A stretch of 64,000 nucleotides of DNA from a virus. The first letter of the stretch is position 1. Each line of letters opens with the position of its first letter. Both the position numbers and the translations under genes were made by a program. The notes under the pieces were generated by a model. The model ran no database searches. It saw only the letters and a program-made list of their open reading frames with translations, and had not been told where the DNA came from. Below are positions 1 through 64,000 of this stretch, in pieces. The DNA is taken from IMG/VR virus record IMGVR_UViG_3300023108_001314, positions 100,767 to 164,766 of that record; one strand, 5' to 3'.

Positions 1-1177
1 GATGTATTTCATAATCATCGTGTTTAGTGTAAGGGTCGTGTATAGGAATATATTGCACACCTTGATTACTTGCACTAAAACGCTGTCTTAATTTTAACAC
101 GTATTCTAAATAGTCTTTTACTTTTGGCACAGACAAAGCATTAAAAGTATTAATAAATGTAACAGTTGTATTTTTTGTTTCTGTTAGAAAACGCATAGTA
201 TTACGTGTCATTGTATCCCACTTTAATCCGCCACGTATGTATTCTGCTTGTGAGCCTACGCTGTCAACTGAAATAAACAACGCAAAGTTTTTCAATGCCA
301 TGTTAACATACCAGTTGTTTCCGCTACCTGGATTCCAACGATTTTTATCTTCCCAAATTTGTATCTCTTCAAGTTTTTTTACTTTAGATAAGAATCTATC
401 CATAAGTTCTTCTTTAGGAGGACACATGTTTGTTGTAATACTTAATTCAAGCCATGTGTTTGGATTTTCATAGATATATTCAAGTACACGAAATGTGTTG
501 ATGTCCATTAACGGCTCGCCGCCTGTAATACGAAATACTTCTAGTTTGTTATATAAACTAGGCCACCATTTCCAAAAAGCTTCAAGATAAGGATTTTCGC
601 TTTGCCGTACTTTCAAAGGCATAAGTCCTTTTTCTTGCAAATACTCTAGATTGTTATGTCCTGTTTCCTTGCCCTCTGCATCTAGTATTTTAAATTCGCC
701 ATGTTCTTTGATTTTTTCTTCCCATGTTGTGCTTAAATGTGGAGAACAATACATACAAGAAAAATTACATGCTTGGTTAAAATTAACTTCCATATAACGT
801 GGATCTACGTCACCTGTATCTAGTGCATCAATAATATCACTTCTACTATTCTGTGCCCAATACTCTCCGGAACGGTATATTCTATCACTGCGACCTCCTA
901 CGTCTTCAATCTTCCAGCAATATGCACAACCTGCAGGACGCTCGCCTTTGAGCATCATTGCACGTTCTTCTTTCTTTTGTGCAGTATTATGTAAGGCTTT
1001 AGGATTTGCTTTTACAGCATCAACATCCATATCATGCAATGGCGGATGATAGCAACTATGCGTTTTACCATTTGTAAGATGCATAGAAACCTGTGTCCAT
1101 TTTGCATAACACATTGTCTTGCTGATATTCTTTAACTGCTTTTCTGCAATATCTGCAGACTGATTATAATCGCTCAT
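1..1177 (-). CDS. Radical SAM protein, twitch type (partial, runs off the window)
   Basis: The frame is open from an ATG at 1177 down to base 2, giving 392 visible residues, so the C-terminus lies outside the window. A CxxxCxxC cluster, CNFSCMYC, near residues 136-143 is the radical SAM 4Fe-4S site. GCAYCW near residue 83 is an extra Cys pair upstream of it. FRITGGEPLM near residue 212 is the GGEP SAM-binding motif. These features match twitch/SPASM-like radical SAM proteins that are common in marine T4-like phages; the substrate is unknown. It is a paralogue of the 460 aa protein at 14019-15401, with the same order of motifs and a similar N-terminus. It is the last gene of the accessory operon visible here, 19 bases after the SGNH hydrolase gene. 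The fold call is firm, the function open. Confidence 0.85.
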   Translation of the reverse strand, partial: MSDYNQSADIAEKQLKNISKTMCYAKWTQVSMHLTNGKTHSCYHPPLHDMDVDAVKANPKALHNTAQKKEERAMMLKGERPAGCAYCWKIEDVGGRSDRIYRSGEYWAQNSRSDIIDALDTGDVDPRYMEVNFNQACNFSCMYCSPHLSTTWEEKIKEHGEFKILDAEGKETGHNNLEYLQEKGLMPLKVRQSENPYLEAFWKWWPSLYNKLEVFRITGGEPLMDINTFRVLEYIYENPNTWLELSITTNMCPPKEELMDRFLSKVKKLEEIQIWEDKNRWNPGSGNNWYVNMALKNFALFISVDSVGSQAEYIRGGLKWDTMTRNTMRFLTETKNTTVTFINTFNALSVPKVKDYLEYVLKLRQRFSASNQGVQYIPIHDPYTKHDDYEIH

Positions 1178-1196
1178 ACGAAATCCTTTTTATAAA

Positions 1197-2087
1197 TTAT
1201 ACAGGATTTTTTGCAGTTGTCAAGCCATATGTTTCTGTAATAAATTCTGCAAGTTCTTTTGCCATTAACTTGTAGCCATTGATATTTGGATGAATATCAT
1301 TTGTTAGAAACTGTTTAGGATAATCTAAATTATGATATCTATCCCACCATTGTGATCTTTCATGTTCACCTTGTAACCAATCATCTGCTTCTACTAGCAA
1401 ATCTACAAATTGATCATAATGTCTATAATCGTGTATATACTTTGTCCAATCTATTTGATCGTGCAAACCGCCTGTTCTTGTTTCTAAATCATGTTTTCCT
1501 CTATAATCAAATGCATTTGCAAGAACAAATTTAAATCCATAGGCCTTACAAAAATTTTGCACTTCTAAAATACTACATAGAGTTTCCATACTTGCACATG
1601 TTTCGCTCCAACAAGTTCTTGTATATGCTTTCCAAAACTTGTCACTATCATTAGGCCATACAGTATTAAAGTTATAATGATGAGCACGTTTATAAGGGTG
1701 TTCTCTGTGTCTTGTAAAATGCGGCTCTTCGTCAAAATGCATGTCTTGTCTAAAAAAATCAAAACGTTCGTATCCACTTAGCATAAACACAATAATGCAA
1801 TCTTCCATTGCATCCCAATCTATATCTGTCAAGTACAAACACCTTGCTGCTGCTCTGTTACCTATACCTCGCTGACCTAAATTAACTGCTGTATAATCCG
1901 TAAAATGATCCCTTGCTAATACATTAACCCAACTGTTTTCCCATTCCATAGGAATAAGGTCTGTGCTTTGATCCATAGGAAAATTCATCTTTCCGTTGTG
2001 TTTCTTCCATGTTTCTTCTGTATAGCCGCCTTCGCCCTGTGTCCAACTACAACCTAAGCCAATAATTGCTTTATCGATAGTCTGCAT
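1197..2087 (-). CDS. SGNH/GDSL-type hydrolase
   Basis: About 296 aa. The N-terminal GLGCSWTQGEG carries the nucleophile-serine block of GDSL/SGNH esterases, NLGQRGIGN fits the block with the conserved Gly and Asn, and NDIHPNINGY near residue 262 supplies the Asp-x-x-His block. Family members deacylate or acylate sugars, lipids and polysaccharides, so de-O-acetylation of a glycan is a reasonable role next to sugar enzymes. I chose the ATG at 2087 because a GAGAGGA ribosome site lies just upstream; an ATG at 2093 and a GTG at 2120 are also in frame. The gene overlaps the end of the amidinotransferase gene (2071), which indicates translational coupling. A second SGNH protein lies at 13184-14026 but is clearly different in sequence. 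Confidence 0.75.
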   Translation of the reverse strand: MQTIDKAIIGLGCSWTQGEGGYTEETWKKHNGKMNFPMDQSTDLIPMEWENSWVNVLARDHFTDYTAVNLGQRGIGNRAAARCLYLTDIDWDAMEDCIIVFMLSGYERFDFFRQDMHFDEEPHFTRHREHPYKRAHHYNFNTVWPNDSDKFWKAYTRTCWSETCASMETLCSILEVQNFCKAYGFKFVLANAFDYRGKHDLETRTGGLHDQIDWTKYIHDYRHYDQFVDLLVEADDWLQGEHERSQWWDRYHNLDYPKQFLTNDIHPNINGYKLMAKELAEFITETYGLTTAKNPV

Positions 2088-3114
2088 ATTCATCCTCTCT
2101 AACTGTATCAAGTGTAACACAATGGGGGCCGCCGCTTAGTGTTCGACAATGTCTCATCTTTACGTGCATAACATCAAAGCCTGAATTTTCTAAAGTTTTT
2201 GTTAAACTATGTTGATTTTCTTCAACGGCAACTAAAGATTCACTTAAACTTAAAATATTCATTCCTAGCCAAGGACTTGCAGGTGCCCAATCATGCATAA
2301 CCTGTGTTTCATGTGGTTCAGGTGCCCATATTTTTTCCCACTTGTTGAATATGTCAGGTAGTTGTTCTTCTTTTACTCTTTCAGAATTTAATAATACTTT
2401 ACCAGGTGCCAATGGCATAATACTAGTATCTAAATGTACATATGCATACACGTTTTCTAACATATGCACTGTATACTTTTCACCAAGTGTACTTTGTAGC
2501 CACCGTGCGCCCATTTTGTTTCCGCTGTTTGAAACAAGATATAATATATCTTTACCTATCTTTACACAGTTAGCAGCATCAAATGCTGGTTCATATTCAG
2601 TAAGTGTAGGAGCATTTAGATCTGATCTATCATAAAGTTTATCTGGTAATCTAGGCTTAGGTGCTGCAATCCATCTACTGCCGTTTACAAAATACTCTTT
2701 GAAAATACTTCTCATACCAAATGTTTCAAAATATCTACTTCTAAGAGGCATAGGAGTTTCGATAAGCATATCACCAATAGTAAGCACACTATCACGTGGA
2801 CAATAACTATAGTATGCATCAGTAGACCAATCAGGAGACATGTGTGTAACTCCATGATTAAACTTTGTAGGACGCATGACTTTTACACCAATGTCTTCAA
2901 GTTGTTTTTGAAACACGTTTAAGTCTTCTATAGTTTCGTTAATAACATCTTCTGGATATTGCCCGCCCGGCATGTCGGATAAATCATCTATGTTAGCATA
3001 GTCAACACAATGTATATCTTTGTTTTTGATCCTAGGAACTTGAGCCCACTCTGCATTACCTAAAATTACTTCTTTAAGTGTGCCCCATTCTGTGTTTGCG
3101 TTTATTTTACTCAT
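2071..3114 (-). CDS. Glycine amidinotransferase-like enzyme
   Basis: About 347 aa. The sequence has the signature of the amidinotransferase/dimethylargininase (pentein) fold. TEWGTLKEVILG is at the N-terminus, HLDTSIMPLAPG near residue 224 carries the catalytic His and Asp, and GGPHCVTLDT near residue 327 carries the nucleophilic Cys. All catalytic positions appear intact, so the gene is probably active. Family members move the amidino group of arginine to an amine or hydrolyse guanidines. Next to an aminotransferase and a sugar dehydrogenase, one inference is amidination of an amino sugar; a free amine is equally possible. The ATG at 3114 follows TATAGAG; the reading frame also extends to a TTG at 3129. 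It overlaps the end of the upstream DegT-like gene by 8 bases. Confidence 0.8.
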   Translation of the reverse strand: MSKINANTEWGTLKEVILGNAEWAQVPRIKNKDIHCVDYANIDDLSDMPGGQYPEDVINETIEDLNVFQKQLEDIGVKVMRPTKFNHGVTHMSPDWSTDAYYSYCPRDSVLTIGDMLIETPMPLRSRYFETFGMRSIFKEYFVNGSRWIAAPKPRLPDKLYDRSDLNAPTLTEYEPAFDAANCVKIGKDILYLVSNSGNKMGARWLQSTLGEKYTVHMLENVYAYVHLDTSIMPLAPGKVLLNSERVKEEQLPDIFNKWEKIWAPEPHETQVMHDWAPASPWLGMNILSLSESLVAVEENQHSLTKTLENSGFDVMHVKMRHCRTLSGGPHCVTLDTVREDEYADYR

Positions 3115-3757
3115 CTCTATACTCGTCAAATACTTTCTGTTTTCGTAAATCTTTGTATGTTGTACTAGAACCTGTATCAGGATTATCTGGTCCTAATTCT
3201 TCAAAGAGTGTAATACCTCTTATGGCTTCTTCTGGAGTCATATACATATGATAGCCTATACAACTATAATCGTCATCTTCATGTCTAACATATTTGTGGC
3301 GCCCATCATAAATCATAGGACGGCACCATTCTACAAAGTCTATGTCATCTGTTAGTATTACTCCACCTTTACCTAATTTAAGTGTTTTTCTATGATGAAA
3401 ACTTACACAATAATATGACTCAGGTATATACATTCCTTTACGGAATCTAGTTGCTCCGTCAACAATAGGAGTAGGATCTAAAAAATAATCACCACTCCAT
3501 TCTTTATCAATAAATTTAATTTTATTACCTGCGTGAATACACTGCATTGGTGTGCTTGAATATGTATGTGCAGGCAATGTAATTGTTTGACCTGTTACGC
3601 CTAAGTATTTCATACAAAGAAACATTGAATTACTACAACTATCAACACATACTGCATATTTAGATCCAGCATATTCTGCTAGTCTATCTTCAAATACTGT
3701 GACTGCATCCCAAGGATCGTTTAACTCTACAGTTCTATCTTTCAGTTGTAATATCAT
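3107..3757 (-). CDS. Short DegT/DnrJ/EryC1-type aminotransferase
   Basis: About 216 aa from the ATG at 3757. FEDRLAEYAGSKYAVCVDSC resembles the N-terminal substrate/PLP region of sugar aminotransferases (DegT fold type I). TLPAHTYSS follows, and SFHHRKTLKLGKGGVI near residue 122 matches the segment with the PLP-binding lysine. The family usually has 360-400 residues; this protein lacks most of the C-terminal small domain, so it is either a minimal version or partly degraded. The open frame continues upstream to 3829 inside the oxygenase gene, but the upstream residues look unlike the family, so I prefer 3757. The likely role is amination of a keto-sugar nucleotide or another keto substrate. 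It is coupled to the amidinotransferase gene that follows. Confidence 0.65.
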   Translation of the reverse strand: MILQLKDRTVELNDPWDAVTVFEDRLAEYAGSKYAVCVDSCSNSMFLCMKYLGVTGQTITLPAHTYSSTPMQCIHAGNKIKFIDKEWSGDYFLDPTPIVDGATRFRKGMYIPESYYCVSFHHRKTLKLGKGGVILTDDIDFVEWCRPMIYDGRHKYVRHEDDDYSCIGYHMYMTPEEAIRGITLFEELGPDNPDTGSSTTYKDLRKQKVFDEYRDE

Positions 3758-4475
3758 AGGGTTCGCCTGTTTCTTCATCAAACCAATACAAACTACGATG
3801 AGGTAAATTCTCATCATCGTGTTTTGCATTGCTTACGTAAAAGAACAATCTAAATGCATTTCTTGTACGCCCTTCAGGACATGCTAGTGCATCAGGAAAC
3901 CCATGGAACCCTCTTTCATGGTGTCTCCAAATAATTGCTCTATTAAACATTGGTGCAACTTTTTGTACAGGACCTTTATTGTTGAAGTCATTGAAATGTA
4001 AATGGCCGCCCCATTCTTCTTCCCAATCCGATCCTAGATAAATTATCATACTCAGCATACGATGTACTTTAATTGTATCATTCCAGTTAAAATCTGTATG
4101 GATTGATAATTTACATCCTGGATAACTTCTACTATAACCTGCACCTACAATATAAGGATCAGGAATAAGATCCTTAATACCAGTAAGTTTAATCAACCAT
4201 TGCATACCTGCTTGACTGTGCATTTGATTTGTAAAATTTTGTGCTACAGGTGCTACCTCTAAATTTGTAAGTTCACGCATATAACTATCGCGACGGGTAA
4301 ATTCTTTCCAATGGAATTCTGGTATGCTTTCGCACTCAAGTTCCATTGCTTTTGCCATTGATTCTGGCAAAAAATTGTCTAATGTAATCATAGGATATGG
4401 CGGTGTTCCTACAAATTCATAATTTAATTTTTTAATGTTTGGATATGTTGTTTTAAGATGTGTTACTAGTTCCAT
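3735..4475 (-). CDS. 2-oxoglutarate/Fe(II)-dependent oxygenase (prolyl-hydroxylase-like)
   Basis: About 246 aa. The iron-binding facial triad is visible: HTDFNW (His-x-Asp) near residue 126 and the distal His in GFHGFPD near residue 189. These are followed by RNAFRLFFY, whose Arg is placed to bind 2-oxoglutarate. This arrangement is that of the P4H-like 2OG-Fe(II) oxygenases often found in T4-like marine phages. The product would be a hydroxylated peptide, amino acid or sugar-linked group; the substrate cannot be told. The ATG at 4475 has GGAG 11 bases upstream; the open frame goes back to a TTG at 4511. It starts 8 bases after the dehydrogenase stop. Confidence 0.8.
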   Translation of the reverse strand: MELVTHLKTTYPNIKKLNYEFVGTPPYPMITLDNFLPESMAKAMELECESIPEFHWKEFTRRDSYMRELTNLEVAPVAQNFTNQMHSQAGMQWLIKLTGIKDLIPDPYIVGAGYSRSYPGCKLSIHTDFNWNDTIKVHRMLSMIIYLGSDWEEEWGGHLHFNDFNNKGPVQKVAPMFNRAIIWRHHERGFHGFPDALACPEGRTRNAFRLFFYVSNAKHDDENLPHRSLYWFDEETGEPYDITTER

Positions 4476-4482
4476 GCAATAT

Positions 4483-5658
4483 TTAACTCCGTGTGTTACC
4501 GTAATGTACAACTTTGAATTCGTTTGAATCTCTAAGTTTCCTCCAAGGATCTACTACTGTAGACCCAAGCGGCCATTCAATTTCTTCTACATACTGTTCC
4601 CAATAACCTATTAGATATACATCTGCTTTAGGAAATACCGTATCTCCTGTGTTGATGTCATAATAAGTTAGAGACCCTCCTAATTCTTCTACATAATGTC
4701 CTACTAGCATACTACTACTGCCTATAGTGTAATAAACTCCTGGCTTATAGGCTTTTCCTACAATACAAATATCATTACCTTCTCTAATCAATCTCTGTGC
4801 CATTCTTTTGGCTTGTACTTCTCTTGCAGTCATAATACTATCAAACAAATCATAACCTAAGTCTAACCGTTGTGCTAGATATCGTAAAGCAATATTATCT
4901 CTAGGATGACATGCGCCTCCGTCTCCCATACCTGCTTGCATATAGCCTGGCCCCATAATTCGGTATGTGCTTTTTGCAAGGGCTTCTGTAACAACATCAA
5001 CATTAATATTACCACTTGTTTCAGCAACATCTTGTATCATATTAACTAAACTTAGTTTAGTACTGATAAACGTATTGTAAAATATTTTTATAGCTTCTGC
5101 TTCATCCCATGTGCCTATTTCATATCTAGGATTGTTTTGCATTATAGGCTTATAAAAGTCGATCAACTCTTTTGCATCATCTGTAGTGCTACCGTCTTCA
5201 GTGCCAATAATAACCATTTCAGGATTTACCATGTCCCATTTAATTGTACCCATTGCTATTAAGTAAGGATTGTAAACAAAACGTGCATTTTTTATTAGTT
5301 TGATAAATCTATTTCTAGTTGTACCAGGAAGAACTGTACTAATAAGCACAACTAACTGTGATTTGTTTACATGCTTGTTAATTTTACGTAACACAGATTC
5401 AACAATACTATAGTCAAAATCTTTATTAGGCAAATGACTAGTAGGAGTCTCGCCTCCATATTGTGCTTCGTGTGGTGTGGGCACTGCAACAAAAATTATA
5501 TTTGTATCTGTAACTGCGTCTTTTATAGTTTGACACATAGAAAAGTTTCGCGGTGTCCGCTTTGCAACATCATAACCTACAACATCATAATGTGTTGCCA
5601 TTACTTCGGCACAATCTTGTCCTAATTTGCCGCATCCTATCATTGCTACTTTTTTCAT
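4483..5658 (-). CDS. UDP-glucose/GDP-mannose 6-dehydrogenase family protein
   Basis: 391 aa. The N-terminal Rossmann motif MIGCGKLGQD (GxGxxG) binds NAD. Then come the family segments VAVPTP, STVLPGTT and an internal helical dimer region, and ACHPRDN near residue 249, which holds the active-site cysteine of sugar-nucleotide 6-dehydrogenases. The C-terminal domain with GKAYKPG is the UDP-binding part. The enzyme oxidises the C6 alcohol of a nucleotide sugar to a uronic acid using two NAD+. The substrate is probably a UDP- or GDP-hexose; with a GDP-mannose epimerase homologue in the same operon either is possible. Start ATG overlaps the preceding stop as ATGA, so the two genes are translationally coupled. 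Confidence 0.85.
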   Translation of the reverse strand: MKKVAMIGCGKLGQDCAEVMATHYDVVGYDVAKRTPRNFSMCQTIKDAVTDTNIIFVAVPTPHEAQYGGETPTSHLPNKDFDYSIVESVLRKINKHVNKSQLVVLISTVLPGTTRNRFIKLIKNARFVYNPYLIAMGTIKWDMVNPEMVIIGTEDGSTTDDAKELIDFYKPIMQNNPRYEIGTWDEAEAIKIFYNTFISTKLSLVNMIQDVAETSGNINVDVVTEALAKSTYRIMGPGYMQAGMGDGGACHPRDNIALRYLAQRLDLGYDLFDSIMTAREVQAKRMAQRLIREGNDICIVGKAYKPGVYYTIGSSSMLVGHYVEELGGSLTYYDINTGDTVFPKADVYLIGYWEQYVEEIEWPLGSTVVDPWRKLRDSNEFKVVHYGNTRS

Positions 5659-7820
5659 AATTCTTTTCTCGCACGTATCACTTGTTTTTTAAGTTCTAAA
5701 TATAACTTTTGCCACGGCGGCAATGCTTGATCTTGTATTTCAGTATCAATTCTTGACCATTGATATTTTACTGCTTTAGGCATGTAAGGATCTCTTTTTA
5801 AGATTTCAAACACACGCTTGTGGTTATATTCAATTTTATGATACAACTCATTGTATTCTTGTATGTGTGTCTTAATAGTAGAAAAAGTATTTTCACTGTA
5901 CTTTCTCATTTCTTCAGTATACATTGCTACACGTTTTGCTAAGTCTGTTTCTTTATCAAAACTGTAGTCGAATATTTCATCATATCTAACAAACCCAAGT
6001 TTATCTAAATGTTCGTGAAATCCTTGTGCTCCGCATACCAAAAATAATTTTTTACTTAACAAAGGATATATTGTTTTTTCAGTAACAAATATAGTTTCCC
6101 AACATGCTTCAGATACAAAATCACATAGTGTATGCCAATATTCTTCAGGTAATTTGTATGAATCCATATCAAGACTAAAAGTATCATTTTCTAGCGTCAT
6201 TTGTTTACCATCATGGTATTTGTATGGAAAGTCTGGTCTTTCTTTGCCGCCATCGATCCATGTTACATAACCTGCATCTTGTAAATTATATTTTTTAATA
6301 TTATCAATTAAATGACAACGATGTAAATGTGCTCTGTTTTGCAAACAAATCCAAGGCCATTTTGTTGTTGTGTCATCTATATTCCAATATTCTCTAACAT
6401 CTTTTGGTGTGTTATAATCCTCGTATGCATCAAGAATTGTTTTTGTAGAATAATGGAAAAAGAAAGTCGACCAGTGTAAACTTCTAATTCTGTTTATGCC
6501 GCTTGTTTTTAATTTATTTTCATAATAAGAATTTTTTGCACAACCACTAATCACAATAGTTTCTATATTAGGATTAGCATTCACATATTCTACATATTCT
6601 GGATCAAACCATGGTTCCCATTCTGCGCTACCATCTATTACAACTTTATCAGTTTTTACAGTTTTAAGATCTTTTAAAATTTGTCTAAAATTAAAACCAT
6701 CTCCATTTTCATGTGAACACCAATAATTATACCAAAGATAATCTCTTCTTTCTTTTAGACCTTTGGCTTTGATTTTTCTATCAGTAAACCTTTTTGCTAA
6801 AGTTAAAAGTTCTCCTTCATCGCCTTCCATTACACCTCCTGGTGCAGTAATTTCCAAAATCCTATTTTGCACAGTGGAAGGCACGTGTTCAAACTTTGAT
6901 ATGTATTTGTCAAATATGTGTTCTACATTTTTTTGTAATTTAGGCTTTAGTGTGTCATACATACCTTGCAAATTATGTTTGTTATCTACAACATATTTTA
7001 TATTTTTAACTATACCTTCGATACGTTCTTCGTCAGTTTTTAAATTGTCAAAACTATAGTCAAAAACTTCATCATATATTTCGAAACCCATTTCCATTAA
7101 TTTAGAATGGAAATATCTACTACCGACAGTTAAGAACGGAAGTTTACATAACATAGGTGTGGCTGTCTTTTCTGTTATTGTCATACCTTCTGTATAACTT
7201 TCGGTAGGAATATGTAGGAAACTATAGATAAAGTCATCATTAAAATCAAAACTACATAATTTTTCAGTAAACCTATCATTTGTAGTCAATCTACTACCAT
7301 CATGATACTTAAAATACTGAGTAGGATCATCATTCCGATGAGTCTGATGGTATGTTATTAATCCTTTATCTATTAAATTTTCTCTAGCAAGAACATCAAT
7401 GAAAACATCTCTATGATGACGCTCTCTACCATTCATCGATAAGAAAGGATGCTTCCATATATCCCAAGTATGTTTGTCTTGTAATATTAAATCATCATAC
7501 AAGAAGTTGTTATTCAACAGTTCTTGATGTGCTCTTACAATGAAGAACTCAGGCCAAATATCTGCTCTGCCATGTGGCCGTAAGCCTATTACTCGTAGTC
7601 TTTTTTGAAGTAAAGGTAAATCGTTAATGCAAGTTACAACAGTATATTTTATATTGTTTTTGTTTATGTGTTTTACAGATTTTTGGGAAAGATCAATTTC
7701 AAATTCATGATACCACCAAAAATAAATATGATCCCATACACGTGAACAGATTTTATTTTCTAGTTCTGCATTTCCATATTGCCATGCGTAAATGTGTGCA
7801 ACTTTTTCTTGGTCACCCAT
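5655..7820 (-). CDS. Large glycosyltransferase-like protein with two tandem TEK/SYD modules
   Basis: 721 aa made of two units of about 360 residues. Each unit ends in the same module: MTITEKTATPMLCKLPFL with EVFDYSFD near residue 215, and IFVTEKTIYPLLSKKLFL with EIFDYSFD near residue 578. A YHDG motif also recurs before each module (KYHDGSRL and KYHDGKQM). The same C-terminal module occurs in the proteins at 9711-10940 and 11902-13209. It resembles the donor-binding half of exostosin or fucosyltransferase-like enzymes (TEK, then a hydrophobic strand and a Gly), so glycosyl transfer is the best guess. The protein looks like an internal duplication or fusion. The ATG at 7820 lies 61 bases inside the end of the B12 radical SAM gene, an unusually long overlap for this operon. 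Confidence 0.6.
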   Translation of the reverse strand: MGDQEKVAHIYAWQYGNAELENKICSRVWDHIYFWWYHEFEIDLSQKSVKHINKNNIKYTVVTCINDLPLLQKRLRVIGLRPHGRADIWPEFFIVRAHQELLNNNFLYDDLILQDKHTWDIWKHPFLSMNGRERHHRDVFIDVLARENLIDKGLITYHQTHRNDDPTQYFKYHDGSRLTTNDRFTEKLCSFDFNDDFIYSFLHIPTESYTEGMTITEKTATPMLCKLPFLTVGSRYFHSKLMEMGFEIYDEVFDYSFDNLKTDEERIEGIVKNIKYVVDNKHNLQGMYDTLKPKLQKNVEHIFDKYISKFEHVPSTVQNRILEITAPGGVMEGDEGELLTLAKRFTDRKIKAKGLKERRDYLWYNYWCSHENGDGFNFRQILKDLKTVKTDKVVIDGSAEWEPWFDPEYVEYVNANPNIETIVISGCAKNSYYENKLKTSGINRIRSLHWSTFFFHYSTKTILDAYEDYNTPKDVREYWNIDDTTTKWPWICLQNRAHLHRCHLIDNIKKYNLQDAGYVTWIDGGKERPDFPYKYHDGKQMTLENDTFSLDMDSYKLPEEYWHTLCDFVSEACWETIFVTEKTIYPLLSKKLFLVCGAQGFHEHLDKLGFVRYDEIFDYSFDKETDLAKRVAMYTEEMRKYSENTFSTIKTHIQEYNELYHKIEYNHKRVFEILKRDPYMPKAVKYQWSRIDTEIQDQALPPWQKLYLELKKQVIRARKEL

Positions 7821-9724
7821 GCTTTACCAAAATTCCTTCTTCTTGCAAAAAATATCTGTTCACAAAATTGTTGTAAACTCATATCTTGGTTTTCAGGAAA
7901 ATCAAAAAATAAAGTACTCTTATTATTCAATTCTTCCCCACTATGTATGTATCCGAGAAAATCGTAATCGTAATCTTTTGTGAGCGGGTAAGATTTAATT
8001 TTGTTGTAATCGATAAGGTAACTAGATTGGAAGTCCATAAGTTGGTCCATTACATCTTGTGGAAAATGTGCGTATTCTTTTTGCATAAAATCTTTTACAA
8101 CACTAAACACATGTGATGCTTTATCTTCACTGTGTAAATTAATAATAGTGCTGTGGATAAGATTCCATCCGTGTATTTCAATACCTTGAATTTTAGGGTG
8201 ATCAATTCTACCGTTAGTACCCCAGTTAATATAGTATTTTCTTATGCGATCAATTTCGCTTTTTAACCAAGGATCTCGGCTTATATGGTCAAATAATTTT
8301 TCGTAAAATTCACTATATTCTATGTTGCTAAAGTTGTATAAAAATCGACTGATATAATTTGTGATACCGTTGATATGGAAAGTATTTTGAAACCAACTAA
8401 ACACTTGTGCATCTAGCATCTTTTCATAAGATAAGTCTTTTGTAGATACAACAATATCTATACCTTCTTTAAGTTCATCTTCGTTATAAGCGCCAACAAG
8501 ATAGTCAGTAACTTTTCTACCTTCAATTTTGAATTCTTGTTTTTGCACAAGATTCATTTCTGCATTTTCAAGCAACTGTGCTTGATATACTGTAACGCCT
8601 GTATGGTTACCAGCTTTGTATAGACTATAAAAATTATCTTTCCATGTTTCTAATGTTTCTCCGGGTAACCCTAAAATTAACTCTGTATATAACGGAATAT
8701 TATTTTCTTCGCACATATCAAACACTTGTTCAATTTTATTCATTTCAAGATTTTTACGTTTGATAATTTCTAAAACATTTTCATCCATTGACTGTACAGA
8801 TAAATTCAATCCAATTTTTGCACCGCCATCATAGATAAGTTTTCTAACAATATCTACAACTTCTTTCTTTTGATTTTTAGCCCAAGCAATAGTATATGCT
8901 TTTGGGTTATCGTATGTTTTTTGCACTTGAATAAGTTTATCTGCAATCATACTATCACGTTCTGCAAAAATACCAAAGTTTGCATCCGTTAAACTTACAA
9001 AGTCGCAACCTGTTTTACCGATCCATTCTAATTCATCAAACACACGTTCTAAATTAAACTTTTTAACTTTATTATATGTTAAACTGCCCCAGTCACAAAA
9101 AGTACAAGCATACGGACAACCTCGATTTGTTTCCAGTGTAGCATTCCATGTCACTTCAGGATGCTTTACCATAAGTTTATCAAACACACCAGTTAGATAA
9201 GGACTAGGTATCTCATCTAATTCGTTAATTCTTGGTTGAGCACCTGTGTCTACAGTTTCACCATCTACATTTACAATTAAACCTTTTACATCTAACCAAG
9301 AATCTCTATCGTCTAATGCTTCAAGAATTTTTCTAAAACTTCTTTCTCCTTCCTGTTTTACACAAACATCAATATAAGGAAAACGTTCAAAAAAGTTTGG
9401 GTCTTCGATAGGCGGCTCAGGTCCGCCAAATAAAATTACAATATTTGGATTTGCTTTTTTTAATTCTCTGGCTAAAACATTATTGTATTGCTTGTTCCAT
9501 ATGTATGTAGAAAAGCCTACTACTGTGTTATCTTTTAAAAGTTCAACTGTTTCAGCAATAGGATCTCTTCGCCATACAAACTCATCAAGTTCATATTGGG
9601 TATTAATAGATTCAAACTGGTTTACATAAGACCAAAGTATGCCAACACTATACGGTAAGTAATAAGCGTTAAACTCTTTAGGTCCTTGCTGGAAATTCGG
9701 ATTTACAAAACTAATTTTTTTCAT
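7760..9724 (-). CDS. B12-binding domain radical SAM protein
   Basis: 654 aa. The N-terminal 130 residues look like a cobalamin-binding Rossmann domain (VVGFSTYIWN, ILFGGPEPP, VKQEGERSFRKI). The radical SAM core follows, with CPYACTFCDWG near residues 203-212 as the 4Fe-4S cluster motif (CxxxCxxC) and LILGLPGET further on. The C-terminal 250 residues have no motif that I recognise. Relatives with this architecture carry out methylations or rearrangements on unreactive carbons, with roles in lipid, cofactor and natural-product pathways. In this operon the inference is modification of a sugar or peptide. All cluster cysteines are present. Cobalamin would have to come from the host. It overlaps the upstream gene's stop by 14 bases. 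Confidence 0.85.
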   Translation of the reverse strand: MKKISFVNPNFQQGPKEFNAYYLPYSVGILWSYVNQFESINTQYELDEFVWRRDPIAETVELLKDNTVVGFSTYIWNKQYNNVLARELKKANPNIVILFGGPEPPIEDPNFFERFPYIDVCVKQEGERSFRKILEALDDRDSWLDVKGLIVNVDGETVDTGAQPRINELDEIPSPYLTGVFDKLMVKHPEVTWNATLETNRGCPYACTFCDWGSLTYNKVKKFNLERVFDELEWIGKTGCDFVSLTDANFGIFAERDSMIADKLIQVQKTYDNPKAYTIAWAKNQKKEVVDIVRKLIYDGGAKIGLNLSVQSMDENVLEIIKRKNLEMNKIEQVFDMCEENNIPLYTELILGLPGETLETWKDNFYSLYKAGNHTGVTVYQAQLLENAEMNLVQKQEFKIEGRKVTDYLVGAYNEDELKEGIDIVVSTKDLSYEKMLDAQVFSWFQNTFHINGITNYISRFLYNFSNIEYSEFYEKLFDHISRDPWLKSEIDRIRKYYINWGTNGRIDHPKIQGIEIHGWNLIHSTIINLHSEDKASHVFSVVKDFMQKEYAHFPQDVMDQLMDFQSSYLIDYNKIKSYPLTKDYDYDFLGYIHSGEELNNKSTLFFDFPENQDMSLQQFCEQIFFARRRNFGKAWVTKKKLHTFTHGNMEMQN

Positions 9725-10940
9725 TGATAGTATATTTATTGTTAAAAAGATTTTGAACAGTTGTCATGAGTCGCAATCCAGTATCTCTATTATAATTTGT
9801 AGATCTAAATAAATTTTGATTATATGTAATCTTATTTAGATTTTCCATAATTATATCTTCTTTTTGTGCTCTTGTCAATTTAATCCAATTTTCTAAACTT
9901 TTATGAAATGCTTGGAATCTTTCGTTAGGATTTAAAATCTCATCGTAACTTTGATCTATGCCTTCAAAGTCAGTTTTATAACCTAAACTTCTTAGATATT
10001 TTAAGACTCTAAATTGTCCTAATATCATAAAAGGATGTCCTGCTGCAATGGGTTTCATTACTTTTTCTGTAATAAACATCCCTTCTTCTGCAAATGCAGT
10101 TTCTGTAACCACACTGAGCAAACTATTTTCATAAAGGGCATGATTAAAAATAGTGGCATCTTTGTCAGGGTCACTTTTACAATCTACGCCATCTATGTCT
10201 AAAGGCAAACCTTTGAGCAAGGTTTTATTCCATAAATTGTCATCCTGTAGTGTAATTCTACTAGGCGCACCTACTTGTTCTTTTTGCGGTAAACTTCCAC
10301 TTACAAGTCCCTTGCTTACATAACCTGTATCTAACAACCAAAATAAATGCTCCAGCCTTGATGGTCTTGTATTTCTATTCATGCTAAGGAAATCTTTGGA
10401 ATCTTTATTTTTAATAGCATTTATAACTAGTGCGCTTTGTGGTATTCTATTATCGAAATAAAAGGTATGCGTAAAACTATGAACATGTGCAAACAACGGT
10501 ATATCCCAATTTCTGTTACACCATGTTAAATAATTTGTAGAGAAATCTGCATTGCCGTCCATAAGTATAACACTATTTTTATGAAAATCATTTTCTTCCA
10601 TTATTTCGTGCATATTATAAAACCCATCACATCCAGGAAATATCATATTCATACCTTCAGACGAATTATCAATTACAATTTTAATTTTTCCTCTACGAAC
10701 TGCATTAGCAACTTCGCTGGGCAAATTGTTTAACACATGATTGTCATGTGTTCCCCAATCATTAGAATGACCTGCAACACTTACAAAATATATTCCAGGC
10801 CAGTTCCACCCATCTTTAATTTGTTTTATACCAAAACCTGCTTTTTTCAGTGTTCGAGAATATAACCACGTATCAAAAATGTACGGCTGTACACCGTGCA
10901 TATTTCCTATTTTATCATGATAGTATGCAGCAAGTTTCAA
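9711..10940 (-). CDS. Glycosyltransferase-like protein with TEK/SYD module
   Basis: 409 aa. The C-terminal third has MFITEKVMKPIAAGHPFMIL near residue 290 followed by DQSYDEIL, the module shared with the proteins at 5655-7820 and 11902-13209. The N-terminal half has no recognisable motif beyond SMNRNTRPSRLEHL, a segment also hinted at in its relatives (LSMNGRERHH at 5655-7820, NFNRRSHEHRM at 11902-13209). The most likely role is transfer of a sugar, but no DXD motif is obvious. The start is a TTG that overlaps the epimerase stop as TTGA, with only a weak purine-rich site upstream; an in-frame ATG lies 12 codons further on. Function is inferred from the family feature and the neighbours only. 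Confidence 0.55.
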   Translation of the reverse strand: MKLAAYYHDKIGNMHGVQPYIFDTWLYSRTLKKAGFGIKQIKDGWNWPGIYFVSVAGHSNDWGTHDNHVLNNLPSEVANAVRRGKIKIVIDNSSEGMNMIFPGCDGFYNMHEIMEENDFHKNSVILMDGNADFSTNYLTWCNRNWDIPLFAHVHSFTHTFYFDNRIPQSALVINAIKNKDSKDFLSMNRNTRPSRLEHLFWLLDTGYVSKGLVSGSLPQKEQVGAPSRITLQDDNLWNKTLLKGLPLDIDGVDCKSDPDKDATIFNHALYENSLLSVVTETAFAEEGMFITEKVMKPIAAGHPFMILGQFRVLKYLRSLGYKTDFEGIDQSYDEILNPNERFQAFHKSLENWIKLTRAQKEDIIMENLNKITYNQNLFRSTNYNRDTGLRLMTTVQNLFNNKYTINEKN

Positions 10941-11905
10941 TTTTCTTGTTTCTCAATTTGTTGTAGTATCCATTGATAAGTTTGTTGCAAGCCATATTCT
11001 AAATTGTCTTGCGGTGCCCAACCAATGGTTTCCTTAATAAGTTTATTATGACTGTTTCTGCCATTAACACCAACAGGTCCTGGCACATTATTAATTCTCA
11101 GTTTTTTGTTAGTGTTAACACTCGCAATTAGGTGTGCTAAATCATTTATAGCAATCATACGTTCACTGCCAAGATTTAACGGCTGATTATAATCGCTTTC
11201 CATAATCCTATGAATGCCTTCAATAGCTTCATCGATATAAAGAAAACTTCTTGTTTGTGTGCCAGGTCCCCAAATTTCTACAGTTTCGTCTTCGCTCATT
11301 GCAACTTTTCTACATAAGGCTGCGGGAGATTTTTCTTTACCTCCAGTCCATGTGCTTTCTGGTCCAAACACATTATGAAAACGACACATTCTTGCACGTA
11401 TACCATAATTCTTTTCAAAAGACATACACAAGCGTTCGCTGAATAATTTTTCCCAACCATATTCAGAATCAGGATTTGCTGGATACGCACTTTCTTCGCT
11501 ACACAAAGGATTATCAGGATCCATCTGATTGTGTTCAGGATACATGCAAGCACTTGAACTATAAAAAATACGTTTTACACCTTTAACAACCATTTCTTTC
11601 AAAATGTTAAGATTAATCATAGCAGAGTTGTGCATAATATCAGCATCATTATCGCCTGTAAAAATATATCCTGCTCCTCCCATATCCGCAGCAAGTTGAT
11701 ATATTTCATAAATGTCTTCTGTAATTAATTTACGTACATCTGCTTGTTCTCGCAAATCTACAATATGAAATTCATCACATTCGGTTTCGCTAAATTCAGG
11801 ATACTCTAAATCTGCACCAATTACATAATGTCCTTGTGCTTTTAAACTTCTTACCAAATGAACTCCAATGAATCCTCCGGCTCCGCATACTAATACCTTA
11901 CTCAT
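10937..11905 (-). CDS. NAD-dependent sugar epimerase, GDP-mannose 3,5-epimerase-like
   Basis: 322 aa, the normal length for an extended SDR epimerase. GAGGFIG at residues 8-14 is the NAD-binding loop, AADMGGAGYIF is typical of GDP-mannose 3,5-epimerase, SSSACMYPE carries the catalytic Ser and a Cys that acts in that family, and YGWEK near residue 149 is the YxxxK catalytic pair. Later WTGGKEKSPAALCRK and GVNGRNSHN also resemble the plant and bacterial GME sequence. The reaction would convert GDP-D-mannose to GDP-L-galactose or GDP-L-gulose. A closely related GDP-sugar epimerase or dehydratase cannot be ruled out. It overlaps its upstream neighbour as ATGA and its downstream neighbour as TTGA. 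Confidence 0.8.
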   Translation of the reverse strand: MSKVLVCGAGGFIGVHLVRSLKAQGHYVIGADLEYPEFSETECDEFHIVDLREQADVRKLITEDIYEIYQLAADMGGAGYIFTGDNDADIMHNSAMINLNILKEMVVKGVKRIFYSSSACMYPEHNQMDPDNPLCSEESAYPANPDSEYGWEKLFSERLCMSFEKNYGIRARMCRFHNVFGPESTWTGGKEKSPAALCRKVAMSEDETVEIWGPGTQTRSFLYIDEAIEGIHRIMESDYNQPLNLGSERMIAINDLAHLIASVNTNKKLRINNVPGPVGVNGRNSHNKLIKETIGWAPQDNLEYGLQQTYQWILQQIEKQEN

Positions 11906-13209
11906 ATGTCTGCTCCATATTTTTCAACAAGATCTAATAGTTCTACAGGTTTTAAATTTTTAAAATGTTGAATATTGTATTCTCGTATCTCATGTGTTTG
12001 TGTATATAACTGTTTTAATTTTTGTTTAGGCCAAGACTTGATATCTTTACATACTTTTATAATTGCTTGCATTCTATCTTTCCCATTTAGTGTTTCATCA
12101 TAACTTTCGTCCCACCAAGCATCAAAAGTTTTAAATCCTAATTTTTTAAGATACTGAAGTGTAAACGCAGGGCCAACAATAATAAATGGTTGTTTGAATA
12201 TAATTGGCTTCATTGTTTTTTCTGTCAAATGAATTACATTATTTTCAAAATTTGTTTCGCTTGCAAGATGAATATATGTTCGATCATACCATTCAGCAGT
12301 ATCCATTAAGTGTTCTTCTACAGGAAATCTGTCAAAATGTTTACTGTCTAGCACAAAAGGCAAATCGTCCCATAAATTTTCAAAATCTTCTCTTTCAAAT
12401 TCTAAATTATATTTTGAAGAAGTTCTCTCAAAATCGTATATAAAATGTTCAAATGGTCTATTAACACCTCCATGTCTGTCAAAACTCATATGACAGTCAT
12501 CTAGCATATCATTTTTAATCATTTGCAATAACAGCAACATACGATGTTCATGACTACGTCTGTTAAAATTTAAAAACAATCTATCTTGTTTGCCCAAGTC
12601 AACACGACTTTCATAAACTTCATCACGTAAAATGTCTTTTGTAATTTGTATATACAAACCCATATATTCGACATTTAATTTATCTTCGCCTACACCTGCT
12701 TGTAAACAGTACTTGTCGTAAATAGTTTGTATATTTGCACAGTTTGTTGCATAGATAACTTTGTTCAAGGGCACACCTTGACTATTAAAATAATCATGTA
12801 ATGTTTGAAAATCTCTATGCGTAACAAAACTTTCATATCTACAGTTTACAAATAGATATCCGTTACCATTGTAAATTTTATCCCAAACCTCGCCAGGAAT
12901 AGGCGTTCTTTGTAAAAATCCGCAAAACATATCCATTGTGATAGACATGTAATTTAAGTTAGGACTTAAAATAACTTCATAGAAAAATTTGCTATCCCCT
13001 ATATCTTTTATCTCGGAAGATGGAATAATTTTGCAAGGTACAAAATTTCCTATCTCCATAACAGCAGGATCATGCTCCATTGTTGCATCGCTAAACTTAA
13101 CATCAATGTCGTCAATGCGCTTAGCCAGATCATATACATCTGGTATCTTATGGTTATTTAAAGGACCTAGTGGCCCAATCCAATTATATGCCCATATCAA
13201 TTGTTTCAT
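11902..13209 (-). CDS. Glycosyltransferase-like protein with TEK/SYD module
   Basis: 435 aa. The N-terminus (LIWAYNWIGPLGPL) and the central region (LFLNFNRRSHEHRMLLLLQM) look like an exostosin-type or phage carbohydrate-island protein. The C-terminal module VIHLTEKTMKPIIFKQPFII near residue 325 followed by WWDESYDETL is shared with two other genes in this operon. NFNRRSHEHR resembles the basic segment that precedes the donor site in such families. The likely role is glycosyl transfer to a surface glycan or protein. It starts with an ATG inside the last 26 bases of the SGNH gene and overlaps the epimerase start as ATGA, so it belongs to the same transcript. Confidence 0.6.
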   Translation of the reverse strand: MKQLIWAYNWIGPLGPLNNHKIPDVYDLAKRIDDIDVKFSDATMEHDPAVMEIGNFVPCKIIPSSEIKDIGDSKFFYEVILSPNLNYMSITMDMFCGFLQRTPIPGEVWDKIYNGNGYLFVNCRYESFVTHRDFQTLHDYFNSQGVPLNKVIYATNCANIQTIYDKYCLQAGVGEDKLNVEYMGLYIQITKDILRDEVYESRVDLGKQDRLFLNFNRRSHEHRMLLLLQMIKNDMLDDCHMSFDRHGGVNRPFEHFIYDFERTSSKYNLEFEREDFENLWDDLPFVLDSKHFDRFPVEEHLMDTAEWYDRTYIHLASETNFENNVIHLTEKTMKPIIFKQPFIIVGPAFTLQYLKKLGFKTFDAWWDESYDETLNGKDRMQAIIKVCKDIKSWPKQKLKQLYTQTHEIREYNIQHFKNLKPVELLDLVEKYGADI

Positions 13210-14026
13210 TTATTAATTCACTTATATCATAACTATACTTGAGATTGTCAGGTAACTCACGCATTGCTTCAATCATAAATTCTTGATTGTATGTTCTTTC
13301 TTTTACAGGTACAAATATTCTGTTACAAACATATTTGTTGTAACTAGTTATATTATTAGTATTAATTTGTAATTTTGGTGCTAAAACTTCCTTTACAAAT
13401 TTATATGTTGATTTAGGTCTAGGATGGTCATCCCACCAATTGCCACCATGATTTGTCATAAACACAGGATCTTTATGATTAAAGTGATGCATTAATGGTA
13501 ACTCGATAAACTTATGACGATACTTGTTAACTTTGTTCGTCATATTTTGTGCTATGCGTTTTTGATGTCCTGCTAAATCTATATGTTTACCTCTTTGAAT
13601 ACTTAGGTGTGCCATTGCATCTGGTGTAAGAAAAAGAAAAGTCCAGTTAACTTTTAAAGATTCAAGTAAGTTAACTGTATGAAACATATATGTCAAAGTT
13701 TTAACGTAAGACGAACTATGAGATATAATATGATCTAATCTTTTTGCAGTTAGTTCTAAGGCTAAGCCGCCGCCAATATTAGACCATTCTTCTTCTTTGT
13801 CAAGGTAATCATGCCTTGATGGCTCTGACCACTGAACAATTACAGTATCATTTTCTTTAATTTTGTTTTCTAAAACAGTGCCTAGTAATCTATGATATAT
13901 TGCAAAATTACCTAAACCAGATAATCCACAATTAAATGTTTTATCAAACTCCTGTGCCAAGTATTCAGGATACATAGGCCAACTGTAATTTGTAAAACTG
14001 CACCCGTAACAAAACAAATTAGACAA
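13184..14026 (-). CDS. SGNH/GDSL-type hydrolase
   Basis: 280 aa. LFCYGCSFTNYSW at residues 4-16 holds the nucleophile-serine block, CGLSGLGNFAIY the Gly/Asn block, and WWDDHPRPKSTY near residue 198 a D-x-H-like catalytic end. SGNH proteins of this kind are frequent in marine phage carbohydrate islands and probably act as O-acyl esterases or acyltransferases on sugars. The start is a TTG within the end of the radical SAM gene; a second TTG lies three codons later. The C-terminal 80 residues lie beyond the hydrolase domain and have no match that I know. It is unrelated in detail to the other SGNH gene at 1197-2087. Confidence 0.65.
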   Translation of the reverse strand: MSNLFCYGCSFTNYSWPMYPEYLAQEFDKTFNCGLSGLGNFAIYHRLLGTVLENKIKENDTVIVQWSEPSRHDYLDKEEEWSNIGGGLALELTAKRLDHIISHSSSYVKTLTYMFHTVNLLESLKVNWTFLFLTPDAMAHLSIQRGKHIDLAGHQKRIAQNMTNKVNKYRHKFIELPLMHHFNHKDPVFMTNHGGNWWDDHPRPKSTYKFVKEVLAPKLQINTNNITSYNKYVCNRIFVPVKERTYNQEFMIEAMRELPDNLKYSYDISELINETIDMGI

Positions 14027-15401
14027 CTTCTAGTTCATCCTTAGTTTGCTTACATAAATTATAAAACCCTTCCATCTCAGGAAATGTTTCTAAAAAATTA
14101 ACGTTTCTTCTAACATCATATTCATTAAACCAATTGTAAAAATCTGCTCTGCCTTCTTTTACTCTCGGTTCGTCATAGTTAACATTTGCAAAATAATTTC
14201 TTACTCTACGAAAACGTTCATATTCTAAATCACTAAATTTCGTAGTGTCTTTGTCGTCTCTATTGTCATTAATAAATTGTAAAATTTTATCCATGTAAGG
14301 CAAAAATTCATCCTTAGGTAAAATATGCATATCATATTGTAACGGTTCTTTTAGATAAGGTGTATCAAATCTAATACGTCTACGCTTAGGATCATAAAAT
14401 TCTTTACGCCAATCTAAAACTTTTTGTAGGAATAAATTAAAACTTGTAACACTAAGAATATTAAACGTACACATGATTGTTAAATCGGAGCCAGTAATAT
14501 TTAAAAAGTTTTTCATATTACTTTCCCAAAGATTTACATCTAAACCTGTGCGAAGATATTCTGCACGATTATCAAATGTATCTATACTAGAATATACTTT
14601 AAACTTTTTAATTTTGTTACCTTCTAAAAGTTCTTTTACATTATCGGCAAACTTAGACACAATGCGTGGACTTAAACCCATGTTACTATTGAGGTTAAGT
14701 TCAATATGAGGACGTGGATTTTCTTTAAGTTCGTCAAATATACGCCATGTGCTTTTATGCATAAGAGGCTCACCGCCTGTAATGCGTAAAATGTTTAGTG
14801 TCTTACTTACTTCAGGCCACCATTTCCACCATGCATCTACGTAAGGATTTGACCCTTCTTCCATAGGCTGAAACCAATCAACATCGCATCGATGATTTTT
14901 AACCATATCATACGGACCATGTTTTTTGACTTCGTTATAAAAGCTACTACTTGCCATAGGTGAACAATATCCACATTTAAAATTGCATTCATTACTAAAT
15001 GCAATTTCGATATATTCTGGATTTACGTCAAAATCCCAAGGCGAATCTACAATTTCTTGTAATCGCTCAGGCTTGTAAATACTTTCATTACGAATGTTTC
15101 TATCAGAAATATGATCATCTCCTAGTGCTTCGACATTCCAGCAATAGGTACAGCCTTTAGGTTTTTCACCTACAAGCATTTTTGCACGTTCTTTTTTCTT
15201 TGTAAGTGTATTGTGCAATGCACTAGGATTGTTTTTAATTTCTTCTAAATCAATCTTATGCGGCGACGGATGATAGCAACTGTGTGTATCACCTGTGTGT
15301 AAATAAATTGTAGTATGATGCCACTTAGCCAAACAGAATGTCGGACTTACATCCTCCATTATACTAGCGGCTTCTTTAATTCTATCTGTTTCTGATTTCA
15401 T
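14019..15401 (-). CDS. Radical SAM protein, twitch type
   Basis: 460 aa. GCTYCWNVEALGDD near residue 84 is the upstream Cys pair, CNFKCGYCSP near residues 139-146 is the 4Fe-4S CxxxCxxC motif, and LRITGGEPLMHK near residue 205 is the GGEP motif. The motif order and the surrounding residues repeat those of the partial protein at 1-1177, so the two are paralogues. Such proteins are regularly found in marine T4-like phages next to glycosyltransferase-like genes; the substrate is not known. The ATG at 15401 overlaps the upstream stop as ATGA. Confidence 0.85.
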   Translation of the reverse strand: MKSETDRIKEAASIMEDVSPTFCLAKWHHTTIYLHTGDTHSCYHPSPHKIDLEEIKNNPSALHNTLTKKKERAKMLVGEKPKGCTYCWNVEALGDDHISDRNIRNESIYKPERLQEIVDSPWDFDVNPEYIEIAFSNECNFKCGYCSPMASSSFYNEVKKHGPYDMVKNHRCDVDWFQPMEEGSNPYVDAWWKWWPEVSKTLNILRITGGEPLMHKSTWRIFDELKENPRPHIELNLNSNMGLSPRIVSKFADNVKELLEGNKIKKFKVYSSIDTFDNRAEYLRTGLDVNLWESNMKNFLNITGSDLTIMCTFNILSVTSFNLFLQKVLDWRKEFYDPKRRRIRFDTPYLKEPLQYDMHILPKDEFLPYMDKILQFINDNRDDKDTTKFSDLEYERFRRVRNYFANVNYDEPRVKEGRADFYNWFNEYDVRRNVNFLETFPEMEGFYNLCKQTKDELEVV

Positions 15402-16339
15402 ATAAATTGTTGTCCAGCAGTTCTACCCGGATTTTGATATACTGTTTTGAAAAAATTACTTTGTTGTGCAGTTAAGCATTCTTCAGCAATAGGTAAATCG
15501 AGTTCGTTAATTAGTTTAATACCATATTCCTCAATTGAATCTTCAAGTCCTTCTAAAGATACTTTAGATTCAACTTCATTTGCCCAATATTCATTTAACC
15601 ATTTAAAATCACGAACATTTACAAAGTCCCAATCCGTACACATTGTTTTATAAAGACCTTCTCTTGCGCCGTAAATAGCCCATTTACCATTTTCTACATC
15701 AGCGCCTATCATTAGCCAAATATACAAACGATGCAAGTTCTTCCAATGATTACGTTTAAAATCATTCAAAGTAGGTTTCATACCTCTGTCAAGTGCCATT
15801 TTGACACCTTCTCTAAATCCAGCACGCCATGCTTGCTGCGGAGTAGCATTATTCATAATTTCGCTATAACACGCATTCATTTGAATATATTCTAAGTCCC
15901 AACAAAAATCAACTTGAGCATGTGCATTATTAGGATCTGCATTTTCGTGTGTACGCATGTTTAACACTTTATCTTTAGGCCAGCATTTAATACCGCCGTT
16001 ACCGTACATTAGTCCGTTAATTGTATTTCTAGCACTCCAACTTACTACACAGTCTTCAAACTTTATATCACGATTCCAGTGCATGTCTTCGTGTGTTTCT
16101 AAATCATATTCTTTTGTAAGAAACTCAGAATCAATAATATTATCGCCATCGATAGTAATAAATCTATCCGTCTCTGAAAGTTCTGCACATGCCTTGTGTG
16201 CTGCATCACTTCCGTCTACACCGTGTACACGTTTAGCCCAAGGAATTTTCCTACACAAATCTGCATAGTTTTTTTCAGCATTAGGTTCGTCATAACTAAG
16301 ATAGATAATGTCATAGTCTAGTATTTTAAATTTGCTCAT
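15398..16339 (-). CDS. Glycosyltransferase-like protein (IDGDN motif)
   Basis: 313 aa. The N-terminus reads like a GT-A fold: a strand (DIIYLSYDEP), a segment that sorts sugar donors (VHGVDGSDAAHKACA) and FITIDGDNIID near residue 60, an acidic metal-binding DXD-type motif. The rest holds many aromatic residues and no known motif. A nucleotide-sugar dependent transferase is the best reading, but no direct homologue can be named. It overlaps the start of the radical SAM gene as ATGA and starts 14 bases inside the 192 aa gene upstream. Confidence 0.55.
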   Translation of the reverse strand: MSKFKILDYDIIYLSYDEPNAEKNYADLCRKIPWAKRVHGVDGSDAAHKACAELSETDRFITIDGDNIIDSEFLTKEYDLETHEDMHWNRDIKFEDCVVSWSARNTINGLMYGNGGIKCWPKDKVLNMRTHENADPNNAHAQVDFCWDLEYIQMNACYSEIMNNATPQQAWRAGFREGVKMALDRGMKPTLNDFKRNHWKNLHRLYIWLMIGADVENGKWAIYGAREGLYKTMCTDWDFVNVRDFKWLNEYWANEVESKVSLEGLEDSIEEYGIKLINELDLPIAEECLTAQQSNFFKTVYQNPGRTAGQQFI

Positions 16340-16904
16340 TCACCGTTCTCCGACAATAGGTATCGAATTTTTTAATAGTATACACACTTATGTCAGTTTT
16401 GTCTACCTTAAAATTATCATCAAACGCAACTTTTACTACATTTTCTTCTATCAAATCTCTAAAGCCAAACTTAATAAACTGCAATAAATTATGAGGATCA
16501 TTAAACTCTGTGATCGAGAATTGCATAGGAAAGTTATAAAAAGAGTCTTTAGATTTTGTTTCTTTTACTATCATAGGATCTAGTTCAAATAACCATTCTT
16601 TATTTTTACAATCTTGTGTAACAATTACATCTGCTTTTTCTGTAATTGGTATTTCAAAAATGTCATACCATATATCAGTATTGAAGTCTACTGCTATAAG
16701 TTTATGCTTTAGTTCATATTTTTTTGTAGTGCTATCAAATGCAACACTATAATTTGTCATAGAATCCTTTGCATCTAAAATATCTTTAACTGCATCAATG
16801 TCTACTTCAATCCAGTTCCCTTCTTCTGCGTTAGTATTGCTAACAGATAAAAGTTCTCCATTTTCATCAAAGTAAATAAATTTGTTAGTAGATATTTGTA
16901 ACAT
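16326..16904 (-). CDS. Hypothetical protein of the accessory operon
   Basis: 192 aa, not recognised. The sequence is acidic and mainly polar, without transmembrane segments, signal peptide or Cys clusters. The N-terminus (LQISTNKFIYFDENGELL) resembles a small beta-rich domain. The ATG at 16904 follows the upstream gene's TAA directly, with an AGGAG ribosome site lying in that gene's last codons. Its place among glycosyltransferase-like genes suggests a role in the same pathway, or a small structural partner, but nothing in the sequence shows it. Confidence 0.6.
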   Translation of the reverse strand: MLQISTNKFIYFDENGELLSVSNTNAEEGNWIEVDIDAVKDILDAKDSMTNYSVAFDSTTKKYELKHKLIAVDFNTDIWYDIFEIPITEKADVIVTQDCKNKEWLFELDPMIVKETKSKDSFYNFPMQFSITEFNDPHNLLQFIKFGFRDLIEENVVKVAFDDNFKVDKTDISVYTIKKFDTYCRRTVNEQI

Positions 16905-17759
16905 TTAAACTCCTACAAGCTTTTCATATATGTTTATAATTCTATCGTTTACAAAGTCATCTTCTGTATAATGAAAGACACCTTGTTGGAAATAGTTGCC
17001 TATTTTTAATTTACCGTCATTTGTAAGATATGTGCCTACATACTTTTGCCAACTGTCTACTTTAACATTAGTCCAATTTTGGCAATGTAACTTCATATGT
17101 GTAAAATGGGGATAATCTCTAACTTTGCAGGTGACTTCGTTTTCGATTCCAAGAATTTTTATAATTATTGCAGTCAGCATGTCAATACTTGCTACACGCT
17201 GATAGTATTTGCCTCCTGCAAAATCTCCTTGAAACTTTTCCCAATTATTAACTGCTAGTTCGAGCCATTTAAAATAAGTGTGTGCTAGATCAGATTTTTT
17301 AAAATAATAAAATCCCACATAAGTATCTGGCAAATAAAATTTATCAAATGCTGGCCTATAAAATCTACTTGTGACAATATCATTTCTATATGTTCTTACA
17401 TTTGATGTAAAAAATAATTCCTTTGTTTGTAAAAATTCCCACCAACGGCTAATGTCGTCTAGCACAAGCATATCAACATCTAATACAATTGTATTATCAT
17501 ACGGAGTAACATGGTATAATTTCCAGCGATTATGAATCTTCCATTCTTGTCCTTGTGCAGCATCTCCCCAAGGTATTTCTTTTATATAATCAAATAAATT
17601 TTGATACTTATCAGGCACAACATCATTTGTTACCAAACAAATAGAACTGTTCGGATTTGAATTTTTAATACTCATTGCGCAAAGACATGCTTGCTGAACA
17701 TAATCAACATCTGTATTTTGTGCAAACAATGTAAAATTAATCTTTGAATTCTGGGACAT
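16905..17759 (-). CDS. Glycosyltransferase, GT-A type (DVD motif)
   Basis: 284 aa. FTLFAQNTDVDYVQQACLCA at the N-terminus, then SICLVTNDVVP and IVLDVDMLVLDD near residue 87, match the start, donor site and DXD metal site of GT8-like or phage glycosyltransferases. FHYTEDDFV near the C-terminus is consistent with the end of such a fold. The protein is a paralogue of its upstream neighbour at 17737-18588, with which it overlaps by 23 bases. The acceptor is unknown; a host surface glycan or a virion protein are both possible. Confidence 0.65.
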   Translation of the reverse strand: MSQNSKINFTLFAQNTDVDYVQQACLCAMSIKNSNPNSSICLVTNDVVPDKYQNLFDYIKEIPWGDAAQGQEWKIHNRWKLYHVTPYDNTIVLDVDMLVLDDISRWWEFLQTKELFFTSNVRTYRNDIVTSRFYRPAFDKFYLPDTYVGFYYFKKSDLAHTYFKWLELAVNNWEKFQGDFAGGKYYQRVASIDMLTAIIIKILGIENEVTCKVRDYPHFTHMKLHCQNWTNVKVDSWQKYVGTYLTNDGKLKIGNYFQQGVFHYTEDDFVNDRIINIYEKLVGV

Positions 17760-18588
17760 ACATTGCTCTCGTTAAACTAAATTTATTCATTACATGTACA
17801 TTAGAACCTCTCATTCTCAATGGCATGTAATTACCAAAACTATCTTTTTTCTCTAAACAAAATAAAAAATCATCGCCATCAATGTCAATAAGCAAATCTC
17901 TATCAATTGTATAAAACAATTTACCAGGTAAAGTTTTTGCAAACCCGTTTTTATAATGTCCATTCATTATGTGTATTGCAACACTAAAAACATAATCATT
18001 ACGAAAAATTGCACTTTTAATTTGGTACAAGTTTCTATAATGTTCCCAATTCTCTGATATATGATGAAGCAGATCAAAGAACCGTTTGTTGTCAGGACTT
18101 TTTCTAAAATATACACAAGTTGCCCAATAAAAATCTATTGTCTTGTCACTACATAATTCAAATTCTGATACGTCTCTCCATCCACTAAGTTCAACACTAT
18201 CCTTATAAATTAAAAAATCATGTAATTGGTTAAAACAATCTTTTAACAAACTATTTGCAATTATATAATCTGTATCTAATAATAGTGTTTCTTCGTAAGG
18301 AGAAAGGTCGTATGCTTTTGCCCGTGAAGTGTTTTTCCATTCTAAATTTCTTTTAGAATACGTTCCGTCATTGTATTTTCTATATCCATAATCTTGATCG
18401 TTTGGAATTTCTATAACATGTTCAAAAGGATGACTATCGAATCGTGTTTCTAAATATTCTTTGTTATCTGTAATTATCGAAACAGGTACACCTAAATATT
18501 TGTGTACTCTGTGTGCATTGAACACTGCTTGGTAAAGATAGTTAATTTCTTTATTGTTTCTTGCAATAAAGAGGACACCTTTGCTCAT
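17737..18588 (-). CDS. Glycosyltransferase, GT-A type (DTD motif)
   Basis: 283 aa. GVLFIARNNKEINYLYQAVF starts a nucleotide-sugar fold; PVSIITDN and LLLDTDYIIAN near residue 103 give the donor strand and the DXD motif. It has the same layout as the protein at 16905-17759, so the pair arose by duplication. The ATG overlaps the stop of the 115 aa gene as ATGA. It is the first recognisable enzyme of the accessory operon. Confidence 0.65.
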   Translation of the reverse strand: MSKGVLFIARNNKEINYLYQAVFNAHRVHKYLGVPVSIITDNKEYLETRFDSHPFEHVIEIPNDQDYGYRKYNDGTYSKRNLEWKNTSRAKAYDLSPYEETLLLDTDYIIANSLLKDCFNQLHDFLIYKDSVELSGWRDVSEFELCSDKTIDFYWATCVYFRKSPDNKRFFDLLHHISENWEHYRNLYQIKSAIFRNDYVFSVAIHIMNGHYKNGFAKTLPGKLFYTIDRDLLIDIDGDDFLFCLEKKDSFGNYMPLRMRGSNVHVMNKFSLTRAMYVPEFKD

Positions 18589-18932
18589 ACTTCTACAATA
18601 TCCTTTGTTGACCTCTTTTTAACAAGTTTGTTATACTCTATAAGATATTTGTTGTTTGCATTATAAAATTGATTCATTACTTCTAAAACAAAAAGTTTTA
18701 AATTTTCGATTTGAATAGGAATATCGTGATCGTCAATTAGAACAGTTTCTGTTTGATTCATGCCTATTAGTGTTTGCAAATAACTTATAAGTTCCATGCT
18801 AATACTAAATTGTCCTTTGTTATGATAGCAAACCAAAGATTCTTTATATTGCTCTTTCAATATGCGTTTTGTATTTTCTAATGTAATTAAAAAATTGGCA
18901 GAATCTATTGCTTGTTCAAGACGATCGTCCAT
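18585..18932 (-). CDS. Small hypothetical protein opening the accessory operon
   Basis: 115 aa, not recognised by function. It is mainly helical by composition, with an acidic N-terminus and a basic KLVKKRS segment near the C-terminus. The ATG at 18932 has an AGGAG ribosome site 8 bases upstream. It is coupled as ATGA to the first glycosyltransferase. I have a general impression that similar small helical proteins accompany such transferases in marine phages, but cannot name a family. A TAAATA-containing box lies 28 bases upstream (see 18960). Confidence 0.6.
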   Translation of the reverse strand: MDDRLEQAIDSANFLITLENTKRILKEQYKESLVCYHNKGQFSISMELISYLQTLIGMNQTETVLIDDHDIPIQIENLKLFVLEVMNQFYNANNKYLIEYNKLVKKRSTKDIVEV

Positions 18933-18959
18933 ACGGATACTCCTACATAATAATGTACG

Positions 18960-18967
18960 TATTTAAC
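18960..18967 (-). promoter_or_regulatory. Possible degenerate late promoter of the accessory operon
   Basis: Read on the minus strand the box is GTTAAATA, six of eight bases of the T4 late consensus TATAAATA. It lies 28 bases before the ATG at 18932, the same spacing as the better boxes at 21174 and 45177. On base match alone this would be weak; the spacing is what supports it. Confidence 0.35.
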
Positions 18968-18971
18968 TTAA

Positions 18972-20243
18972 TTATGACGGAGGACTTGCTAAATCGGCAG
19001 TCAATTCTGTAGCGTTTGATATTGTAGGATGAGGTAAATCAACTGCTGTATATGTTGTAGAATTATATGTAAAACTACTGTCTGGTCTAAAAGAAGTGCA
19101 AGAACTATCAAAATCAGCAGTTATGTCGTAATCAAAAAATGTACCGGTGTAATCGTCATTCATGCTGATTCTAAATCTCAACACATTACCAGCAGATTTA
19201 AGTCCTTCAAGTGTATATTCGTTATTTGCATAAGCACCGCTTCCTGATTTAGTTAGCAAAGTTTGATATGAGGCTGTTAGATCGTCTGCGCCTAAGCCTG
19301 CACTTGTACCGCTACTTGCAGAAGTATCATATTTGTCAAATGATATTGTGCCCATAGCACTAAGCATACCGATCCATTCTGTATCTTTAGGATCAGAGCC
19401 GCCTGACGCAGAAGCATTAAATCTTATTTGGCCGCCAGCGTTGAAATAATATCCTAATGCGGCAGCACTTGTAAATGTCACTGTTACTACATGATAAATG
19501 CTATTAGGCGGACCGCTGCCGCCTGTACCTGTACCGCCCCAACTTGCTGTTCTTGTTGCACTTGCAGTAGGTGTTCCTAAAGTAAAGTTGGTAAGCAAAG
19601 GCCAACCTGATACTTCTCCATTAAAGTTTACAACATCTAAAATCGCTGTTTCATAATCATTGTAACCCATTTTTGTGCCGTCTGTTACTGCTGTTGCTTG
19701 AGCATTCCAATGCCCGTATCCGCTAAATGTAGTATAGCCTGTTGCATTTAGACCTGTTGTCAACGCACTGTTTGTATACAATTCTATATCGGCTGACCCT
19801 GTAACTTTGACATAGTAACTTAATCCGTTTAGTTCAGTAGTACCTTCTACGTCATTAAATGTTATTAACACTCCATCTTTTAAATTATGGTTTGTGTCTG
19901 TTGTTATAGTTGCAGGATTTGTTAAACCTACAGCAAGTATCATACCGCTATGGCCGCCTGCTTCAGATTCGTCTGCTGATACTGTTAAACCAACTTCTGG
20001 TACTGCAATATTACTGTTAACACTTCCTGTTTGATGCAAGTATGCTGCCTGAACATCTAAAAATAAATTCAACATTTCAGTGGTTGTAATTTGATCACCA
20101 TCACCTGCATTAGGAGTGCTATTACCAGTTACTGTGCTAGAATAAGGTGATTGTCCGTACAGAGTTTGATACACACCTAGTACGTTTGTACGAAGTGTAT
20201 TATAATTAGATGCAGTAATTGTTTGGCCAATAGTAAACGGCAT
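18972..20243 (-). CDS. Virion structural protein with inserted FCCH-like domain
   Basis: 423 aa. Its N-terminal 60 residues (TIGQTITASNYNTLRTNV) and its C-terminal half (FNAGGQIRF, LSAMGTISFD, LLTKSGSGAYANNEYT) match the 295 aa neighbour at 20262-21149, so the two are paralogues. Between these lies an extra segment, ITTDTNHNLKDGVLITF through TTELNGLSYYVKV. This resembles the small beta domain called the E1 FCCH domain, which phages reuse in tail proteins. Position after the fibre genes suggests an exposed fibre or baseplate part. An AGGAG ribosome site precedes the ATG. It is 18 bases from its paralogue. Confidence 0.65.
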   Translation of the reverse strand: MPFTIGQTITASNYNTLRTNVLGVYQTLYGQSPYSSTVTGNSTPNAGDGDQITTTEMLNLFLDVQAAYLHQTGSVNSNIAVPEVGLTVSADESEAGGHSGMILAVGLTNPATITTDTNHNLKDGVLITFNDVEGTTELNGLSYYVKVTGSADIELYTNSALTTGLNATGYTTFSGYGHWNAQATAVTDGTKMGYNDYETAILDVVNFNGEVSGWPLLTNFTLGTPTASATRTASWGGTGTGGSGPPNSIYHVVTVTFTSAAALGYYFNAGGQIRFNASASGGSDPKDTEWIGMLSAMGTISFDKYDTSASSGTSAGLGADDLTASYQTLLTKSGSGAYANNEYTLEGLKSAGNVLRFRISMNDDYTGTFFDYDITADFDSSCTSFRPDSSFTYNSTTYTAVDLPHPTISNATELTADLASPPS

Positions 20244-20261
20244 TAGTAACTCCTACTGTAC

Positions 20262-21149
20262 TTATAAGGTAGAAACGTTAGCGTATGTCGGAGTCGGTAC
20301 TGACACATATGAACCCGTTGCCCTTAGTTGAGAAACACTTGATGTAATATCTGCAATAACTGCTTCATCAGTGCCACCAGCACCAATTGCAGGAATACCG
20401 TCATAAAATTCAACTTTAAATCTTAAAACTGTATCACTGTCTGCTTTAGCTTTAATAGTATAACTATTGCTTGCATAAACACCAGAACCTGATTTAGTAA
20501 AAATTGTTTGATACGTTGTGTTAAGATCATAATTACCAATCGATGTTCCAGGCGATGATGCAGTAGTTTGTGATCTATCCATAGCGACTGTACCTATTGC
20601 TGACATCATAGATGCCCAGTCAGATCCTTTTGCACCAGATGCATTTGTTACTGTTGTGCTAACTCTAACTTGACCTCCTGCATTGAAAAATGCACGTCTA
20701 TGATTTGCATCAGTAAATGTCGCTGTAAATTCGTGTGTAATTGTTTCTCTTGATGAAATATCTCCCCAAGGACTAGAAGTACCTCTTGATGATGAAACTT
20801 TAGATTCTACACTTGCTTGAGTAGAAGCATACAAATCATCTTTATTTAGATATATGTAATTTCCAATTGTTTCGTATTCTAAATATACAGCATCTGTAAT
20901 ATCATCTGCAACAGCAACACTAGTTAAAGGTGTAGGAGATGATCCAGTTTGGTGTACATAAGCATCTGTTAAGTCTGCTTTTAGTGCTGACATATGCACT
21001 TCGTTTACTGTGCCTGATCCGCTTGAAACCGGAGCACTAGTTACTGTATTGTTATAACCAAATCGGCCGGATCCAACACCTAAAACTTGTTCAACTTGAG
21101 ACTGAATTGCATTGTAACGTGCTGCTGATATTACTGATCCTACTGCCAT
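20262..21149 (-). CDS. Virion structural protein, paralogue of the 423 aa neighbour
   Basis: 295 aa. It has the short N-terminal helix module (SVISAARYNAIQSQV, AYVHQTGSS) and the C-terminal beta module (FNAGGQVRV, MSAIGTVAMD, FTKSGSGVYASN) that the 423 aa downstream protein also carries, but lacks the latter's inserted FCCH-like domain. It is rich in Ser, Thr and Gly, as phage fibre tips often are. It has its own late-type promoter (TATAAATA at 21174-21181) and an AGGAG ribosome site. No function beyond virion structure can be given. Confidence 0.65.
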   Translation of the reverse strand: MAVGSVISAARYNAIQSQVEQVLGVGSGRFGYNNTVTSAPVSSGSGTVNEVHMSALKADLTDAYVHQTGSSPTPLTSVAVADDITDAVYLEYETIGNYIYLNKDDLYASTQASVESKVSSSRGTSSPWGDISSRETITHEFTATFTDANHRRAFFNAGGQVRVSTTVTNASGAKGSDWASMMSAIGTVAMDRSQTTASSPGTSIGNYDLNTTYQTIFTKSGSGVYASNSYTIKAKADSDTVLRFKVEFYDGIPAIGAGGTDEAVIADITSSVSQLRATGSYVSVPTPTYANVSTL

Positions 21150-21173
21150 CGAAACTCCTAATAAGTACTAGTA

Positions 21174-21181
21174 TATTTATA
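21174..21181 (-). promoter_or_regulatory. T4-type late promoter
   Basis: On the minus strand the sequence is an exact TATAAATA, the T4 late -10 consensus read by the gp55 sigma factor. It lies 25 bases upstream of the ATG at 21149, inside the short gap after the fibre gene. Confidence 0.7.
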
Positions 21182-22640
21182 CTTTTAGCACACACTCCAC
21201 TAATCCTACATCATCTGAGTCTTTAGTTTCAAGTGCTACACCTATTAGTGCAGTGGTTGCTACTGTTTTACAAATACCATCTTCCCATGCATAAATTGCT
21301 TGTCCTTTTTTTACAGGACCTTCTACTTTTACAGGAACACGACCTTTTAGTGCAATGTATTGACCATCTGCTTCACTATTCATCATAATTGCAGGATCAG
21401 TTGATACAACTCCAATGCAAATATCGCTTGACTTTGCTGGTACTACTTCGCAACAATCATCTGTACCTACTGCTACTGCTGTTCCTGGCTCTAAATCTAT
21501 ATCACCTGTAGTATATTTTTCTGCTAAGTCGGCATATCTTGCTTTAGTTGCTGTACCACTAAACACAACGGCTGTTAGGTTACCTGCACTATCTCTTGCT
21601 GCAATACTATCAAATGTTGCAGAAGTTGCTGCACTTCTATATGCACTTCCAACTTTTAAAGTATCTGCTTGTGTTGCTGTACCATTAAAAGTTGTTGCAT
21701 ATACATTTTCAAATTTTTCAGCACCTTTTCCTAAATTGTAAATTGTGCCGTTTGCATTTGCACCAGGATGCATACCTGTTGCATCCCAATAAACTACAAC
21801 ATTGCCTGAACTATCTTTAATACGCAACTTATCTTGATTCATTTTAAATACAGGTGTAATACCGTCTGTATCTATTTCAAAAGTTAAATCTGTGCCTGTA
21901 CCTAATGTAAATCCAATATCACTAAATGTAACTAGAGAACTAAAGTTTGTTGTACCTGTTGATCTAACAAAATCACTAGAACTTAATCCACCTAGTTTGT
22001 CAGCATTAGTTGCAGTACCATAGAATCTATGTGTAGTTGTTGTTTCTCCTGAATTTGAATTTAGGAGTGTAATACCTGCATAAATTGTTGGGAAACCTGT
22101 AATTGCACTTGCTGTGTTAGGAGTAAATGTATCTGGACTGATAGTTGAAATTACAGTGTCTTCTACATAGGTAGCCAAAATGGCATGAATGGTACCTGTA
22201 GTATCTGTAAGTGTAAGACTTTTAGTTTGTGTTACACCAAATCCTGCGCCAACACCTTGTGGACCAATTAACACCCAGTTGCCAGATGCTGATCTTACAT
22301 AAAACTGCTCGTTGTTGCTATCCCACCAAAAGTCTCCCTCTGATGATCCTGCTGGTGCTGTTGTGCTTATTTCAGTGCCGCCTGCTGGCTTCCATGATGT
22401 TCCATTATAAAATTTAAGTTTGTTAGTTCCACTGTCAAACCAAATCATACCACTGATTGGTTTTGTAGGTGCATTTACACCTGCAAAATTTTCTAACAAA
22501 AACAAAAAGTTTTCGTTTTGGCTTTCACCGTAACCACTATAATTCTTCCCTACTAACTTCAAATCTGTAGTAGTGTTAATTGTGCCGTCTTCAACATTTG
22601 TTAAGACTGTGCCGTTAAATCTATTAATTGTATATGCCAT
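21177..22640 (-). CDS. Fibre-like structural protein 3 with shared N-terminal module
   Basis: 487 aa. The first 150 residues (INRFNGTVLTNVEDG, LVGKNYSGYGE, NENFLFLLENFA, ISGMIWFD) repeat the module found at the start of the two upstream fibre genes, which probably attaches the protein to the baseplate or to a fibre partner. The middle is Ser/Thr-rich. The C-terminal 130 residues start with ADLAEKYTTGDIDLEPG and go on with IGVVSTDP and GRVPVKVEG. This resembles the C-terminal beta domain of other marine phage fibres, which may act as an intramolecular chaperone or trimer cap. The stop lies within the promoter of the next gene. Confidence 0.7.
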   Translation of the reverse strand: MAYTINRFNGTVLTNVEDGTINTTTDLKLVGKNYSGYGESQNENFLFLLENFAGVNAPTKPISGMIWFDSGTNKLKFYNGTSWKPAGGTEISTTAPAGSSEGDFWWDSNNEQFYVRSASGNWVLIGPQGVGAGFGVTQTKSLTLTDTTGTIHAILATYVEDTVISTISPDTFTPNTASAITGFPTIYAGITLLNSNSGETTTTHRFYGTATNADKLGGLSSSDFVRSTGTTNFSSLVTFSDIGFTLGTGTDLTFEIDTDGITPVFKMNQDKLRIKDSSGNVVVYWDATGMHPGANANGTIYNLGKGAEKFENVYATTFNGTATQADTLKVGSAYRSAATSATFDSIAARDSAGNLTAVVFSGTATKARYADLAEKYTTGDIDLEPGTAVAVGTDDCCEVVPAKSSDICIGVVSTDPAIMMNSEADGQYIALKGRVPVKVEGPVKKGQAIYAWEDGICKTVATTALIGVALETKDSDDVGLVECVLKV

Positions 22641-22665
22641 TTGTGAGCTTACTCCCTCTGCACTG

Positions 22666-22673
22666 TATTTACC
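22666..22673 (-). promoter_or_regulatory. Possible degenerate late promoter
   Basis: Minus-strand box GGTAAATA, six of eight bases of the T4 late consensus, 26 bases upstream of the ATG at 22640. Support comes from spacing equal to that of the boxes at 21174 and 45177. Confidence 0.35.
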
Positions 22674-22676
22674 TAA

Positions 22677-24557
22677 TTACACACTAGATACCAAATCGTC
22701 AACAAATATCCAGTTATAGGCACCGTCAATAATAAACCGTTTTAGTCCTCTTGTTGGTGAAAATGATACTGTTGCTACTTGTGTAGTAAAACTTATGTCC
22801 TGTAAGACCGATTGGTTTTGAACACCATTACTATCAACTGCAACTAAACTTTTTGTTAAACTATCATCTACATCAAAACTTGTAGTACCGCCTGCACTAT
22901 AATCAACAGTGTGAACAAAACAGTACACACCTGTGTTATAACCTACAGCAGGGAACAAGTCTTCTAAAACTAATGCAATTTGTATATTAGAAAGTCCTGT
23001 AATATCTAATGAAAATTTAATATCTGTATCTTTATATAGTTCGTCTACATAACCCTTGGTTGCAACATAGTCTGGCGGATCACTAACTTCAGGTGATGTT
23101 ACACCTGTAATTTTTACATTTGGACTACCGCCTGTGCCTGCAACAACAATATCGCCTTCACTTATAATGTTAAGCGGGAAAGTAGTTGCTGTAATAGTTG
23201 CATTATCCAAATTCAAATAATCTACTTGTAGACTCGACAGTGTACCAAGGCTTGTTAATCCTGGAGCACTCACAACACTTGCACCCAATTCATTTTGTGT
23301 TAAAACATTTGAGTTTCCTATCATATAAGCATAGCCACTTGTTAGATTTATATTTTGTTTATTTGTGTTCCATGCATTATTTGCTAGTTCCCAAATCCAT
23401 TCTTTATCATCGCCATCGTCTACCTTAACAACAATACCAGATTCATTAACTTGTGCATCTGTTTGTGTACTACTATCGTCTGTAGTTGCTAATTCTATTT
23501 GTTTGTCTTCAACACGTAATGTCGCAACATTCAAATAAGTTGCATCGCCTTCAACTAATAAATCTCCTGATATTTTTAAATCACCTGTAATGTCAACTGT
23601 GGATGTAGGTGATGATGTAAATAAACCAATTCTACCAGATGATCTATCTAAGGTAAAGAAGTCAGTGTCAATACCGCTTGACTTGTATTGCATTCTAAAT
23701 GCAGTGGTTGTAGTGTTTTGCAATCTTTGGTATACTTCATTTCCTGATACAAAAGTTCTTAAATCACCATCTGTTCCTACATAAAGACCGTTATCATCAT
23801 TTACAAAAATAACACCATTACTAGTATTTCTACGCTGACCGCTGCCACTATCTAATGGCGGATCTAGTTTTAAGAAATCGTCTGGTGTATAACTTTGTAA
23901 TGTTGAGTCAAGTAATGCACTTGTAGTTGCAGCATTGCCATCAAACTCAAAATCAGCAAATGCTGTTGAAATATTAAAACCTGCTTTGATTGTAATTGCA
24001 AAATTAGGAATAAGTGCTAGATTTGCATCTGTTGCTGCTGCTGTAAAGTCTTCTTTACTTACAAGTGCAGCAGGAGAACCTGAAATCATTAGTAAGGCGA
24101 CTATTCTTTCAATACCAAAATTATCAATTACAGTTACAGTACGCCAGCCTGTTTCGCCTTGCTGTGCTGTATACCCAGGGCCTGCTAATATAAGATCTGA
24201 TGTACCATCTGAAAAATAAATTTGCTTACGTCCGCTGTCAATCCAAACATCGCCTGCAATAAGTGTAGGCTGTGTGTCTGAAACTGTTGTTGTATCAGTT
24301 GCTTTAAATTCTGTTCCTGTCCAAACTTTTAATCTGCCTTCTTCTGTGTCGTACCAAAGTTGACCTCTTAATGGATTGCTCGGCGGAGCAGTATTAGAAA
24401 AGTTTTCTAACATTTGCACAAAATTTTCGTTAAAAATTTCTCCGTAACCTTTATAGTTACGTCCTACAAGAGTTAAGTCAGTGGTATCTTGATCGATACG
24501 CCCATCTATCAAATCTACTAGTAATGTACCATCTGTTTTATTAATCTTATAACTCAT
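22677..24557 (-). CDS. Fibre-like structural protein 2 with shared N-terminal module
   Basis: 626 aa. The first 130 residues (INKTDGTLLVDLIDG, LVGRNYKGYGE, NENFVQMLENFS, LRGQLWYDTEEG) are the module found in all three fibre genes of this cluster. The middle holds SRPT-like segments (SGRIGLFTSSPTSTVDITG) seen in fibres that build long beta-structured shafts. The C-terminal half has no motif that I recognise. It starts one base after the stop of the tail-collar fibre (TAA-C-ATG). It is expected to face the host surface. Confidence 0.7.
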   Translation of the reverse strand: MSYKINKTDGTLLVDLIDGRIDQDTTDLTLVGRNYKGYGEIFNENFVQMLENFSNTAPPSNPLRGQLWYDTEEGRLKVWTGTEFKATDTTTVSDTQPTLIAGDVWIDSGRKQIYFSDGTSDLILAGPGYTAQQGETGWRTVTVIDNFGIERIVALLMISGSPAALVSKEDFTAAATDANLALIPNFAITIKAGFNISTAFADFEFDGNAATTSALLDSTLQSYTPDDFLKLDPPLDSGSGQRRNTSNGVIFVNDDNGLYVGTDGDLRTFVSGNEVYQRLQNTTTTAFRMQYKSSGIDTDFFTLDRSSGRIGLFTSSPTSTVDITGDLKISGDLLVEGDATYLNVATLRVEDKQIELATTDDSSTQTDAQVNESGIVVKVDDGDDKEWIWELANNAWNTNKQNINLTSGYAYMIGNSNVLTQNELGASVVSAPGLTSLGTLSSLQVDYLNLDNATITATTFPLNIISEGDIVVAGTGGSPNVKITGVTSPEVSDPPDYVATKGYVDELYKDTDIKFSLDITGLSNIQIALVLEDLFPAVGYNTGVYCFVHTVDYSAGGTTSFDVDDSLTKSLVAVDSNGVQNQSVLQDISFTTQVATVSFSPTRGLKRFIIDGAYNWIFVDDLVSSV

Positions 24558-24558
24558 G

Positions 24559-26628
24559 TTATGCCCCTGTGTAAATGATATAATTGACTGCTAAGAAAGG
24601 AGGCACAGTATCAAACTTGTTACCAACGTCTTGTGGTGTACCGTCTATTGTTTCTGTTGTAGTTGTTAAACCATCAACGCCTTCTGTTCCTTGTAAACCT
24701 CTTCCTGGATTAGTCCCTAATGTATTAACAGCAACACTATTTCCATCACCTGCGCTAGGTAGATTGTTTACAGCATAATATTGATTACCTGCATCTCCCA
24801 TCAATGTATGCTCGTGTTCTGGAAGTTGATCTTTTGTAATCCAGTCTCTATTGCTACCACCATCTGCACCTAAAATATCTGCGGCTGCATCGTCATACAC
24901 TCTGTCTTCATCTGTCGAAAGTGTTCTACCCTCACCAGCAAGATAACCCAATGGAAATCTGCCTCTTAAATCAGGTACTTTAAATTTTAGTGCGCTGCTA
25001 GGTGTACCAAATGTTGTTCCTATAATGTCGTATAATGCTTGATAATCAGTTATTAGAACTTCTTGTCCGTAACACAATAGCCAACCGGTTGGTGCGGTTC
25101 CTGCACCATATGGCATAATCATACCTGGTTGAAATTGTGGTATTGTTGCAAGAACACTATCAACTGTTGTCTTGTATAATCCTAACGGAAGATTGTTATC
25201 AGGATCACTTGCGTTTCTTTGTTCTTTGTAAATTAATAATGTTTCTGTGCCATTTAATTTATCATCATCAGTGTAAATTGTTTTATCTGCAATTAAGTCA
25301 GGATCAATTTCTACTACCATTTCAATTGCACCTTGTGTACCATCAAAACTATAGTCAGCTAATGTAGAAACATCACCACTTATACTAAACGTTGTTGCAC
25401 TGTTTAATTTTGCTGCTGATCCGCTAACACTACCTGTGAGTGAACCTGTAACATTACCTACTAGGTTGCCTCTAAATGTATTACCATAAACATTATTGTA
25501 AGGCAAAGCAGCAGTGCCTAGATTTTTTCCAAGCGCCTGTGGAGTAATATCTCCTACTTCTAAGTTTCCTCCAATATTTGCACTACCACCTACATTCAAC
25601 GACTTACTAATTGCTACGCCGCCTGGTGTATATAAACTTGCATTTGAATCACTAATGCTTGAACTATCATTTGTAGATCCAATTGATAGTTTTCCGCTAG
25701 ATTTAATATTGCCTTCAACTTGAAGTTTTTCTTCTGCTGCAAGTGTGCCAATGCCTACATTGCCATCTGACTTTATTCTAATTGCAGTTTGAGTAGACTG
25801 GACTCTAAAATCAATCGCACCATCCGATGCTTTATTAACAATCTGTGAATTACTACCTGTAATATTAAAAGCAAGTGTTTCTGTTTCTCCGACAACTAAT
25901 CCATTGCTGTTTGAAATTCTAACAGGCTGTGTAAATGTATTAGCAGCACTTAATCTTGCAAATTCACTACCTGCATATGTTTGCCCGCTTACTAAAAGAT
26001 TTTCTGCTTTTTCTGAAACACCATAATACTTGCCGTTGCTAGTTACAGTCATACCTTTTTTAATTGTGGTAAAACCTGCTAGTGTTGCTTTGGGTGTAAA
26101 TTCTGTTTCAGCATAAATTGTAATAGGAACACTGTTTACATAATTTATTACAACTGGATATTCTATGTTATCAGTTCCCAGAACACTTACAAATTGTGGT
26201 CCTGTTGCAGACCCTTGTGTGTAAGTCGGTCCTACTAAAACATAATTACTTCCTGTATAAATGAACAACTGTTGGTTAACAGTATCGACCCAAAGGTCTC
26301 CTACAGTAGATGCACTATTGTCAGGTGCAGAACTGGCTTTTTTAATGCCGCCTGCACTGACCCAACCAGTGCCATCATAAATTTTTAATTGATCAACTCC
26401 TGCGGTTGTGTCATACCAAAGTTGTCCTTCAACTGGATTTGATGGAGAATCATTGTTTGCAAAGTTTTCAAGTAAATGCAAGAAGTTTTCATTTAAGGAC
26501 AAACCATAATCTGATTTGTTCCGACCAATAAAACTAACACTTGTTTCTGTGTTTATTTCATCGGCATCGACTGTAACACTGCCCTTGTTGCTAAAATCTG
26601 TAAATCTTACATCATATTGATCACTCAT
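24559..26628 (-). CDS. Fibre-like structural protein 1 with tail-collar domain
   Basis: 689 aa. The N-terminal 150 residues are the common module (FVSFIGRNKSDYGLSL-like stretch, NENFLHLLENFA, VEGQLWYD). Near residue 548, PDLRGRFPLGYLAG and then PEHEHTLMG are the signature of the phage tail-collar domain, and VPPFLAVNYIIYTG closes the protein as in T4 short-tail-fibre-like proteins. Family members trimerise and bind host surface sugars. It is the best receptor-binding candidate here. It starts one base after the stop of the 206 aa gene (TAA-C-ATG), so the cluster is one transcript. Confidence 0.8.
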   Translation of the reverse strand: MSDQYDVRFTDFSNKGSVTVDADEINTETSVSFIGRNKSDYGLSLNENFLHLLENFANNDSPSNPVEGQLWYDTTAGVDQLKIYDGTGWVSAGGIKKASSAPDNSASTVGDLWVDTVNQQLFIYTGSNYVLVGPTYTQGSATGPQFVSVLGTDNIEYPVVINYVNSVPITIYAETEFTPKATLAGFTTIKKGMTVTSNGKYYGVSEKAENLLVSGQTYAGSEFARLSAANTFTQPVRISNSNGLVVGETETLAFNITGSNSQIVNKASDGAIDFRVQSTQTAIRIKSDGNVGIGTLAAEEKLQVEGNIKSSGKLSIGSTNDSSSISDSNASLYTPGGVAISKSLNVGGSANIGGNLEVGDITPQALGKNLGTAALPYNNVYGNTFRGNLVGNVTGSLTGSVSGSAAKLNSATTFSISGDVSTLADYSFDGTQGAIEMVVEIDPDLIADKTIYTDDDKLNGTETLLIYKEQRNASDPDNNLPLGLYKTTVDSVLATIPQFQPGMIMPYGAGTAPTGWLLCYGQEVLITDYQALYDIIGTTFGTPSSALKFKVPDLRGRFPLGYLAGEGRTLSTDEDRVYDDAAADILGADGGSNRDWITKDQLPEHEHTLMGDAGNQYYAVNNLPSAGDGNSVAVNTLGTNPGRGLQGTEGVDGLTTTTETIDGTPQDVGNKFDTVPPFLAVNYIIYTGA

Positions 26629-26629
26629 G

Positions 26630-27244
26630 TTACACCTCGTTGAATCCGCTTAAACTTTGTACCCTTACAGTATAATCAATTTGAATTAGTCTGTTCAAAG
26701 ATTTTTGTACAGGATGGAAAATTACGTGTGTGATTAAACGACCTGTGCCAGAACTTGCATAACTACGCAAGCCTAGTTCGTCAAACACATATAGTTGTTC
26801 TGTATCATTAGCAGTATCGAAAGCATCTTGTCCTTCTGGTTCGCCGTAATCTAATAAACAACTTACTAAAATATCAGTATAATTAGTTCCACTTACATGT
26901 CTAATTTCTGTTTTGTTTCTGCTGGCATCTGTGTTGTTTACATTTTGATCATCTACAACTTTAGTATAGGTTTGGTTGTAAAGACTTGCATTTGTTCCTG
27001 TTGTGTTAGGAGTCAAATATGTAATAATCCCTGTTGGATCAACACTTGTTCCGCCATTGCCAAATACCATTTCATTTATGAACCCTTGTCCTGCATTAGA
27101 CAAACTTTCTGCCAATGCAATACTCATATTTTCGTAATGAATAGCATTACGTTGGTTTATAAAAACTTCATCAGTTTTAGGGTCAAAAATCTTAATATGA
27201 CCTTCTACATGTATGCCGTTTAATTCATTTATTTCATTCATCAT
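26630..27244 (-). CDS. Structural protein of the baseplate-fibre junction (hypothetical)
   Basis: About 204 aa, no recognised family. The sequence is beta-rich with many polar residues (FINQRNAIHYENMSIAL, NEMVFGNGGTS). The ATG at 27244 has an AGGTG ribosome site five bases upstream; a GTG at 27250 is also in frame. It lies between the giant baseplate gene and the fibre genes, the position that T4 genes 8 and 9 take, so it may be an adaptor that carries the fibres. That is positional inference only. Confidence 0.6.
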   Translation of the reverse strand: MMNEINELNGIHVEGHIKIFDPKTDEVFINQRNAIHYENMSIALAESLSNAGQGFINEMVFGNGGTSVDPTGIITYLTPNTTGTNASLYNQTYTKVVDDQNVNNTDASRNKTEIRHVSGTNYTDILVSCLLDYGEPEGQDAFDTANDTEQLYVFDELGLRSYASSGTGRLITHVIFHPVQKSLNRLIQIDYTVRVQSLSGFNEV

Positions 27245-27261
27245 AATCACCTATACTGTAT

Positions 27262-30200
27262 TTATTTAGGCAAACGGATTGTGGCTGCTCTAATAAATTT
27301 TGCAATTTTATTATCGCTATTTGCCAACGATTTACCTGTATCATTCCATACTTTTCCTGTTTTTCTAACGATTTTAATTTTTTGTCCTTCAAAGTCCGAC
27401 GGTGGAATAATGTCATTTGTTAAAGGATTTCTTGGTTCAATGTATATATTTGAACCGCTTACTCTATACTCTGCATCAAGAGTATAGTCTGCTTCTGTGC
27501 TGTCTTGATTAGTTTGCCAATTAAACATTTGCATACCTGTTTTACGCAAACGCTTGCCTCCTAAGAATACATCAATTTCATTAACTGATGACGGTGTAAA
27601 GTTTAGTGTATATTCAGTTGCACTAGAACTACCGTCTGCAATAATTTCTTGTTCATATGTTGTATCTGAATACTCAATAGTTTCATTAGGGCCTTGACCT
27701 AACACTCTTGTACCTGCTGCACAATACTCAATTACACCAGTACCTAACGTACCTCTACGTAATTGCAACAATGTAGTTCCCTTAATATCATAATATTCAA
27801 TACGTTCGCCGTCAATCCATACTACTCCAGGTAGTGTCGATCCTTTGGATGGTCTATATAAATTATCTGCGCCGCCTTCGAGTACAATACGTGTATCGTA
27901 ATAGTTCAAAGGATCTTTAAGTGAGAACGCATTTTCTTCATTTAATCGTTTGTAATGTGTTCTACCTAGAATATCTCTAAATATTCTATATCCAAATCTA
28001 GGTGTTGCTGGATCATTACCAAATTCTAACACATCAATTCTATCGCCATCTAAAACAGGCAAATTCAAACTTACTGCATTGTATTTTGCATTTAACGTAT
28101 AATCTGCGTTTGGACTTAGTAGTTCGCCATTTTTTGCAACCCAAACATATTGTACGTTTTGAATATTACTTCTTAAATTAACAAACCCTTGTGATAGTAG
28201 GTTGCGTTTGAAGTACGCATCTGTACCTGCACTTACAGTTGTTGTTGCTAATACATCGTATTGCTGTCTTTCAAAATTATTAATATCATGATTACTAAAT
28301 TGGTAAACTTCGATGTTAGCACCGCTGCTAGGTGCTGTTGCAAATGTCATTGAATCGCTTGAAACGTATTCGATATCACTCATTTGCAATGGTGTACTAT
28401 CGCCATCATTTACACTAATTACAAAATCATTACCTGCAACCCAACTTGCAAATATATCATCACGTTTGCTTCTAATTGTTACAGTGTTTTCCTCTACTGC
28501 AACAATTGTACTTGTATAAGTTGTGCTATCACCAATTGATTCTATAACAAGTTCATTACCTACTTCTAAGTATGTGTCTAACGCAGGTGCAGTACTATCA
28601 TCTAGTACACATGTAAGTTTTGTATCAACAAAATAGTAATCTGCATACTGAATAACATAGATACCAATAGTATCACCTTCTTCAAAGATATCTCTTCTAC
28701 TTAAGAACACTCTAGCATTTACTGTATCATAAGTAAATTCATTTTTTGTAAGTTGTCTATCATTAACAAAAACTAAAATGTTTTCACTTTCAATTAGTGT
28801 AGGATCATTGAACTGCCATTTTTCTATTTCATAGGTTACTGAATTTGTTGCAGTATGTTTGATACTATATCCTGGTTGTAACAATCTTTTGTTTTGGAAT
28901 ACTAATATTTGATGTCCTAATGGCTTTCTATTGAAAGGAATAGGAAATTCAGTTGTTGTAAACTGATAATAATCATTTTGTCCATCTGGTTCAAATGTGT
29001 TATCGATTAACACTTGACTATATGTTTTTAGATTACTTGCATAAATGCTCCATTGAATATAATCATCTGGTTGCATTGTTCCATCTTCAAATGTAAGTTT
29101 TACTCTATTTTCAAATACATCTGATGAAGTGCTACGTTCTACAGTAAAGTTTACGCCTTGCTGTTGAACAACGCCATTAATTGTTACAAATGCTGTTAAT
29201 GCATCTGACCATTTTGCTGCTGTAATGTATGAATATGTACTGCCATCAAATTTTACATAATCAGTATCAAGCATTTCTGCACCATTTGTACCAATGGTTG
29301 TAATGTTTAAATGTGTTCCGTAAGGCACTGTGCTATCAGTAAATGTAAGTGTTTGTGTATCCCAGTCAACTTCATATCTATCATTATCAATAGTTTCATT
29401 ATCTAGTTTTACAATAATAGCATCATTGCTATGTGGAACACTAGGCAACACATAAACTGAAGTTGATTCATCAATAATATAATTTATTGAACCAATCATT
29501 CCTGTACCGTCTGTTGTTCTATGATATACTGAAATGTCTAGTGTATCTAATAATTGTCCTGGTACAAGTTCCTCAGGTCCTTTTGAAGTTGTTGGAGTTA
29601 CAAATCCATCACCATCTACAACAATATCGCTAGGACTTACGCCCAGTGCATCTCCATAGTCAATATCACCACCTGATAAATCAACGTCATATGTGCTTCC
29701 TGCAAGTTCAAAACTTCCGTCACTTGTTGATTTTCTAATTATTACTGTGTCACCTGCAACAAGAAAATCTCTGTCTTCTACAGTTTTCCATTTTGTCCAA
29801 TCGATATTTACAGTATCAGTAACACCATCACCTGATAATGGCAACATTAGTGCATATTTGTTATCTAATACTGTTATTCCATCATAGTCAGGATCATCTA
29901 GTCTTATTGGATCATCATTTAATTTTGCATTTATCGACTTCCAATATACGTTGTATTGCACACCGTCTTCTAACGGAGTGCTTAGTGTAAATGTTGTTGT
30001 GCTACCATCTAAAACAAAAATTTCATCATCTGTTGTATTTGCAATGGTATCAAATCTGTATTCTGCAAAACCGCCGATATCAAAACCTTGTTCAGTACCA
30101 AAACTAATACCATCATATACAGCGCCATCATAATCAACACCGTCCATTAGTTGTGATAGGTCCTTGCCAGGCATGCCTGCGGTTGGGTTATAAGCATGAT

Positions 30201-33200
30201 AAATTCTATCTGCTGCTGTAAGCATGTTTAGATTACGCTTATATGTAATTACAATTGTTGCTCCTGTCGCAGGTGCTTCTTCAAATGTAATATACCCTAA
30301 TTCTCTGTCATAACCTTTTGATGTGTCGTTTTCATTGTCTACAGAATATTCACCTTTTAAAATTGGTAATCCATCTACAGTTACTTCATACGTATTTGTA
30401 TTTCTATTAATTGGCCATTTTAAAGAAAACTTAGTAGTAGAACCTGTGCCAGTAAACGTTTCAGATTCGTCTACATTTGTCATCAAGTATGTGCCTGTTG
30501 TTCTATCAAACTTCATTACCATGTGTGTAGAACGCACTAATGGGTTTCCAATAATAGCAGTTGCTTTAGCCTGTATTCCTCCAGGACTTGGTTCGTCAAT
30601 TACTACTAATGGTGCTTCATAAACTTTACTACCTATATTGACAATTTCAATTTTGCTAACACTACCTTTAGACAAATATGCTTTTGCTGTTGCTCCGCTA
30701 TCTCCTAAAATAGTCACAGGAGGAGTTTCTTTATAGTTTGATCCTCCGTTAGTAACTTCTATTTGAATGATGTCATATCCGTTATTGTCTACCCAACTTT
30801 TGTAAGGATATTGCTGATACTTTTCAATAATATCTGTAACATTACCATTATCATATTTTGCAGCAATTGTTTCGATTTCTTTTGAAGTACTATAACTAGG
30901 AGGTACATCAAAGTCAGTTGTTAAACTGTTTGTAGGTTCAACATGATCATAAGAACTAATGTACTCTCTTATCTTACTATGATATGGCTTAACTTCTTTT
31001 ACGTAGTCTTCATAATTTTCTAAGTTGTCATTTTGGTAAGACAATTTTTGTTCAAAATCGCCAAGTACGTGTTTTACTCTAATGAAACTAGATTTAAACG
31101 CCCAGTCTAAGTCAGTTTGTTCGCTCATTGCATATTTTAAACTTGCAAAGAATAAGTTATTCCACTCTACTGCTAAATCATTTATATAGATGTCATTTTT
31201 TAATGCACTTAAAATATTTCTAAGTTCTTGGATAGGTTCTCTATCATAGAATGATGTATCGTATATTTCAGTATCAAAACCGCCAGCAGCTTCTAAGAAA
31301 TTATAAAGTTTGTTACTTAATTTAATAGTGCCGTTTTGGCGACCAATAGTTTCGTAATTAATTGTGTAATCCTCAATTAACTGGTCATCAATTTTTTTCA
31401 ACAATAGCCAGCCGCCTGTGCCAACTTCTTTAATTTTTACAATGTCGCCAATATTGTTTTCTAGTCTAAATAATTCATATGCCAAATCAACTGTTTGATC
31501 AATTGGTGTTTGTGAATTATATCCTGTTGCATACCAATCAGCATAATTCCAATAACCTGTAGTTACATATGACTGAGACCTTAATCTATCCCATTCACTT
31601 GATGTTGCATCATATGTATAGATTGCCCATCTACCTCCAATATCACTATCAGAATTTACAAGAACACTAAATGGTCTTGCAGTTATTGTTGTTGCATTAC
31701 TGTAATTTTTACCTTGCTTTCTTACAGTTGCTCCTGTAACTTGTCCTAAGTTGTTTATTGTGGTATTGATAACAGCACCCTTGCCATAGGTATCTTCTAT
31801 TCTAACAGTAGGCGGATAAACATATCCACGTCCCGGATTAGTAATTGTAACTGAAACAATTTTACTGTTTTCAATTACTGGTGTAAACTCAGCTGTTTGT
31901 ACTTTTGCAGTACCCACAAATCTTAATAAATCAGTTGTTTCAACTGTTGTGTCGTATAGGTTTTCAGAAACATTTGGTACAGGATCATTTTGCTGTAGCA
32001 AACTAATATCATAATTATCTACAATTTGTGTTTTAGCAAATACCGTGTTGACTCTTTCAACAACTTGTTTTAATGCTTCAATTCTGTTGATAAACATACC
32101 CTGTCTTGGATAGTTTAATATGCCGTACTTCATTTTAGGAGATAGATTTGGATCAGGAACTGTTGCATTATTTAGATCATAACCTACTAAACTATCAATC
32201 CATTTAGATTCTATTTCATCGTTTGGTTTGCTTGTTGCTAACCCTGAACTCATTAATTGATATTCATTATGAATTGGTGTTTTTTGCTCTGCATCATCAA
32301 TTAATGTAAAGTGTAAAATAGTGTCTTTGTCATTAATAAATGATTTTACATTATGCAAACTAAATTTATTGTCATCAAGTAACTGAATGTATCTATATCC
32401 ATATCTAGATGGATCTTCAATTAATTTTGCTATTTCAAATACACTTAATGCTCTATTAGGAATATTAGGTATAGTTTGTTTATTTTGTACCCAGAAGTAA
32501 TAGTAAAGTTTTGCTTGACCGCTTACAGAATCAACTTTGCTTTTTACACTATATGTGTTTGCATCATAGTAAGGTGTGCCGCTTATACCTTGTGCATATC
32601 CTTGTGTAGTGTCAGCAAGTGAAATATATTCTTGTGGAGGAACCGTGCTTTCTACCCATTCTAGCACAGTAACAAGACTTGTTTGTGTTTGCTTGTGCCA
32701 ATTTGCAGATCTATATTGTATTGGACCTTGGTATGGATTAAACCAACTTACTGTATCAATATTCCACCAAATTTCCCCTACGTGTTCTTCACACCAATTT
32801 GCTGCTTGATCAACAATAACTTTTGCACCACCATTGCTATAAATTGCAGGATCATAAGGTGTTTTATAATTTATTTCTTGATCAGCAACACCTGCAATTT
32901 TTCCCTGTCTAGGATCAATTACATCTAAATTAGTTATAATATCATTTGTTGCTTGACTGTATAAAAATACTCTACCAATTTTATTTAGATCAACTTGACC
33001 AGTTTCTGATGTAATTACTTTCCAACTATTCTTATTCTTATCTGCTCTAAAGTTTACAAACATACCGGCAGTAGAATCTTCATTTTCTAAACGAGATGAA
33101 TCTGTAAATTCAGATGGATTAATCATAGGTAATCCAACATATACATTGTTGTCTTGTAATTTAATATTACTTAAATCATTGGCTATTGTTTTTCTTGAGT

Positions 33201-36200
33201 AAGGTAGATCTTCACCAAATATAAACTTATCACCTAACTTTTCGTAGATACCTAATCTTCCCGAATCAATTTCTTTTGTTACAAAGGTAGTCCTGCCGCC
33301 GTCAAATGTAGTTTTTTCTGTATTTTGTGTACCTGTGTTATCATTTACATATCTACTGTAAATTGTATTTTTAAATTCATTTTTTCCTATTGCATACTTT
33401 TTATATTCAACATATCTGTCAAATGTTGTAGTAGTACGTGTGTCAGTATTCTTGCCTACAACTAATAGTTTATCTGCAGAAAAATCAATTGCAAGTCCCC
33501 ATGCTTCGTTTTTTTCTTTGTATGGACTTGTAAGAGTTTGAGTTAATTCCCAAGTATCGCCTGTTGAGTTTTGAGTGTATAATTTTACACTACCTGCATC
33601 TGTAATTTCTTCAGTGTTATATAATGGAGCTCCAATACCTATTGTATCTCCTGTATCATTTACAGCAACACTATAATCAATACCTTCTTGATTTACAATA
33701 CTTTGACTTAGCCTCCATCTAGCAAAAACATTAGTATAGATACTAACAAGTTCGTCATTGCCAGATTTTGCACTAAATGCCAGTACATCGCCTAATTTGT
33801 TTGTATCAAAAACTTTACCAATGTTAATACTTTGGTTAGTAACATCTCCTTCGTTTTCACTTGCAATAAAGTTTTGTCTAGGCACGTATCCTGTATATTC
33901 TGTGTTTACATCTGTTTGTTCAATCCATAAATTAGGAGCATCAGAAGGTAAACTTGTACCAGGTGCAATGTTAGTTACAGCTTTATACAATGCACCGTTA
34001 TAGAACGTTAAATCATTTTCATTGTATTTGAATAGATCATTGTACACACCTTTATAACTTCTGTCAGCACTATATTTCCATTCACCGCCTTCGTTATCTA
34101 GCATGTAAATTCTACCAACATCAGTTCCGTCTGCACCAGGAGCACCAACAAACATTTTAAGAGAACCGTTTGCTGCTTTCCTTAATTGTACCTTTGTACC
34201 AAATTGTTCGTTTGCCTTTGGAAACGGTGAGCAAATAATATGTTCAACTTCGTACAATCCTGTATCAGCATCTTGTTTGTATAGATAAACTGTACCTTGT
34301 TTTTCAATACCGCTACCGCTATGACCTAAAGTAAAGGTATCATTGTACCAAGACTGTTCTAATAAACTAGGTAAAATAATATCTTTCCAACGGTCAACGT
34401 TGTCTTGTGCAGCAGTACCCGCTCTAATTTTTATAAACTGCAAAACATCTGCACTTCTAATTGTTGGTGGTGAAGTGCTTTTGTCAATGTTACCAAATGC
34501 AAACCCATCGTCTGCAATGCTACGTGCCCAAGTTTCAAACTCTGCTGGTGCTGTTGGGTTAGACAATGCAACATTCAGCATTTGATCTGTAAATTCTACA
34601 CTAGGTACTAAACGGTTTTTCAATATGTCTAACGATGGTTCTAATCCTGTAATTAGATTAACTTCGTCCCAATCAGCATCATTAATAGTAATAGTAGAAC
34701 TATCACCTACGCTATCATAGTATAGTCCAATGTCTTTGTTTGCTTGCCATAAAACACCTCTATCTCTAACAATATCTCCTTCATAATAAATTACATCAGG
34801 TTGTAATTCATCAATATAAAGTGTTTTTACATTACTTGTGTAAGGAGCACCTACAGCAATATAAGTTGCATCATCTGAAATTGCAACTGTTCTGCCAAAT
34901 CCAATTTCTGGATCGCTTACTAATTCAGGTTCCATTATTTGTCTTAGGCTGATTTCTAATTGTTCATTTGGACGATAGAAAAGTCTAAGTATGCCTTCTT
35001 CTCCAGGGTGTCCTAAACTTGCAATAGGAATGTATGTGTTATTTGAATTTACATCATAAGCAGTTGCAAATCCGTCTTGATCGCCCGATGGATTATAAAC
35101 TTCTTTTTGTAAAGTAAAGATACCTTCGTTTTCGTATAATCCCCAATTGCCATCAACCTTTTCAATCCATACTTTATCATTTTCTACATGGAATAAATCT
35201 TTAACTTCTTCGTTTAATTCTTCTATATCAGTAAATCTTCTAGTAACAAATCTAGATACTGCATTTTCTGTACTATCTGGGAATGTGTTAATTTGTGTTT
35301 CAGTTACTGACAATGTTCCTGTGTCAACTATAACATAATCTATACCTACTTCTAAAATTTCCCAATATCCTGTAATAGTAGACAAGCCGCCATAAATGCC
35401 AATAATTTCACCTTTAGTAAAATCAACATATTTGTCAAACACAATTTTTAATACATTTAATGTGTTACCTCTAGAATCAGTATATGCTCCTTCAACTTCA
35501 ATATCATAACCTACAATTTTATTTGTTTCTTTAACTTGAGTTACAACATCCCATTCATTCTTTTTGTTTTGTATCCAAATATTATCGCCAATATATGTAG
35601 TTGCTATGTTAAGATCTAACAGTCCTTTATAAGTTGTAACAGCACCTTTAACATCTTGTAAACGCACCCAACCATTATTACGGCTTGTGTTTAGTTTTGC
35701 AGTAGACATTACAAACGGCGCATTGGCATAGTCCTCGGGTTTTTCATATACTTCATAATCAGCAATTTTATAAATTAAATCTGCATCATCTGTTTTGTTG
35801 TTTGTTAATTCAAATAATTGAGGTTCTAGTTTATAGTTACTTTCGTTTAATTTAAACTCTAAATCTTGCTTATTATCTAATGCACCATAAGATCCGACTC
35901 TAATTGCCCATTCTTCAAAAAACTTTAGACTTTCTTCGCCCGATGTGCTTAGTGCATCAAACAATTTTGTAAGAGAATTTTTTGTTCCTTTTTCTTGTAT
36001 AAATCCCTGGTAGAACTTATATTGACTTACACTGTCAGGAATAATATTACTTAGGTATTCACGTTTTTGATAACCGATTAAATGTTGTCCTAAACGCTGT
36101 TGTTCTGTGTCAAAATTGTCAGTATCTAAATCATAAAAATCAGTAAACTGATTTACTCTGTAATCAAAGTTAGGATATAGTTCTGCTTTAGGTTCTTCTG

Positions 36201-39200
36201 ATAATCTATTCCAGTTTGCAGAAACAAAAACTTCTCCACTGTTGTGTTTTACATTTGCCGAATAAAAGAATTCTTTAAATTTAACAACATCGCCTACTGC
36301 ATAATCTTCATAAGTTTTCCAAAAATCAACTTTCACATTGTCATAGAAGAATCCAGGAATGTTTAAGCCACCTTCCCAATTGTCTGTTCTATAACCTACA
36401 AGTTTGATTCTTTCCTGTCTGTAGCCCGGCGCTACATCGTAAATTACATCGTTGAAAACTGTTGCGTTATCTAACAAAATAACATGCTCTGTTTGCACAA
36501 GCGGTAGTTTAATTAAATAAATTCCTTCATTTGTGTTTGAAGGTGTAATACCAAATGTATTTGTATCATCTCTATAAATGTTGCTTAGATCTCTGCCTAG
36601 TTTTTCACCATTTCCCGACAACAGGTTATAACCGTAAAAATCATCAAATATATCATCTACAACATAATACGGAGCAGTAAAGATACACCTATTTGCACAC
36701 GGACTAGTTGTAAGGATTGTCCCTGCTTCCCAGTTTTGTGTTACCCAGAACATAAACTCTTGTATGCATAAAGTCATGTCTTCTAAACTATCTGTTTCTC
36801 TATTGTAATAGTCTAGTCTGAATCCTTGCTGTTTTAAAAACTTTTCATATCCTTGCATAAAGTCAACAACTTCTTGCACTGATTCTAAAATTGTGCCATA
36901 AGAAATATACGAAACGGTAGTTTCATATCTTTTTCTAATTTTTGCACTAATGCCACCAGTAACTGGAAGTGTAGGCAACTTAGCAAATTTTGTTGCGTCA
37001 AATGTTTCAGCACTCTTGTGAGTAGTTGTTGTTCTATACCAGTTATTTTGATACTCAACAATTGTACCAATTGTATATTGTTGATCTTCAGTCCATACAA
37101 CATAATCTGCAGAAATGCCGCCTACAGTAATCGATGTATCTGAATTTGTTTCTAATGGTCTGTAAAAAGGAAACGTAGGATTATCGCCATCGTAGCCTTT
37201 TAAGATATATGTGTTATCTGCTGTTTTTTCAATTATCATGCCACTGAAGACAAACGTTTCCAACGGACTTGATGTGTTTAAGAAAATTTGATAATTTTCT
37301 TCTGGTACAAAATTACTACTTTTGTTTAGAGGACTTCTTGCATCTAAAACTAATTTTAATTTTTCTTTACTTGCAAACCCGCCAACTCTAATTGACAGTT
37401 GATTTTTTAATCCTTTTAGTCTTTGCTTATAATTATTATAATTTGAACTATACTTGGAAGACATGTAACTCGCAACAAAGTTTACAAGTCCACTTGTAAG
37501 AGTAATATCTTCGTCACTTGTAATACTAGGGAATACTAAATCTTCACAACGTATTGCTTTGTTTGTTTCAGTATAGACGTATTGATTTGATAAATTCTTT
37601 TTTATGCGTGATCTATCAAAAGCTAGACCAAAAATTTGTGCAGATTGATTTAACATCCATGCCTTTAATAATGCAAACGGAAACTCTGAACTTCTTCTCC
37701 ATGCAGTCTCGACAGGTGCTTCGTCGCCAAACACAAAGTTATTACTTGCTGTGTCAAATTTATAGTTTTGTGCAAGTCCTGCATTATACGGATCAACTAA
37801 CTTACCGTTGCTATCTACCGGAATAGCATTAAGTAATTTTGAGTGCTTGTACATTTTATTTTTTTGTGGAACAGTGCCAGGTGTTCTTACAATACCTTCT
37901 GCCATGTCTGTCCAAAGTAAAATATTATCACTTGTGTAAGGAGCAAGTCCGTATTGTTCATCCCACCATGTAGGCTTAATTGTTAATCCTACCATTTCCC
38001 ATGGATGAGTATTAGGACGATCAGTGCCATAATATGTTTTATACACACTTCTCCAAAATCCTTTTAAGGGCTCGCCGTCTGTATTTGACATAAAACTATA
38101 GTTGTATGTAAATCCGTCTCTTGCATCATAAAAGTTATTTTCAGTATAAGTTAAATTTCCTGCATCTTCTAACCAACTTGTAAAATCTCCAAGTATACTG
38201 TTATCAATTTGTTCTTTGGTAAATTTAGTATCTCTGTCAAATGTAGGAATAAAATTGTTTACATCTAAAACACTAGCATCATATTTTAATTTAATATTAT
38301 TATATACTCTATATTCATACTCTAGCAAAAAGTCATCTCTAAAATCATTCCATGCTTTTGTTAAACTTCCATCATGTCCTTGAATAACTACTTGCGGAAA
38401 TCCTATGATTACATTTTCATTGGCTGCAACTGGTTCTACAAAGTCTACATAAAATAAACCATTTCTTACTTTTTCTATATTATAATCAACATTAGCATAT
38501 GCTTTGACATCACCTACTTGTACAATAAGATCAGTTGCTTCGATAATTTTGTTAACATTTTCTAGTACAAAGCGTGTTTGGGCTCTAGGTGTAACAAATG
38601 TTTTTACAGCAGGTCTTACTGTATGATCTTTTTGAATTTCAGGATAATATAAAGGAAACAAACCTAATTTAGTAGGTGTTGGCGGAATATAACATCCATT
38701 TGTATTTTCAAATTCATCAACTCTTACAACATCGCCTTTTGCAAGTGTTGCTGTTATATTAACAAAGTTATCGCTTATTGTATAATCTCTATCTTTTAGA
38801 AGTTGAACTCCGTTAAGATAAACATATACTGCTTGATTAGACAACTTGTTTATATCAAAATTTGTAAGACCAATAGCAAAATATGTTTCTTCACTGTTAT
38901 CTATATTGTGTGTTGTGCTTGTATTTGCTTTCTTACCAACCATGTCACCATAATAGAAATTTCTATATGAAACAGTTTCTTTAGAAAATCTTTCAAGCAC
39001 TGCATCTAATTGATCTTTTGCAGTTCCTTCTATACCGCTTTCATTAGCAAGTGCAATTAGTCTTCGTTTTGTTTTACCGTATTCTGATCTAACAAAATTA
39101 ATTGCTTTAACAATATTTGCTTCTTTATCAGTAATATGGAATGCTGCTAAATTAAATGGTCCGCTGTGTTGTACAAAACGCTTACCATAATGTGTAACAT

Positions 39201-41682
39201 TTCCTAAATCTCTAAGATTACTAACGCCAGGATAAATGCCGTCAAAGCCTTGTACTTCTTCAATAATAGATTCTACATGATCATTTACTTCACCTAACGT
39301 AAAGTCAACTAAGTTATCATTTAATGGATTTTTTTCTAAGTTTACAGGTATTTCATAGTAACCATTTTCATTTTTTGGAGTGTTAGAAAAACATCTAAAC
39401 ACAAGTGTTTTTCCAACTTCTAAATCTTCTTGAAAAATTACAGTTGCTATATTGTTTATATTGTCTATAGTAAATTTAGAATCTAAAACTTTTTTACCAT
39501 CAACATAAGCTTTAACAACTAAATCACTTAGAGTACCGCTTTTGTTAAAAACAGTAATTGGAAAATTATTAACTTCATCATCAACTGTAAGTTGCTGTTG
39601 TATTACTGCCTGTCTGCTTAATATATTTGTTTTTGTCCATCCGTTTACATAATCAAATGTGCTAATATCGGAAAACTTTTTCAAAAATCCTGTATCAGTT
39701 TGTGTTGTAAGTGTTTCGCGCAATTCGTTTTGATATCTTACTGTTTGGTTTTGTAAATCAAACGAAAATACAATATCTCCTATATTAGAAATATTTCTAT
39801 ACTTTAGAGGAAATCCTAATTCTGTATCATCAGATCCGGTGCCTTCTTTATAACTAAAAATTTTATTACCAATAAAGTCTGACGCAGGATATGTTATTTC
39901 ATCGTTTAAAATTGTTCCGTCATGATCAAAAACGTCAAAAAGTGGTGCTTGGTTTACACCTGTTTTTTCTTGTGACTGAATCCACTGTGTACCATTGTAC
40001 CAAAACATCTTGCCGCCTAGCGATTCACCTTCTAACGCAAGTACAGTTTCATTTTCTAAAGGCATAGTGTCAGTAGTTTCAACAAGACTAATTTGCCTAC
40101 GGCTGTTATGTGTAATAAAATTAACTTCGTAAATTTTACCATTTACAAAACTGTCAGGGTCTGCTGTAAATAATACACGCATTCCGTCAGTTAGATCTAC
40201 ACCGTCTATGTTGTATCCAAGACTTCCTTCTACATTACTAAAAGCATCTTTTGTAAAATTATCAACTAAATTAACATTTTTCTTTGCAAATGTACCATGG
40301 TTGAATAATTTAAGTCCTGCGTTAAATTCAATGATCGGTCTTTTTGCTCTAAAGTTTTGATCTAGATTTATTTCAGTATTGTTAACTTCATAACTTTTTT
40401 CAATTACATCCTTATGGAACCATCTATTATAACGTGACCAAGGGTTTCTGTCATGACTTGATCTATTAACTGTAATATAATCTTTTGTACCTGGAAAACT
40501 TGCAGCGTCTTCGTACGGTACTTCGTCAAATCCATATTCATCCCATGCAATTTCTACATCACTTGTAAAGATACTAGGAACTTCTAAATCATTTTCTGGA
40601 ATTAATTTAATGCTTGTGCCTACACCTTCAATGTAAAAAAAACCTTCACTGTATTCTTGTGGTGTAACAGTACCTTGGAAATAAACTTTCATGCCATTTG
40701 AAAGTTGTACGCCTGTGCCTGTTTTATAGGTTTTCTTACCAATAACATTTTCAGCAAGATCGATTTCTGTGTTTTCTTCTATAGCAAAACTTAAAATAAT
40801 ACCACTTGTGTTTATATCGTTTTGGCTAAGGTAATAAAGACTGTCTGGAACATCGTCAGGTATAGTCCATTTTATTACCCCTTCCTCAATATAATCATCT
40901 TCTGTTAAAACAAGTCTACCTTCTTCGTCATAAACATATTTTAACATATCCTTGTCATAAATTTCACTACTAATTTCTTGCTCTACACTAAATCCTAGAT
41001 CTGTATCAGTAAAATCTCTTGTAATTCCAATAGTAAATGGATGCCCAGGAGTGTTAATTTCAAAAACATAAGTTTGTCCTTTAAACAATCTTAGTGTAGG
41101 ATTTCTTGTTGCTCCCCTCGAACTAAACAAGAATGCAGTATTATCGTCGTCAACTACTGTTGACACAACAATAGTGCTTTCAATTTCTTTTTGTTCACCA
41201 AATACAGGAATAGGCAAAGGACCTAAAGGTAACCAATAGTATTCACGGAAATTAGCAAACTTATCCCAATCAATATGTGGATTCCAAGAATACATTTCTT
41301 GCGAGTTTAAACTATTATGATTTTCTGTAGGGCCTTTAAAGTTTTTAATTTGTCCGATAAAATCAGGATAGTTTTTATAAAACAAAACATTATCTAATTC
41401 GTCTTTGTATACAATACTAGGTTCAAATTGATAATTTTCTCTGTCAGGAGTTACATCAGGAAGATAAACATCACTGACTTGGTTTACTTTAGAATTACGT
41501 CTACCTGCAAAAGCATTAATTTTTTCAACAGCACCTGGATTGATCATTTGCTGTATGGTGCTAGATAGTAACTTTTTGTTTACATCTGTTCTAAAATATT
41601 TTGGCAGAAAATCAATTGCTTTTGGATTTTCGTTGTTATCAGTAGGCAAACCACTTTCGTTTTGTTCTTTATCGTATGCCAT
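27262..41682 (-). CDS. Giant virion protein (4806 aa) following gp6, in the gp7 position
   Basis: 4806 aa in a single uninterrupted frame, more than four times the length of T4 gp7 (1032 aa). The N-terminus (FLPKYFRTDVNKKLL, AGRRNSKVNQVSDVYLPD) is likely the baseplate anchor. Near residue 195 LFKGQTYVFEINTPGHPFTI looks like a cupredoxin-like beta fold. A cysteine pair (SPCANRC) lies near residue 1660. From about 2260 to 2960 there are FG-GAP-like repeats (AVGAPY, VGAPGADG, IGAPLYN), which suggests a beta-propeller. The C-terminal third has repeated beta domains with DGSTTTFTL-type starts, as in marine phage fibres. The ATG overlaps the gp6 stop as TAATG, so the two are coupled. It is probably a baseplate wedge and fibre fusion, but no biochemical role is known to me. 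Confidence 0.8.
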   Translation of the reverse strand: MAYDKEQNESGLPTDNNENPKAIDFLPKYFRTDVNKKLLSSTIQQMINPGAVEKINAFAGRRNSKVNQVSDVYLPDVTPDRENYQFEPSIVYKDELDNVLFYKNYPDFIGQIKNFKGPTENHNSLNSQEMYSWNPHIDWDKFANFREYYWLPLGPLPIPVFGEQKEIESTIVVSTVVDDDNTAFLFSSRGATRNPTLRLFKGQTYVFEINTPGHPFTIGITRDFTDTDLGFSVEQEISSEIYDKDMLKYVYDEEGRLVLTEDDYIEEGVIKWTIPDDVPDSLYYLSQNDINTSGIILSFAIEENTEIDLAENVIGKKTYKTGTGVQLSNGMKVYFQGTVTPQEYSEGFFYIEGVGTSIKLIPENDLEVPSIFTSDVEIAWDEYGFDEVPYEDAASFPGTKDYITVNRSSHDRNPWSRYNRWFHKDVIEKSYEVNNTEINLDQNFRAKRPIIEFNAGLKLFNHGTFAKKNVNLVDNFTKDAFSNVEGSLGYNIDGVDLTDGMRVLFTADPDSFVNGKIYEVNFITHNSRRQISLVETTDTMPLENETVLALEGESLGGKMFWYNGTQWIQSQEKTGVNQAPLFDVFDHDGTILNDEITYPASDFIGNKIFSYKEGTGSDDTELGFPLKYRNISNIGDIVFSFDLQNQTVRYQNELRETLTTQTDTGFLKKFSDISTFDYVNGWTKTNILSRQAVIQQQLTVDDEVNNFPITVFNKSGTLSDLVVKAYVDGKKVLDSKFTIDNINNIATVIFQEDLEVGKTLVFRCFSNTPKNENGYYEIPVNLEKNPLNDNLVDFTLGEVNDHVESIIEEVQGFDGIYPGVSNLRDLGNVTHYGKRFVQHSGPFNLAAFHITDKEANIVKAINFVRSEYGKTKRRLIALANESGIEGTAKDQLDAVLERFSKETVSYRNFYYGDMVGKKANTSTTHNIDNSEETYFAIGLTNFDINKLSNQAVYVYLNGVQLLKDRDYTISDNFVNITATLAKGDVVRVDEFENTNGCYIPPTPTKLGLFPLYYPEIQKDHTVRPAVKTFVTPRAQTRFVLENVNKIIEATDLIVQVGDVKAYANVDYNIEKVRNGLFYVDFVEPVAANENVIIGFPQVVIQGHDGSLTKAWNDFRDDFLLEYEYRVYNNIKLKYDASVLDVNNFIPTFDRDTKFTKEQIDNSILGDFTSWLEDAGNLTYTENNFYDARDGFTYNYSFMSNTDGEPLKGFWRSVYKTYYGTDRPNTHPWEMVGLTIKPTWWDEQYGLAPYTSDNILLWTDMAEGIVRTPGTVPQKNKMYKHSKLLNAIPVDSNGKLVDPYNAGLAQNYKFDTASNNFVFGDEAPVETAWRRSSEFPFALLKAWMLNQSAQIFGLAFDRSRIKKNLSNQYVYTETNKAIRCEDLVFPSITSDEDITLTSGLVNFVASYMSSKYSSNYNNYKQRLKGLKNQLSIRVGGFASKEKLKLVLDARSPLNKSSNFVPEENYQIFLNTSSPLETFVFSGMIIEKTADNTYILKGYDGDNPTFPFYRPLETNSDTSITVGGISADYVVWTEDQQYTIGTIVEYQNNWYRTTTTHKSAETFDATKFAKLPTLPVTGGISAKIRKRYETTVSYISYGTILESVQEVVDFMQGYEKFLKQQGFRLDYYNRETDSLEDMTLCIQEFMFWVTQNWEAGTILTTSPCANRCIFTAPYYVVDDIFDDFYGYNLLSGNGEKLGRDLSNIYRDDTNTFGITPSNTNEGIYLIKLPLVQTEHVILLDNATVFNDVIYDVAPGYRQERIKLVGYRTDNWEGGLNIPGFFYDNVKVDFWKTYEDYAVGDVVKFKEFFYSANVKHNSGEVFVSANWNRLSEEPKAELYPNFDYRVNQFTDFYDLDTDNFDTEQQRLGQHLIGYQKREYLSNIIPDSVSQYKFYQGFIQEKGTKNSLTKLFDALSTSGEESLKFFEEWAIRVGSYGALDNKQDLEFKLNESNYKLEPQLFELTNNKTDDADLIYKIADYEVYEKPEDYANAPFVMSTAKLNTSRNNGWVRLQDVKGAVTTYKGLLDLNIATTYIGDNIWIQNKKNEWDVVTQVKETNKIVGYDIEVEGAYTDSRGNTLNVLKIVFDKYVDFTKGEIIGIYGGLSTITGYWEILEVGIDYVIVDTGTLSVTETQINTFPDSTENAVSRFVTRRFTDIEELNEEVKDLFHVENDKVWIEKVDGNWGLYENEGIFTLQKEVYNPSGDQDGFATAYDVNSNNTYIPIASLGHPGEEGILRLFYRPNEQLEISLRQIMEPELVSDPEIGFGRTVAISDDATYIAVGAPYTSNVKTLYIDELQPDVIYYEGDIVRDRGVLWQANKDIGLYYDSVGDSSTITINDADWDEVNLITGLEPSLDILKNRLVPSVEFTDQMLNVALSNPTAPAEFETWARSIADDGFAFGNIDKSTSPPTIRSADVLQFIKIRAGTAAQDNVDRWKDIILPSLLEQSWYNDTFTLGHSGSGIEKQGTVYLYKQDADTGLYEVEHIICSPFPKANEQFGTKVQLRKAANGSLKMFVGAPGADGTDVGRIYMLDNEGGEWKYSADRSYKGVYNDLFKYNENDLTFYNGALYKAVTNIAPGTSLPSDAPNLWIEQTDVNTEYTGYVPRQNFIASENEGDVTNQSINIGKVFDTNKLGDVLAFSAKSGNDELVSIYTNVFARWRLSQSIVNQEGIDYSVAVNDTGDTIGIGAPLYNTEEITDAGSVKLYTQNSTGDTWELTQTLTSPYKEKNEAWGLAIDFSADKLLVVGKNTDTRTTTTFDRYVEYKKYAIGKNEFKNTIYSRYVNDNTGTQNTEKTTFDGGRTTFVTKEIDSGRLGIYEKLGDKFIFGEDLPYSRKTIANDLSNIKLQDNNVYVGLPMINPSEFTDSSRLENEDSTAGMFVNFRADKNKNSWKVITSETGQVDLNKIGRVFLYSQATNDIITNLDVIDPRQGKIAGVADQEINYKTPYDPAIYSNGGAKVIVDQAANWCEEHVGEIWWNIDTVSWFNPYQGPIQYRSANWHKQTQTSLVTVLEWVESTVPPQEYISLADTTQGYAQGISGTPYYDANTYSVKSKVDSVSGQAKLYYYFWVQNKQTIPNIPNRALSVFEIAKLIEDPSRYGYRYIQLLDDNKFSLHNVKSFINDKDTILHFTLIDDAEQKTPIHNEYQLMSSGLATSKPNDEIESKWIDSLVGYDLNNATVPDPNLSPKMKYGILNYPRQGMFINRIEALKQVVERVNTVFAKTQIVDNYDISLLQQNDPVPNVSENLYDTTVETTDLLRFVGTAKVQTAEFTPVIENSKIVSVTITNPGRGYVYPPTVRIEDTYGKGAVINTTINNLGQVTGATVRKQGKNYSNATTITARPFSVLVNSDSDIGGRWAIYTYDATSSEWDRLRSQSYVTTGYWNYADWYATGYNSQTPIDQTVDLAYELFRLENNIGDIVKIKEVGTGGWLLLKKIDDQLIEDYTINYETIGRQNGTIKLSNKLYNFLEAAGGFDTEIYDTSFYDREPIQELRNILSALKNDIYINDLAVEWNNLFFASLKYAMSEQTDLDWAFKSSFIRVKHVLGDFEQKLSYQNDNLENYEDYVKEVKPYHSKIREYISSYDHVEPTNSLTTDFDVPPSYSTSKEIETIAAKYDNGNVTDIIEKYQQYPYKSWVDNNGYDIIQIEVTNGGSNYKETPPVTILGDSGATAKAYLSKGSVSKIEIVNIGSKVYEAPLVVIDEPSPGGIQAKATAIIGNPLVRSTHMVMKFDRTTGTYLMTNVDESETFTGTGSTTKFSLKWPINRNTNTYEVTVDGLPILKGEYSVDNENDTSKGYDRELGYITFEEAPATGATIVITYKRNLNMLTAADRIYHAYNPTAGMPGKDLSQLMDGVDYDGAVYDGISFGTEQGFDIGGFAEYRFDTIANTTDDEIFVLDGSTTTFTLSTPLEDGVQYNVYWKSINAKLNDDPIRLDDPDYDGITVLDNKYALMLPLSGDGVTDTVNIDWTKWKTVEDRDFLVAGDTVIIRKSTSDGSFELAGSTYDVDLSGGDIDYGDALGVSPSDIVVDGDGFVTPTTSKGPEELVPGQLLDTLDISVYHRTTDGTGMIGSINYIIDESTSVYVLPSVPHSNDAIIVKLDNETIDNDRYEVDWDTQTLTFTDSTVPYGTHLNITTIGTNGAEMLDTDYVKFDGSTYSYITAAKWSDALTAFVTINGVVQQQGVNFTVERSTSSDVFENRVKLTFEDGTMQPDDYIQWSIYASNLKTYSQVLIDNTFEPDGQNDYYQFTTTEFPIPFNRKPLGHQILVFQNKRLLQPGYSIKHTATNSVTYEIEKWQFNDPTLIESENILVFVNDRQLTKNEFTYDTVNARVFLSRRDIFEEGDTIGIYVIQYADYYFVDTKLTCVLDDSTAPALDTYLEVGNELVIESIGDSTTYTSTIVAVEENTVTIRSKRDDIFASWVAGNDFVISVNDGDSTPLQMSDIEYVSSDSMTFATAPSSGANIEVYQFSNHDINNFERQQYDVLATTTVSAGTDAYFKRNLLSQGFVNLRSNIQNVQYVWVAKNGELLSPNADYTLNAKYNAVSLNLPVLDGDRIDVLEFGNDPATPRFGYRIFRDILGRTHYKRLNEENAFSLKDPLNYYDTRIVLEGGADNLYRPSKGSTLPGVVWIDGERIEYYDIKGTTLLQLRRGTLGTGVIEYCAAGTRVLGQGPNETIEYSDTTYEQEIIADGSSSATEYTLNFTPSSVNEIDVFLGGKRLRKTGMQMFNWQTNQDSTEADYTLDAEYRVSGSNIYIEPRNPLTNDIIPPSDFEGQKIKIVRKTGKVWNDTGKSLANSDNKIAKFIRAATIRLPK

Positions 41683-44600
41683 TAATAGCCTCCGGTATTA
41701 TCTGTAGAACCAATTATAAAATTATCTGTTGTAGTTTCTTCTGCACTTTGTATTCCGCTTCCTACAAATTCGCTTTGAGTAACTACTGTACCAGACGCTT
41801 TAAGTCTTTCTGAAGTTAGTGCCTCAATTATTTCTATATCAGAAACAGTTGCACCACTTATTAATATTTCATCTGAATCACATTTAATTTCTTGTAAACT
41901 TCCATATGAACTACTTGCAAGTCTTGGAACAACTACAATACTGTTTATATCAGGTGCTAATTGCTTCATAATATATGCACTTAATTCACTCCAATAAAAT
42001 GTTTCGCCAAAGTCCCAATTGTCTAATGCAAAAAATTCATTCATTGCTTGCACAATACGAACTTTTAATTCATTATCATTTATTACACGTTCTTTAGATT
42101 TTACAACTTTAATTGCTGCTTGTAAATCTATATCTGCTTTATCTCCAAATAGCACTTTGTACTTAACAGGATGGTAAATTATTTCATCACTTATAGATTT
42201 TACTTTTTCAATTTCACCGCCATAATACCTTGCCATTTGATCACTGCTCAATGGTAAAGGTTTAGTTGTAACAATGTTTCTTAGGTATTGTCTAAATGCT
42301 GTATCGTATGCTCGTGTCATTAGATACACATCAATTACGTTTGTGCTGCTAGGATCAATCCTGCTGTTTTCATCACTTGCATGTACATATCTAAAACTTA
42401 TACTATCACGACCTATAAATGCTTTATAATCATAAGAAGGTGATAATGTTCTATTAACAGAGTCTAAAATATAAAATTCGTCTGTTGCACTTACATAATA
42501 CTTAGGATTATTAGGTGTTAATAAATTAATGTCTGTGCTAAACCCTACAACATTTATATTTTCACTTTCTGCAGAAACATAATTGTAGACAGTTGTATTA
42601 TTTTGCTGTTTGGCTTTTAAGAAAATATAATTTGTAGAATCTACAATTTCTGTAAACAAGTCTGGATTATCAATTACCCCATCATCGTCGCTATCAAAAA
42701 ACGCAACTTCAACTCTAGTACTATCTATATAACCGTCTTGGTCTCTATATACACTTGATATTTCCCAATCATAATCCAATGTGTAAGATTCTGTTCCTGT
42801 ACTAGAATTTACATCATTGTTGATGTTTAGCACTGATACTCTATCTCTAATAATTTTACCTGATTTACTATCAAATATTTTTTTGTTGTTGTCAAAATAG
42901 AATCTTAATTCTGAATCGCTTTCAAATATGTAACGCAATGTTCTATAAGTTACAGTATAAGTTTCGCCGTCAGTTTCAAACAAAAACAACCAACTGCTAT
43001 CAATACGTGAATTACTTACATCTCCGGCCTGTCCTAAACTAAAATTACCTGTGATATTTAAATTGTCCTGAGTAATAACTTTCCAAGATCTAGATTCTCT
43101 ATCGTACCGCAAACCAAAAGTATTGTACGAGAAAATTTGATCTACCATTTGACCTTGAATATCTACAATCAATTGTGTGCTAAGTTTAGGAATTGTACTA
43201 TCTAAAACAGCACCGTCAGGTATAGCATCATTAAAAACAACACCGCCTAGTCCTGTAGTTTCATCAACAGTGTTTCCACCGTTTGTAACACTAATACATT
43301 TTGTCCAAATATATGAAGTTGAATATCTATGTGTTGCATCACCTAGCATAAGTTTATTGTCATCATTAGTCATAAAATGATAACCTGATGGTGCAGTAAA
43401 TTTAACCATTGCACCAGGTTCAATAAAACGCAACGGTCCTTCAGTGAATGATCCTACTGTATATCTAATTAAGTTACTATCTTCAAACATACCTGTAGTT
43501 CTGTTTGTATCGATTGTTTCTTCGTGCCACACTAAACCTAATTCACGATAATCTTGTCTGTTATAATTTTCTAAGTAAAAGTTTCTAATATTTTTACTTT
43601 GTAACAATGGAGTAATTTTGTTTAAAACTGTTTGTAAAATATCTGACCGTGTTGTAAAGTCAAAGCTTGTAACTTCGTCAATATACTCTTTATACAAAAT
43701 ACCATCAGTAGCAAATAGATTAGTGCTACTGTATTTTCCAGTAGCATCTAAAATATCATAATTTCTACTAATACCGCTTGCAATTCTGTTTAGTGATTTT
43801 ACCTTAATAATGTCTTGGCTTACACCTAGTGGACCAACATTGTAATCTTCGCCTGTTACCATTCTGTTTTGAGTATAGTAAGTTGAAGATGCATTATTTC
43901 TAATGCTATCTGTACTTTCACTACTTGCACTGTTAGAAATTGTTTCTTGTAATGACAATGTAAGAACAAGTGTTTCAGTTCTACCTGTTGAACTGATATA
44001 AGGAATAGTAACTTGTACATCTTTTATATTGGTTGGCAATATAACAACATCTGAATTTGCACTTGTTCTATAATATACTCTAAATGTTCCGGTAGGCAAA
44101 TTGCCAAAAACGCCGTCACTAAAAATTAAACTAATTCTGTCGTCTGCTCTAGATAGCACACTGAAGACATTTTTAATATTTTTTGAAATGCTATTGTAAA
44201 CAATATTATTTCCTTCTACAGCATCAATTTTTGTCCATTCTGTAGTTTCTCTTGAAGAACTATCTAATCCAAAAAGCCAAACATCTGAATTGTTAATGTT
44301 TGTTGTATCAATGTCAATTTTTTGATTAGGCACTGGAAAGTCTACACCAAAGTCACCTCTTTGTAATCTACCTTGTCTAAAATGCATAAAGAATCCTGTA
44401 CTAGATGCACCAGGTCCTCTGCCGTTATCTCTATAAATGTAACTTAATGGCTCTGCAGGTTTAGGTGTTGCTTCTTTTAATTCACCATTGTCAATAATTG
44501 TGCTTACAACTTCAAAATCTAAACCTTCGCCATTTACGTCACGATTGAACGCATAAATTGGAATACCGCCATTATTAGTTTCAAATGTATACTGCTCTGT

Positions 44601-45149
44601 TGGAATACCGTCAATAACTTGATTGTTTACAGGACGTCCAAATTGATTAGATACATTGTTTGCTGCATTTAATATTTTAACAAAATGTTCAAACCAGTCA
44701 TTGTTAACGTTATCATTCCATAAAATGCTTCTACCTGAAAGACTATTTCCATTACTGTCAATTACATTTTCGGATGTCTGAACTGCTGTAATTTTAAGAA
44801 AGCCGTTTGCTGCTTGGTTACGTGTTACATTATAACTTAATAGTCTTGCTAAACGGAGTACACTTTCTCTACGTTCTGCAAGTTCTAAATAGTTTTCTCT
44901 TGCATTTAAATCTGTTCTATATGAAAGGTTTTGCCCAAGAAACGCAATCATATCAATTATTGCAAGATATTCTGAACTTTCAATATAATCATTAAAATCT
45001 TCTGGATAATTTTTACGTAGGTAACTTATCATTGTTCTACGTAATGTATCAAAGTCATATGATTTGAATTCTGCGTTATTAAAACTCTGATAGATCTTTG
45101 TCCAATCCTCAGCAAGCAATAATCTGTTTTGTCTATCTATAGAAGACAT
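41682..45149 (-). CDS. 6: Baseplate wedge subunit gp6
   Basis: 1155 aa from the ATG at 45149, which has AAGGA seven bases upstream; the frame runs on to a GTG at 45155. The N-terminal region (LAEDWTKIYQSFNNAEFKSY, SYRTDLNARENYLELAERR, LARLLSYNV) is very like the gp6 of marine T4-like phages. In T4, gp6 dimers form the inner ring of the baseplate and hold the wedges together. The protein is much longer than T4 gp6 (660 aa), which is usual in these phages. It has its own late-type box at 45177 and is coupled to the giant gene that follows. Confidence 0.85.
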   Translation of the reverse strand: MSSIDRQNRLLLAEDWTKIYQSFNNAEFKSYDFDTLRRTMISYLRKNYPEDFNDYIESSEYLAIIDMIAFLGQNLSYRTDLNARENYLELAERRESVLRLARLLSYNVTRNQAANGFLKITAVQTSENVIDSNGNSLSGRSILWNDNVNNDWFEHFVKILNAANNVSNQFGRPVNNQVIDGIPTEQYTFETNNGGIPIYAFNRDVNGEGLDFEVVSTIIDNGELKEATPKPAEPLSYIYRDNGRGPGASSTGFFMHFRQGRLQRGDFGVDFPVPNQKIDIDTTNINNSDVWLFGLDSSSRETTEWTKIDAVEGNNIVYNSISKNIKNVFSVLSRADDRISLIFSDGVFGNLPTGTFRVYYRTSANSDVVILPTNIKDVQVTIPYISSTGRTETLVLTLSLQETISNSASSESTDSIRNNASSTYYTQNRMVTGEDYNVGPLGVSQDIIKVKSLNRIASGISRNYDILDATGKYSSTNLFATDGILYKEYIDEVTSFDFTTRSDILQTVLNKITPLLQSKNIRNFYLENYNRQDYRELGLVWHEETIDTNRTTGMFEDSNLIRYTVGSFTEGPLRFIEPGAMVKFTAPSGYHFMTNDDNKLMLGDATHRYSTSYIWTKCISVTNGGNTVDETTGLGGVVFNDAIPDGAVLDSTIPKLSTQLIVDIQGQMVDQIFSYNTFGLRYDRESRSWKVITQDNLNITGNFSLGQAGDVSNSRIDSSWLFLFETDGETYTVTYRTLRYIFESDSELRFYFDNNKKIFDSKSGKIIRDRVSVLNINNDVNSSTGTESYTLDYDWEISSVYRDQDGYIDSTRVEVAFFDSDDDGVIDNPDLFTEIVDSTNYIFLKAKQQNNTTVYNYVSAESENINVVGFSTDINLLTPNNPKYYVSATDEFYILDSVNRTLSPSYDYKAFIGRDSISFRYVHASDENSRIDPSSTNVIDVYLMTRAYDTAFRQYLRNIVTTKPLPLSSDQMARYYGGEIEKVKSISDEIIYHPVKYKVLFGDKADIDLQAAIKVVKSKERVINDNELKVRIVQAMNEFFALDNWDFGETFYWSELSAYIMKQLAPDINSIVVVPRLASSSYGSLQEIKCDSDEILISGATVSDIEIIEALTSERLKASGTVVTQSEFVGSGIQSAEETTTDNFIIGSTDNTGGY

Positions 45150-45176
45150 GGGCACTTCCTTAACATTAATTTATAA

Positions 45177-45184
45177 TATTTATC
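45177..45184 (-). promoter_or_regulatory. T4-type late promoter of gp6
   Basis: On the minus strand the box reads GATAAATA, seven of eight bases of the late consensus. It lies 28 bases before the gp6 ATG at 45149, in the 56-base gap after gp25. Confidence 0.6.
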
Positions 45185-45205
45185 TAGGATTATAATACAC
45201 GTACT

Positions 45206-45652
45206 TTAAAAGATTTCGTTATTTAGGTCAAATTCGTATTGTAAAACTTCAGATATATTGTACTCTAAAAATAGTAAAGTTAACTGTATTTGTATACCTG
45301 ATTCAAAAGAATCTACTTGTACATCTGTTAATGTAACTCTAGGATCTGCATTTGCAATTTCAGTTACATTTGCAATAATTGCTTGCTCTACATCCGGTGT
45401 AAACGGCTCGTATAAAAGATCCCATATAATTGTACCAAAATTAGGATTTTCTAATTTTTCACCTACTCTAATGTGAAAATGATTTAAAATATCTCTTTTT
45501 ATTAGTTCAATATCTGTATAGTTGAAATTTTTTGTGTTAGGATCTGTAGTGCTTACTCCTCTATAAGATTTACTTCTTACAGGATTAGACACTTGATAAG
45601 ATTTTTGTCTTACCTTTAAATTTTTATACAGATTTTTTTCTAGTGTACTCAT
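45206..45652 (-). CDS. 25: Baseplate wedge subunit gp25
   Basis: 148 aa. The segment RVGEKLENPNFGTIIWDLLY followed by EPFTPDVEQAI is the conserved core of the gp25 / GpW family, a lysozyme-like fold that forms the baseplate inner ring and starts sheath assembly. Length fits the family (T4 gp25 is 132 aa). No clear ribosome-binding site precedes the ATG, so it may depend on coupling to the gene upstream, whose stop is 8 bases away. Adjacent gp6 and gp53 support the call. Confidence 0.85.
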   Translation of the reverse strand: MSTLEKNLYKNLKVRQKSYQVSNPVRSKSYRGVSTTDPNTKNFNYTDIELIKRDILNHFHIRVGEKLENPNFGTIIWDLLYEPFTPDVEQAIIANVTEIANADPRVTLTDVQVDSFESGIQIQLTLLFLEYNISEVLQYEFDLNNEIF

Positions 45653-45660
45653 AATAATAT

Positions 45661-46209
45661 TTAGTATCTGATTGCTTGTCTAATTGCAAGACGTCTAAAA
45701 TCTTCATCAGATCTTGCATTGTATTTGTCATACATTTCAAGAGCCCAATCTAGACCTAAGTTTATGGGTGCGTCTGCGTTTTTCCAAGTAACTTCCTCTT
45801 TTTGCCAAGGAAAAATTCTTTCTAATCTGTACGCTAAATCTAATTCAAATTTTTGACGATTAAAATCGTCTAGTAGTGCTTGAGATATAAGTTTTTGTAC
45901 TTCTTCAGGAGTAGAATTTAACATCAATCCATTACGTATAAACTCTCTTCCATTTACCCTAGTATCAACTCTAGCATCCCAATCTTCTACTTGTTCAGCA
46001 AATGCTGCTTCTGCTTGTCTTGCGATTTGTGCAGCGTAAAATTGTAAAGGTCCAATTATATTATCATATTGCTGTTTTTCTAAATCAGTCAATCCTACAG
46101 GATAACCGTCATCTGCTATATCAGTGCTCATATCAATTTTATCAATAAGTCTGTTGATTTCTCTACTAGACATAGGATAAGTTGTTAAAACATTATCAAT
46201 TGAACTCAT
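45661..46209 (-). CDS. Hypothetical baseplate-operon protein
   Basis: 182 aa, mainly helical and acidic; not recognised. LTDLEKQQYDNIIGPLQFYA and YRLERIFPWQKEEVTW are its most distinctive stretches. It sits between the CHAP-like hydrolase gene and gp25 and shares four bases with the former as ATGA, so it is almost certainly a baseplate component or an assembly factor. Conserved position in related phages would be the best clue. Confidence 0.6.
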   Translation of the reverse strand: MSSIDNVLTTYPMSSREINRLIDKIDMSTDIADDGYPVGLTDLEKQQYDNIIGPLQFYAAQIARQAEAAFAEQVEDWDARVDTRVNGREFIRNGLMLNSTPEEVQKLISQALLDDFNRQKFELDLAYRLERIFPWQKEEVTWKNADAPINLGLDWALEMYDKYNARSDEDFRRLAIRQAIRY

Positions 46210-47021
46210 ATCACACTCCCTTGTGTTATTCCGCCAGTGTCAACTGCTGTATCTCCTGTTGGATATGCAATATCATATTTGGGAGGTATGTCCCAATTCC
46301 TACGAATATCAGTAAGATATAAATTTGCATCAGGATTGTTAATCCAGTAGTTAGAAACTTTATAATTGTCGCCTTGGTTGCCTCCGGCAATTTGTATCTT
46401 AAAACTTCCTGGTTCTACAGCCCAAACAAACCCTACATGACCTCCGCTACGTGTTCTAGATTTTAAAACAGCAATATCGTATTTTCTAATCTTAGACAAA
46501 TCTCTCCAATCAATTGCCCGTCCGTACCGCTTATATTCTTGACTTCCCATAGTGTTAAAACTTTCTAAACCTGCGGTTGCTAATACATGACTTACAAATG
46601 CTGCACACCATGCATAATCAATTGCACCCGAATCTCTTGTATATCCTGATCTGCCAGCAGTTACATAACAAGCATAGATATTAGGATTTGGTGGAGATCC
46701 TTTTTCAGTCCAGTCTAGTCTGTTAAAGGCAACAAGCGTATTTGCAAGCGCACCGTATGGAGTATCTGCTGGAGGAATATTGGTAATTTGTTCTACTCCA
46801 CCTCTGTTAGGATTATTATAACTGAAAAAATGAGGACTGCCACCTGTTCCACCCTGTCCGCCATCTACTCCTGTAACAGGATCTCCATCTCGCAAATCGC
46901 CGATTGTTCCTGGTGGCCATTGTAATGCTTGTGTACCTTGACTATCTTGTTGTGCTATTTGATCAGTTGGAGACTGTCTTGGAGGCACAACTGCATTTGC
47001 TGGTATTATAACTTGACACAT
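46206..47021 (-). CDS. CHAP/NlpC-like cell-wall hydrolase of the baseplate
   Basis: 271 aa. AWCAAFVSHVLATAGL near residue 136 contains the catalytic cysteine of amidase/endopeptidase families of the CHAP type (a TIGR02594-like pattern), and GGHVGFVWAV near residue 193 gives the histidine; IAGGNQGD follows as the third element. The first 60 residues are Gln/Pro-rich and look like a linker or anchor. It should cut peptide or amide bonds in peptidoglycan during injection, next to the lysozyme-like domain of the gp5 neighbour. It lies three bases downstream of the gp5 gene. Confidence 0.75.
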   Translation of the reverse strand: MCQVIIPANAVVPPRQSPTDQIAQQDSQGTQALQWPPGTIGDLRDGDPVTGVDGGQGGTGGSPHFFSYNNPNRGGVEQITNIPPADTPYGALANTLVAFNRLDWTEKGSPPNPNIYACYVTAGRSGYTRDSGAIDYAWCAAFVSHVLATAGLESFNTMGSQEYKRYGRAIDWRDLSKIRKYDIAVLKSRTRSGGHVGFVWAVEPGSFKIQIAGGNQGDNYKVSNYWINNPDANLYLTDIRRNWDIPPKYDIAYPTGDTAVDTGGITQGSVI

Positions 47022-47024
47022 TTT

Positions 47025-49517
47025 TTATGCACTCCATACTGTTTCATTTGAAATTGTCGACCTTCCTAAATTATAATAAGCTTGCACTGTAGTTCCATAT
47101 GCATCAGGATTTACTAAATTACCGACTCGCCAATCTTTTACATCTCCTGGGCCTTTAAGGTGTGCTGCCATTAGCAATCCTGAAATAACACTTACACTAT
47201 CGCCTGCAAACAAAGCGTCAATTCTACGTAGTGTATTTAAATTTTGTGTTGTGTATCTAATTATTGTTGCTTCTTGAACATCTGGACTGCCTAGCCAATC
47301 TTGTAAACTTGAAATGCCGTCTCTTCCTGTCCAGAATGAAGAATCACGCATAACAGTGCAGTTTCTTAACCCTCTTGCAAATGTTCCCGATCTAATATAT
47401 CCCATGTCTTCAAGTGCAGCGTGTCCAAATTGGTATTTTCCTGCAAAACATATACTGTTTACAACGTCATATGAATTTCCACTTTCTCTTTGACCTAGAG
47501 CATTTAGATAAATTAATGTTTCTTGTTCTGTGAATCCAGGAATACGCCCAGGTGCAGCAGTTAAAGGTTCTGCTGGTGTTCCGCCTTGTGCTCTAGGTAC
47601 ATTAGCATTTGGATCTGTATATGCGCCAGGAGGTCCTGCAAAATCTTGTTGTGGACGCTGCTGACTTTGTGTTCTGCCAACCGATGGCTGATTTTGTGGA
47701 GGCAAATAAGTATCAGGCACAGCATCAACAAATGTATCAATTTGCTGTTGACCTGCTCTTGTTTTTTCTGGAGTATATTCCGTTGGATTTAGATTTTCGT
47801 GCTGATACCAAGGTTCGTGCATTGGTTGTCTTGCGGCTTGTTTTGCTCTTGCAGGACTTTCAGGCAGCGCAGGATCAGGTACAGCAGGAAGTGTTGCTGC
47901 TTGTGCATTACTAGCAGTATCTGCAGGACTTCCTGCTGTGTTAAGATGAATATTAGTTCCTGTTGCTTGTATATTTGCTCCGTCTGCTTTTAAACTCATT
48001 GTTGCTGCGGAATAAAGTTTCATTGCAGCACCTGTGCTTTTAATTTCTACAGTATTATCAGCAGTAATTTTTGTTGAAAGTTTTGCTAACAAATTAATGC
48101 TAGATTCATCACTTTGCATAAAAATTGTTCCCAATGCTTTTGTATGGAAATCACCGTCAGTTGCAATTTTAACATAAGAACAACCTTCAATCGCAACTTC
48201 TCCTGCGGCTGATCCGATATTAACTGTAGATTCTGCTAAAAAGTCTGCTGTGTTTTGGGAAATAAAACTTACATTATCAGGTGCATATCCTGCTAAAAAC
48301 GTACCAGCAGATAAACTAATACCTTCTTCAGCATTTGCTGCAATTTTTGCACCACTTGTTAGTCCTATTTGATCTCCAGCATCTATTCTTAATTCTTTAC
48401 CAACTATGATATTCATATCTTCATAGGCAGTTAAATTAATGTCTCTATCAGCAACAAAATTTAAATCGTTTTCAGAGTGTATACTTACACTATCATGAGA
48501 ATAAATGTCAATTTTTCCATTTGCTGTAAGTTCAATCCATGCAGTGCCTCCTGCGTTTCCTATGTAAATTAAATCTTCACTGTTATGTAATAAAATTTGA
48601 TGTCCTGTGCGAGTACGAATTCTAAACAGTTCATTTGCAGGTATTTCATAATTACCGCCACCTTCGTTTTGTTCTAAAGGCACATATTCAGATGGTGTTT
48701 CACGTGCAGGACCTCTACGTAGTATTTTTTCATCGCCGTCGTCCATAACAATACTATGGCCGCCTATCCTACTTGAGAACATAGATGCTGTAGCACCTGC
48801 AACACCTTTATCTACTCTAGGAGCACCAGGACCTTTATAAAGTGGGCCCGGAGTGTTCATTCCATATACATTACTAGGTGCTTCACGTCTTGCACCGCTT
48901 GTTGTTAGTCCTCTTGTATCATCATCTAATAAACCTGCTTTAAACAATTGATCTGTTATCCTATCATTTGGAGGTTTAGGATAGTATGTTGGTTGTTTTT
49001 GTCCTTGCGGATCTACTCTATTTTTATTGTACTCTCCCACTGGTAATTTTTTACCGAGTAGTGTACCAGGTGTCATTGTAGGATCTGTAACAGCAGTTGC
49101 AGTATTACCTGCAGGCACAGTAAAATTCATATATTCATCTGGCACACATGCAAACCAAAAACAATAGTCATGTCTGCCTTCGACAAATGTTACAAGAACA
49201 CGTGATCCAGGATCTGGCGGTACTGCCCAAAATCCGTAACTTTGTTGTGTATGAGTATAATCGTTTGGTCCTGTTGCACCTGTAAGTGGTGTGGTACCAA
49301 AAAACGGACTTGCATAAAATGCATCAACAACTTGTCCAGGATCTGAATCGTCATCAGCACTAGATCTTGTCTTAATAATTTGCACTCTAAGAGCGCCCAT
49401 AAATCTTTGATCTAAATGACTTACAACTTTAGCAAGATATGTACCAGGAGTATGCGGTTGCGCTGCTTCTCTACTAGTTCTACCAAGTTCTGTTCTTATA
49501 GGTTTAGGTGCTATCAT
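47025..49517 (-). CDS. 5: Baseplate central spike gp5 with C-terminal lysozyme/transglycosylase-like domain
   Basis: 830 aa. Residues 1-140 (GTYLAKVVSHLDQRFMGALR, GFWAVPPDPGSRVLVTFVEG) form the OB-fold spike base typical of gp5/VgrG proteins. Residues of about 290-500 show repeated short segments (IDIYSHDSVSIHS, INLTAYEDMNI) that build the triple-stranded beta-helix needle. Then comes a Gln/Pro-rich linker, and from residue 665 a lysozyme-like domain with LGQRESGNSYD (catalytic Glu candidate) and GKYQFGHAAL. In T4 the lysozyme lies in the middle of gp5; here it sits at the C-terminus. It punctures the outer membrane and cuts peptidoglycan. The ATG overlaps the hub gene's stop as TAATG. Confidence 0.8.
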   Translation of the reverse strand: MIAPKPIRTELGRTSREAAQPHTPGTYLAKVVSHLDQRFMGALRVQIIKTRSSADDDSDPGQVVDAFYASPFFGTTPLTGATGPNDYTHTQQSYGFWAVPPDPGSRVLVTFVEGRHDYCFWFACVPDEYMNFTVPAGNTATAVTDPTMTPGTLLGKKLPVGEYNKNRVDPQGQKQPTYYPKPPNDRITDQLFKAGLLDDDTRGLTTSGARREAPSNVYGMNTPGPLYKGPGAPRVDKGVAGATASMFSSRIGGHSIVMDDGDEKILRRGPARETPSEYVPLEQNEGGGNYEIPANELFRIRTRTGHQILLHNSEDLIYIGNAGGTAWIELTANGKIDIYSHDSVSIHSENDLNFVADRDINLTAYEDMNIIVGKELRIDAGDQIGLTSGAKIAANAEEGISLSAGTFLAGYAPDNVSFISQNTADFLAESTVNIGSAAGEVAIEGCSYVKIATDGDFHTKALGTIFMQSDESSINLLAKLSTKITADNTVEIKSTGAAMKLYSAATMSLKADGANIQATGTNIHLNTAGSPADTASNAQAATLPAVPDPALPESPARAKQAARQPMHEPWYQHENLNPTEYTPEKTRAGQQQIDTFVDAVPDTYLPPQNQPSVGRTQSQQRPQQDFAGPPGAYTDPNANVPRAQGGTPAEPLTAAPGRIPGFTEQETLIYLNALGQRESGNSYDVVNSICFAGKYQFGHAALEDMGYIRSGTFARGLRNCTVMRDSSFWTGRDGISSLQDWLGSPDVQEATIIRYTTQNLNTLRRIDALFAGDSVSVISGLLMAAHLKGPGDVKDWRVGNLVNPDAYGTTVQAYYNLGRSTISNETVWSA

Positions 49518-52282
49518 TATGTGAAAAATCCTCTTGTCATTTTTCTTGCAGTATTATACACATCAGGTGCTGCATTTTTTCCTGCTGTTACAATATCATT
49601 TAGCACAGGTGCAACTTGATTTGCTGCTTCGTCTAATGCTCCACTTATTGCTGTTTCTATTGCTCCATCTAATGCTTCCATTTTTGCCTTAAAAATATCT
49701 TGAGCAATTTCTGATCCGTCTACTGCACCTCTTTCTAACACCTTCTGTCGAAGTTGATTTAATGCATTAGATCCAACTTCATTTGGTAGTTGGAAATTTC
49801 CTAAATCGCTAACATTTCCTCCTAGAACATTTATTGCAGGTGCAAGTGCATTTGTTGTTACGTCTCTAAAAAATCCTACAAAATCACCATATTCTCCGCC
49901 TGTTCTTTGGAACAAATTATCTACACTTGCAGATACAACTTTTTGTATATCTATTCTTTCCAATCCTGTAACTTTCAAATATTCTTGTGGTAGTCTTTCA
50001 AGTATTTTATTAAAGTCATCTACTACATTTATAATCGATTGGTTAATTAATTGTGTTGCTAAATCTCCAGAAAGATTTTCATCAAACAAACTTGCAATAG
50101 AATTAAGTGTTTGTTCGTCTTGTCCTGGACGTCTTACTAATTCCAGTGTTTGTGTAAATCTGCCTTTCGAAAAACTATTTCTAACAGTAACAATATTATA
50201 TAAACCTGTAAACTGTTGTAAAGAGTCTATTACCATTTGTCCTTGTCTATAGTCAAATCCAGTTCTAAAATACACAAGAATATCTACTTGTTCATAAACA
50301 AACGGTGCTTGAACATTTCCAGCAACATATGATCTAGATTGATCAGCAGGTAATCTAAAATTACTTGCATCAGATTCTGCCATATAGTAAGGATCTCCCC
50401 AAATTGTTAATTCTAATGACACATTTTCTGTATCACTGTTAAGAATTAAATTATTAAAAAGTTCTGCTATTCTTCTAGTGTTCGTGCTTATCCTCGCGCC
50501 GCCTGAATTTGCCATATCTAATGTATATGGATATACTACATTCCTAATTCCAGCATTTGCATTAGGAGGAATGTTAGTACCTGATTTTGAAGTTACTTTA
50601 TTATTTGTAACATTTGGTACATCGCTATCTTCTCCTGATTGTATATTAGTCCAAGGTTTGTGAAAACTATTATCAATTGTAAAATTAAAATCAATAATAT
50701 CAGTATTTCTTCCAGTATAAGAATAAAAATATCCTTTGTCTAAATTTAACGCCCTTTGCGAATAATTAGTTTGAATTGTAGGAGCACCAAAAACACTAGA
50801 ATGTACTTTATAAGGAATTACAATGTACTGAAACTCCATAGCAGATCTACCACTTTTTGTCATTTCAATAGTATCAAGTATTCTGTTTTTTACATCGATT
50901 TTAAACCATGTCATCATACCATCAGAATCAGGATATTGTTCAATTAAACTTCTTCCCCATTCACTAGTTAAAATTACATCTTCAATTATTATCGGTATAC
51001 TTGTATTTTGCGGAAATACAAAATCTCTTGTCAACGGATCAATTGTAAATTGAGCATCTCTAATTGTTCTTGTAGTTTCATCCCAACTACTGTTTTCAAA
51101 TGCAAAACGTATGTTGCCAGGATCTTCAAATGTTCTTACAATAGGACTGTTTCCGATGTAATTAGAATTTGCATCTTGGAACAGTGTAACATCTGCTGCT
51201 GAGAAATCTCCATACTGAACATTGCCAGATTGCTCAGCTGCTCTAAAAGATTCTATCCTACCTGGTATTCCTAATCCTGTATCTGTTACTGTAGGTGTAG
51301 CAGGACCATTAAGACGAGATTGTATCTCTTGTCTTTCTTTTTCTAAATTTGCTCGTGCTGCTTCTGAAATTGCACGATCTCCAACCCCTGATAAATCATC
51401 CAGTGCATCTATATTAGAAATCACAGTGTCTAATTGTCTGCGTAAGGAATCTTTTTGTGCTCTTGCAAGTGCAGGATCAACTGCTCCTTGAAAATATCCT
51501 ATAGGTGCATTTAGAACAGGATCAATTTCGGGAATAAAAATATCATCTTCATTAATTAAGCCGCCTTCAGGATTTTTTGGAAAAACAATTGTATATCTAT
51601 CGCCTACAAGTTTCTTGCCTTCTCTAACTGCCTTTTCTTCTATTCTATTTAGACTAGAAGTTAAACTATTATCACCTTTTTGTAAAACCTCTACAACACT
51701 TGTACCAGAAATACTTGTTGTAGTCTGCATATTAGCAATTTGGTCTAGTAAATTTAAATGGTTGAAAGGTGTAGCAGTGCAACTATAATTTGCTCCTCCT
51801 GCATCTACACTGAATTGTATATCAACCCATTTAATTGCATAACCTCTACTACTTACCGTTTTGCCATGCTCTCCTTGATCTGTATGTCCGATCCAATCTA
51901 CAGAAATATAAAACGGTGCTTCAATATAATTCGCATACCCTGCTTGCAACGCACCAATTGCAAGTGCTTGTAAAAACAACCCAACACTGTATGGTTCGTA
52001 AACATTAAATTGAAATGTTACATTATTTGTTGTACCTGTTGCAGGATTTGGATTATACAACCCTTCTATTTCAACATCATCCATAAAAAATTCAACTTGT
52101 CCGTATTGTTTTTCTAATTCTGTTAAAACAGTTTTTTGACCGATGCCGCCATCTCTAATAATAAGGTTTGGTTTATAATTTAAAAAACCACTTTCGTTGT
52201 AATCTTGAGGTTCTAAAACTCCAAGAGACCATCTATAGTTGCAACTCCTAAATTGGTTTAATATATTTGGCTGCATCGCCAT
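49517..52282 (-). CDS. Large baseplate hub-like protein
   Basis: 921 aa. The N-terminus (LNQFRSCNYRWSLGVLEPQD, FMDDVEIEGLYNPN) and the C-terminal part (VDILVYFRTGFDYRQGQMV, TGLYNIVTVRNSFSKGRFTQ) read like the hub proteins that surround the spike in marine T4-like phages. A coiled-coil-like segment (KDSLRRQLDTVISNID, RANLEKERQEIQSRL) lies near residues 265-335. The position between gp53 and gp5 fits a gp27-type ring. I recognise no enzymatic motif. Counterparts in cyanophages are, as far as I recall, annotated only as structural. Confidence 0.6.
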   Translation of the reverse strand: MAMQPNILNQFRSCNYRWSLGVLEPQDYNESGFLNYKPNLIIRDGGIGQKTVLTELEKQYGQVEFFMDDVEIEGLYNPNPATGTTNNVTFQFNVYEPYSVGLFLQALAIGALQAGYANYIEAPFYISVDWIGHTDQGEHGKTVSSRGYAIKWVDIQFSVDAGGANYSCTATPFNHLNLLDQIANMQTTTSISGTSVVEVLQKGDNSLTSSLNRIEEKAVREGKKLVGDRYTIVFPKNPEGGLINEDDIFIPEIDPVLNAPIGYFQGAVDPALARAQKDSLRRQLDTVISNIDALDDLSGVGDRAISEAARANLEKERQEIQSRLNGPATPTVTDTGLGIPGRIESFRAAEQSGNVQYGDFSAADVTLFQDANSNYIGNSPIVRTFEDPGNIRFAFENSSWDETTRTIRDAQFTIDPLTRDFVFPQNTSIPIIIEDVILTSEWGRSLIEQYPDSDGMMTWFKIDVKNRILDTIEMTKSGRSAMEFQYIVIPYKVHSSVFGAPTIQTNYSQRALNLDKGYFYSYTGRNTDIIDFNFTIDNSFHKPWTNIQSGEDSDVPNVTNNKVTSKSGTNIPPNANAGIRNVVYPYTLDMANSGGARISTNTRRIAELFNNLILNSDTENVSLELTIWGDPYYMAESDASNFRLPADQSRSYVAGNVQAPFVYEQVDILVYFRTGFDYRQGQMVIDSLQQFTGLYNIVTVRNSFSKGRFTQTLELVRRPGQDEQTLNSIASLFDENLSGDLATQLINQSIINVVDDFNKILERLPQEYLKVTGLERIDIQKVVSASVDNLFQRTGGEYGDFVGFFRDVTTNALAPAINVLGGNVSDLGNFQLPNEVGSNALNQLRQKVLERGAVDGSEIAQDIFKAKMEALDGAIETAISGALDEAANQVAPVLNDIVTAGKNAAPDVYNTARKMTRGFFT

Positions 52283-52283
52283 A

Positions 52284-52583
52284 CTAAACTCCTAATACTG
52301 ATAACAATGTAGATTTTTTTGGCAAATATATTTGTGTTCCTGTTTTAAAATCAAATACAGGATCTTTTAAAATATCCATATTACGTTGTGCAAATACCCA
52401 CCATAGTTTAGGTGTTTCGTACACATCAAAAGCAAGCAAGTCTGGTCTATAATTATAAACAGGTTCTATTGTATATAAAATATCGTCTTCTGTTTCGGGT
52501 ATAAATCTAGGTGAAAATATACCTAATGCTCCGTTTCTAGTATATTTTGTTTGTGAATATGGACTAGTGTTTGCATATGGCAT
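52284..52583 (-). CDS. 53: Baseplate wedge protein gp53
   Basis: 99 aa. NYRPDLLAFDVYETPKLWWV followed by FAQRNMDILKDPVFDF and GTQIYLPKK is the core of the gp53 family, a LysM-like element that joins wedges in the baseplate. T4 gp53 is 196 aa, so this is a short version. The ATG overlaps the gp48 stop as TAATG, and the hub gene starts one base after its stop. Confidence 0.75.
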   Translation of the reverse strand: MPYANTSPYSQTKYTRNGALGIFSPRFIPETEDDILYTIEPVYNYRPDLLAFDVYETPKLWWVFAQRNMDILKDPVFDFKTGTQIYLPKKSTLLSVLGV

Positions 52584-53611
52584 TAGATAAATCTCCCATT
52601 ACCTTGAATATAATCGCCTTGCACATAACTGTCTAAGTTAAACTGACTTACTTCATTTCTGCTTAGTGCAATACCTGCAACAATTGACAATCTGCTTAGT
52701 GTCGGAACGTAACTATAATCATATCCTTGACTTGCGCCGTAAGTTTCTGCTGTTCCATCAAATTGAGACCTATTGTACAATGGTACTTTGATATAATCAA
52801 CACCATCATTTAGATCTAAAGAGAACATTTTAATTACAATCGGAACATTTGGAAATATAAAGTCGCCATATCCTGACAATTCAACAACAGGCGGCGGAGC
52901 ACCTAAATTACTTTGTGCATCACTACCGTAAAACATTTTAGAAACACTTCTTAAAAAGTGTGTTGCTGCTATCCAATACAATCCATCTTGTTCGTTTTCT
53001 ACTGGCCATTCACAAGCAATTGTCAAATCTTCAACTTGACTGTTTTGATAGATTTGATAGCCATAATTTGTATGAGTTGGACTCATTACATCATAGTTTG
53101 CTCCATGTGTAACAAGAAGTTGCGGTAATGTTGGAAATACCATGTATCCGTCTGTTTTAACAACCAAAGGATTTAGTTGTGGACTAGTCTGAAAACTTGA
53201 AATATTAGGTAATTTAATTTTAACACGCCAATCATCTGTAGTAGATCTACTGTTGGCTGCATAAGATGACTTTGCTACATTAGTTGATAAACCATACGAG
53301 TTTTGTCTTTGTGTGCTAATTTGATTTTGTCTATTAGTAAGAGTGTTAAGAGATGTGCTTTTACGCATTTCACTTTTCATTGCAGCAGCACCTAAATTAA
53401 ACAATGATTTTAAAAAAGGATTTTTAATTCTACCTGATGCTGTTTGAAGAAATTGATTTGCGCCTGCGTTTACAGCACTAGCAACTCTTGGATCAAGAGG
53501 CTGTGCATTGTTTCTTTGTGCAGGCGAATTTCCTCGAGAAGTGCCTGTTCTAACTGCATTACCGCTACTGTCTCTAACAGGATTCCCTTTGCTATCTCTT
53601 ACTATTCCCAT
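52583..53611 (-). CDS. 48: Baseplate tail-tube cap gp48
   Basis: 342 aa, close to T4 gp48 (364 aa). After a Gly/Asn/Arg-rich N-terminus come PNISSFQTSPQLNPLVV, YDVMSPTHTNYGYQIYQNS and WIAATHFLRSVSKMFYG, the pattern of tail-tube-like proteins that seal the baseplate and start tube growth. T4 gp54 shares this fold, so the two cannot be fully separated by reading alone. An AGGAG ribosome site lies eight bases before the ATG. It is the first gene of the late baseplate operon and is divergent from gp55. Confidence 0.7.
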   Translation of the reverse strand: MGIVRDSKGNPVRDSSGNAVRTGTSRGNSPAQRNNAQPLDPRVASAVNAGANQFLQTASGRIKNPFLKSLFNLGAAAMKSEMRKSTSLNTLTNRQNQISTQRQNSYGLSTNVAKSSYAANSRSTTDDWRVKIKLPNISSFQTSPQLNPLVVKTDGYMVFPTLPQLLVTHGANYDVMSPTHTNYGYQIYQNSQVEDLTIACEWPVENEQDGLYWIAATHFLRSVSKMFYGSDAQSNLGAPPPVVELSGYGDFIFPNVPIVIKMFSLDLNDGVDYIKVPLYNRSQFDGTAETYGASQGYDYSYVPTLSRLSIVAGIALSRNEVSQFNLDSYVQGDYIQGNGRFI

Positions 53612-53629
53612 AATCGAATCTCCTACATA

Positions 53630-53637
53630 TATTTAGT
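53630..53637 (-). promoter_or_regulatory. Possible late promoter of the baseplate operon
   Basis: Minus-strand box ACTAAATA, 19 bases upstream of the gp48 ATG; six of eight late-consensus bases. The spacing is shorter than for other boxes, and it shares one base with the -35 element of the gp55 promoter on the other strand. Confidence 0.35.
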
Positions 53638-53665
53638 TGACAAAATTAAATACATATATTATTAT
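53637..53665 (+). promoter_or_regulatory. Sigma70 promoter of gp55
   Basis: TTGACA at 53637-53642 is a perfect -35 element, followed after exactly 17 bases by TATTAT at 53660-53665, five of six bases of the -10 consensus. It drives gp55 (ATG 53689) and probably gives host-polymerase expression before the late phase. Confidence 0.75.
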
Positions 53666-53688
53666 ATGTGTATCAACTTGGAGAAAAA

Positions 53689-54516
53689 ATGAAAAAAGTC
53701 AATTATTTAAACAACAAGGACATTCTAGCCGAGATACACAAATCAAAAAATACTTTTTGCAGTTATACTGATAATAGTTATGCTGATTATGATATCATTT
53801 TACCTAGTATTGAAAAGGTAAACATTAGAACAATTGCTGAGGCAAAAAAGAACAAAGCAAAAAAACAAACACAAAGAATTTATGAAGCAGAAAAAGCTGC
53901 TGGACGCAAGAAAAAACTCTCCGAATGCGAAGTTGATTACCGTAAAATTAGCAAATATGAACTAATTTTTCGTATTATGACGTTTGATCATGTTCCAGAA
54001 GAACCAGGACGTAAGAAAAATCCTAAAACTATTGCAGATACTAAAACAAAATTGAATTTTCCTCCATTTCAGCACTACAAGTTTAACGAAAACGATGAAC
54101 TTGTCTGTGTAGGCAAAAGCCATTGGACAGGTGGAATGGAAAATGGACATTTTGACAAAACACACGGTATGGCTACAAACAAATTAGCAATGATGTGGAT
54201 GAAATTGTGTGAAAGATATGCAACTAGAGGAAATGTGCGTGGCTACACGTACAATGACGAAATGAAAGGTCAGGCTATTTTGCAATTATCACAAATTGGT
54301 TTGCAGTTTGATGAATCAAAATCACAAAACCCATTTGCTTATTATACAGCCGCAGTTACAAATTCATTTGTAAGAGTAATTAATTTAGAAAAACGAAATC
54401 AAAATATTAGAGATGATATCCTAGAAATGAACAATCTCAACCCAAGTTACACAAGACAAAGCCAAGGCGAACACGAACGTTCTAAGGCACGTTGGGAAGA
54501 AGACTCAAAAAAATAA
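53689..54516 (+). CDS. 55: Late-transcription sigma factor gp55
   Basis: 275 aa from the ATG at 53689, which has GGAG five bases upstream; a GTG at 53668 is in frame but lacks a site. NPFAYYTAAVTNSFVRVINL, then EKRNQNIRDDILEMN and PSYTRQ, matches the conserved sigma region 2-like core of gp55 in marine T4-like phages; T4 gp55 itself is 185 aa. The N-terminal half is basic and Lys-rich (NKAKKQTQRIYEAEK). In T4, gp55 with gp33 and gp45 directs host RNA polymerase to TATAAATA late promoters, boxes of which are seen in this window. Confidence 0.85.
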   Translation: MKKVNYLNNKDILAEIHKSKNTFCSYTDNSYADYDIILPSIEKVNIRTIAEAKKNKAKKQTQRIYEAEKAAGRKKKLSECEVDYRKISKYELIFRIMTFDHVPEEPGRKKNPKTIADTKTKLNFPPFQHYKFNENDELVCVGKSHWTGGMENGHFDKTHGMATNKLAMMWMKLCERYATRGNVRGYTYNDEMKGQAILQLSQIGLQFDESKSQNPFAYYTAAVTNSFVRVINLEKRNQNIRDDILEMNNLNPSYTRQSQGEHERSKARWEEDSKK

Positions 54517-54519
54517 TAG

Positions 54520-54548
54520 TTGACTTTGTTTTCCTTTGATCTTATAAT
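54520..54548 (+). promoter_or_regulatory. Sigma70 promoter of the gp47-gp46 operon
   Basis: TTGACT at 54520-54525, a spacer of exactly 17 bases, and a perfect TATAAT at 54543-54548. It lies 24 bases before the gp47 TTG start and so supports early expression of the recombination genes. Confidence 0.75.
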
Positions 54549-54571
54549 AAAACTCAATACGGAGTATAAAT

Positions 54572-55582
54572 TTGTTTAAAAAAGCAGCAGTGTTTACTGA
54601 CATACACTTTGGTATGAAGGGTAATTCACGAGTACATAACCAAGATTGTGAAAACTTCATAGACTGGTACATCGAAACAGCAAAAGAAAACGGTTGCGAG
54701 ACTGGTATTTTCTGCGGTGACTGGAATCATAACAGAAATAGTCTTAATTTAACAACTATGGATGCAGGTATTCGTAGTTTAGAAAAACTAGGTGCAGCAT
54801 TTGAAAACTTTTATATGTTTGCAGGCAATCACGATTTGTATTACAAAGATAAACGTGATGTTAAAAGCACCGAATGGGCAAAACACATTCCAGGTATAAC
54901 AGTTGTTAACGAAATACAAGTTGTAGAAGATGTAGCACTAGTTCCTTGGTTAGTAGGCGATGAATGGCGCCGTATAGAGAAGATACAAGCCAAATATTTG
55001 TTTGGACACTTTGAATTACCTAGTTTCTATATGAATGCTATGGTGCAGATGCCAGATCACGGTGAACTAAAGTCACAACACTTCAAGAATCAAGAGTATG
55101 TGTTCAGCGGACACTTCCACAAACGTCAACGGCAGGGCAAGATCCACTACATAGGTAATGCTTTCCCACACAACTATGCAGATACTTGGGATGATGACCG
55201 TGGTATGATGATACTGGACCGTGAGAACGATGCAGAACCAGAGTATATCAACTGGCTAGACTGTCCAAAGTTTCGTACAGTTAAGTTATCTCAGTTGATT
55301 GACGAAAAAGACACACTGATCAAACCTAATATGTACTTGAGGGTAACACTTGACCTTCCTATTTCATACGAAGAAGCAAGTTTTATTAAAGAAACATTTA
55401 TAGATCAGTACAAATGTAGAGAAATTACACTAATACCACAAAAACAAATTGAAGAAATTACAACAGAACTTGATATTGCACAGTTTGAGAGTGTGGATCA
55501 GATTGTTAGCAACGAAATTCTTGCAATTGACTCTGAATCTTTCAATAAAAAGATGCTGTTGGACATTTACAAAGAGTTATAA
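54572..55582 (+). CDS. 47: Recombination endonuclease subunit gp47 (Mre11/SbcD-like)
   Basis: 336 aa, matching T4 gp47 (339 aa). The metal-binding phosphoesterase motifs are visible in order: FTDIHFG (D-x-H) near residue 10, FCGDWNHN near residue 50, AGNHDLYY near residue 88, and SGHFHKRQR near residue 170. With gp46 it forms the nuclease-ATPase that resects DNA ends for recombination-dependent replication. The start is a TTG with GGAG seven bases upstream and no better ATG before residue 15. It overlaps gp46 as TAATG, so the two subunits are coupled. Confidence 0.9.
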   Translation: MFKKAAVFTDIHFGMKGNSRVHNQDCENFIDWYIETAKENGCETGIFCGDWNHNRNSLNLTTMDAGIRSLEKLGAAFENFYMFAGNHDLYYKDKRDVKSTEWAKHIPGITVVNEIQVVEDVALVPWLVGDEWRRIEKIQAKYLFGHFELPSFYMNAMVQMPDHGELKSQHFKNQEYVFSGHFHKRQRQGKIHYIGNAFPHNYADTWDDDRGMMILDRENDAEPEYINWLDCPKFRTVKLSQLIDEKDTLIKPNMYLRVTLDLPISYEEASFIKETFIDQYKCREITLIPQKQIEEITTELDIAQFESVDQIVSNEILAIDSESFNKKMLLDIYKEL

Positions 55583-57357
55583 TGATAAAATTTAAAGATT
55601 TAACCGTAAAAAACTTTATGAGTGTGGGTAATGTTACCCAAGCTGTTGACTTTGACCGTGAACAGTTAACTCTAGTGCTTGGTGAAAACTTAGACCAAGG
55701 AGGTGATGATTCAGGATCACGCAACGGTACAGGTAAAACTACGATAATCAATGCATTGTCCTATGCCTTGTACGGCCAAGCACTAACAAACATCAAGCGT
55801 AATAACTTGATTAACAAAACCAATAGTAAGGGCATGTTGGTTACACTAAACTTTGAAAAAGGTGGAAACAGTTATCGAATTGAACGTGGAAGATCGCCTA
55901 ATGTACTAAAATTTTATGTAAACGACCACGAACAACAAGATTTAACTGACGAATCGCAAGGCGATAGCCGTAAAACACAAGACTCTATTAATGGTTTACT
56001 TGAAATGAGTCACAATATGTTCAAGCACGTGGTTGCATTGAACACATACACCGAGCCTTTCCTAAGTATGCGACAAAATGATCAACGTGAAGTCATTGAG
56101 CAACTGCTAGGTATTACTATTTTATCAGAAAAGGCAGATAATCTTAAAGAACAAATCAAATATACCAAAGATAGCATTACAGAAGAACAATTAAAGATTA
56201 ATGCAATACAATCTTCTAATGAAAAAATCTCTCAAAGTATTAATACACTAAGAACTAGACAGTCTGCATGGAAAACAAAGCAAAAAACAGACATTGAAAA
56301 GTTAAAAAACGGTATTAAAGAACTAGAACAAGTAGATATTGAAAAAGAACTTGAAAATCACGAACAATTACAGAATTGGCAAGAACTAAACAACAAAATA
56401 ACGGCTCTTAGAAAAGAATTAAGCACGTTAGAGCCTGCACTACAACGTGCAGACAAGTCTGTAAAAAAGGTTACTAAAGACATTGCAGAATTAGACGATG
56501 CTATTTGTTATACATGTGGTCAAGAACTACATGAAACTAAGAAAGCAGAGATTCTTGCAACTAAAACTAAAGATCTAGCCGATGCCAGAGCATATTTCAT
56601 TGAAATAAAAAATAAATTTGATGATAACGCTGTTGAATTGGGTATAATTGGTGATATTGACGGTCGTCCTACTACATTTTATGATACAATGCGTGAAGCA
56701 TATGAACATAGAAACAACGTAGATAACTTAAAGAATACATTGCTAAGTAAAGAGCAAGAAGAAGACCCTTATCAGGCACAAATTGACGATTTAACTAACA
56801 CAGCACTGCAAGATATCGATTGGTCAGTTATAAATCAACTGAATACTTTCAAAGAACACCAAGAGTTTTTGTTAAAACTACTAACAAACAAAGATTCTTT
56901 CATAAGAAAGAAGATTATTGATCAAAATCTTGCATATCTAAACAACAGGCTTACGAATTATCTCGATAAGTTAGGCTTACCTCATCAAGTTACATTCCAA
57001 AACGACTTAGCCGTTGAAATAACACAACTTGGCCAAGACTTAGACTTTGATAACTTGTCAAGAGGTGAACGCAATAGGCTAATACTTGGTATGAGTTTTG
57101 CATTCCGTGATGTTTGGGAGTCATTGTACCAAGGACTGAACCTATTATTCATTGACGAACTTATTGATAGTGGTATGGACAGTCAGGGTGTCGAGAATTC
57201 TTTGAGTGTACTAAAGAAGATGGGCAGAGAAAGACAGAAAAACATCTATTTGATTAGTCATAAAGACGAACTAGTAGGCAGAGTAAACAATATTCTAAAG
57301 GTTGTAAAGGAAAATGGCTTTACTTCATACGAAAACGACATTGAAGTGGTAGAATGA
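55582..57357 (+). CDS. 46: Recombination endonuclease subunit gp46 (Rad50/SbcC-like)
   Basis: 591 aa (T4 gp46 is 560 aa). SRNGTGKTTIINAL near residue 47 is Walker A, CYTCGQEL near residue 309 is the zinc-hook CxxC, LSRGERNRLILGMS near residue 492 is the ABC signature and LLFIDELIDSGMD near residue 522 is Walker B. Between the head parts lie heptad-like coiled-coil stretches rich in Lys and Glu. It is the ATPase partner of gp47. It is followed directly, as ATGA, by the 75 aa gene. Confidence 0.9.
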   Translation: MIKFKDLTVKNFMSVGNVTQAVDFDREQLTLVLGENLDQGGDDSGSRNGTGKTTIINALSYALYGQALTNIKRNNLINKTNSKGMLVTLNFEKGGNSYRIERGRSPNVLKFYVNDHEQQDLTDESQGDSRKTQDSINGLLEMSHNMFKHVVALNTYTEPFLSMRQNDQREVIEQLLGITILSEKADNLKEQIKYTKDSITEEQLKINAIQSSNEKISQSINTLRTRQSAWKTKQKTDIEKLKNGIKELEQVDIEKELENHEQLQNWQELNNKITALRKELSTLEPALQRADKSVKKVTKDIAELDDAICYTCGQELHETKKAEILATKTKDLADARAYFIEIKNKFDDNAVELGIIGDIDGRPTTFYDTMREAYEHRNNVDNLKNTLLSKEQEEDPYQAQIDDLTNTALQDIDWSVINQLNTFKEHQEFLLKLLTNKDSFIRKKIIDQNLAYLNNRLTNYLDKLGLPHQVTFQNDLAVEITQLGQDLDFDNLSRGERNRLILGMSFAFRDVWESLYQGLNLLFIDELIDSGMDSQGVENSLSVLKKMGRERQKNIYLISHKDELVGRVNNILKVVKENGFTSYENDIEVVE

Positions 57358-57581
57358 TTGAAGACGATGTACATGATCAATTGGTAAAAGAGTATTTGGC
57401 TTACTTTAAAGCCAATGAAATATTTTTACAAAGGCCATCTGAGGCAAAAAGACGAGTAGTTCGCAAACATTTAAGTCAAATTATGAAACTAGCAAAGGTA
57501 AGACGTTTAGAAATACAAGAAATACACCAACAGGCACTAAAAAAACATCCTCTATCCAAAACAAGAGAAGAAAGCACATAG
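57354..57581 (+). CDS. Small basic hypothetical protein after gp46
   Basis: 75 aa, not recognised. It is helical and basic (AKRRVVRKHLSQIMKLAKVR) without a cysteine. ATGA overlap with gp46 indicates translational coupling, so it may help gp46/gp47 or bind nucleic acid. I have an impression that similar small genes follow gp46 in cyanophages, but I cannot name a family. Confidence 0.65.
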   Translation: MIEDDVHDQLVKEYLAYFKANEIFLQRPSEAKRRVVRKHLSQIMKLAKVRRLEIQEIHQQALKKHPLSKTREEST

Positions 57582-57599
57582 GCACACATAAATTACTGT

Positions 57600-58034
57600 A
57601 TGAATTGGATATATCAAGGTAAAGAAGTAACAGAAATACCAAACGAGTACGAAGGGTTTGTTTACCTTATTACTAATTTAACGGACAATCGCAAATACGT
57701 AGGCAAAAAACTAGCAAAGTTTAAAACAACCAAACCACCGCTTAAAGGCAAAAAAAATAAAAGACGAGGCTACAAGGAATCAGATTGGCGAGACTATTGG
57801 GGATCGTCAGATAAACTAATAGCAGACGTAGAAAAATTAGGCGAAAACAAGTTTACAAGAGAAATACTTTATTTTTGTAAATCTAGAGGCGAAATGTCAT
57901 ATTTAGAGGCACGAGAACAATTTGAACGTAGAGTTTTAGAAACAGATGAATACTATAATGGTATTATAAACGTTCGAGTTGGTGGTTCAAAAATACTTAG
58001 AGAAAATTTAAAGGCACATCAGGACACTGTTTGA
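57600..58034 (+). CDS. GIY-YIG family endonuclease
   Basis: 144 aa. GFVYLITNLTDNRKYVGKKL at residues 19-38 is the GIY...YVG pair of the GIY-YIG nuclease fold. DWRDYWGSS near residue 60 and EAREQFERRVL near residue 105 offer the Arg and Glu that complete the active site. Homing endonucleases, Seg proteins and DNA repair nucleases share this fold. The gene lacks a clear ribosome site and lies 18 bases after the 75 aa gene. A structured non-coding segment follows directly after its stop, a setting that can point to a mobile intron or endonuclease cassette. Confidence 0.7.
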   Translation: MNWIYQGKEVTEIPNEYEGFVYLITNLTDNRKYVGKKLAKFKTTKPPLKGKKNKRRGYKESDWRDYWGSSDKLIADVEKLGENKFTREILYFCKSRGEMSYLEAREQFERRVLETDEYYNGIINVRVGGSKILRENLKAHQDTV

Positions 58035-58052
58035 TCGGAATTGTTCGATCCA

Positions 58053-58283
58053 CCTTGAGCTTCACGTAACCACGTGATCAGACACTGGTGAAGTCCCACA
58101 GGCTGTATGCTACGAAAACCCCTTAGCACTAGGAACGAAGCGGGGGATAGCGCATTTTGCGTGATGTCGACGTAGGTTGGGAAAGGTTAGAGCCCAGTAG
58201 CAAAGTCAAATACCTACTTCCAAGTCTCGGCTATGCAACTCACATGAAGCTCGAGGAGGATGGAACCGCTGCAAGGTTCCGTC
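58053..58283 (+). ncRNA. Highly structured RNA candidate
   Basis: The stretch of 58035-58430 has no gene; its first 250 bases are visibly richer in G and C than the flanks. Pairings found by eye are: a long-range closing stem 58053-58067 with 58242-58256 (14 of 15 positions pair); a 9-bp hairpin 58259-58267/58275-58283; 58108-58113 with 58197-58202 (6 bp); 58172-58177 with 58212-58217 (6 bp, crossing the last, so a pseudoknot); 58119-58122 with 58142-58145; 58150-58154 with 58158-58162; and 58078-58081 with 58093-58096. Three pairs are G-U and would become A-C on the other strand, which argues for a plus-strand RNA. Alternative local stems exist at 58063-58076 and at 58060-58065/58088-58093. 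I do not recognise the family. Group I intron, riboregulator and guide-type RNA are all possible. Confidence 0.6.
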
Positions 58284-58360
58284 TGACTAATTAATCTACA
58301 TGAAACTAAGTGCTTCGCACTAATAAAAAAACAAATATAGTTTGAGCGATAGCGAAAACT

Positions 58361-58381
58361 TATTGCTACGTAGTAGCAATA
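58361..58381 (+). repeat. Perfect 9-bp inverted repeat before the late promoter
   Basis: TATTGCTAC and GTAGCAATA flank a three-base GTA loop, 12 bases before the TATAAATA box. No T-run follows on the plus strand, so it does not fit an intrinsic terminator. A protein-binding site or RNA stabiliser is possible. A smaller 5-bp hairpin lies at 58309-58321. Confidence 0.5.
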
Positions 58382-58393
58382 CTAAATAATTCA

Positions 58394-58401
58394 TATAAAT
58401 A
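58394..58401 (+). promoter_or_regulatory. T4-type late promoter
   Basis: Exact TATAAATA, 29 bases before the ATG at 58431. It is the clearest late promoter on the plus strand. Confidence 0.75.
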
Positions 58402-58430
58402 AATATAACAACATCAAAAAGGATTGTCTT

Positions 58431-58949
58431 ATGAAAGTATTTGAGATTATTAGTGAAGATAACGTAAGTGAAAAACCAATGGGATTGCTAAAAAGAGCAG
58501 GACTTGGTGCTATGAGTAAATTAGGCAGTAAAACTGCAAAAGCAAAACTTGATGTAGGCAAAGATGCAAACCAAACCAAAAAAGATCTAAGTGTATGGAT
58601 GGCAGGTAGTGGCATTAAAAAAGGAAAACTAGAACCTGATCAACTCAAGGGTTTTCTAAGACAAAAAGGTTTACCTACTACTGATGTTGATATGATTTTA
58701 GGTAAGTCAAGAGAAGCAGGTGGTAGAGATGAAAATGAACCACTAAGCAATCCTGAAGTAGATGAGATTTTAAAGAAAGTAACACAGCAAGGCTTTCAAA
58801 GATCTGGTGCTGGTGATCCTAAGAAACGTAGTAAGTTTGCATCACCGGATGCTACACCACAGTGGGCAACATCAAGAATTTCACCTGAAGAAAAAACAGC
58901 AATTGCAATGCTTAAGAAAAAAGGCTACAAAGTTTCACAGCCTTCTTAA
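58431..58949 (+). CDS. Late protein with possible prohead-protease cleavage site
   Basis: 172 aa, not recognised. The N-terminus MKVFEIISED contains the sequence I-S-E, which fits the (L/I)-x-E pattern of the T4 prohead protease gp21. Many head-internal proteins of T4-like phages start this way. The rest is Lys- and Gly-rich with several short helices (LKGFLRQKGL, AMLKKKGYKV). Together with the strong late promoter upstream, this hints at a packaged internal or head protein, though a tail role is possible. It ends at 58949, directly next to the convergent gp51 stop at 58950. Confidence 0.65.
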   Translation: MKVFEIISEDNVSEKPMGLLKRAGLGAMSKLGSKTAKAKLDVGKDANQTKKDLSVWMAGSGIKKGKLEPDQLKGFLRQKGLPTTDVDMILGKSREAGGRDENEPLSNPEVDEILKKVTQQGFQRSGAGDPKKRSKFASPDATPQWATSRISPEEKTAIAMLKKKGYKVSQPS

Positions 58950-59162
58950 TTACCAAAACGGCTGTCCTGTCTTTTTACTAGTTTCTAAATTTTCTTTTAC
59001 TATACCTGCTAGGATTTCTCTGTCCTCAACACTCATCTCGTAAAGTTCTGACACCGAAACACCTCCACGCATGTACCAAGACAATTTGTAGAGATCATAT
59101 TTTATTTGTTTTGATTCGTTGTCAAGGATCTCAACTTGTTTAAGAATGTCCTCTAAGGACAG
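58950..59162 (-). CDS. 51: Baseplate hub assembly protein gp51-like, CTG start
   Basis: About 70 aa. The readable frame ends in LSWYMRGGVSVSELYEM, VEDREILAGIVKENLETSKK and TGQPFW, a pattern I associate with gp51-type hub assembly proteins and their marine relatives. No ATG, GTG or TTG lies near its N-terminus. The frame is open back to a TGA about 20 codons upstream, and a CTG at 59162 (then SLEDILKQVEIL) has an AAGGA site eight bases before it. That site overlaps the gp26 stop (TAAGGA). A start at CTG is the best reading, unless an unusual codon or a frameshift from gp26 is used. The T4 protein of this name catalyses hub assembly. Confidence 0.6.
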   Translation of the reverse strand: MSLEDILKQVEILDNESKQIKYDLYKLSWYMRGGVSVSELYEMSVEDREILAGIVKENLETSKKTGQPFW

Positions 59163-59175
59163 AGCTGAGATCCTT
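59124..59175 (-). promoter_or_regulatory. Hairpin enclosing the gp51 ribosome-binding site
   Basis: AAGGATCTCA at 59124-59133 and TGAGATCCTT at 59166-59175 form a perfect 10-bp inverted repeat around a 32-base loop. In the minus-strand mRNA the 5' arm contains the AAGGA of gp51, and the loop holds the CTG start and a smaller GTCC/GGAC stem. This would hide the ribosome site until ribosomes leaving gp26 open it. Confidence 0.5.
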
Positions 59176-60031
59176 AGGCGAAAAAATTTGATTGATCGAA
59201 AGTAATCGGAACATCAATAGTTTCTGGTGCTCCTCTTTCGATATCCGCTGGACTTAGACGTGCCTTGAATGGCGGTATTGCAAACTTTTCTCTTTGTTCA
59301 TCTAAATGAACTATAAGAGAAGTGTAAATGTCTTTGTCGGCGTTTTCAAAAAATTCTATAATATGATCTCTGTTAGTAACAGGTTCTTCATCCTGAAACT
59401 GTATTGACATAATACTGTTTAGAATATTACTAATGTTAAGTTCGGTAACTCTAACAAATGCTTCATTAAACTGAGTAATTTTATCTGTTTCGCTCATGTT
59501 ATCGTCGTTAACAATTCTAAACAAACGTTGTTCTTCAAATGTTTTTAAAGCAATTTCTGTAAACTTTTTGTACACCATCGGCGCAATTTCAAAAGTAAAG
59601 TCGCCGATTTGAAAAACATTATCATACTGTCTTGCAATTAGTCCATCAAGAACTGTGCGCAAATCAAGTTCAAATGATCTTTCTTCATCTATTTCTTTGA
59701 TGTTAACACCTAGTTCCATTACTTCGCCATAGGTTGCGATTCTAATTGCAATTAATATAGCATCAATGTCGATGCTAGGTATTGACCAACCATCTTTGAT
59801 ATTGGGCATACAACTTTGAATTACGTTTACTGTGCTTTGGCCGTTTAACAAAGCATCAGGAGTTTTGAACATAAGTTCATCCTTTGCTGTCATAGCATAC
59901 ACAGGGTATTCACCCGTTTGCTCAGGCACAAGACTACCAGGACGATAAAAATTTCCACCACTAGGTAATTTGATATATAATTTAGGCTGTCTAAAATGTT
60001 TAGACAGCGGGTTTGCTGTTGCTGTCTGCAT
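59174..60031 (-). CDS. 26: Baseplate hub subunit gp26-like
   Basis: 285 aa from the ATG at 60031 (GGAG 8 bases upstream); the frame extends on to 60109 without the right context. KLYIKLPSGGNFYRPGSLVP, VYAMTAKDELMFKTPDALLN and VIQSCMPNIKDG match the T4 baseplate family that contains gp26 (a Pfam T4_baseplate-like pattern). The C-terminal half is helical (FEEQRLFRIVNDDN). In T4, gp26 is part of the central hub. The gene is followed by gp51, whose ribosome site overlaps its stop codon. Confidence 0.75.
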   Translation of the reverse strand: MQTATANPLSKHFRQPKLYIKLPSGGNFYRPGSLVPEQTGEYPVYAMTAKDELMFKTPDALLNGQSTVNVIQSCMPNIKDGWSIPSIDIDAILIAIRIATYGEVMELGVNIKEIDEERSFELDLRTVLDGLIARQYDNVFQIGDFTFEIAPMVYKKFTEIALKTFEEQRLFRIVNDDNMSETDKITQFNEAFVRVTELNISNILNSIMSIQFQDEEPVTNRDHIIEFFENADKDIYTSLIVHLDEQREKFAIPPFKARLSPADIERGAPETIDVPITFDQSNFFA

Positions 60032-60045
60032 GTATTTTTTCTCCG

Positions 60046-60053
60046 GATAAATA
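60046..60053 (+). promoter_or_regulatory. Late promoter of the tape-measure/portal genes
   Basis: GATAAATA, seven of eight late-consensus bases, in the 77-base divergent gap between gp26 and the tape measure gene. It is 55 bases before the TTG start at 60109. Confidence 0.5.
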
Positions 60054-60108
60054 CTACACGTATATATATGAATTAATATAATGTGCGCAGTTAATTTGGA
60101 ATGATTCA

Positions 60109-63100
60109 TTGGCAGAAGATGTAGAAATTAGTAATGTAGGCGGCCCCCGTCCAAGAGACGGCGTAGCAAGTGAAGCCACCTTACAGGCTTTATTAGCAGC
60201 AACTGAAAGACGTGGTGGCGGCGGCGGCCCTGATACAGCAACACGTATACAAGAAAATTATAATAAAGCACAAAAAGATGGCACTGACAAAGTCAGTAAG
60301 TTAGGCAAAGCAGCAGAAGCAGCAGGCAAAGGCCTTAAAGGTTTTGCTAAAGAACTTGCGTTTGGAGGCACACGGGCTAGTGACTTTGCTGAAGCAATCT
60401 TTGGAAGTACAAATGTTGTAACAAGACTTACACGCTACTTGGATCACACAGTTGATCAATTTAGAAGTTTAGCATCAGTAGGTGCAAGTTTTGAAAATAG
60501 TATTTTTGAAATGATGAAAATAAGTGCAGAAGCATCAATGAGTCTTGATGATTTTGCACAAATGGTAAGAGACAATGCTGCAAATCTAGCGTTTTTTGGA
60601 GGCACTGTAACTAACGGTGCAAAACTTCTTGGAACATTCAGTCAAGAGTTTAGAACAGGATTAGGTAGACAATTCTTTGCAATGGGTTTCACTATTGAAG
60701 ATGTTAACGAAGGACTTATTGATTTTCTATCAAACGAAAGAATGAGACAGTCACAAGCACTGAGATTTGATGGACAAACACAAGCAAGTGCAGCAAATTA
60801 TATTTTACAACTTGATAGACTAGCAAAACTAACAGGTGAAGAACGCAGACAACTTGCTGATAGAATGGCACAGCAAATGACTGAAGCTAGAATTAGAAAT
60901 CAGTTGAATCGATTAAATGAAAATGAACGAAACAACTTGCGTGGTGCGTTGACGTTCTTTGACACAAGACTTCCGGGTTTCAGTGATGGCTTCCAAGACC
61001 TAATGGATGGCGTTGCACAAACTGATTTAGGCAAGGCTTTAGTACAGGCTATGCCTGGCATTGAAACTTATATGCAACGAGTTTTTACAGGTGAAGAAGA
61101 ACTATCTGATGTTATTTCAACTTTGCAAAACAGATTTGGTCCTACGCTAGAAAGATTTTCGCAACAGTATGGCCCTGCACAACTTACATCAATGCAAAAC
61201 AGTAGTAACGGTGTTGTTGCTGCACTTGCAAGTGTTGCAGACTATGCATACCAATTCAACAGTATCAGAGGAATAGATGCAGGACTTAGTGAAGAAGAAC
61301 AGGGACGCAGGAATAGATTAACATCTGCACTAGGAAACTTTGAACAAGCAATAACTGACGTGAGAAAATCAGTTGTTAGGGCATTCTTTGAAATTGTAGA
61401 CGGTACTGACGGCAGAGGCGGATTACTTGAAGTGTTTGGAGAGTTTGGAGACGCTTTGAAAAATTTCTTTTCTCCAGGTGCAGCAGGCGGTCTTAGCACA
61501 GTAACAAACACTGTAAAAGATTTTTTAAATGCAATTTTTGGTCCACAAGGATTTGTTACTAGAGGGTTGAGAAGATTTAACGATTTTTTAAATTCAGGAG
61601 AAGCAAGAGATGCATTAGGATACCTTCAAGAAAAACTTGTAGAGTTTGCTAATTATTTAGAAAGTATTTTTACAGATCAAGACGGTAAGTTAACAATTAT
61701 TGAAGGACTTAAAACACTTCTTAGAGACACGTTTGCAAATATAATGGATTTTGCATTTGGAGAACTTCAGCAAGGGCCAAATGGAGAACAGTCAAGAAGT
61801 GGTGGTATGTTTGATAGTATCAAACAAAGCATAGCAGGCTTCTTTTCGGGTACTGAATTTGGAAAAGCAATTACTGATAGTATAACAAATGCGTTTAACA
61901 CTGTTGATACCCATTTATCTAAAATACTAGGAATGCCACAAGGTACAACAGTATCAGATTGGCTTACTACTCAATTAACAGCAATTCAGAATGCATTTAA
62001 CGGTCCAGACGGTGTGTTATCTAAAGTAACTACATTGTACGACGATATAAAGGTATTTGTTACTACTCAAGTAACAGCAATTGAGAATGCATTTAACGGT
62101 CCAGACGGTATATTATCTAAAATAACTACATTGTACAACGATATAAAGGGATTTATAGGCACAAGCGGCCAAACAAGTCTAACACAATGGTTTGACAATA
62201 CGTTAGCAACTATAAGTAATATGATAGACACTGTAACAACGACAATGAATAGTACTGTTAATTACTTTAGAGATGCACTAGGTTTTGGACAAGGACAAAC
62301 ACTTCGTGAATGGTTTGACAGTACTTGGACAAGTATTTCAAATACCATGAATGCTATTAATAACACTATCATTACTGTAATGGATACAATAGCAGATACA
62401 TTTGGATTTGCACCAGGGGGCCAAACGTTTCAAGAGTGGATGAACACAACACTTACTGATTTACAAACCAAAATGCAAACATTTATTAATACCCAAATTA
62501 ACGCTGTAAGAGATTTACTAGGCATGGAGGCTACCGAAGATTTTGCTAGTTATATTGATAGATTAATTCAAGAGATGACAATCTCAATTGAAGCAGGCAT
62601 GATGCAAATTCTAAAATCTTTAGGTCAATATGCAAAGTCATTTATCCCAGGTGCTAAGATGACAGACACGCAACGTGATGATGCTATGACTCGCTTTATG
62701 TCAGGCGAACAACTTGACAAGAACGAATTACAAAGTTTAATACAAACTATACGTGCAGAACAAGTTCAACGATCAATTGACAATGGCAGTGTTATTTCTG
62801 GAAATTTTGCTAAATTTTTAAACTTAGTAACTGATCCTGTCTCAGACGCACTTAATTTAGATGCTCTTATGACCGATCCTGATGCATTACGTCAGAGTAT
62901 CATGGCACTTTATCCTAATAGTCCTTCCTTTCCTGAATTTGCCACTGGAACAAATGGGTTCCGAGATTTTGGTAGAGGAACTCATGCAATATTGCACGGT
63001 AATGAAGCAGTTGTGCCTAGGAATACAGAAGCAGGACAACTTCTAGATGCGTTCTACGAAAGGCAAGGTTCAAGTACGGACCAGACTCAGTTAATTCAGA

Positions 63101-63228
63101 AGATAGATCAGTTAAATAACAATATGAAAATGGCTGTGCATTTGCTAAGTGAAGGGCTAAGTGTCGAAAAAGGCATTGCAAGAAATACAAAAGGCAGTAC
63201 TAACCTGTATAGGAGTTTAGGTAGATGA
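60109..63228 (+). CDS. 29: Tail tape-measure-like protein (gp29-like)
   Basis: 1039 aa, starting with a TTG that has a GGA(A) site eight bases upstream; no ATG is in frame nearby. The central part is long and helical, and includes a repeated unit near residues 620-682. The C-terminal end GFRDFGRGTHAILHGNEAVV, then PRNTEAGQLLDAFYERQ, resembles the end of tail tape measure proteins (VLHGNEAVVP). Tape measures fix tail length, and T4 uses gp29 for this (590 aa). The gene overlaps the portal start as ATGA. It is a strong tape-measure candidate by sequence, and an acceptable gp29 equivalent by position near gp26 and gp51. Confidence 0.65.
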   Translation: MAEDVEISNVGGPRPRDGVASEATLQALLAATERRGGGGGPDTATRIQENYNKAQKDGTDKVSKLGKAAEAAGKGLKGFAKELAFGGTRASDFAEAIFGSTNVVTRLTRYLDHTVDQFRSLASVGASFENSIFEMMKISAEASMSLDDFAQMVRDNAANLAFFGGTVTNGAKLLGTFSQEFRTGLGRQFFAMGFTIEDVNEGLIDFLSNERMRQSQALRFDGQTQASAANYILQLDRLAKLTGEERRQLADRMAQQMTEARIRNQLNRLNENERNNLRGALTFFDTRLPGFSDGFQDLMDGVAQTDLGKALVQAMPGIETYMQRVFTGEEELSDVISTLQNRFGPTLERFSQQYGPAQLTSMQNSSNGVVAALASVADYAYQFNSIRGIDAGLSEEEQGRRNRLTSALGNFEQAITDVRKSVVRAFFEIVDGTDGRGGLLEVFGEFGDALKNFFSPGAAGGLSTVTNTVKDFLNAIFGPQGFVTRGLRRFNDFLNSGEARDALGYLQEKLVEFANYLESIFTDQDGKLTIIEGLKTLLRDTFANIMDFAFGELQQGPNGEQSRSGGMFDSIKQSIAGFFSGTEFGKAITDSITNAFNTVDTHLSKILGMPQGTTVSDWLTTQLTAIQNAFNGPDGVLSKVTTLYDDIKVFVTTQVTAIENAFNGPDGILSKITTLYNDIKGFIGTSGQTSLTQWFDNTLATISNMIDTVTTTMNSTVNYFRDALGFGQGQTLREWFDSTWTSISNTMNAINNTIITVMDTIADTFGFAPGGQTFQEWMNTTLTDLQTKMQTFINTQINAVRDLLGMEATEDFASYIDRLIQEMTISIEAGMMQILKSLGQYAKSFIPGAKMTDTQRDDAMTRFMSGEQLDKNELQSLIQTIRAEQVQRSIDNGSVISGNFAKFLNLVTDPVSDALNLDALMTDPDALRQSIMALYPNSPSFPEFATGTNGFRDFGRGTHAILHGNEAVVPRNTEAGQLLDAFYERQGSSTDQTQLIQKIDQLNNNMKMAVHLLSEGLSVEKGIARNTKGSTNLYRSLGR
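61964..62155 (+). repeat. Tandem 96-base repeat inside the tape-measure gene
   Basis: Two in-frame copies of a 96-base unit (32 residues), with about ten differences by eye. Each encodes AFNGPDG and TTLY with a helical arm. It suggests growth of the tape by unequal exchange, which would change the length of the tail. Confidence 0.7.
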
Positions 63229-64000
63229 GTTGGAAAAAATATTTTACACCAGTAGCAACGAGTGCCAATCCTACCGGTAACTTCAGTCCATTTAGTTTTA
63301 CACAAGGTCAAGGAATGGGACCAGCAGCAGCAAACTATTCATCTCACCTTCCTGATGTTTATGTCGGATCACCAAATCGTGTTGAGCGTTATGGTCAATA
63401 TAACACAATGGATAATGACTCTGAAGTTAATGCTGCACTAGACATCCTAGCAGAATTTTGCACACAAAAGAACAAACAAAACAACACACCTTTTAATATT
63501 GAGTTTAACAAAGGTGCAACAAAAAGCGAAGTACAAATTCTTGGTCAGTATCTAAAACAATGGTGCAAGATACAAGAATTTGAAAAACGCATGTTCCGTG
63601 TTATAAGAAATGCATTTAAGTTTGGCGACCAATTTTTTATTAGAGATCCTGAAACACAAAAATGGTATCATGTAGATCCTGCTAATGTAACAAAAATTAT
63701 CGTTAACGAATCGGAAGGCAAACGTCCTGAGCAATATATTGTAAAAGATCTTAACATTGCCTTTGAAGGATTAAGTGCAACAAAAATCAATACAAATCAA
63801 GTTTACGGTCCAGGCGGTAACAATCCTGGATACCAAACACTTGACAACAAATATATGACAGGTAGAACTCCTGATCAAAGCACAAGCCGTTGGAGTCAAG
63901 ATGCAAATGAAACTGCAATCGATGCAGAACATGTTGTTCATCTATCAATGAGCGAAGGGCTAGATAACAACTATCCGTTTGGTAACAGTCTATTAGAAAC
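63225..64000 (+). CDS. 20: Portal vertex protein gp20 (partial)
   Basis: 258 visible residues of the portal protein from the ATG at 63225, cut by the window's end. ERYGQYNTMDNDSEVNAALD followed by ILAEFCTQKN is the typical N-terminal part of the gp20 portal of marine T4-like phages, and FKFGDQFFIRD and WYHVDPANVTKI follow as expected. The portal ring is the door for DNA packaging and the joining point of head and tail. It is translated with the tape measure (ATGA overlap). The T4 protein has 524 residues, so roughly half is here. Confidence 0.9.
   Translation, partial: MSWKKYFTPVATSANPTGNFSPFSFTQGQGMGPAAANYSSHLPDVYVGSPNRVERYGQYNTMDNDSEVNAALDILAEFCTQKNKQNNTPFNIEFNKGATKSEVQILGQYLKQWCKIQEFEKRMFRVIRNAFKFGDQFFIRDPETQKWYHVDPANVTKIIVNESEGKRPEQYIVKDLNIAFEGLSATKINTNQVYGPGGNNPGYQTLDNKYMTGRTPDQSTSRWSQDANETAIDAEHVVHLSMSEGLDNNYPFGNSLLE

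What the first reader, a model, noticed from the sequence alone, without database searches (positions are those of the whole stretch)
58035..58300. Unidentified, GC-richer, pseudoknotted RNA candidate right after a GIY-YIG nuclease
Seen: a 15-position closing stem, six other stems, and a 9-bp terminal hairpin in about 230 bases that hold no gene. The pairs 58108-58113/58197-58202 and 58172-58177/58212-58217 cross, so the fold would be a pseudoknot. Three pairs are G-U only in plus-strand RNA (T58056-G58253, T58261-G58281, G58150-T58162). Inferred: a conserved phage ncRNA, perhaps an intron-like, riboregulatory or guide-type RNA linked with the nuclease. I could not match it to a family from memory.
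Basis: partly seen in the sequence, partly recalled or inferred. Interest (0 to 1): 0.85.

Follow-up and report, generated by a model that had tools for sequence, protein, structure and literature searches.

The report
Pseudoknotted phage RNA with twin heptamers
A single gene for a large, knotted, non-coding RNA sits beside a nuclease gene in many uncultured phages, and two seven-letter copies near its end nearly always change together, which hints at a pairing function that remains to be worked out.

Summary
The RNA is real. Its 15-position closing stem is peculiar to this phage. The RNA runs from about 58022 to 58304. It occurs once in each of 20 records known to carry it. A SegE-type GIY-YIG gene lies upstream in 97 of 104 RNA-anchored loci; elsewhere a PD-(D/E)XK gene replaces it, it lies downstream, or no nuclease was seen. 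Around the nuclease gene of ten isolate phages no such RNA was found. The window has no Rfam match. A second type carries the orphan Rfam RNA Polynucleobacter-1 (RF01718) as its 5' domain. New: a heptamer NNATNAN occurs twice, inside the RNA and at its 3' end. The copies are identical in 114 of 115 sequences of the window's type and 52 of 53 of the other, in 15 versions, with no complementary partner found nearby. I infer that the inner copy pairs with the DNA strand opposite its own gene's end. Function is untested.

The parts
57600..58034 (+). SegE-type GIY-YIG endonuclease gene (144 aa), directly upstream; its last codons overlap the RNA
   Evidence: Pfam PF19835, E 1.3e-34; same neighbour in 97 of 104 RNA-anchored loci
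58022..58304 (+). the RNA (conserved extent)
   Evidence: alignment to relatives; CM R1 match 58097-58305, 138.7 bits, window not in the seed
58022..58025 (+). P2 5' strand GGAC (partner 58093-58096 GTCC)
   Evidence: coordinates; GAAC/GTTC in L077, GGAT/ATCC in L237 (read by eye, not counted)
58033..58050 (+). hairpin GATCGGA/TTCGATC of the 5' domain
   Evidence: coordinates; kept with changes in relatives (by eye)
   Evidence: coordinates; local hairpin in relatives (by eye)
58101..58113 (+). P4 5' strands: outer GGCT 58101-58104, inner TGCTAC 58108-58113
   Evidence: inner four pairs 100% paired, each with change on both sides; outer four 84.2% paired; own -11.4 vs other combinations -6.9 kcal/mol
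58119..58145 (+). P5 hairpin CCCC-GC/GC-GGGG with conserved loop ACTAGGAACGAA (58128-58139)
   Evidence: 94.9% of cells paired, 7 of 7 pairs with change on both sides
58150..58162 (+). P6 hairpin, length-variable in relatives
   Evidence: 78.3% of cells paired, 4 of 4 pairs with change on both sides
58172..58177 (+). P7 5' strand GTAGGT (partner 58212-58217 ACCTAC), crosses P4
   Evidence: 99.7% paired; one of six pairs with change on both sides (U-A to C-G in 8 of 96 rows), three never vary; P7 was not part of the CM
58178..58196 (+). P8 hairpin TGGG/CCCA with conserved loop AAAGGTTAGAG
   Evidence: 99% paired, 2 of 4 pairs with change on both sides
58197..58207 (+). P4 3' strands: inner GTAGCA 58197-58202, outer AGTC 58204-58207
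58212..58217 (+). P7 3' strand ACCTAC
58226..58255 (+). P9 helix CTCG/CGAG holding the first repeat unit; weaker evidence
   Evidence: TCTTG/CAAGA in L083, GTCTT/AAGAC in L097, by eye; 74.1% paired with 1 of 4 pairs changed on both sides in the 17-sequence set
58242..58248 (+). inner heptamer ACATGAA (after ACTC)
   Evidence: identical to the 3' heptamer in 114 of 115 sequences
58259..58283 (+). P10 hairpin GATGGAACC/GGTTCCGTC between the two heptamers
   Evidence: 98.7% paired; pairs vary on one side only or not at all
58298..58304 (+). 3' heptamer ACATGAA (after ATCT), end of the conserved RNA

Best explanation
Shown: 58022-58304 is a gene for a large pseudoknotted RNA read from the plus strand, found once in each of 20 records that carry it. 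It is one branch of a modular RNA family of uncultured phages (T4-like gp46/gp47 genes in 8 of 8 records tested); another branch includes the Rfam orphan Polynucleobacter-1. Shown: its last third carries two similar units, each ending in ACTC or ATCT plus the same variable heptamer, with a hairpin between. Inferred mechanism: the core is a scaffold that presents the inner heptamer, which pairs with the DNA strand opposite the 3' heptamer at the end of its own gene. That strand is the only complement guaranteed to change together with the 3' copy, so each switch needs two changes rather than three. The RNA would thus recognise its own gene end and hold a short RNA-DNA hybrid there, as a primer or recombination-start RNA or as a guide. 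Which of these follows is not decided.
For: Conservation and fold. Twin heptamer: identical in 114 of 115 unique sequences of the window's type, each copy located separately by its flank (the patterns fixed heptamer positions 3, 4 and 6 and limited 1 and 2; random pairing of these counts would give about 55%, my arithmetic). In the other type a scan that puts no condition on the heptamer found 58 candidates, 56 of them behind the nuclease gene, 55 identical; as unique sequences 52 of 53, against 25% for random pairing. On a tree built without these columns the inner copy changes at least 10 times and the 3' copy 11 times. No reverse-complement heptamer recurs at a fixed place from 2.5 kb upstream to 1.5 kb downstream. 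No third RNA column follows the heptamer as closely (limits under evidence against). One copy in each of 20 records, which fits a resident gene.
Against: A seven-pair hybrid is weak. The flanks of the heptamers differ in a conserved way (CTC before the inner copy, TCT before the 3' copy), so pairing cannot extend. A trans partner is not excluded. In one search the best third column reached 0.32 of 1.00, 0.29 of 0.42, 0.37 of 0.94 and 0.45 of 0.84 bits for positions 1, 2, 5 and 7, so for positions 2 and 7 a weak cis partner is not ruled out. Heptamer copies with the CTC or TCT flank beyond the two in the RNA number 0 to 3 per record, no more than for foreign heptamers, so no further target site shows. 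The detrended GC-skew minimum lies 3.9-5.1 kb from the RNA in 7 of 8 records and 9.3 kb in the eighth (undetrended: in 5 of 8), but conserved gene order with gp47-gp46 explains that equally, and it is not at the RNA. No expression or binding data exist here. The link between the two RNA types rests on shared slot, shared 3' module and intermediates (L305, L306), not on one alignment of the core.
Confidence: 0.4

Rival explanations
1. Trans-acting RNA with two identical docking sites: both heptamers pair with the same sequence in a third RNA, of host or phage, so the RNA acts as a sponge, a clamp or a two-site regulator.
For: Two similar units, each after a helix (by eye); no cis partner found; variation of a partner would make both copies change alike.
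Against: Each of at least 10 switches would need three matched changes; no partner was identified.
Confidence: 0.3
2. Guide-type RNA of the neighbouring nuclease: the inner heptamer steers a GIY-YIG or PD-(D/E)XK enzyme to DNA and helps the cassette home, as in TnpB, IscB or bridge-RNA systems.
For: GIY-YIG gene upstream in 97 of 104 RNA-anchored loci and in 7 of 7 loci of the other type picked by the 3' module; PDDEXK_15 in the same slot in L255 and L222; RNA types exchanged in a syntenic slot, L303 vs L305 vs L306.
Against: Around the nuclease gene of 10 of 10 isolate phages no RNA was recognised (2-4 kb flanks); two unrelated nucleases would have to share one scaffold; L183/L191 show no nuclease in the genes scanned; one copy per record.
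Confidence: 0.12
3. Ribozyme or processing element: the core cuts or joins RNA at the two identical sites and frees or removes the P10 hairpin.
For: Large conserved core with a pseudoknot and conserved loops; the two sites have the same sequence.
Against: No complementary guide found in the RNA; no group I match; no split gene seen in the loci read.
Confidence: 0.1
4. 3' untranslated regulator of the gp47-gp46-nuclease operon (stability, termination), without trans activity.
For: The RNA follows the operon and overlaps the end of the nuclease gene; a hairpin with a CTTCG loop follows at 58309-58321.
Against: It lies ahead of the GIY-YIG gene in L182 and L220 and in another setting in L183; complexity and twin heptamer exceed what such a role needs.
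Confidence: 0.08

Closest known systems
Polynucleobacter-1 RNA (Rfam RF01718; PMC2864571)
   Same: RNAs that carry RF01718 lie in the same slot and have the same 3' module with twin heptamers: RF01718 above threshold in 8 of 14 sources, 15 of 18 records and 7 of 7 loci picked by the 3' module alone, all 7 with the GIY-YIG gene.
   Different: The Rfam model (141 positions) covers only the 5' domain of those RNAs. Window and L094 give no match even at E 5. The core differs. The main text of PMC2864571 names the motif once, in a table row; its supplements were not seen.
Group I introns with homing endonuclease genes (recalled)
   Same: Large RNA with two crossing helices, next to homing nucleases of different kinds.
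   Different: No Rfam match, no split gene seen, and only 9 bases (58203-58211) where P8 would be.
Omega RNAs of TnpB/IscB (HEARO) and IS110 bridge RNA (recalled)
   Same: Non-coding RNA next to a nuclease gene; in bridge RNA a loop matches the element's own end, as the twin heptamer would.
   Different: No TnpB, IscB or IS110 gene among the neighbours scanned; one copy per record; nuclease of other folds.
ColE1 RNA II (recalled)
   Same: A structured RNA in which an upstream loop and the segment near its end are both complementary to the same template strand.
   Different: No sequence relation shown; origin function untested.

Membership tests
Polynucleobacter-1 (RF01718) | Covariance model score at or above the 37-bit gathering threshold | tested here: not met
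   No RF01718 match in the window at gathering threshold, in 57900-58450 at E up to 5, or in G000 (whose 14 control genomes gave none either); met in relatives
Polynucleobacter-1 (RF01718) | Slot and 3' module of the RNAs that carry the model (not part of the Rfam model) | tested here: met
Group I intron (RF00028) | Match to the Rfam model | tested here: not met
   No match (window) or 42 (L094)
Group I intron (RF00028) | P8 hairpin between the 3' strands of the two crossing helices (feature recalled) | tested here: not met
   9 bases, 58203-58211 (coordinates)
Group I intron (RF00028) | Self-splicing between exons | not testable with these tools
   No split gene seen in the loci read
tmRNA | tRNA-like and tag domains | tested here: not met
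   ARAGORN 0 genes; no Rfam match
HEARO / omega RNA | Rfam match and an IscB or TnpB gene beside it | tested here: not met
   No Rfam match; nuclease neighbours are SegE_GIY-YIG or PDDEXK_15
IS110 bridge RNA | IS110-type recombinase gene beside the RNA | tested here: not met
   None among the 14 neighbouring proteins scanned with Pfam
ColE1 RNA II-like primer RNA | Replication starts at the RNA's 3' end | not testable with these tools
   GC skew is confounded with gene order

The most novel reading that the evidence does not exclude
A phage RNA that recognises DNA by identity with its own gene end: the inner heptamer is an evolving guide and the 3' heptamer its site, making this a new class of self-addressed, RNA-directed element, used to start replication or recombination or to direct a homing nuclease.
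Probability: 0.25. Interest if true: 0.93.

Novelty: new variant of a known kind. Interest (0 to 1): 0.72.

Why it matters
It joins an orphan Rfam family to a much larger RNA, shows that this RNA sits in phage genomes and in a nuclease slot, and adds a branch that Rfam 15 does not hold. The twin heptamer is an unusual kind of covariation, identity instead of complementarity, with no partner found in cis. It makes the function directly testable: change one copy, the other, or both. An RNA kept while its core is exchanged and its heptamer drifts should do something the phage needs.

Tried and rejected
Led nowhere: blastn of the window RNA and of L115 against INPHARED phages, no match; promoter scan, 6 found against 3.7 expected; a first own-against-foreign helix test with strands cut too short (P4 27 of 90, P7 3 of 23), P4 redone (66 of 90 in the best tenth), P7 not redone that way; GC skew; extra heptamer copies as targets. 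Weak model matches of L110, L150, L176, L085 and L087 (E 0.006-0.54) are not counted as members. Papers: the words Polynucleobacter-1 and RF01718 each found one paper of the held library, PMC2864571, of which I saw passages; PMC9004378 passages only; all others search listings. That the RNA of this window is undescribed rests on these searches and on Rfam 15 only. Statements on bridge RNA, omega RNA and ColE1 RNA II, and the names gp46 and gp47, are recalled.

Full report
What is there. The stretch behind the SegE-type GIY-YIG gene (PF19835) of a 164,766-base virus record is GC-richer than its surroundings and matches no Rfam family. Iterated profile search found the RNA in 84 of the first 98 loci and in 212 of 296 later. 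I call these types A (window-like, without the 5' domain) and B (with it); the type that this profile misses is C. Habitats of the samples were not looked up.

Fold. A covariance model from 17 type B relatives finds the window RNA at 58097-58305 with 138.7 bits. Over 97 sources chosen because they carry the RNA, 97 match at E 1e-16 or better. On that alignment 94.5% of cells pair against 77.1% in shuffles, the covariation score is 0.474 against 0.161, and 665 cells change on both sides against 197.5. The alignment is fitted to the nested helices, which favours them. P7, which crosses P4, was not in the model: it is paired in 99.7% of cells, with U-A to C-G in 8 of 96 rows and three pairs that never vary. 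An alignment-free test gives P4 own strands -11.4 kcal/mol against -6.9 for other combinations. So the pseudoknot is real. The window's 15-position closing stem is its own peculiarity, and fold energy alone would not have shown the RNA. Only 4 of 115 cores have any frame free of stops.

Setting. Counting only loci fetched through the RNA, 133 carry an RNA row, 104 have at least 600 bases upstream, and 97 of these have a GIY-YIG gene there on the same strand. The loci are not all independent; some contigs appear twice. The seven others: L255 and L222 have a PDDEXK_15 gene in the slot; L182 and L220 have the GIY-YIG gene downstream and L210 ends at the RNA; L183 and L191, nearly identical, show no nuclease among the genes scanned. 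In some loci another small gene stands between nuclease and RNA. The model finds one copy in each of 20 records chosen because they carry it; the records may be fragments. In ten isolate phages the 2-4 kb around the nuclease gene hold neither a convincing model match nor a twin heptamer.

Twin heptamer. The 3' third holds ACTC-NNATNAN, a hairpin, and ATCT-NNATNAN at the very end. In 115 unique type A/B sequences, each copy located by its own flank, 114 pairs are identical, in six versions. Five of 120 unique sequences had been left out because an anchor was missing (115 kept). The same arrangement, with other hairpins and heptamers, lies behind many further SegE-type genes (four control prefix pairs gave 13-20 hits in all loci). 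A scan of 75 such loci that puts no condition on the heptamer gave 58 candidates, 56 of them behind the nuclease gene: 55 identical, one (L167) one letter off; as unique sequences 52 of 53, in nine further versions. The two others (L102, L171) lie elsewhere in their loci. Seventeen loci gave no candidate; 7 of these show the identity-selected pattern. Random pairing would give 25%. On a tree of 97 type A/B rows without these columns the inner copy changes at least 10 times, the 3' copy 11 (95 rows scored). No fixed reverse complement lies nearby. Flanked extra copies in eight records are 0 to 3 and no commoner than for foreign heptamers.

Relation to what is known. Type C carries RF01718, Polynucleobacter-1, as 5' domain: 8 of 14 sources, some of them of other types, 15 of 18 records, and 7 of 7 loci picked by the 3' module alone. 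The window fails the RF01718 test. The link runs through the shared slot, the shared 3' module and intermediates: L305 and L306 have the type B 5' start but other cores, in the slot where L303 has type B (by eye), and L306 reaches E 0.0002 with the model. L307 and L308 have no recognisable RNA there. The type C core seems to have other pseudoknots (by eye, not tested).

How it may work. Identity with no partner in cis needs either a shared third strand or the complement that DNA itself supplies. The second needs two matched changes per switch, the first three, hence my choice of own-gene DNA as partner, at 0.4. The consequence, primer, recombination start or guide, is left open. The RNA lies about 4-5 kb from the detrended GC-skew minimum in 7 of 8 records, but so does the gp47-gp46 operon.

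Noticed in passing
window 57600-58034: Proteins of this SegE-type GIY-YIG family are labelled 'NAD synthetase' in PHROGs (phrog_447) and in a number of GenBank phage records, probably a propagated misannotation.
   Followed up: partly
window 58340-58380: Directly after the RNA lie two further hairpins, GTTTGAGCGATAGCGAAAAC and ATTGCTACGTAGTAGCAAT; similar elements follow the RNA in relatives (by eye). The GAGCG element occurs once in the window.
   Followed up: partly
L179, L180: Two contigs of a Neomarinimicrobiota MAG (335 kb and 153 kb) carry the GIY-YIG gene and the RNA, L180 also the large upstream genes: probably phage contigs binned with a bacterium.
   Followed up: no
L305:3240-3630: In a slot that elsewhere holds this RNA, a different stretch has the repeat GATCTAATG on both sides of the hairpin AACGCC/GGCGTT (by eye), perhaps another branch.
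   Followed up: no
L094:4012-4060 and L095: The 5' domain of these RNAs holds an insert resembling a tRNA T arm (GAGGGTTCGAATC in L094, by eye).
   Followed up: no
window about 57580-57585 and relatives: Gene ends in these phages often carry TAGGCA or AAGGCA overlapping or next to the stop codon; seen by eye, not counted.
   Followed up: no
window about 53500: GC skew changes sign, negative to the left and positive to the right; the detrended minimum lies near the start of the gp47-gp46 genes in the 8 records examined.
   Followed up: partly
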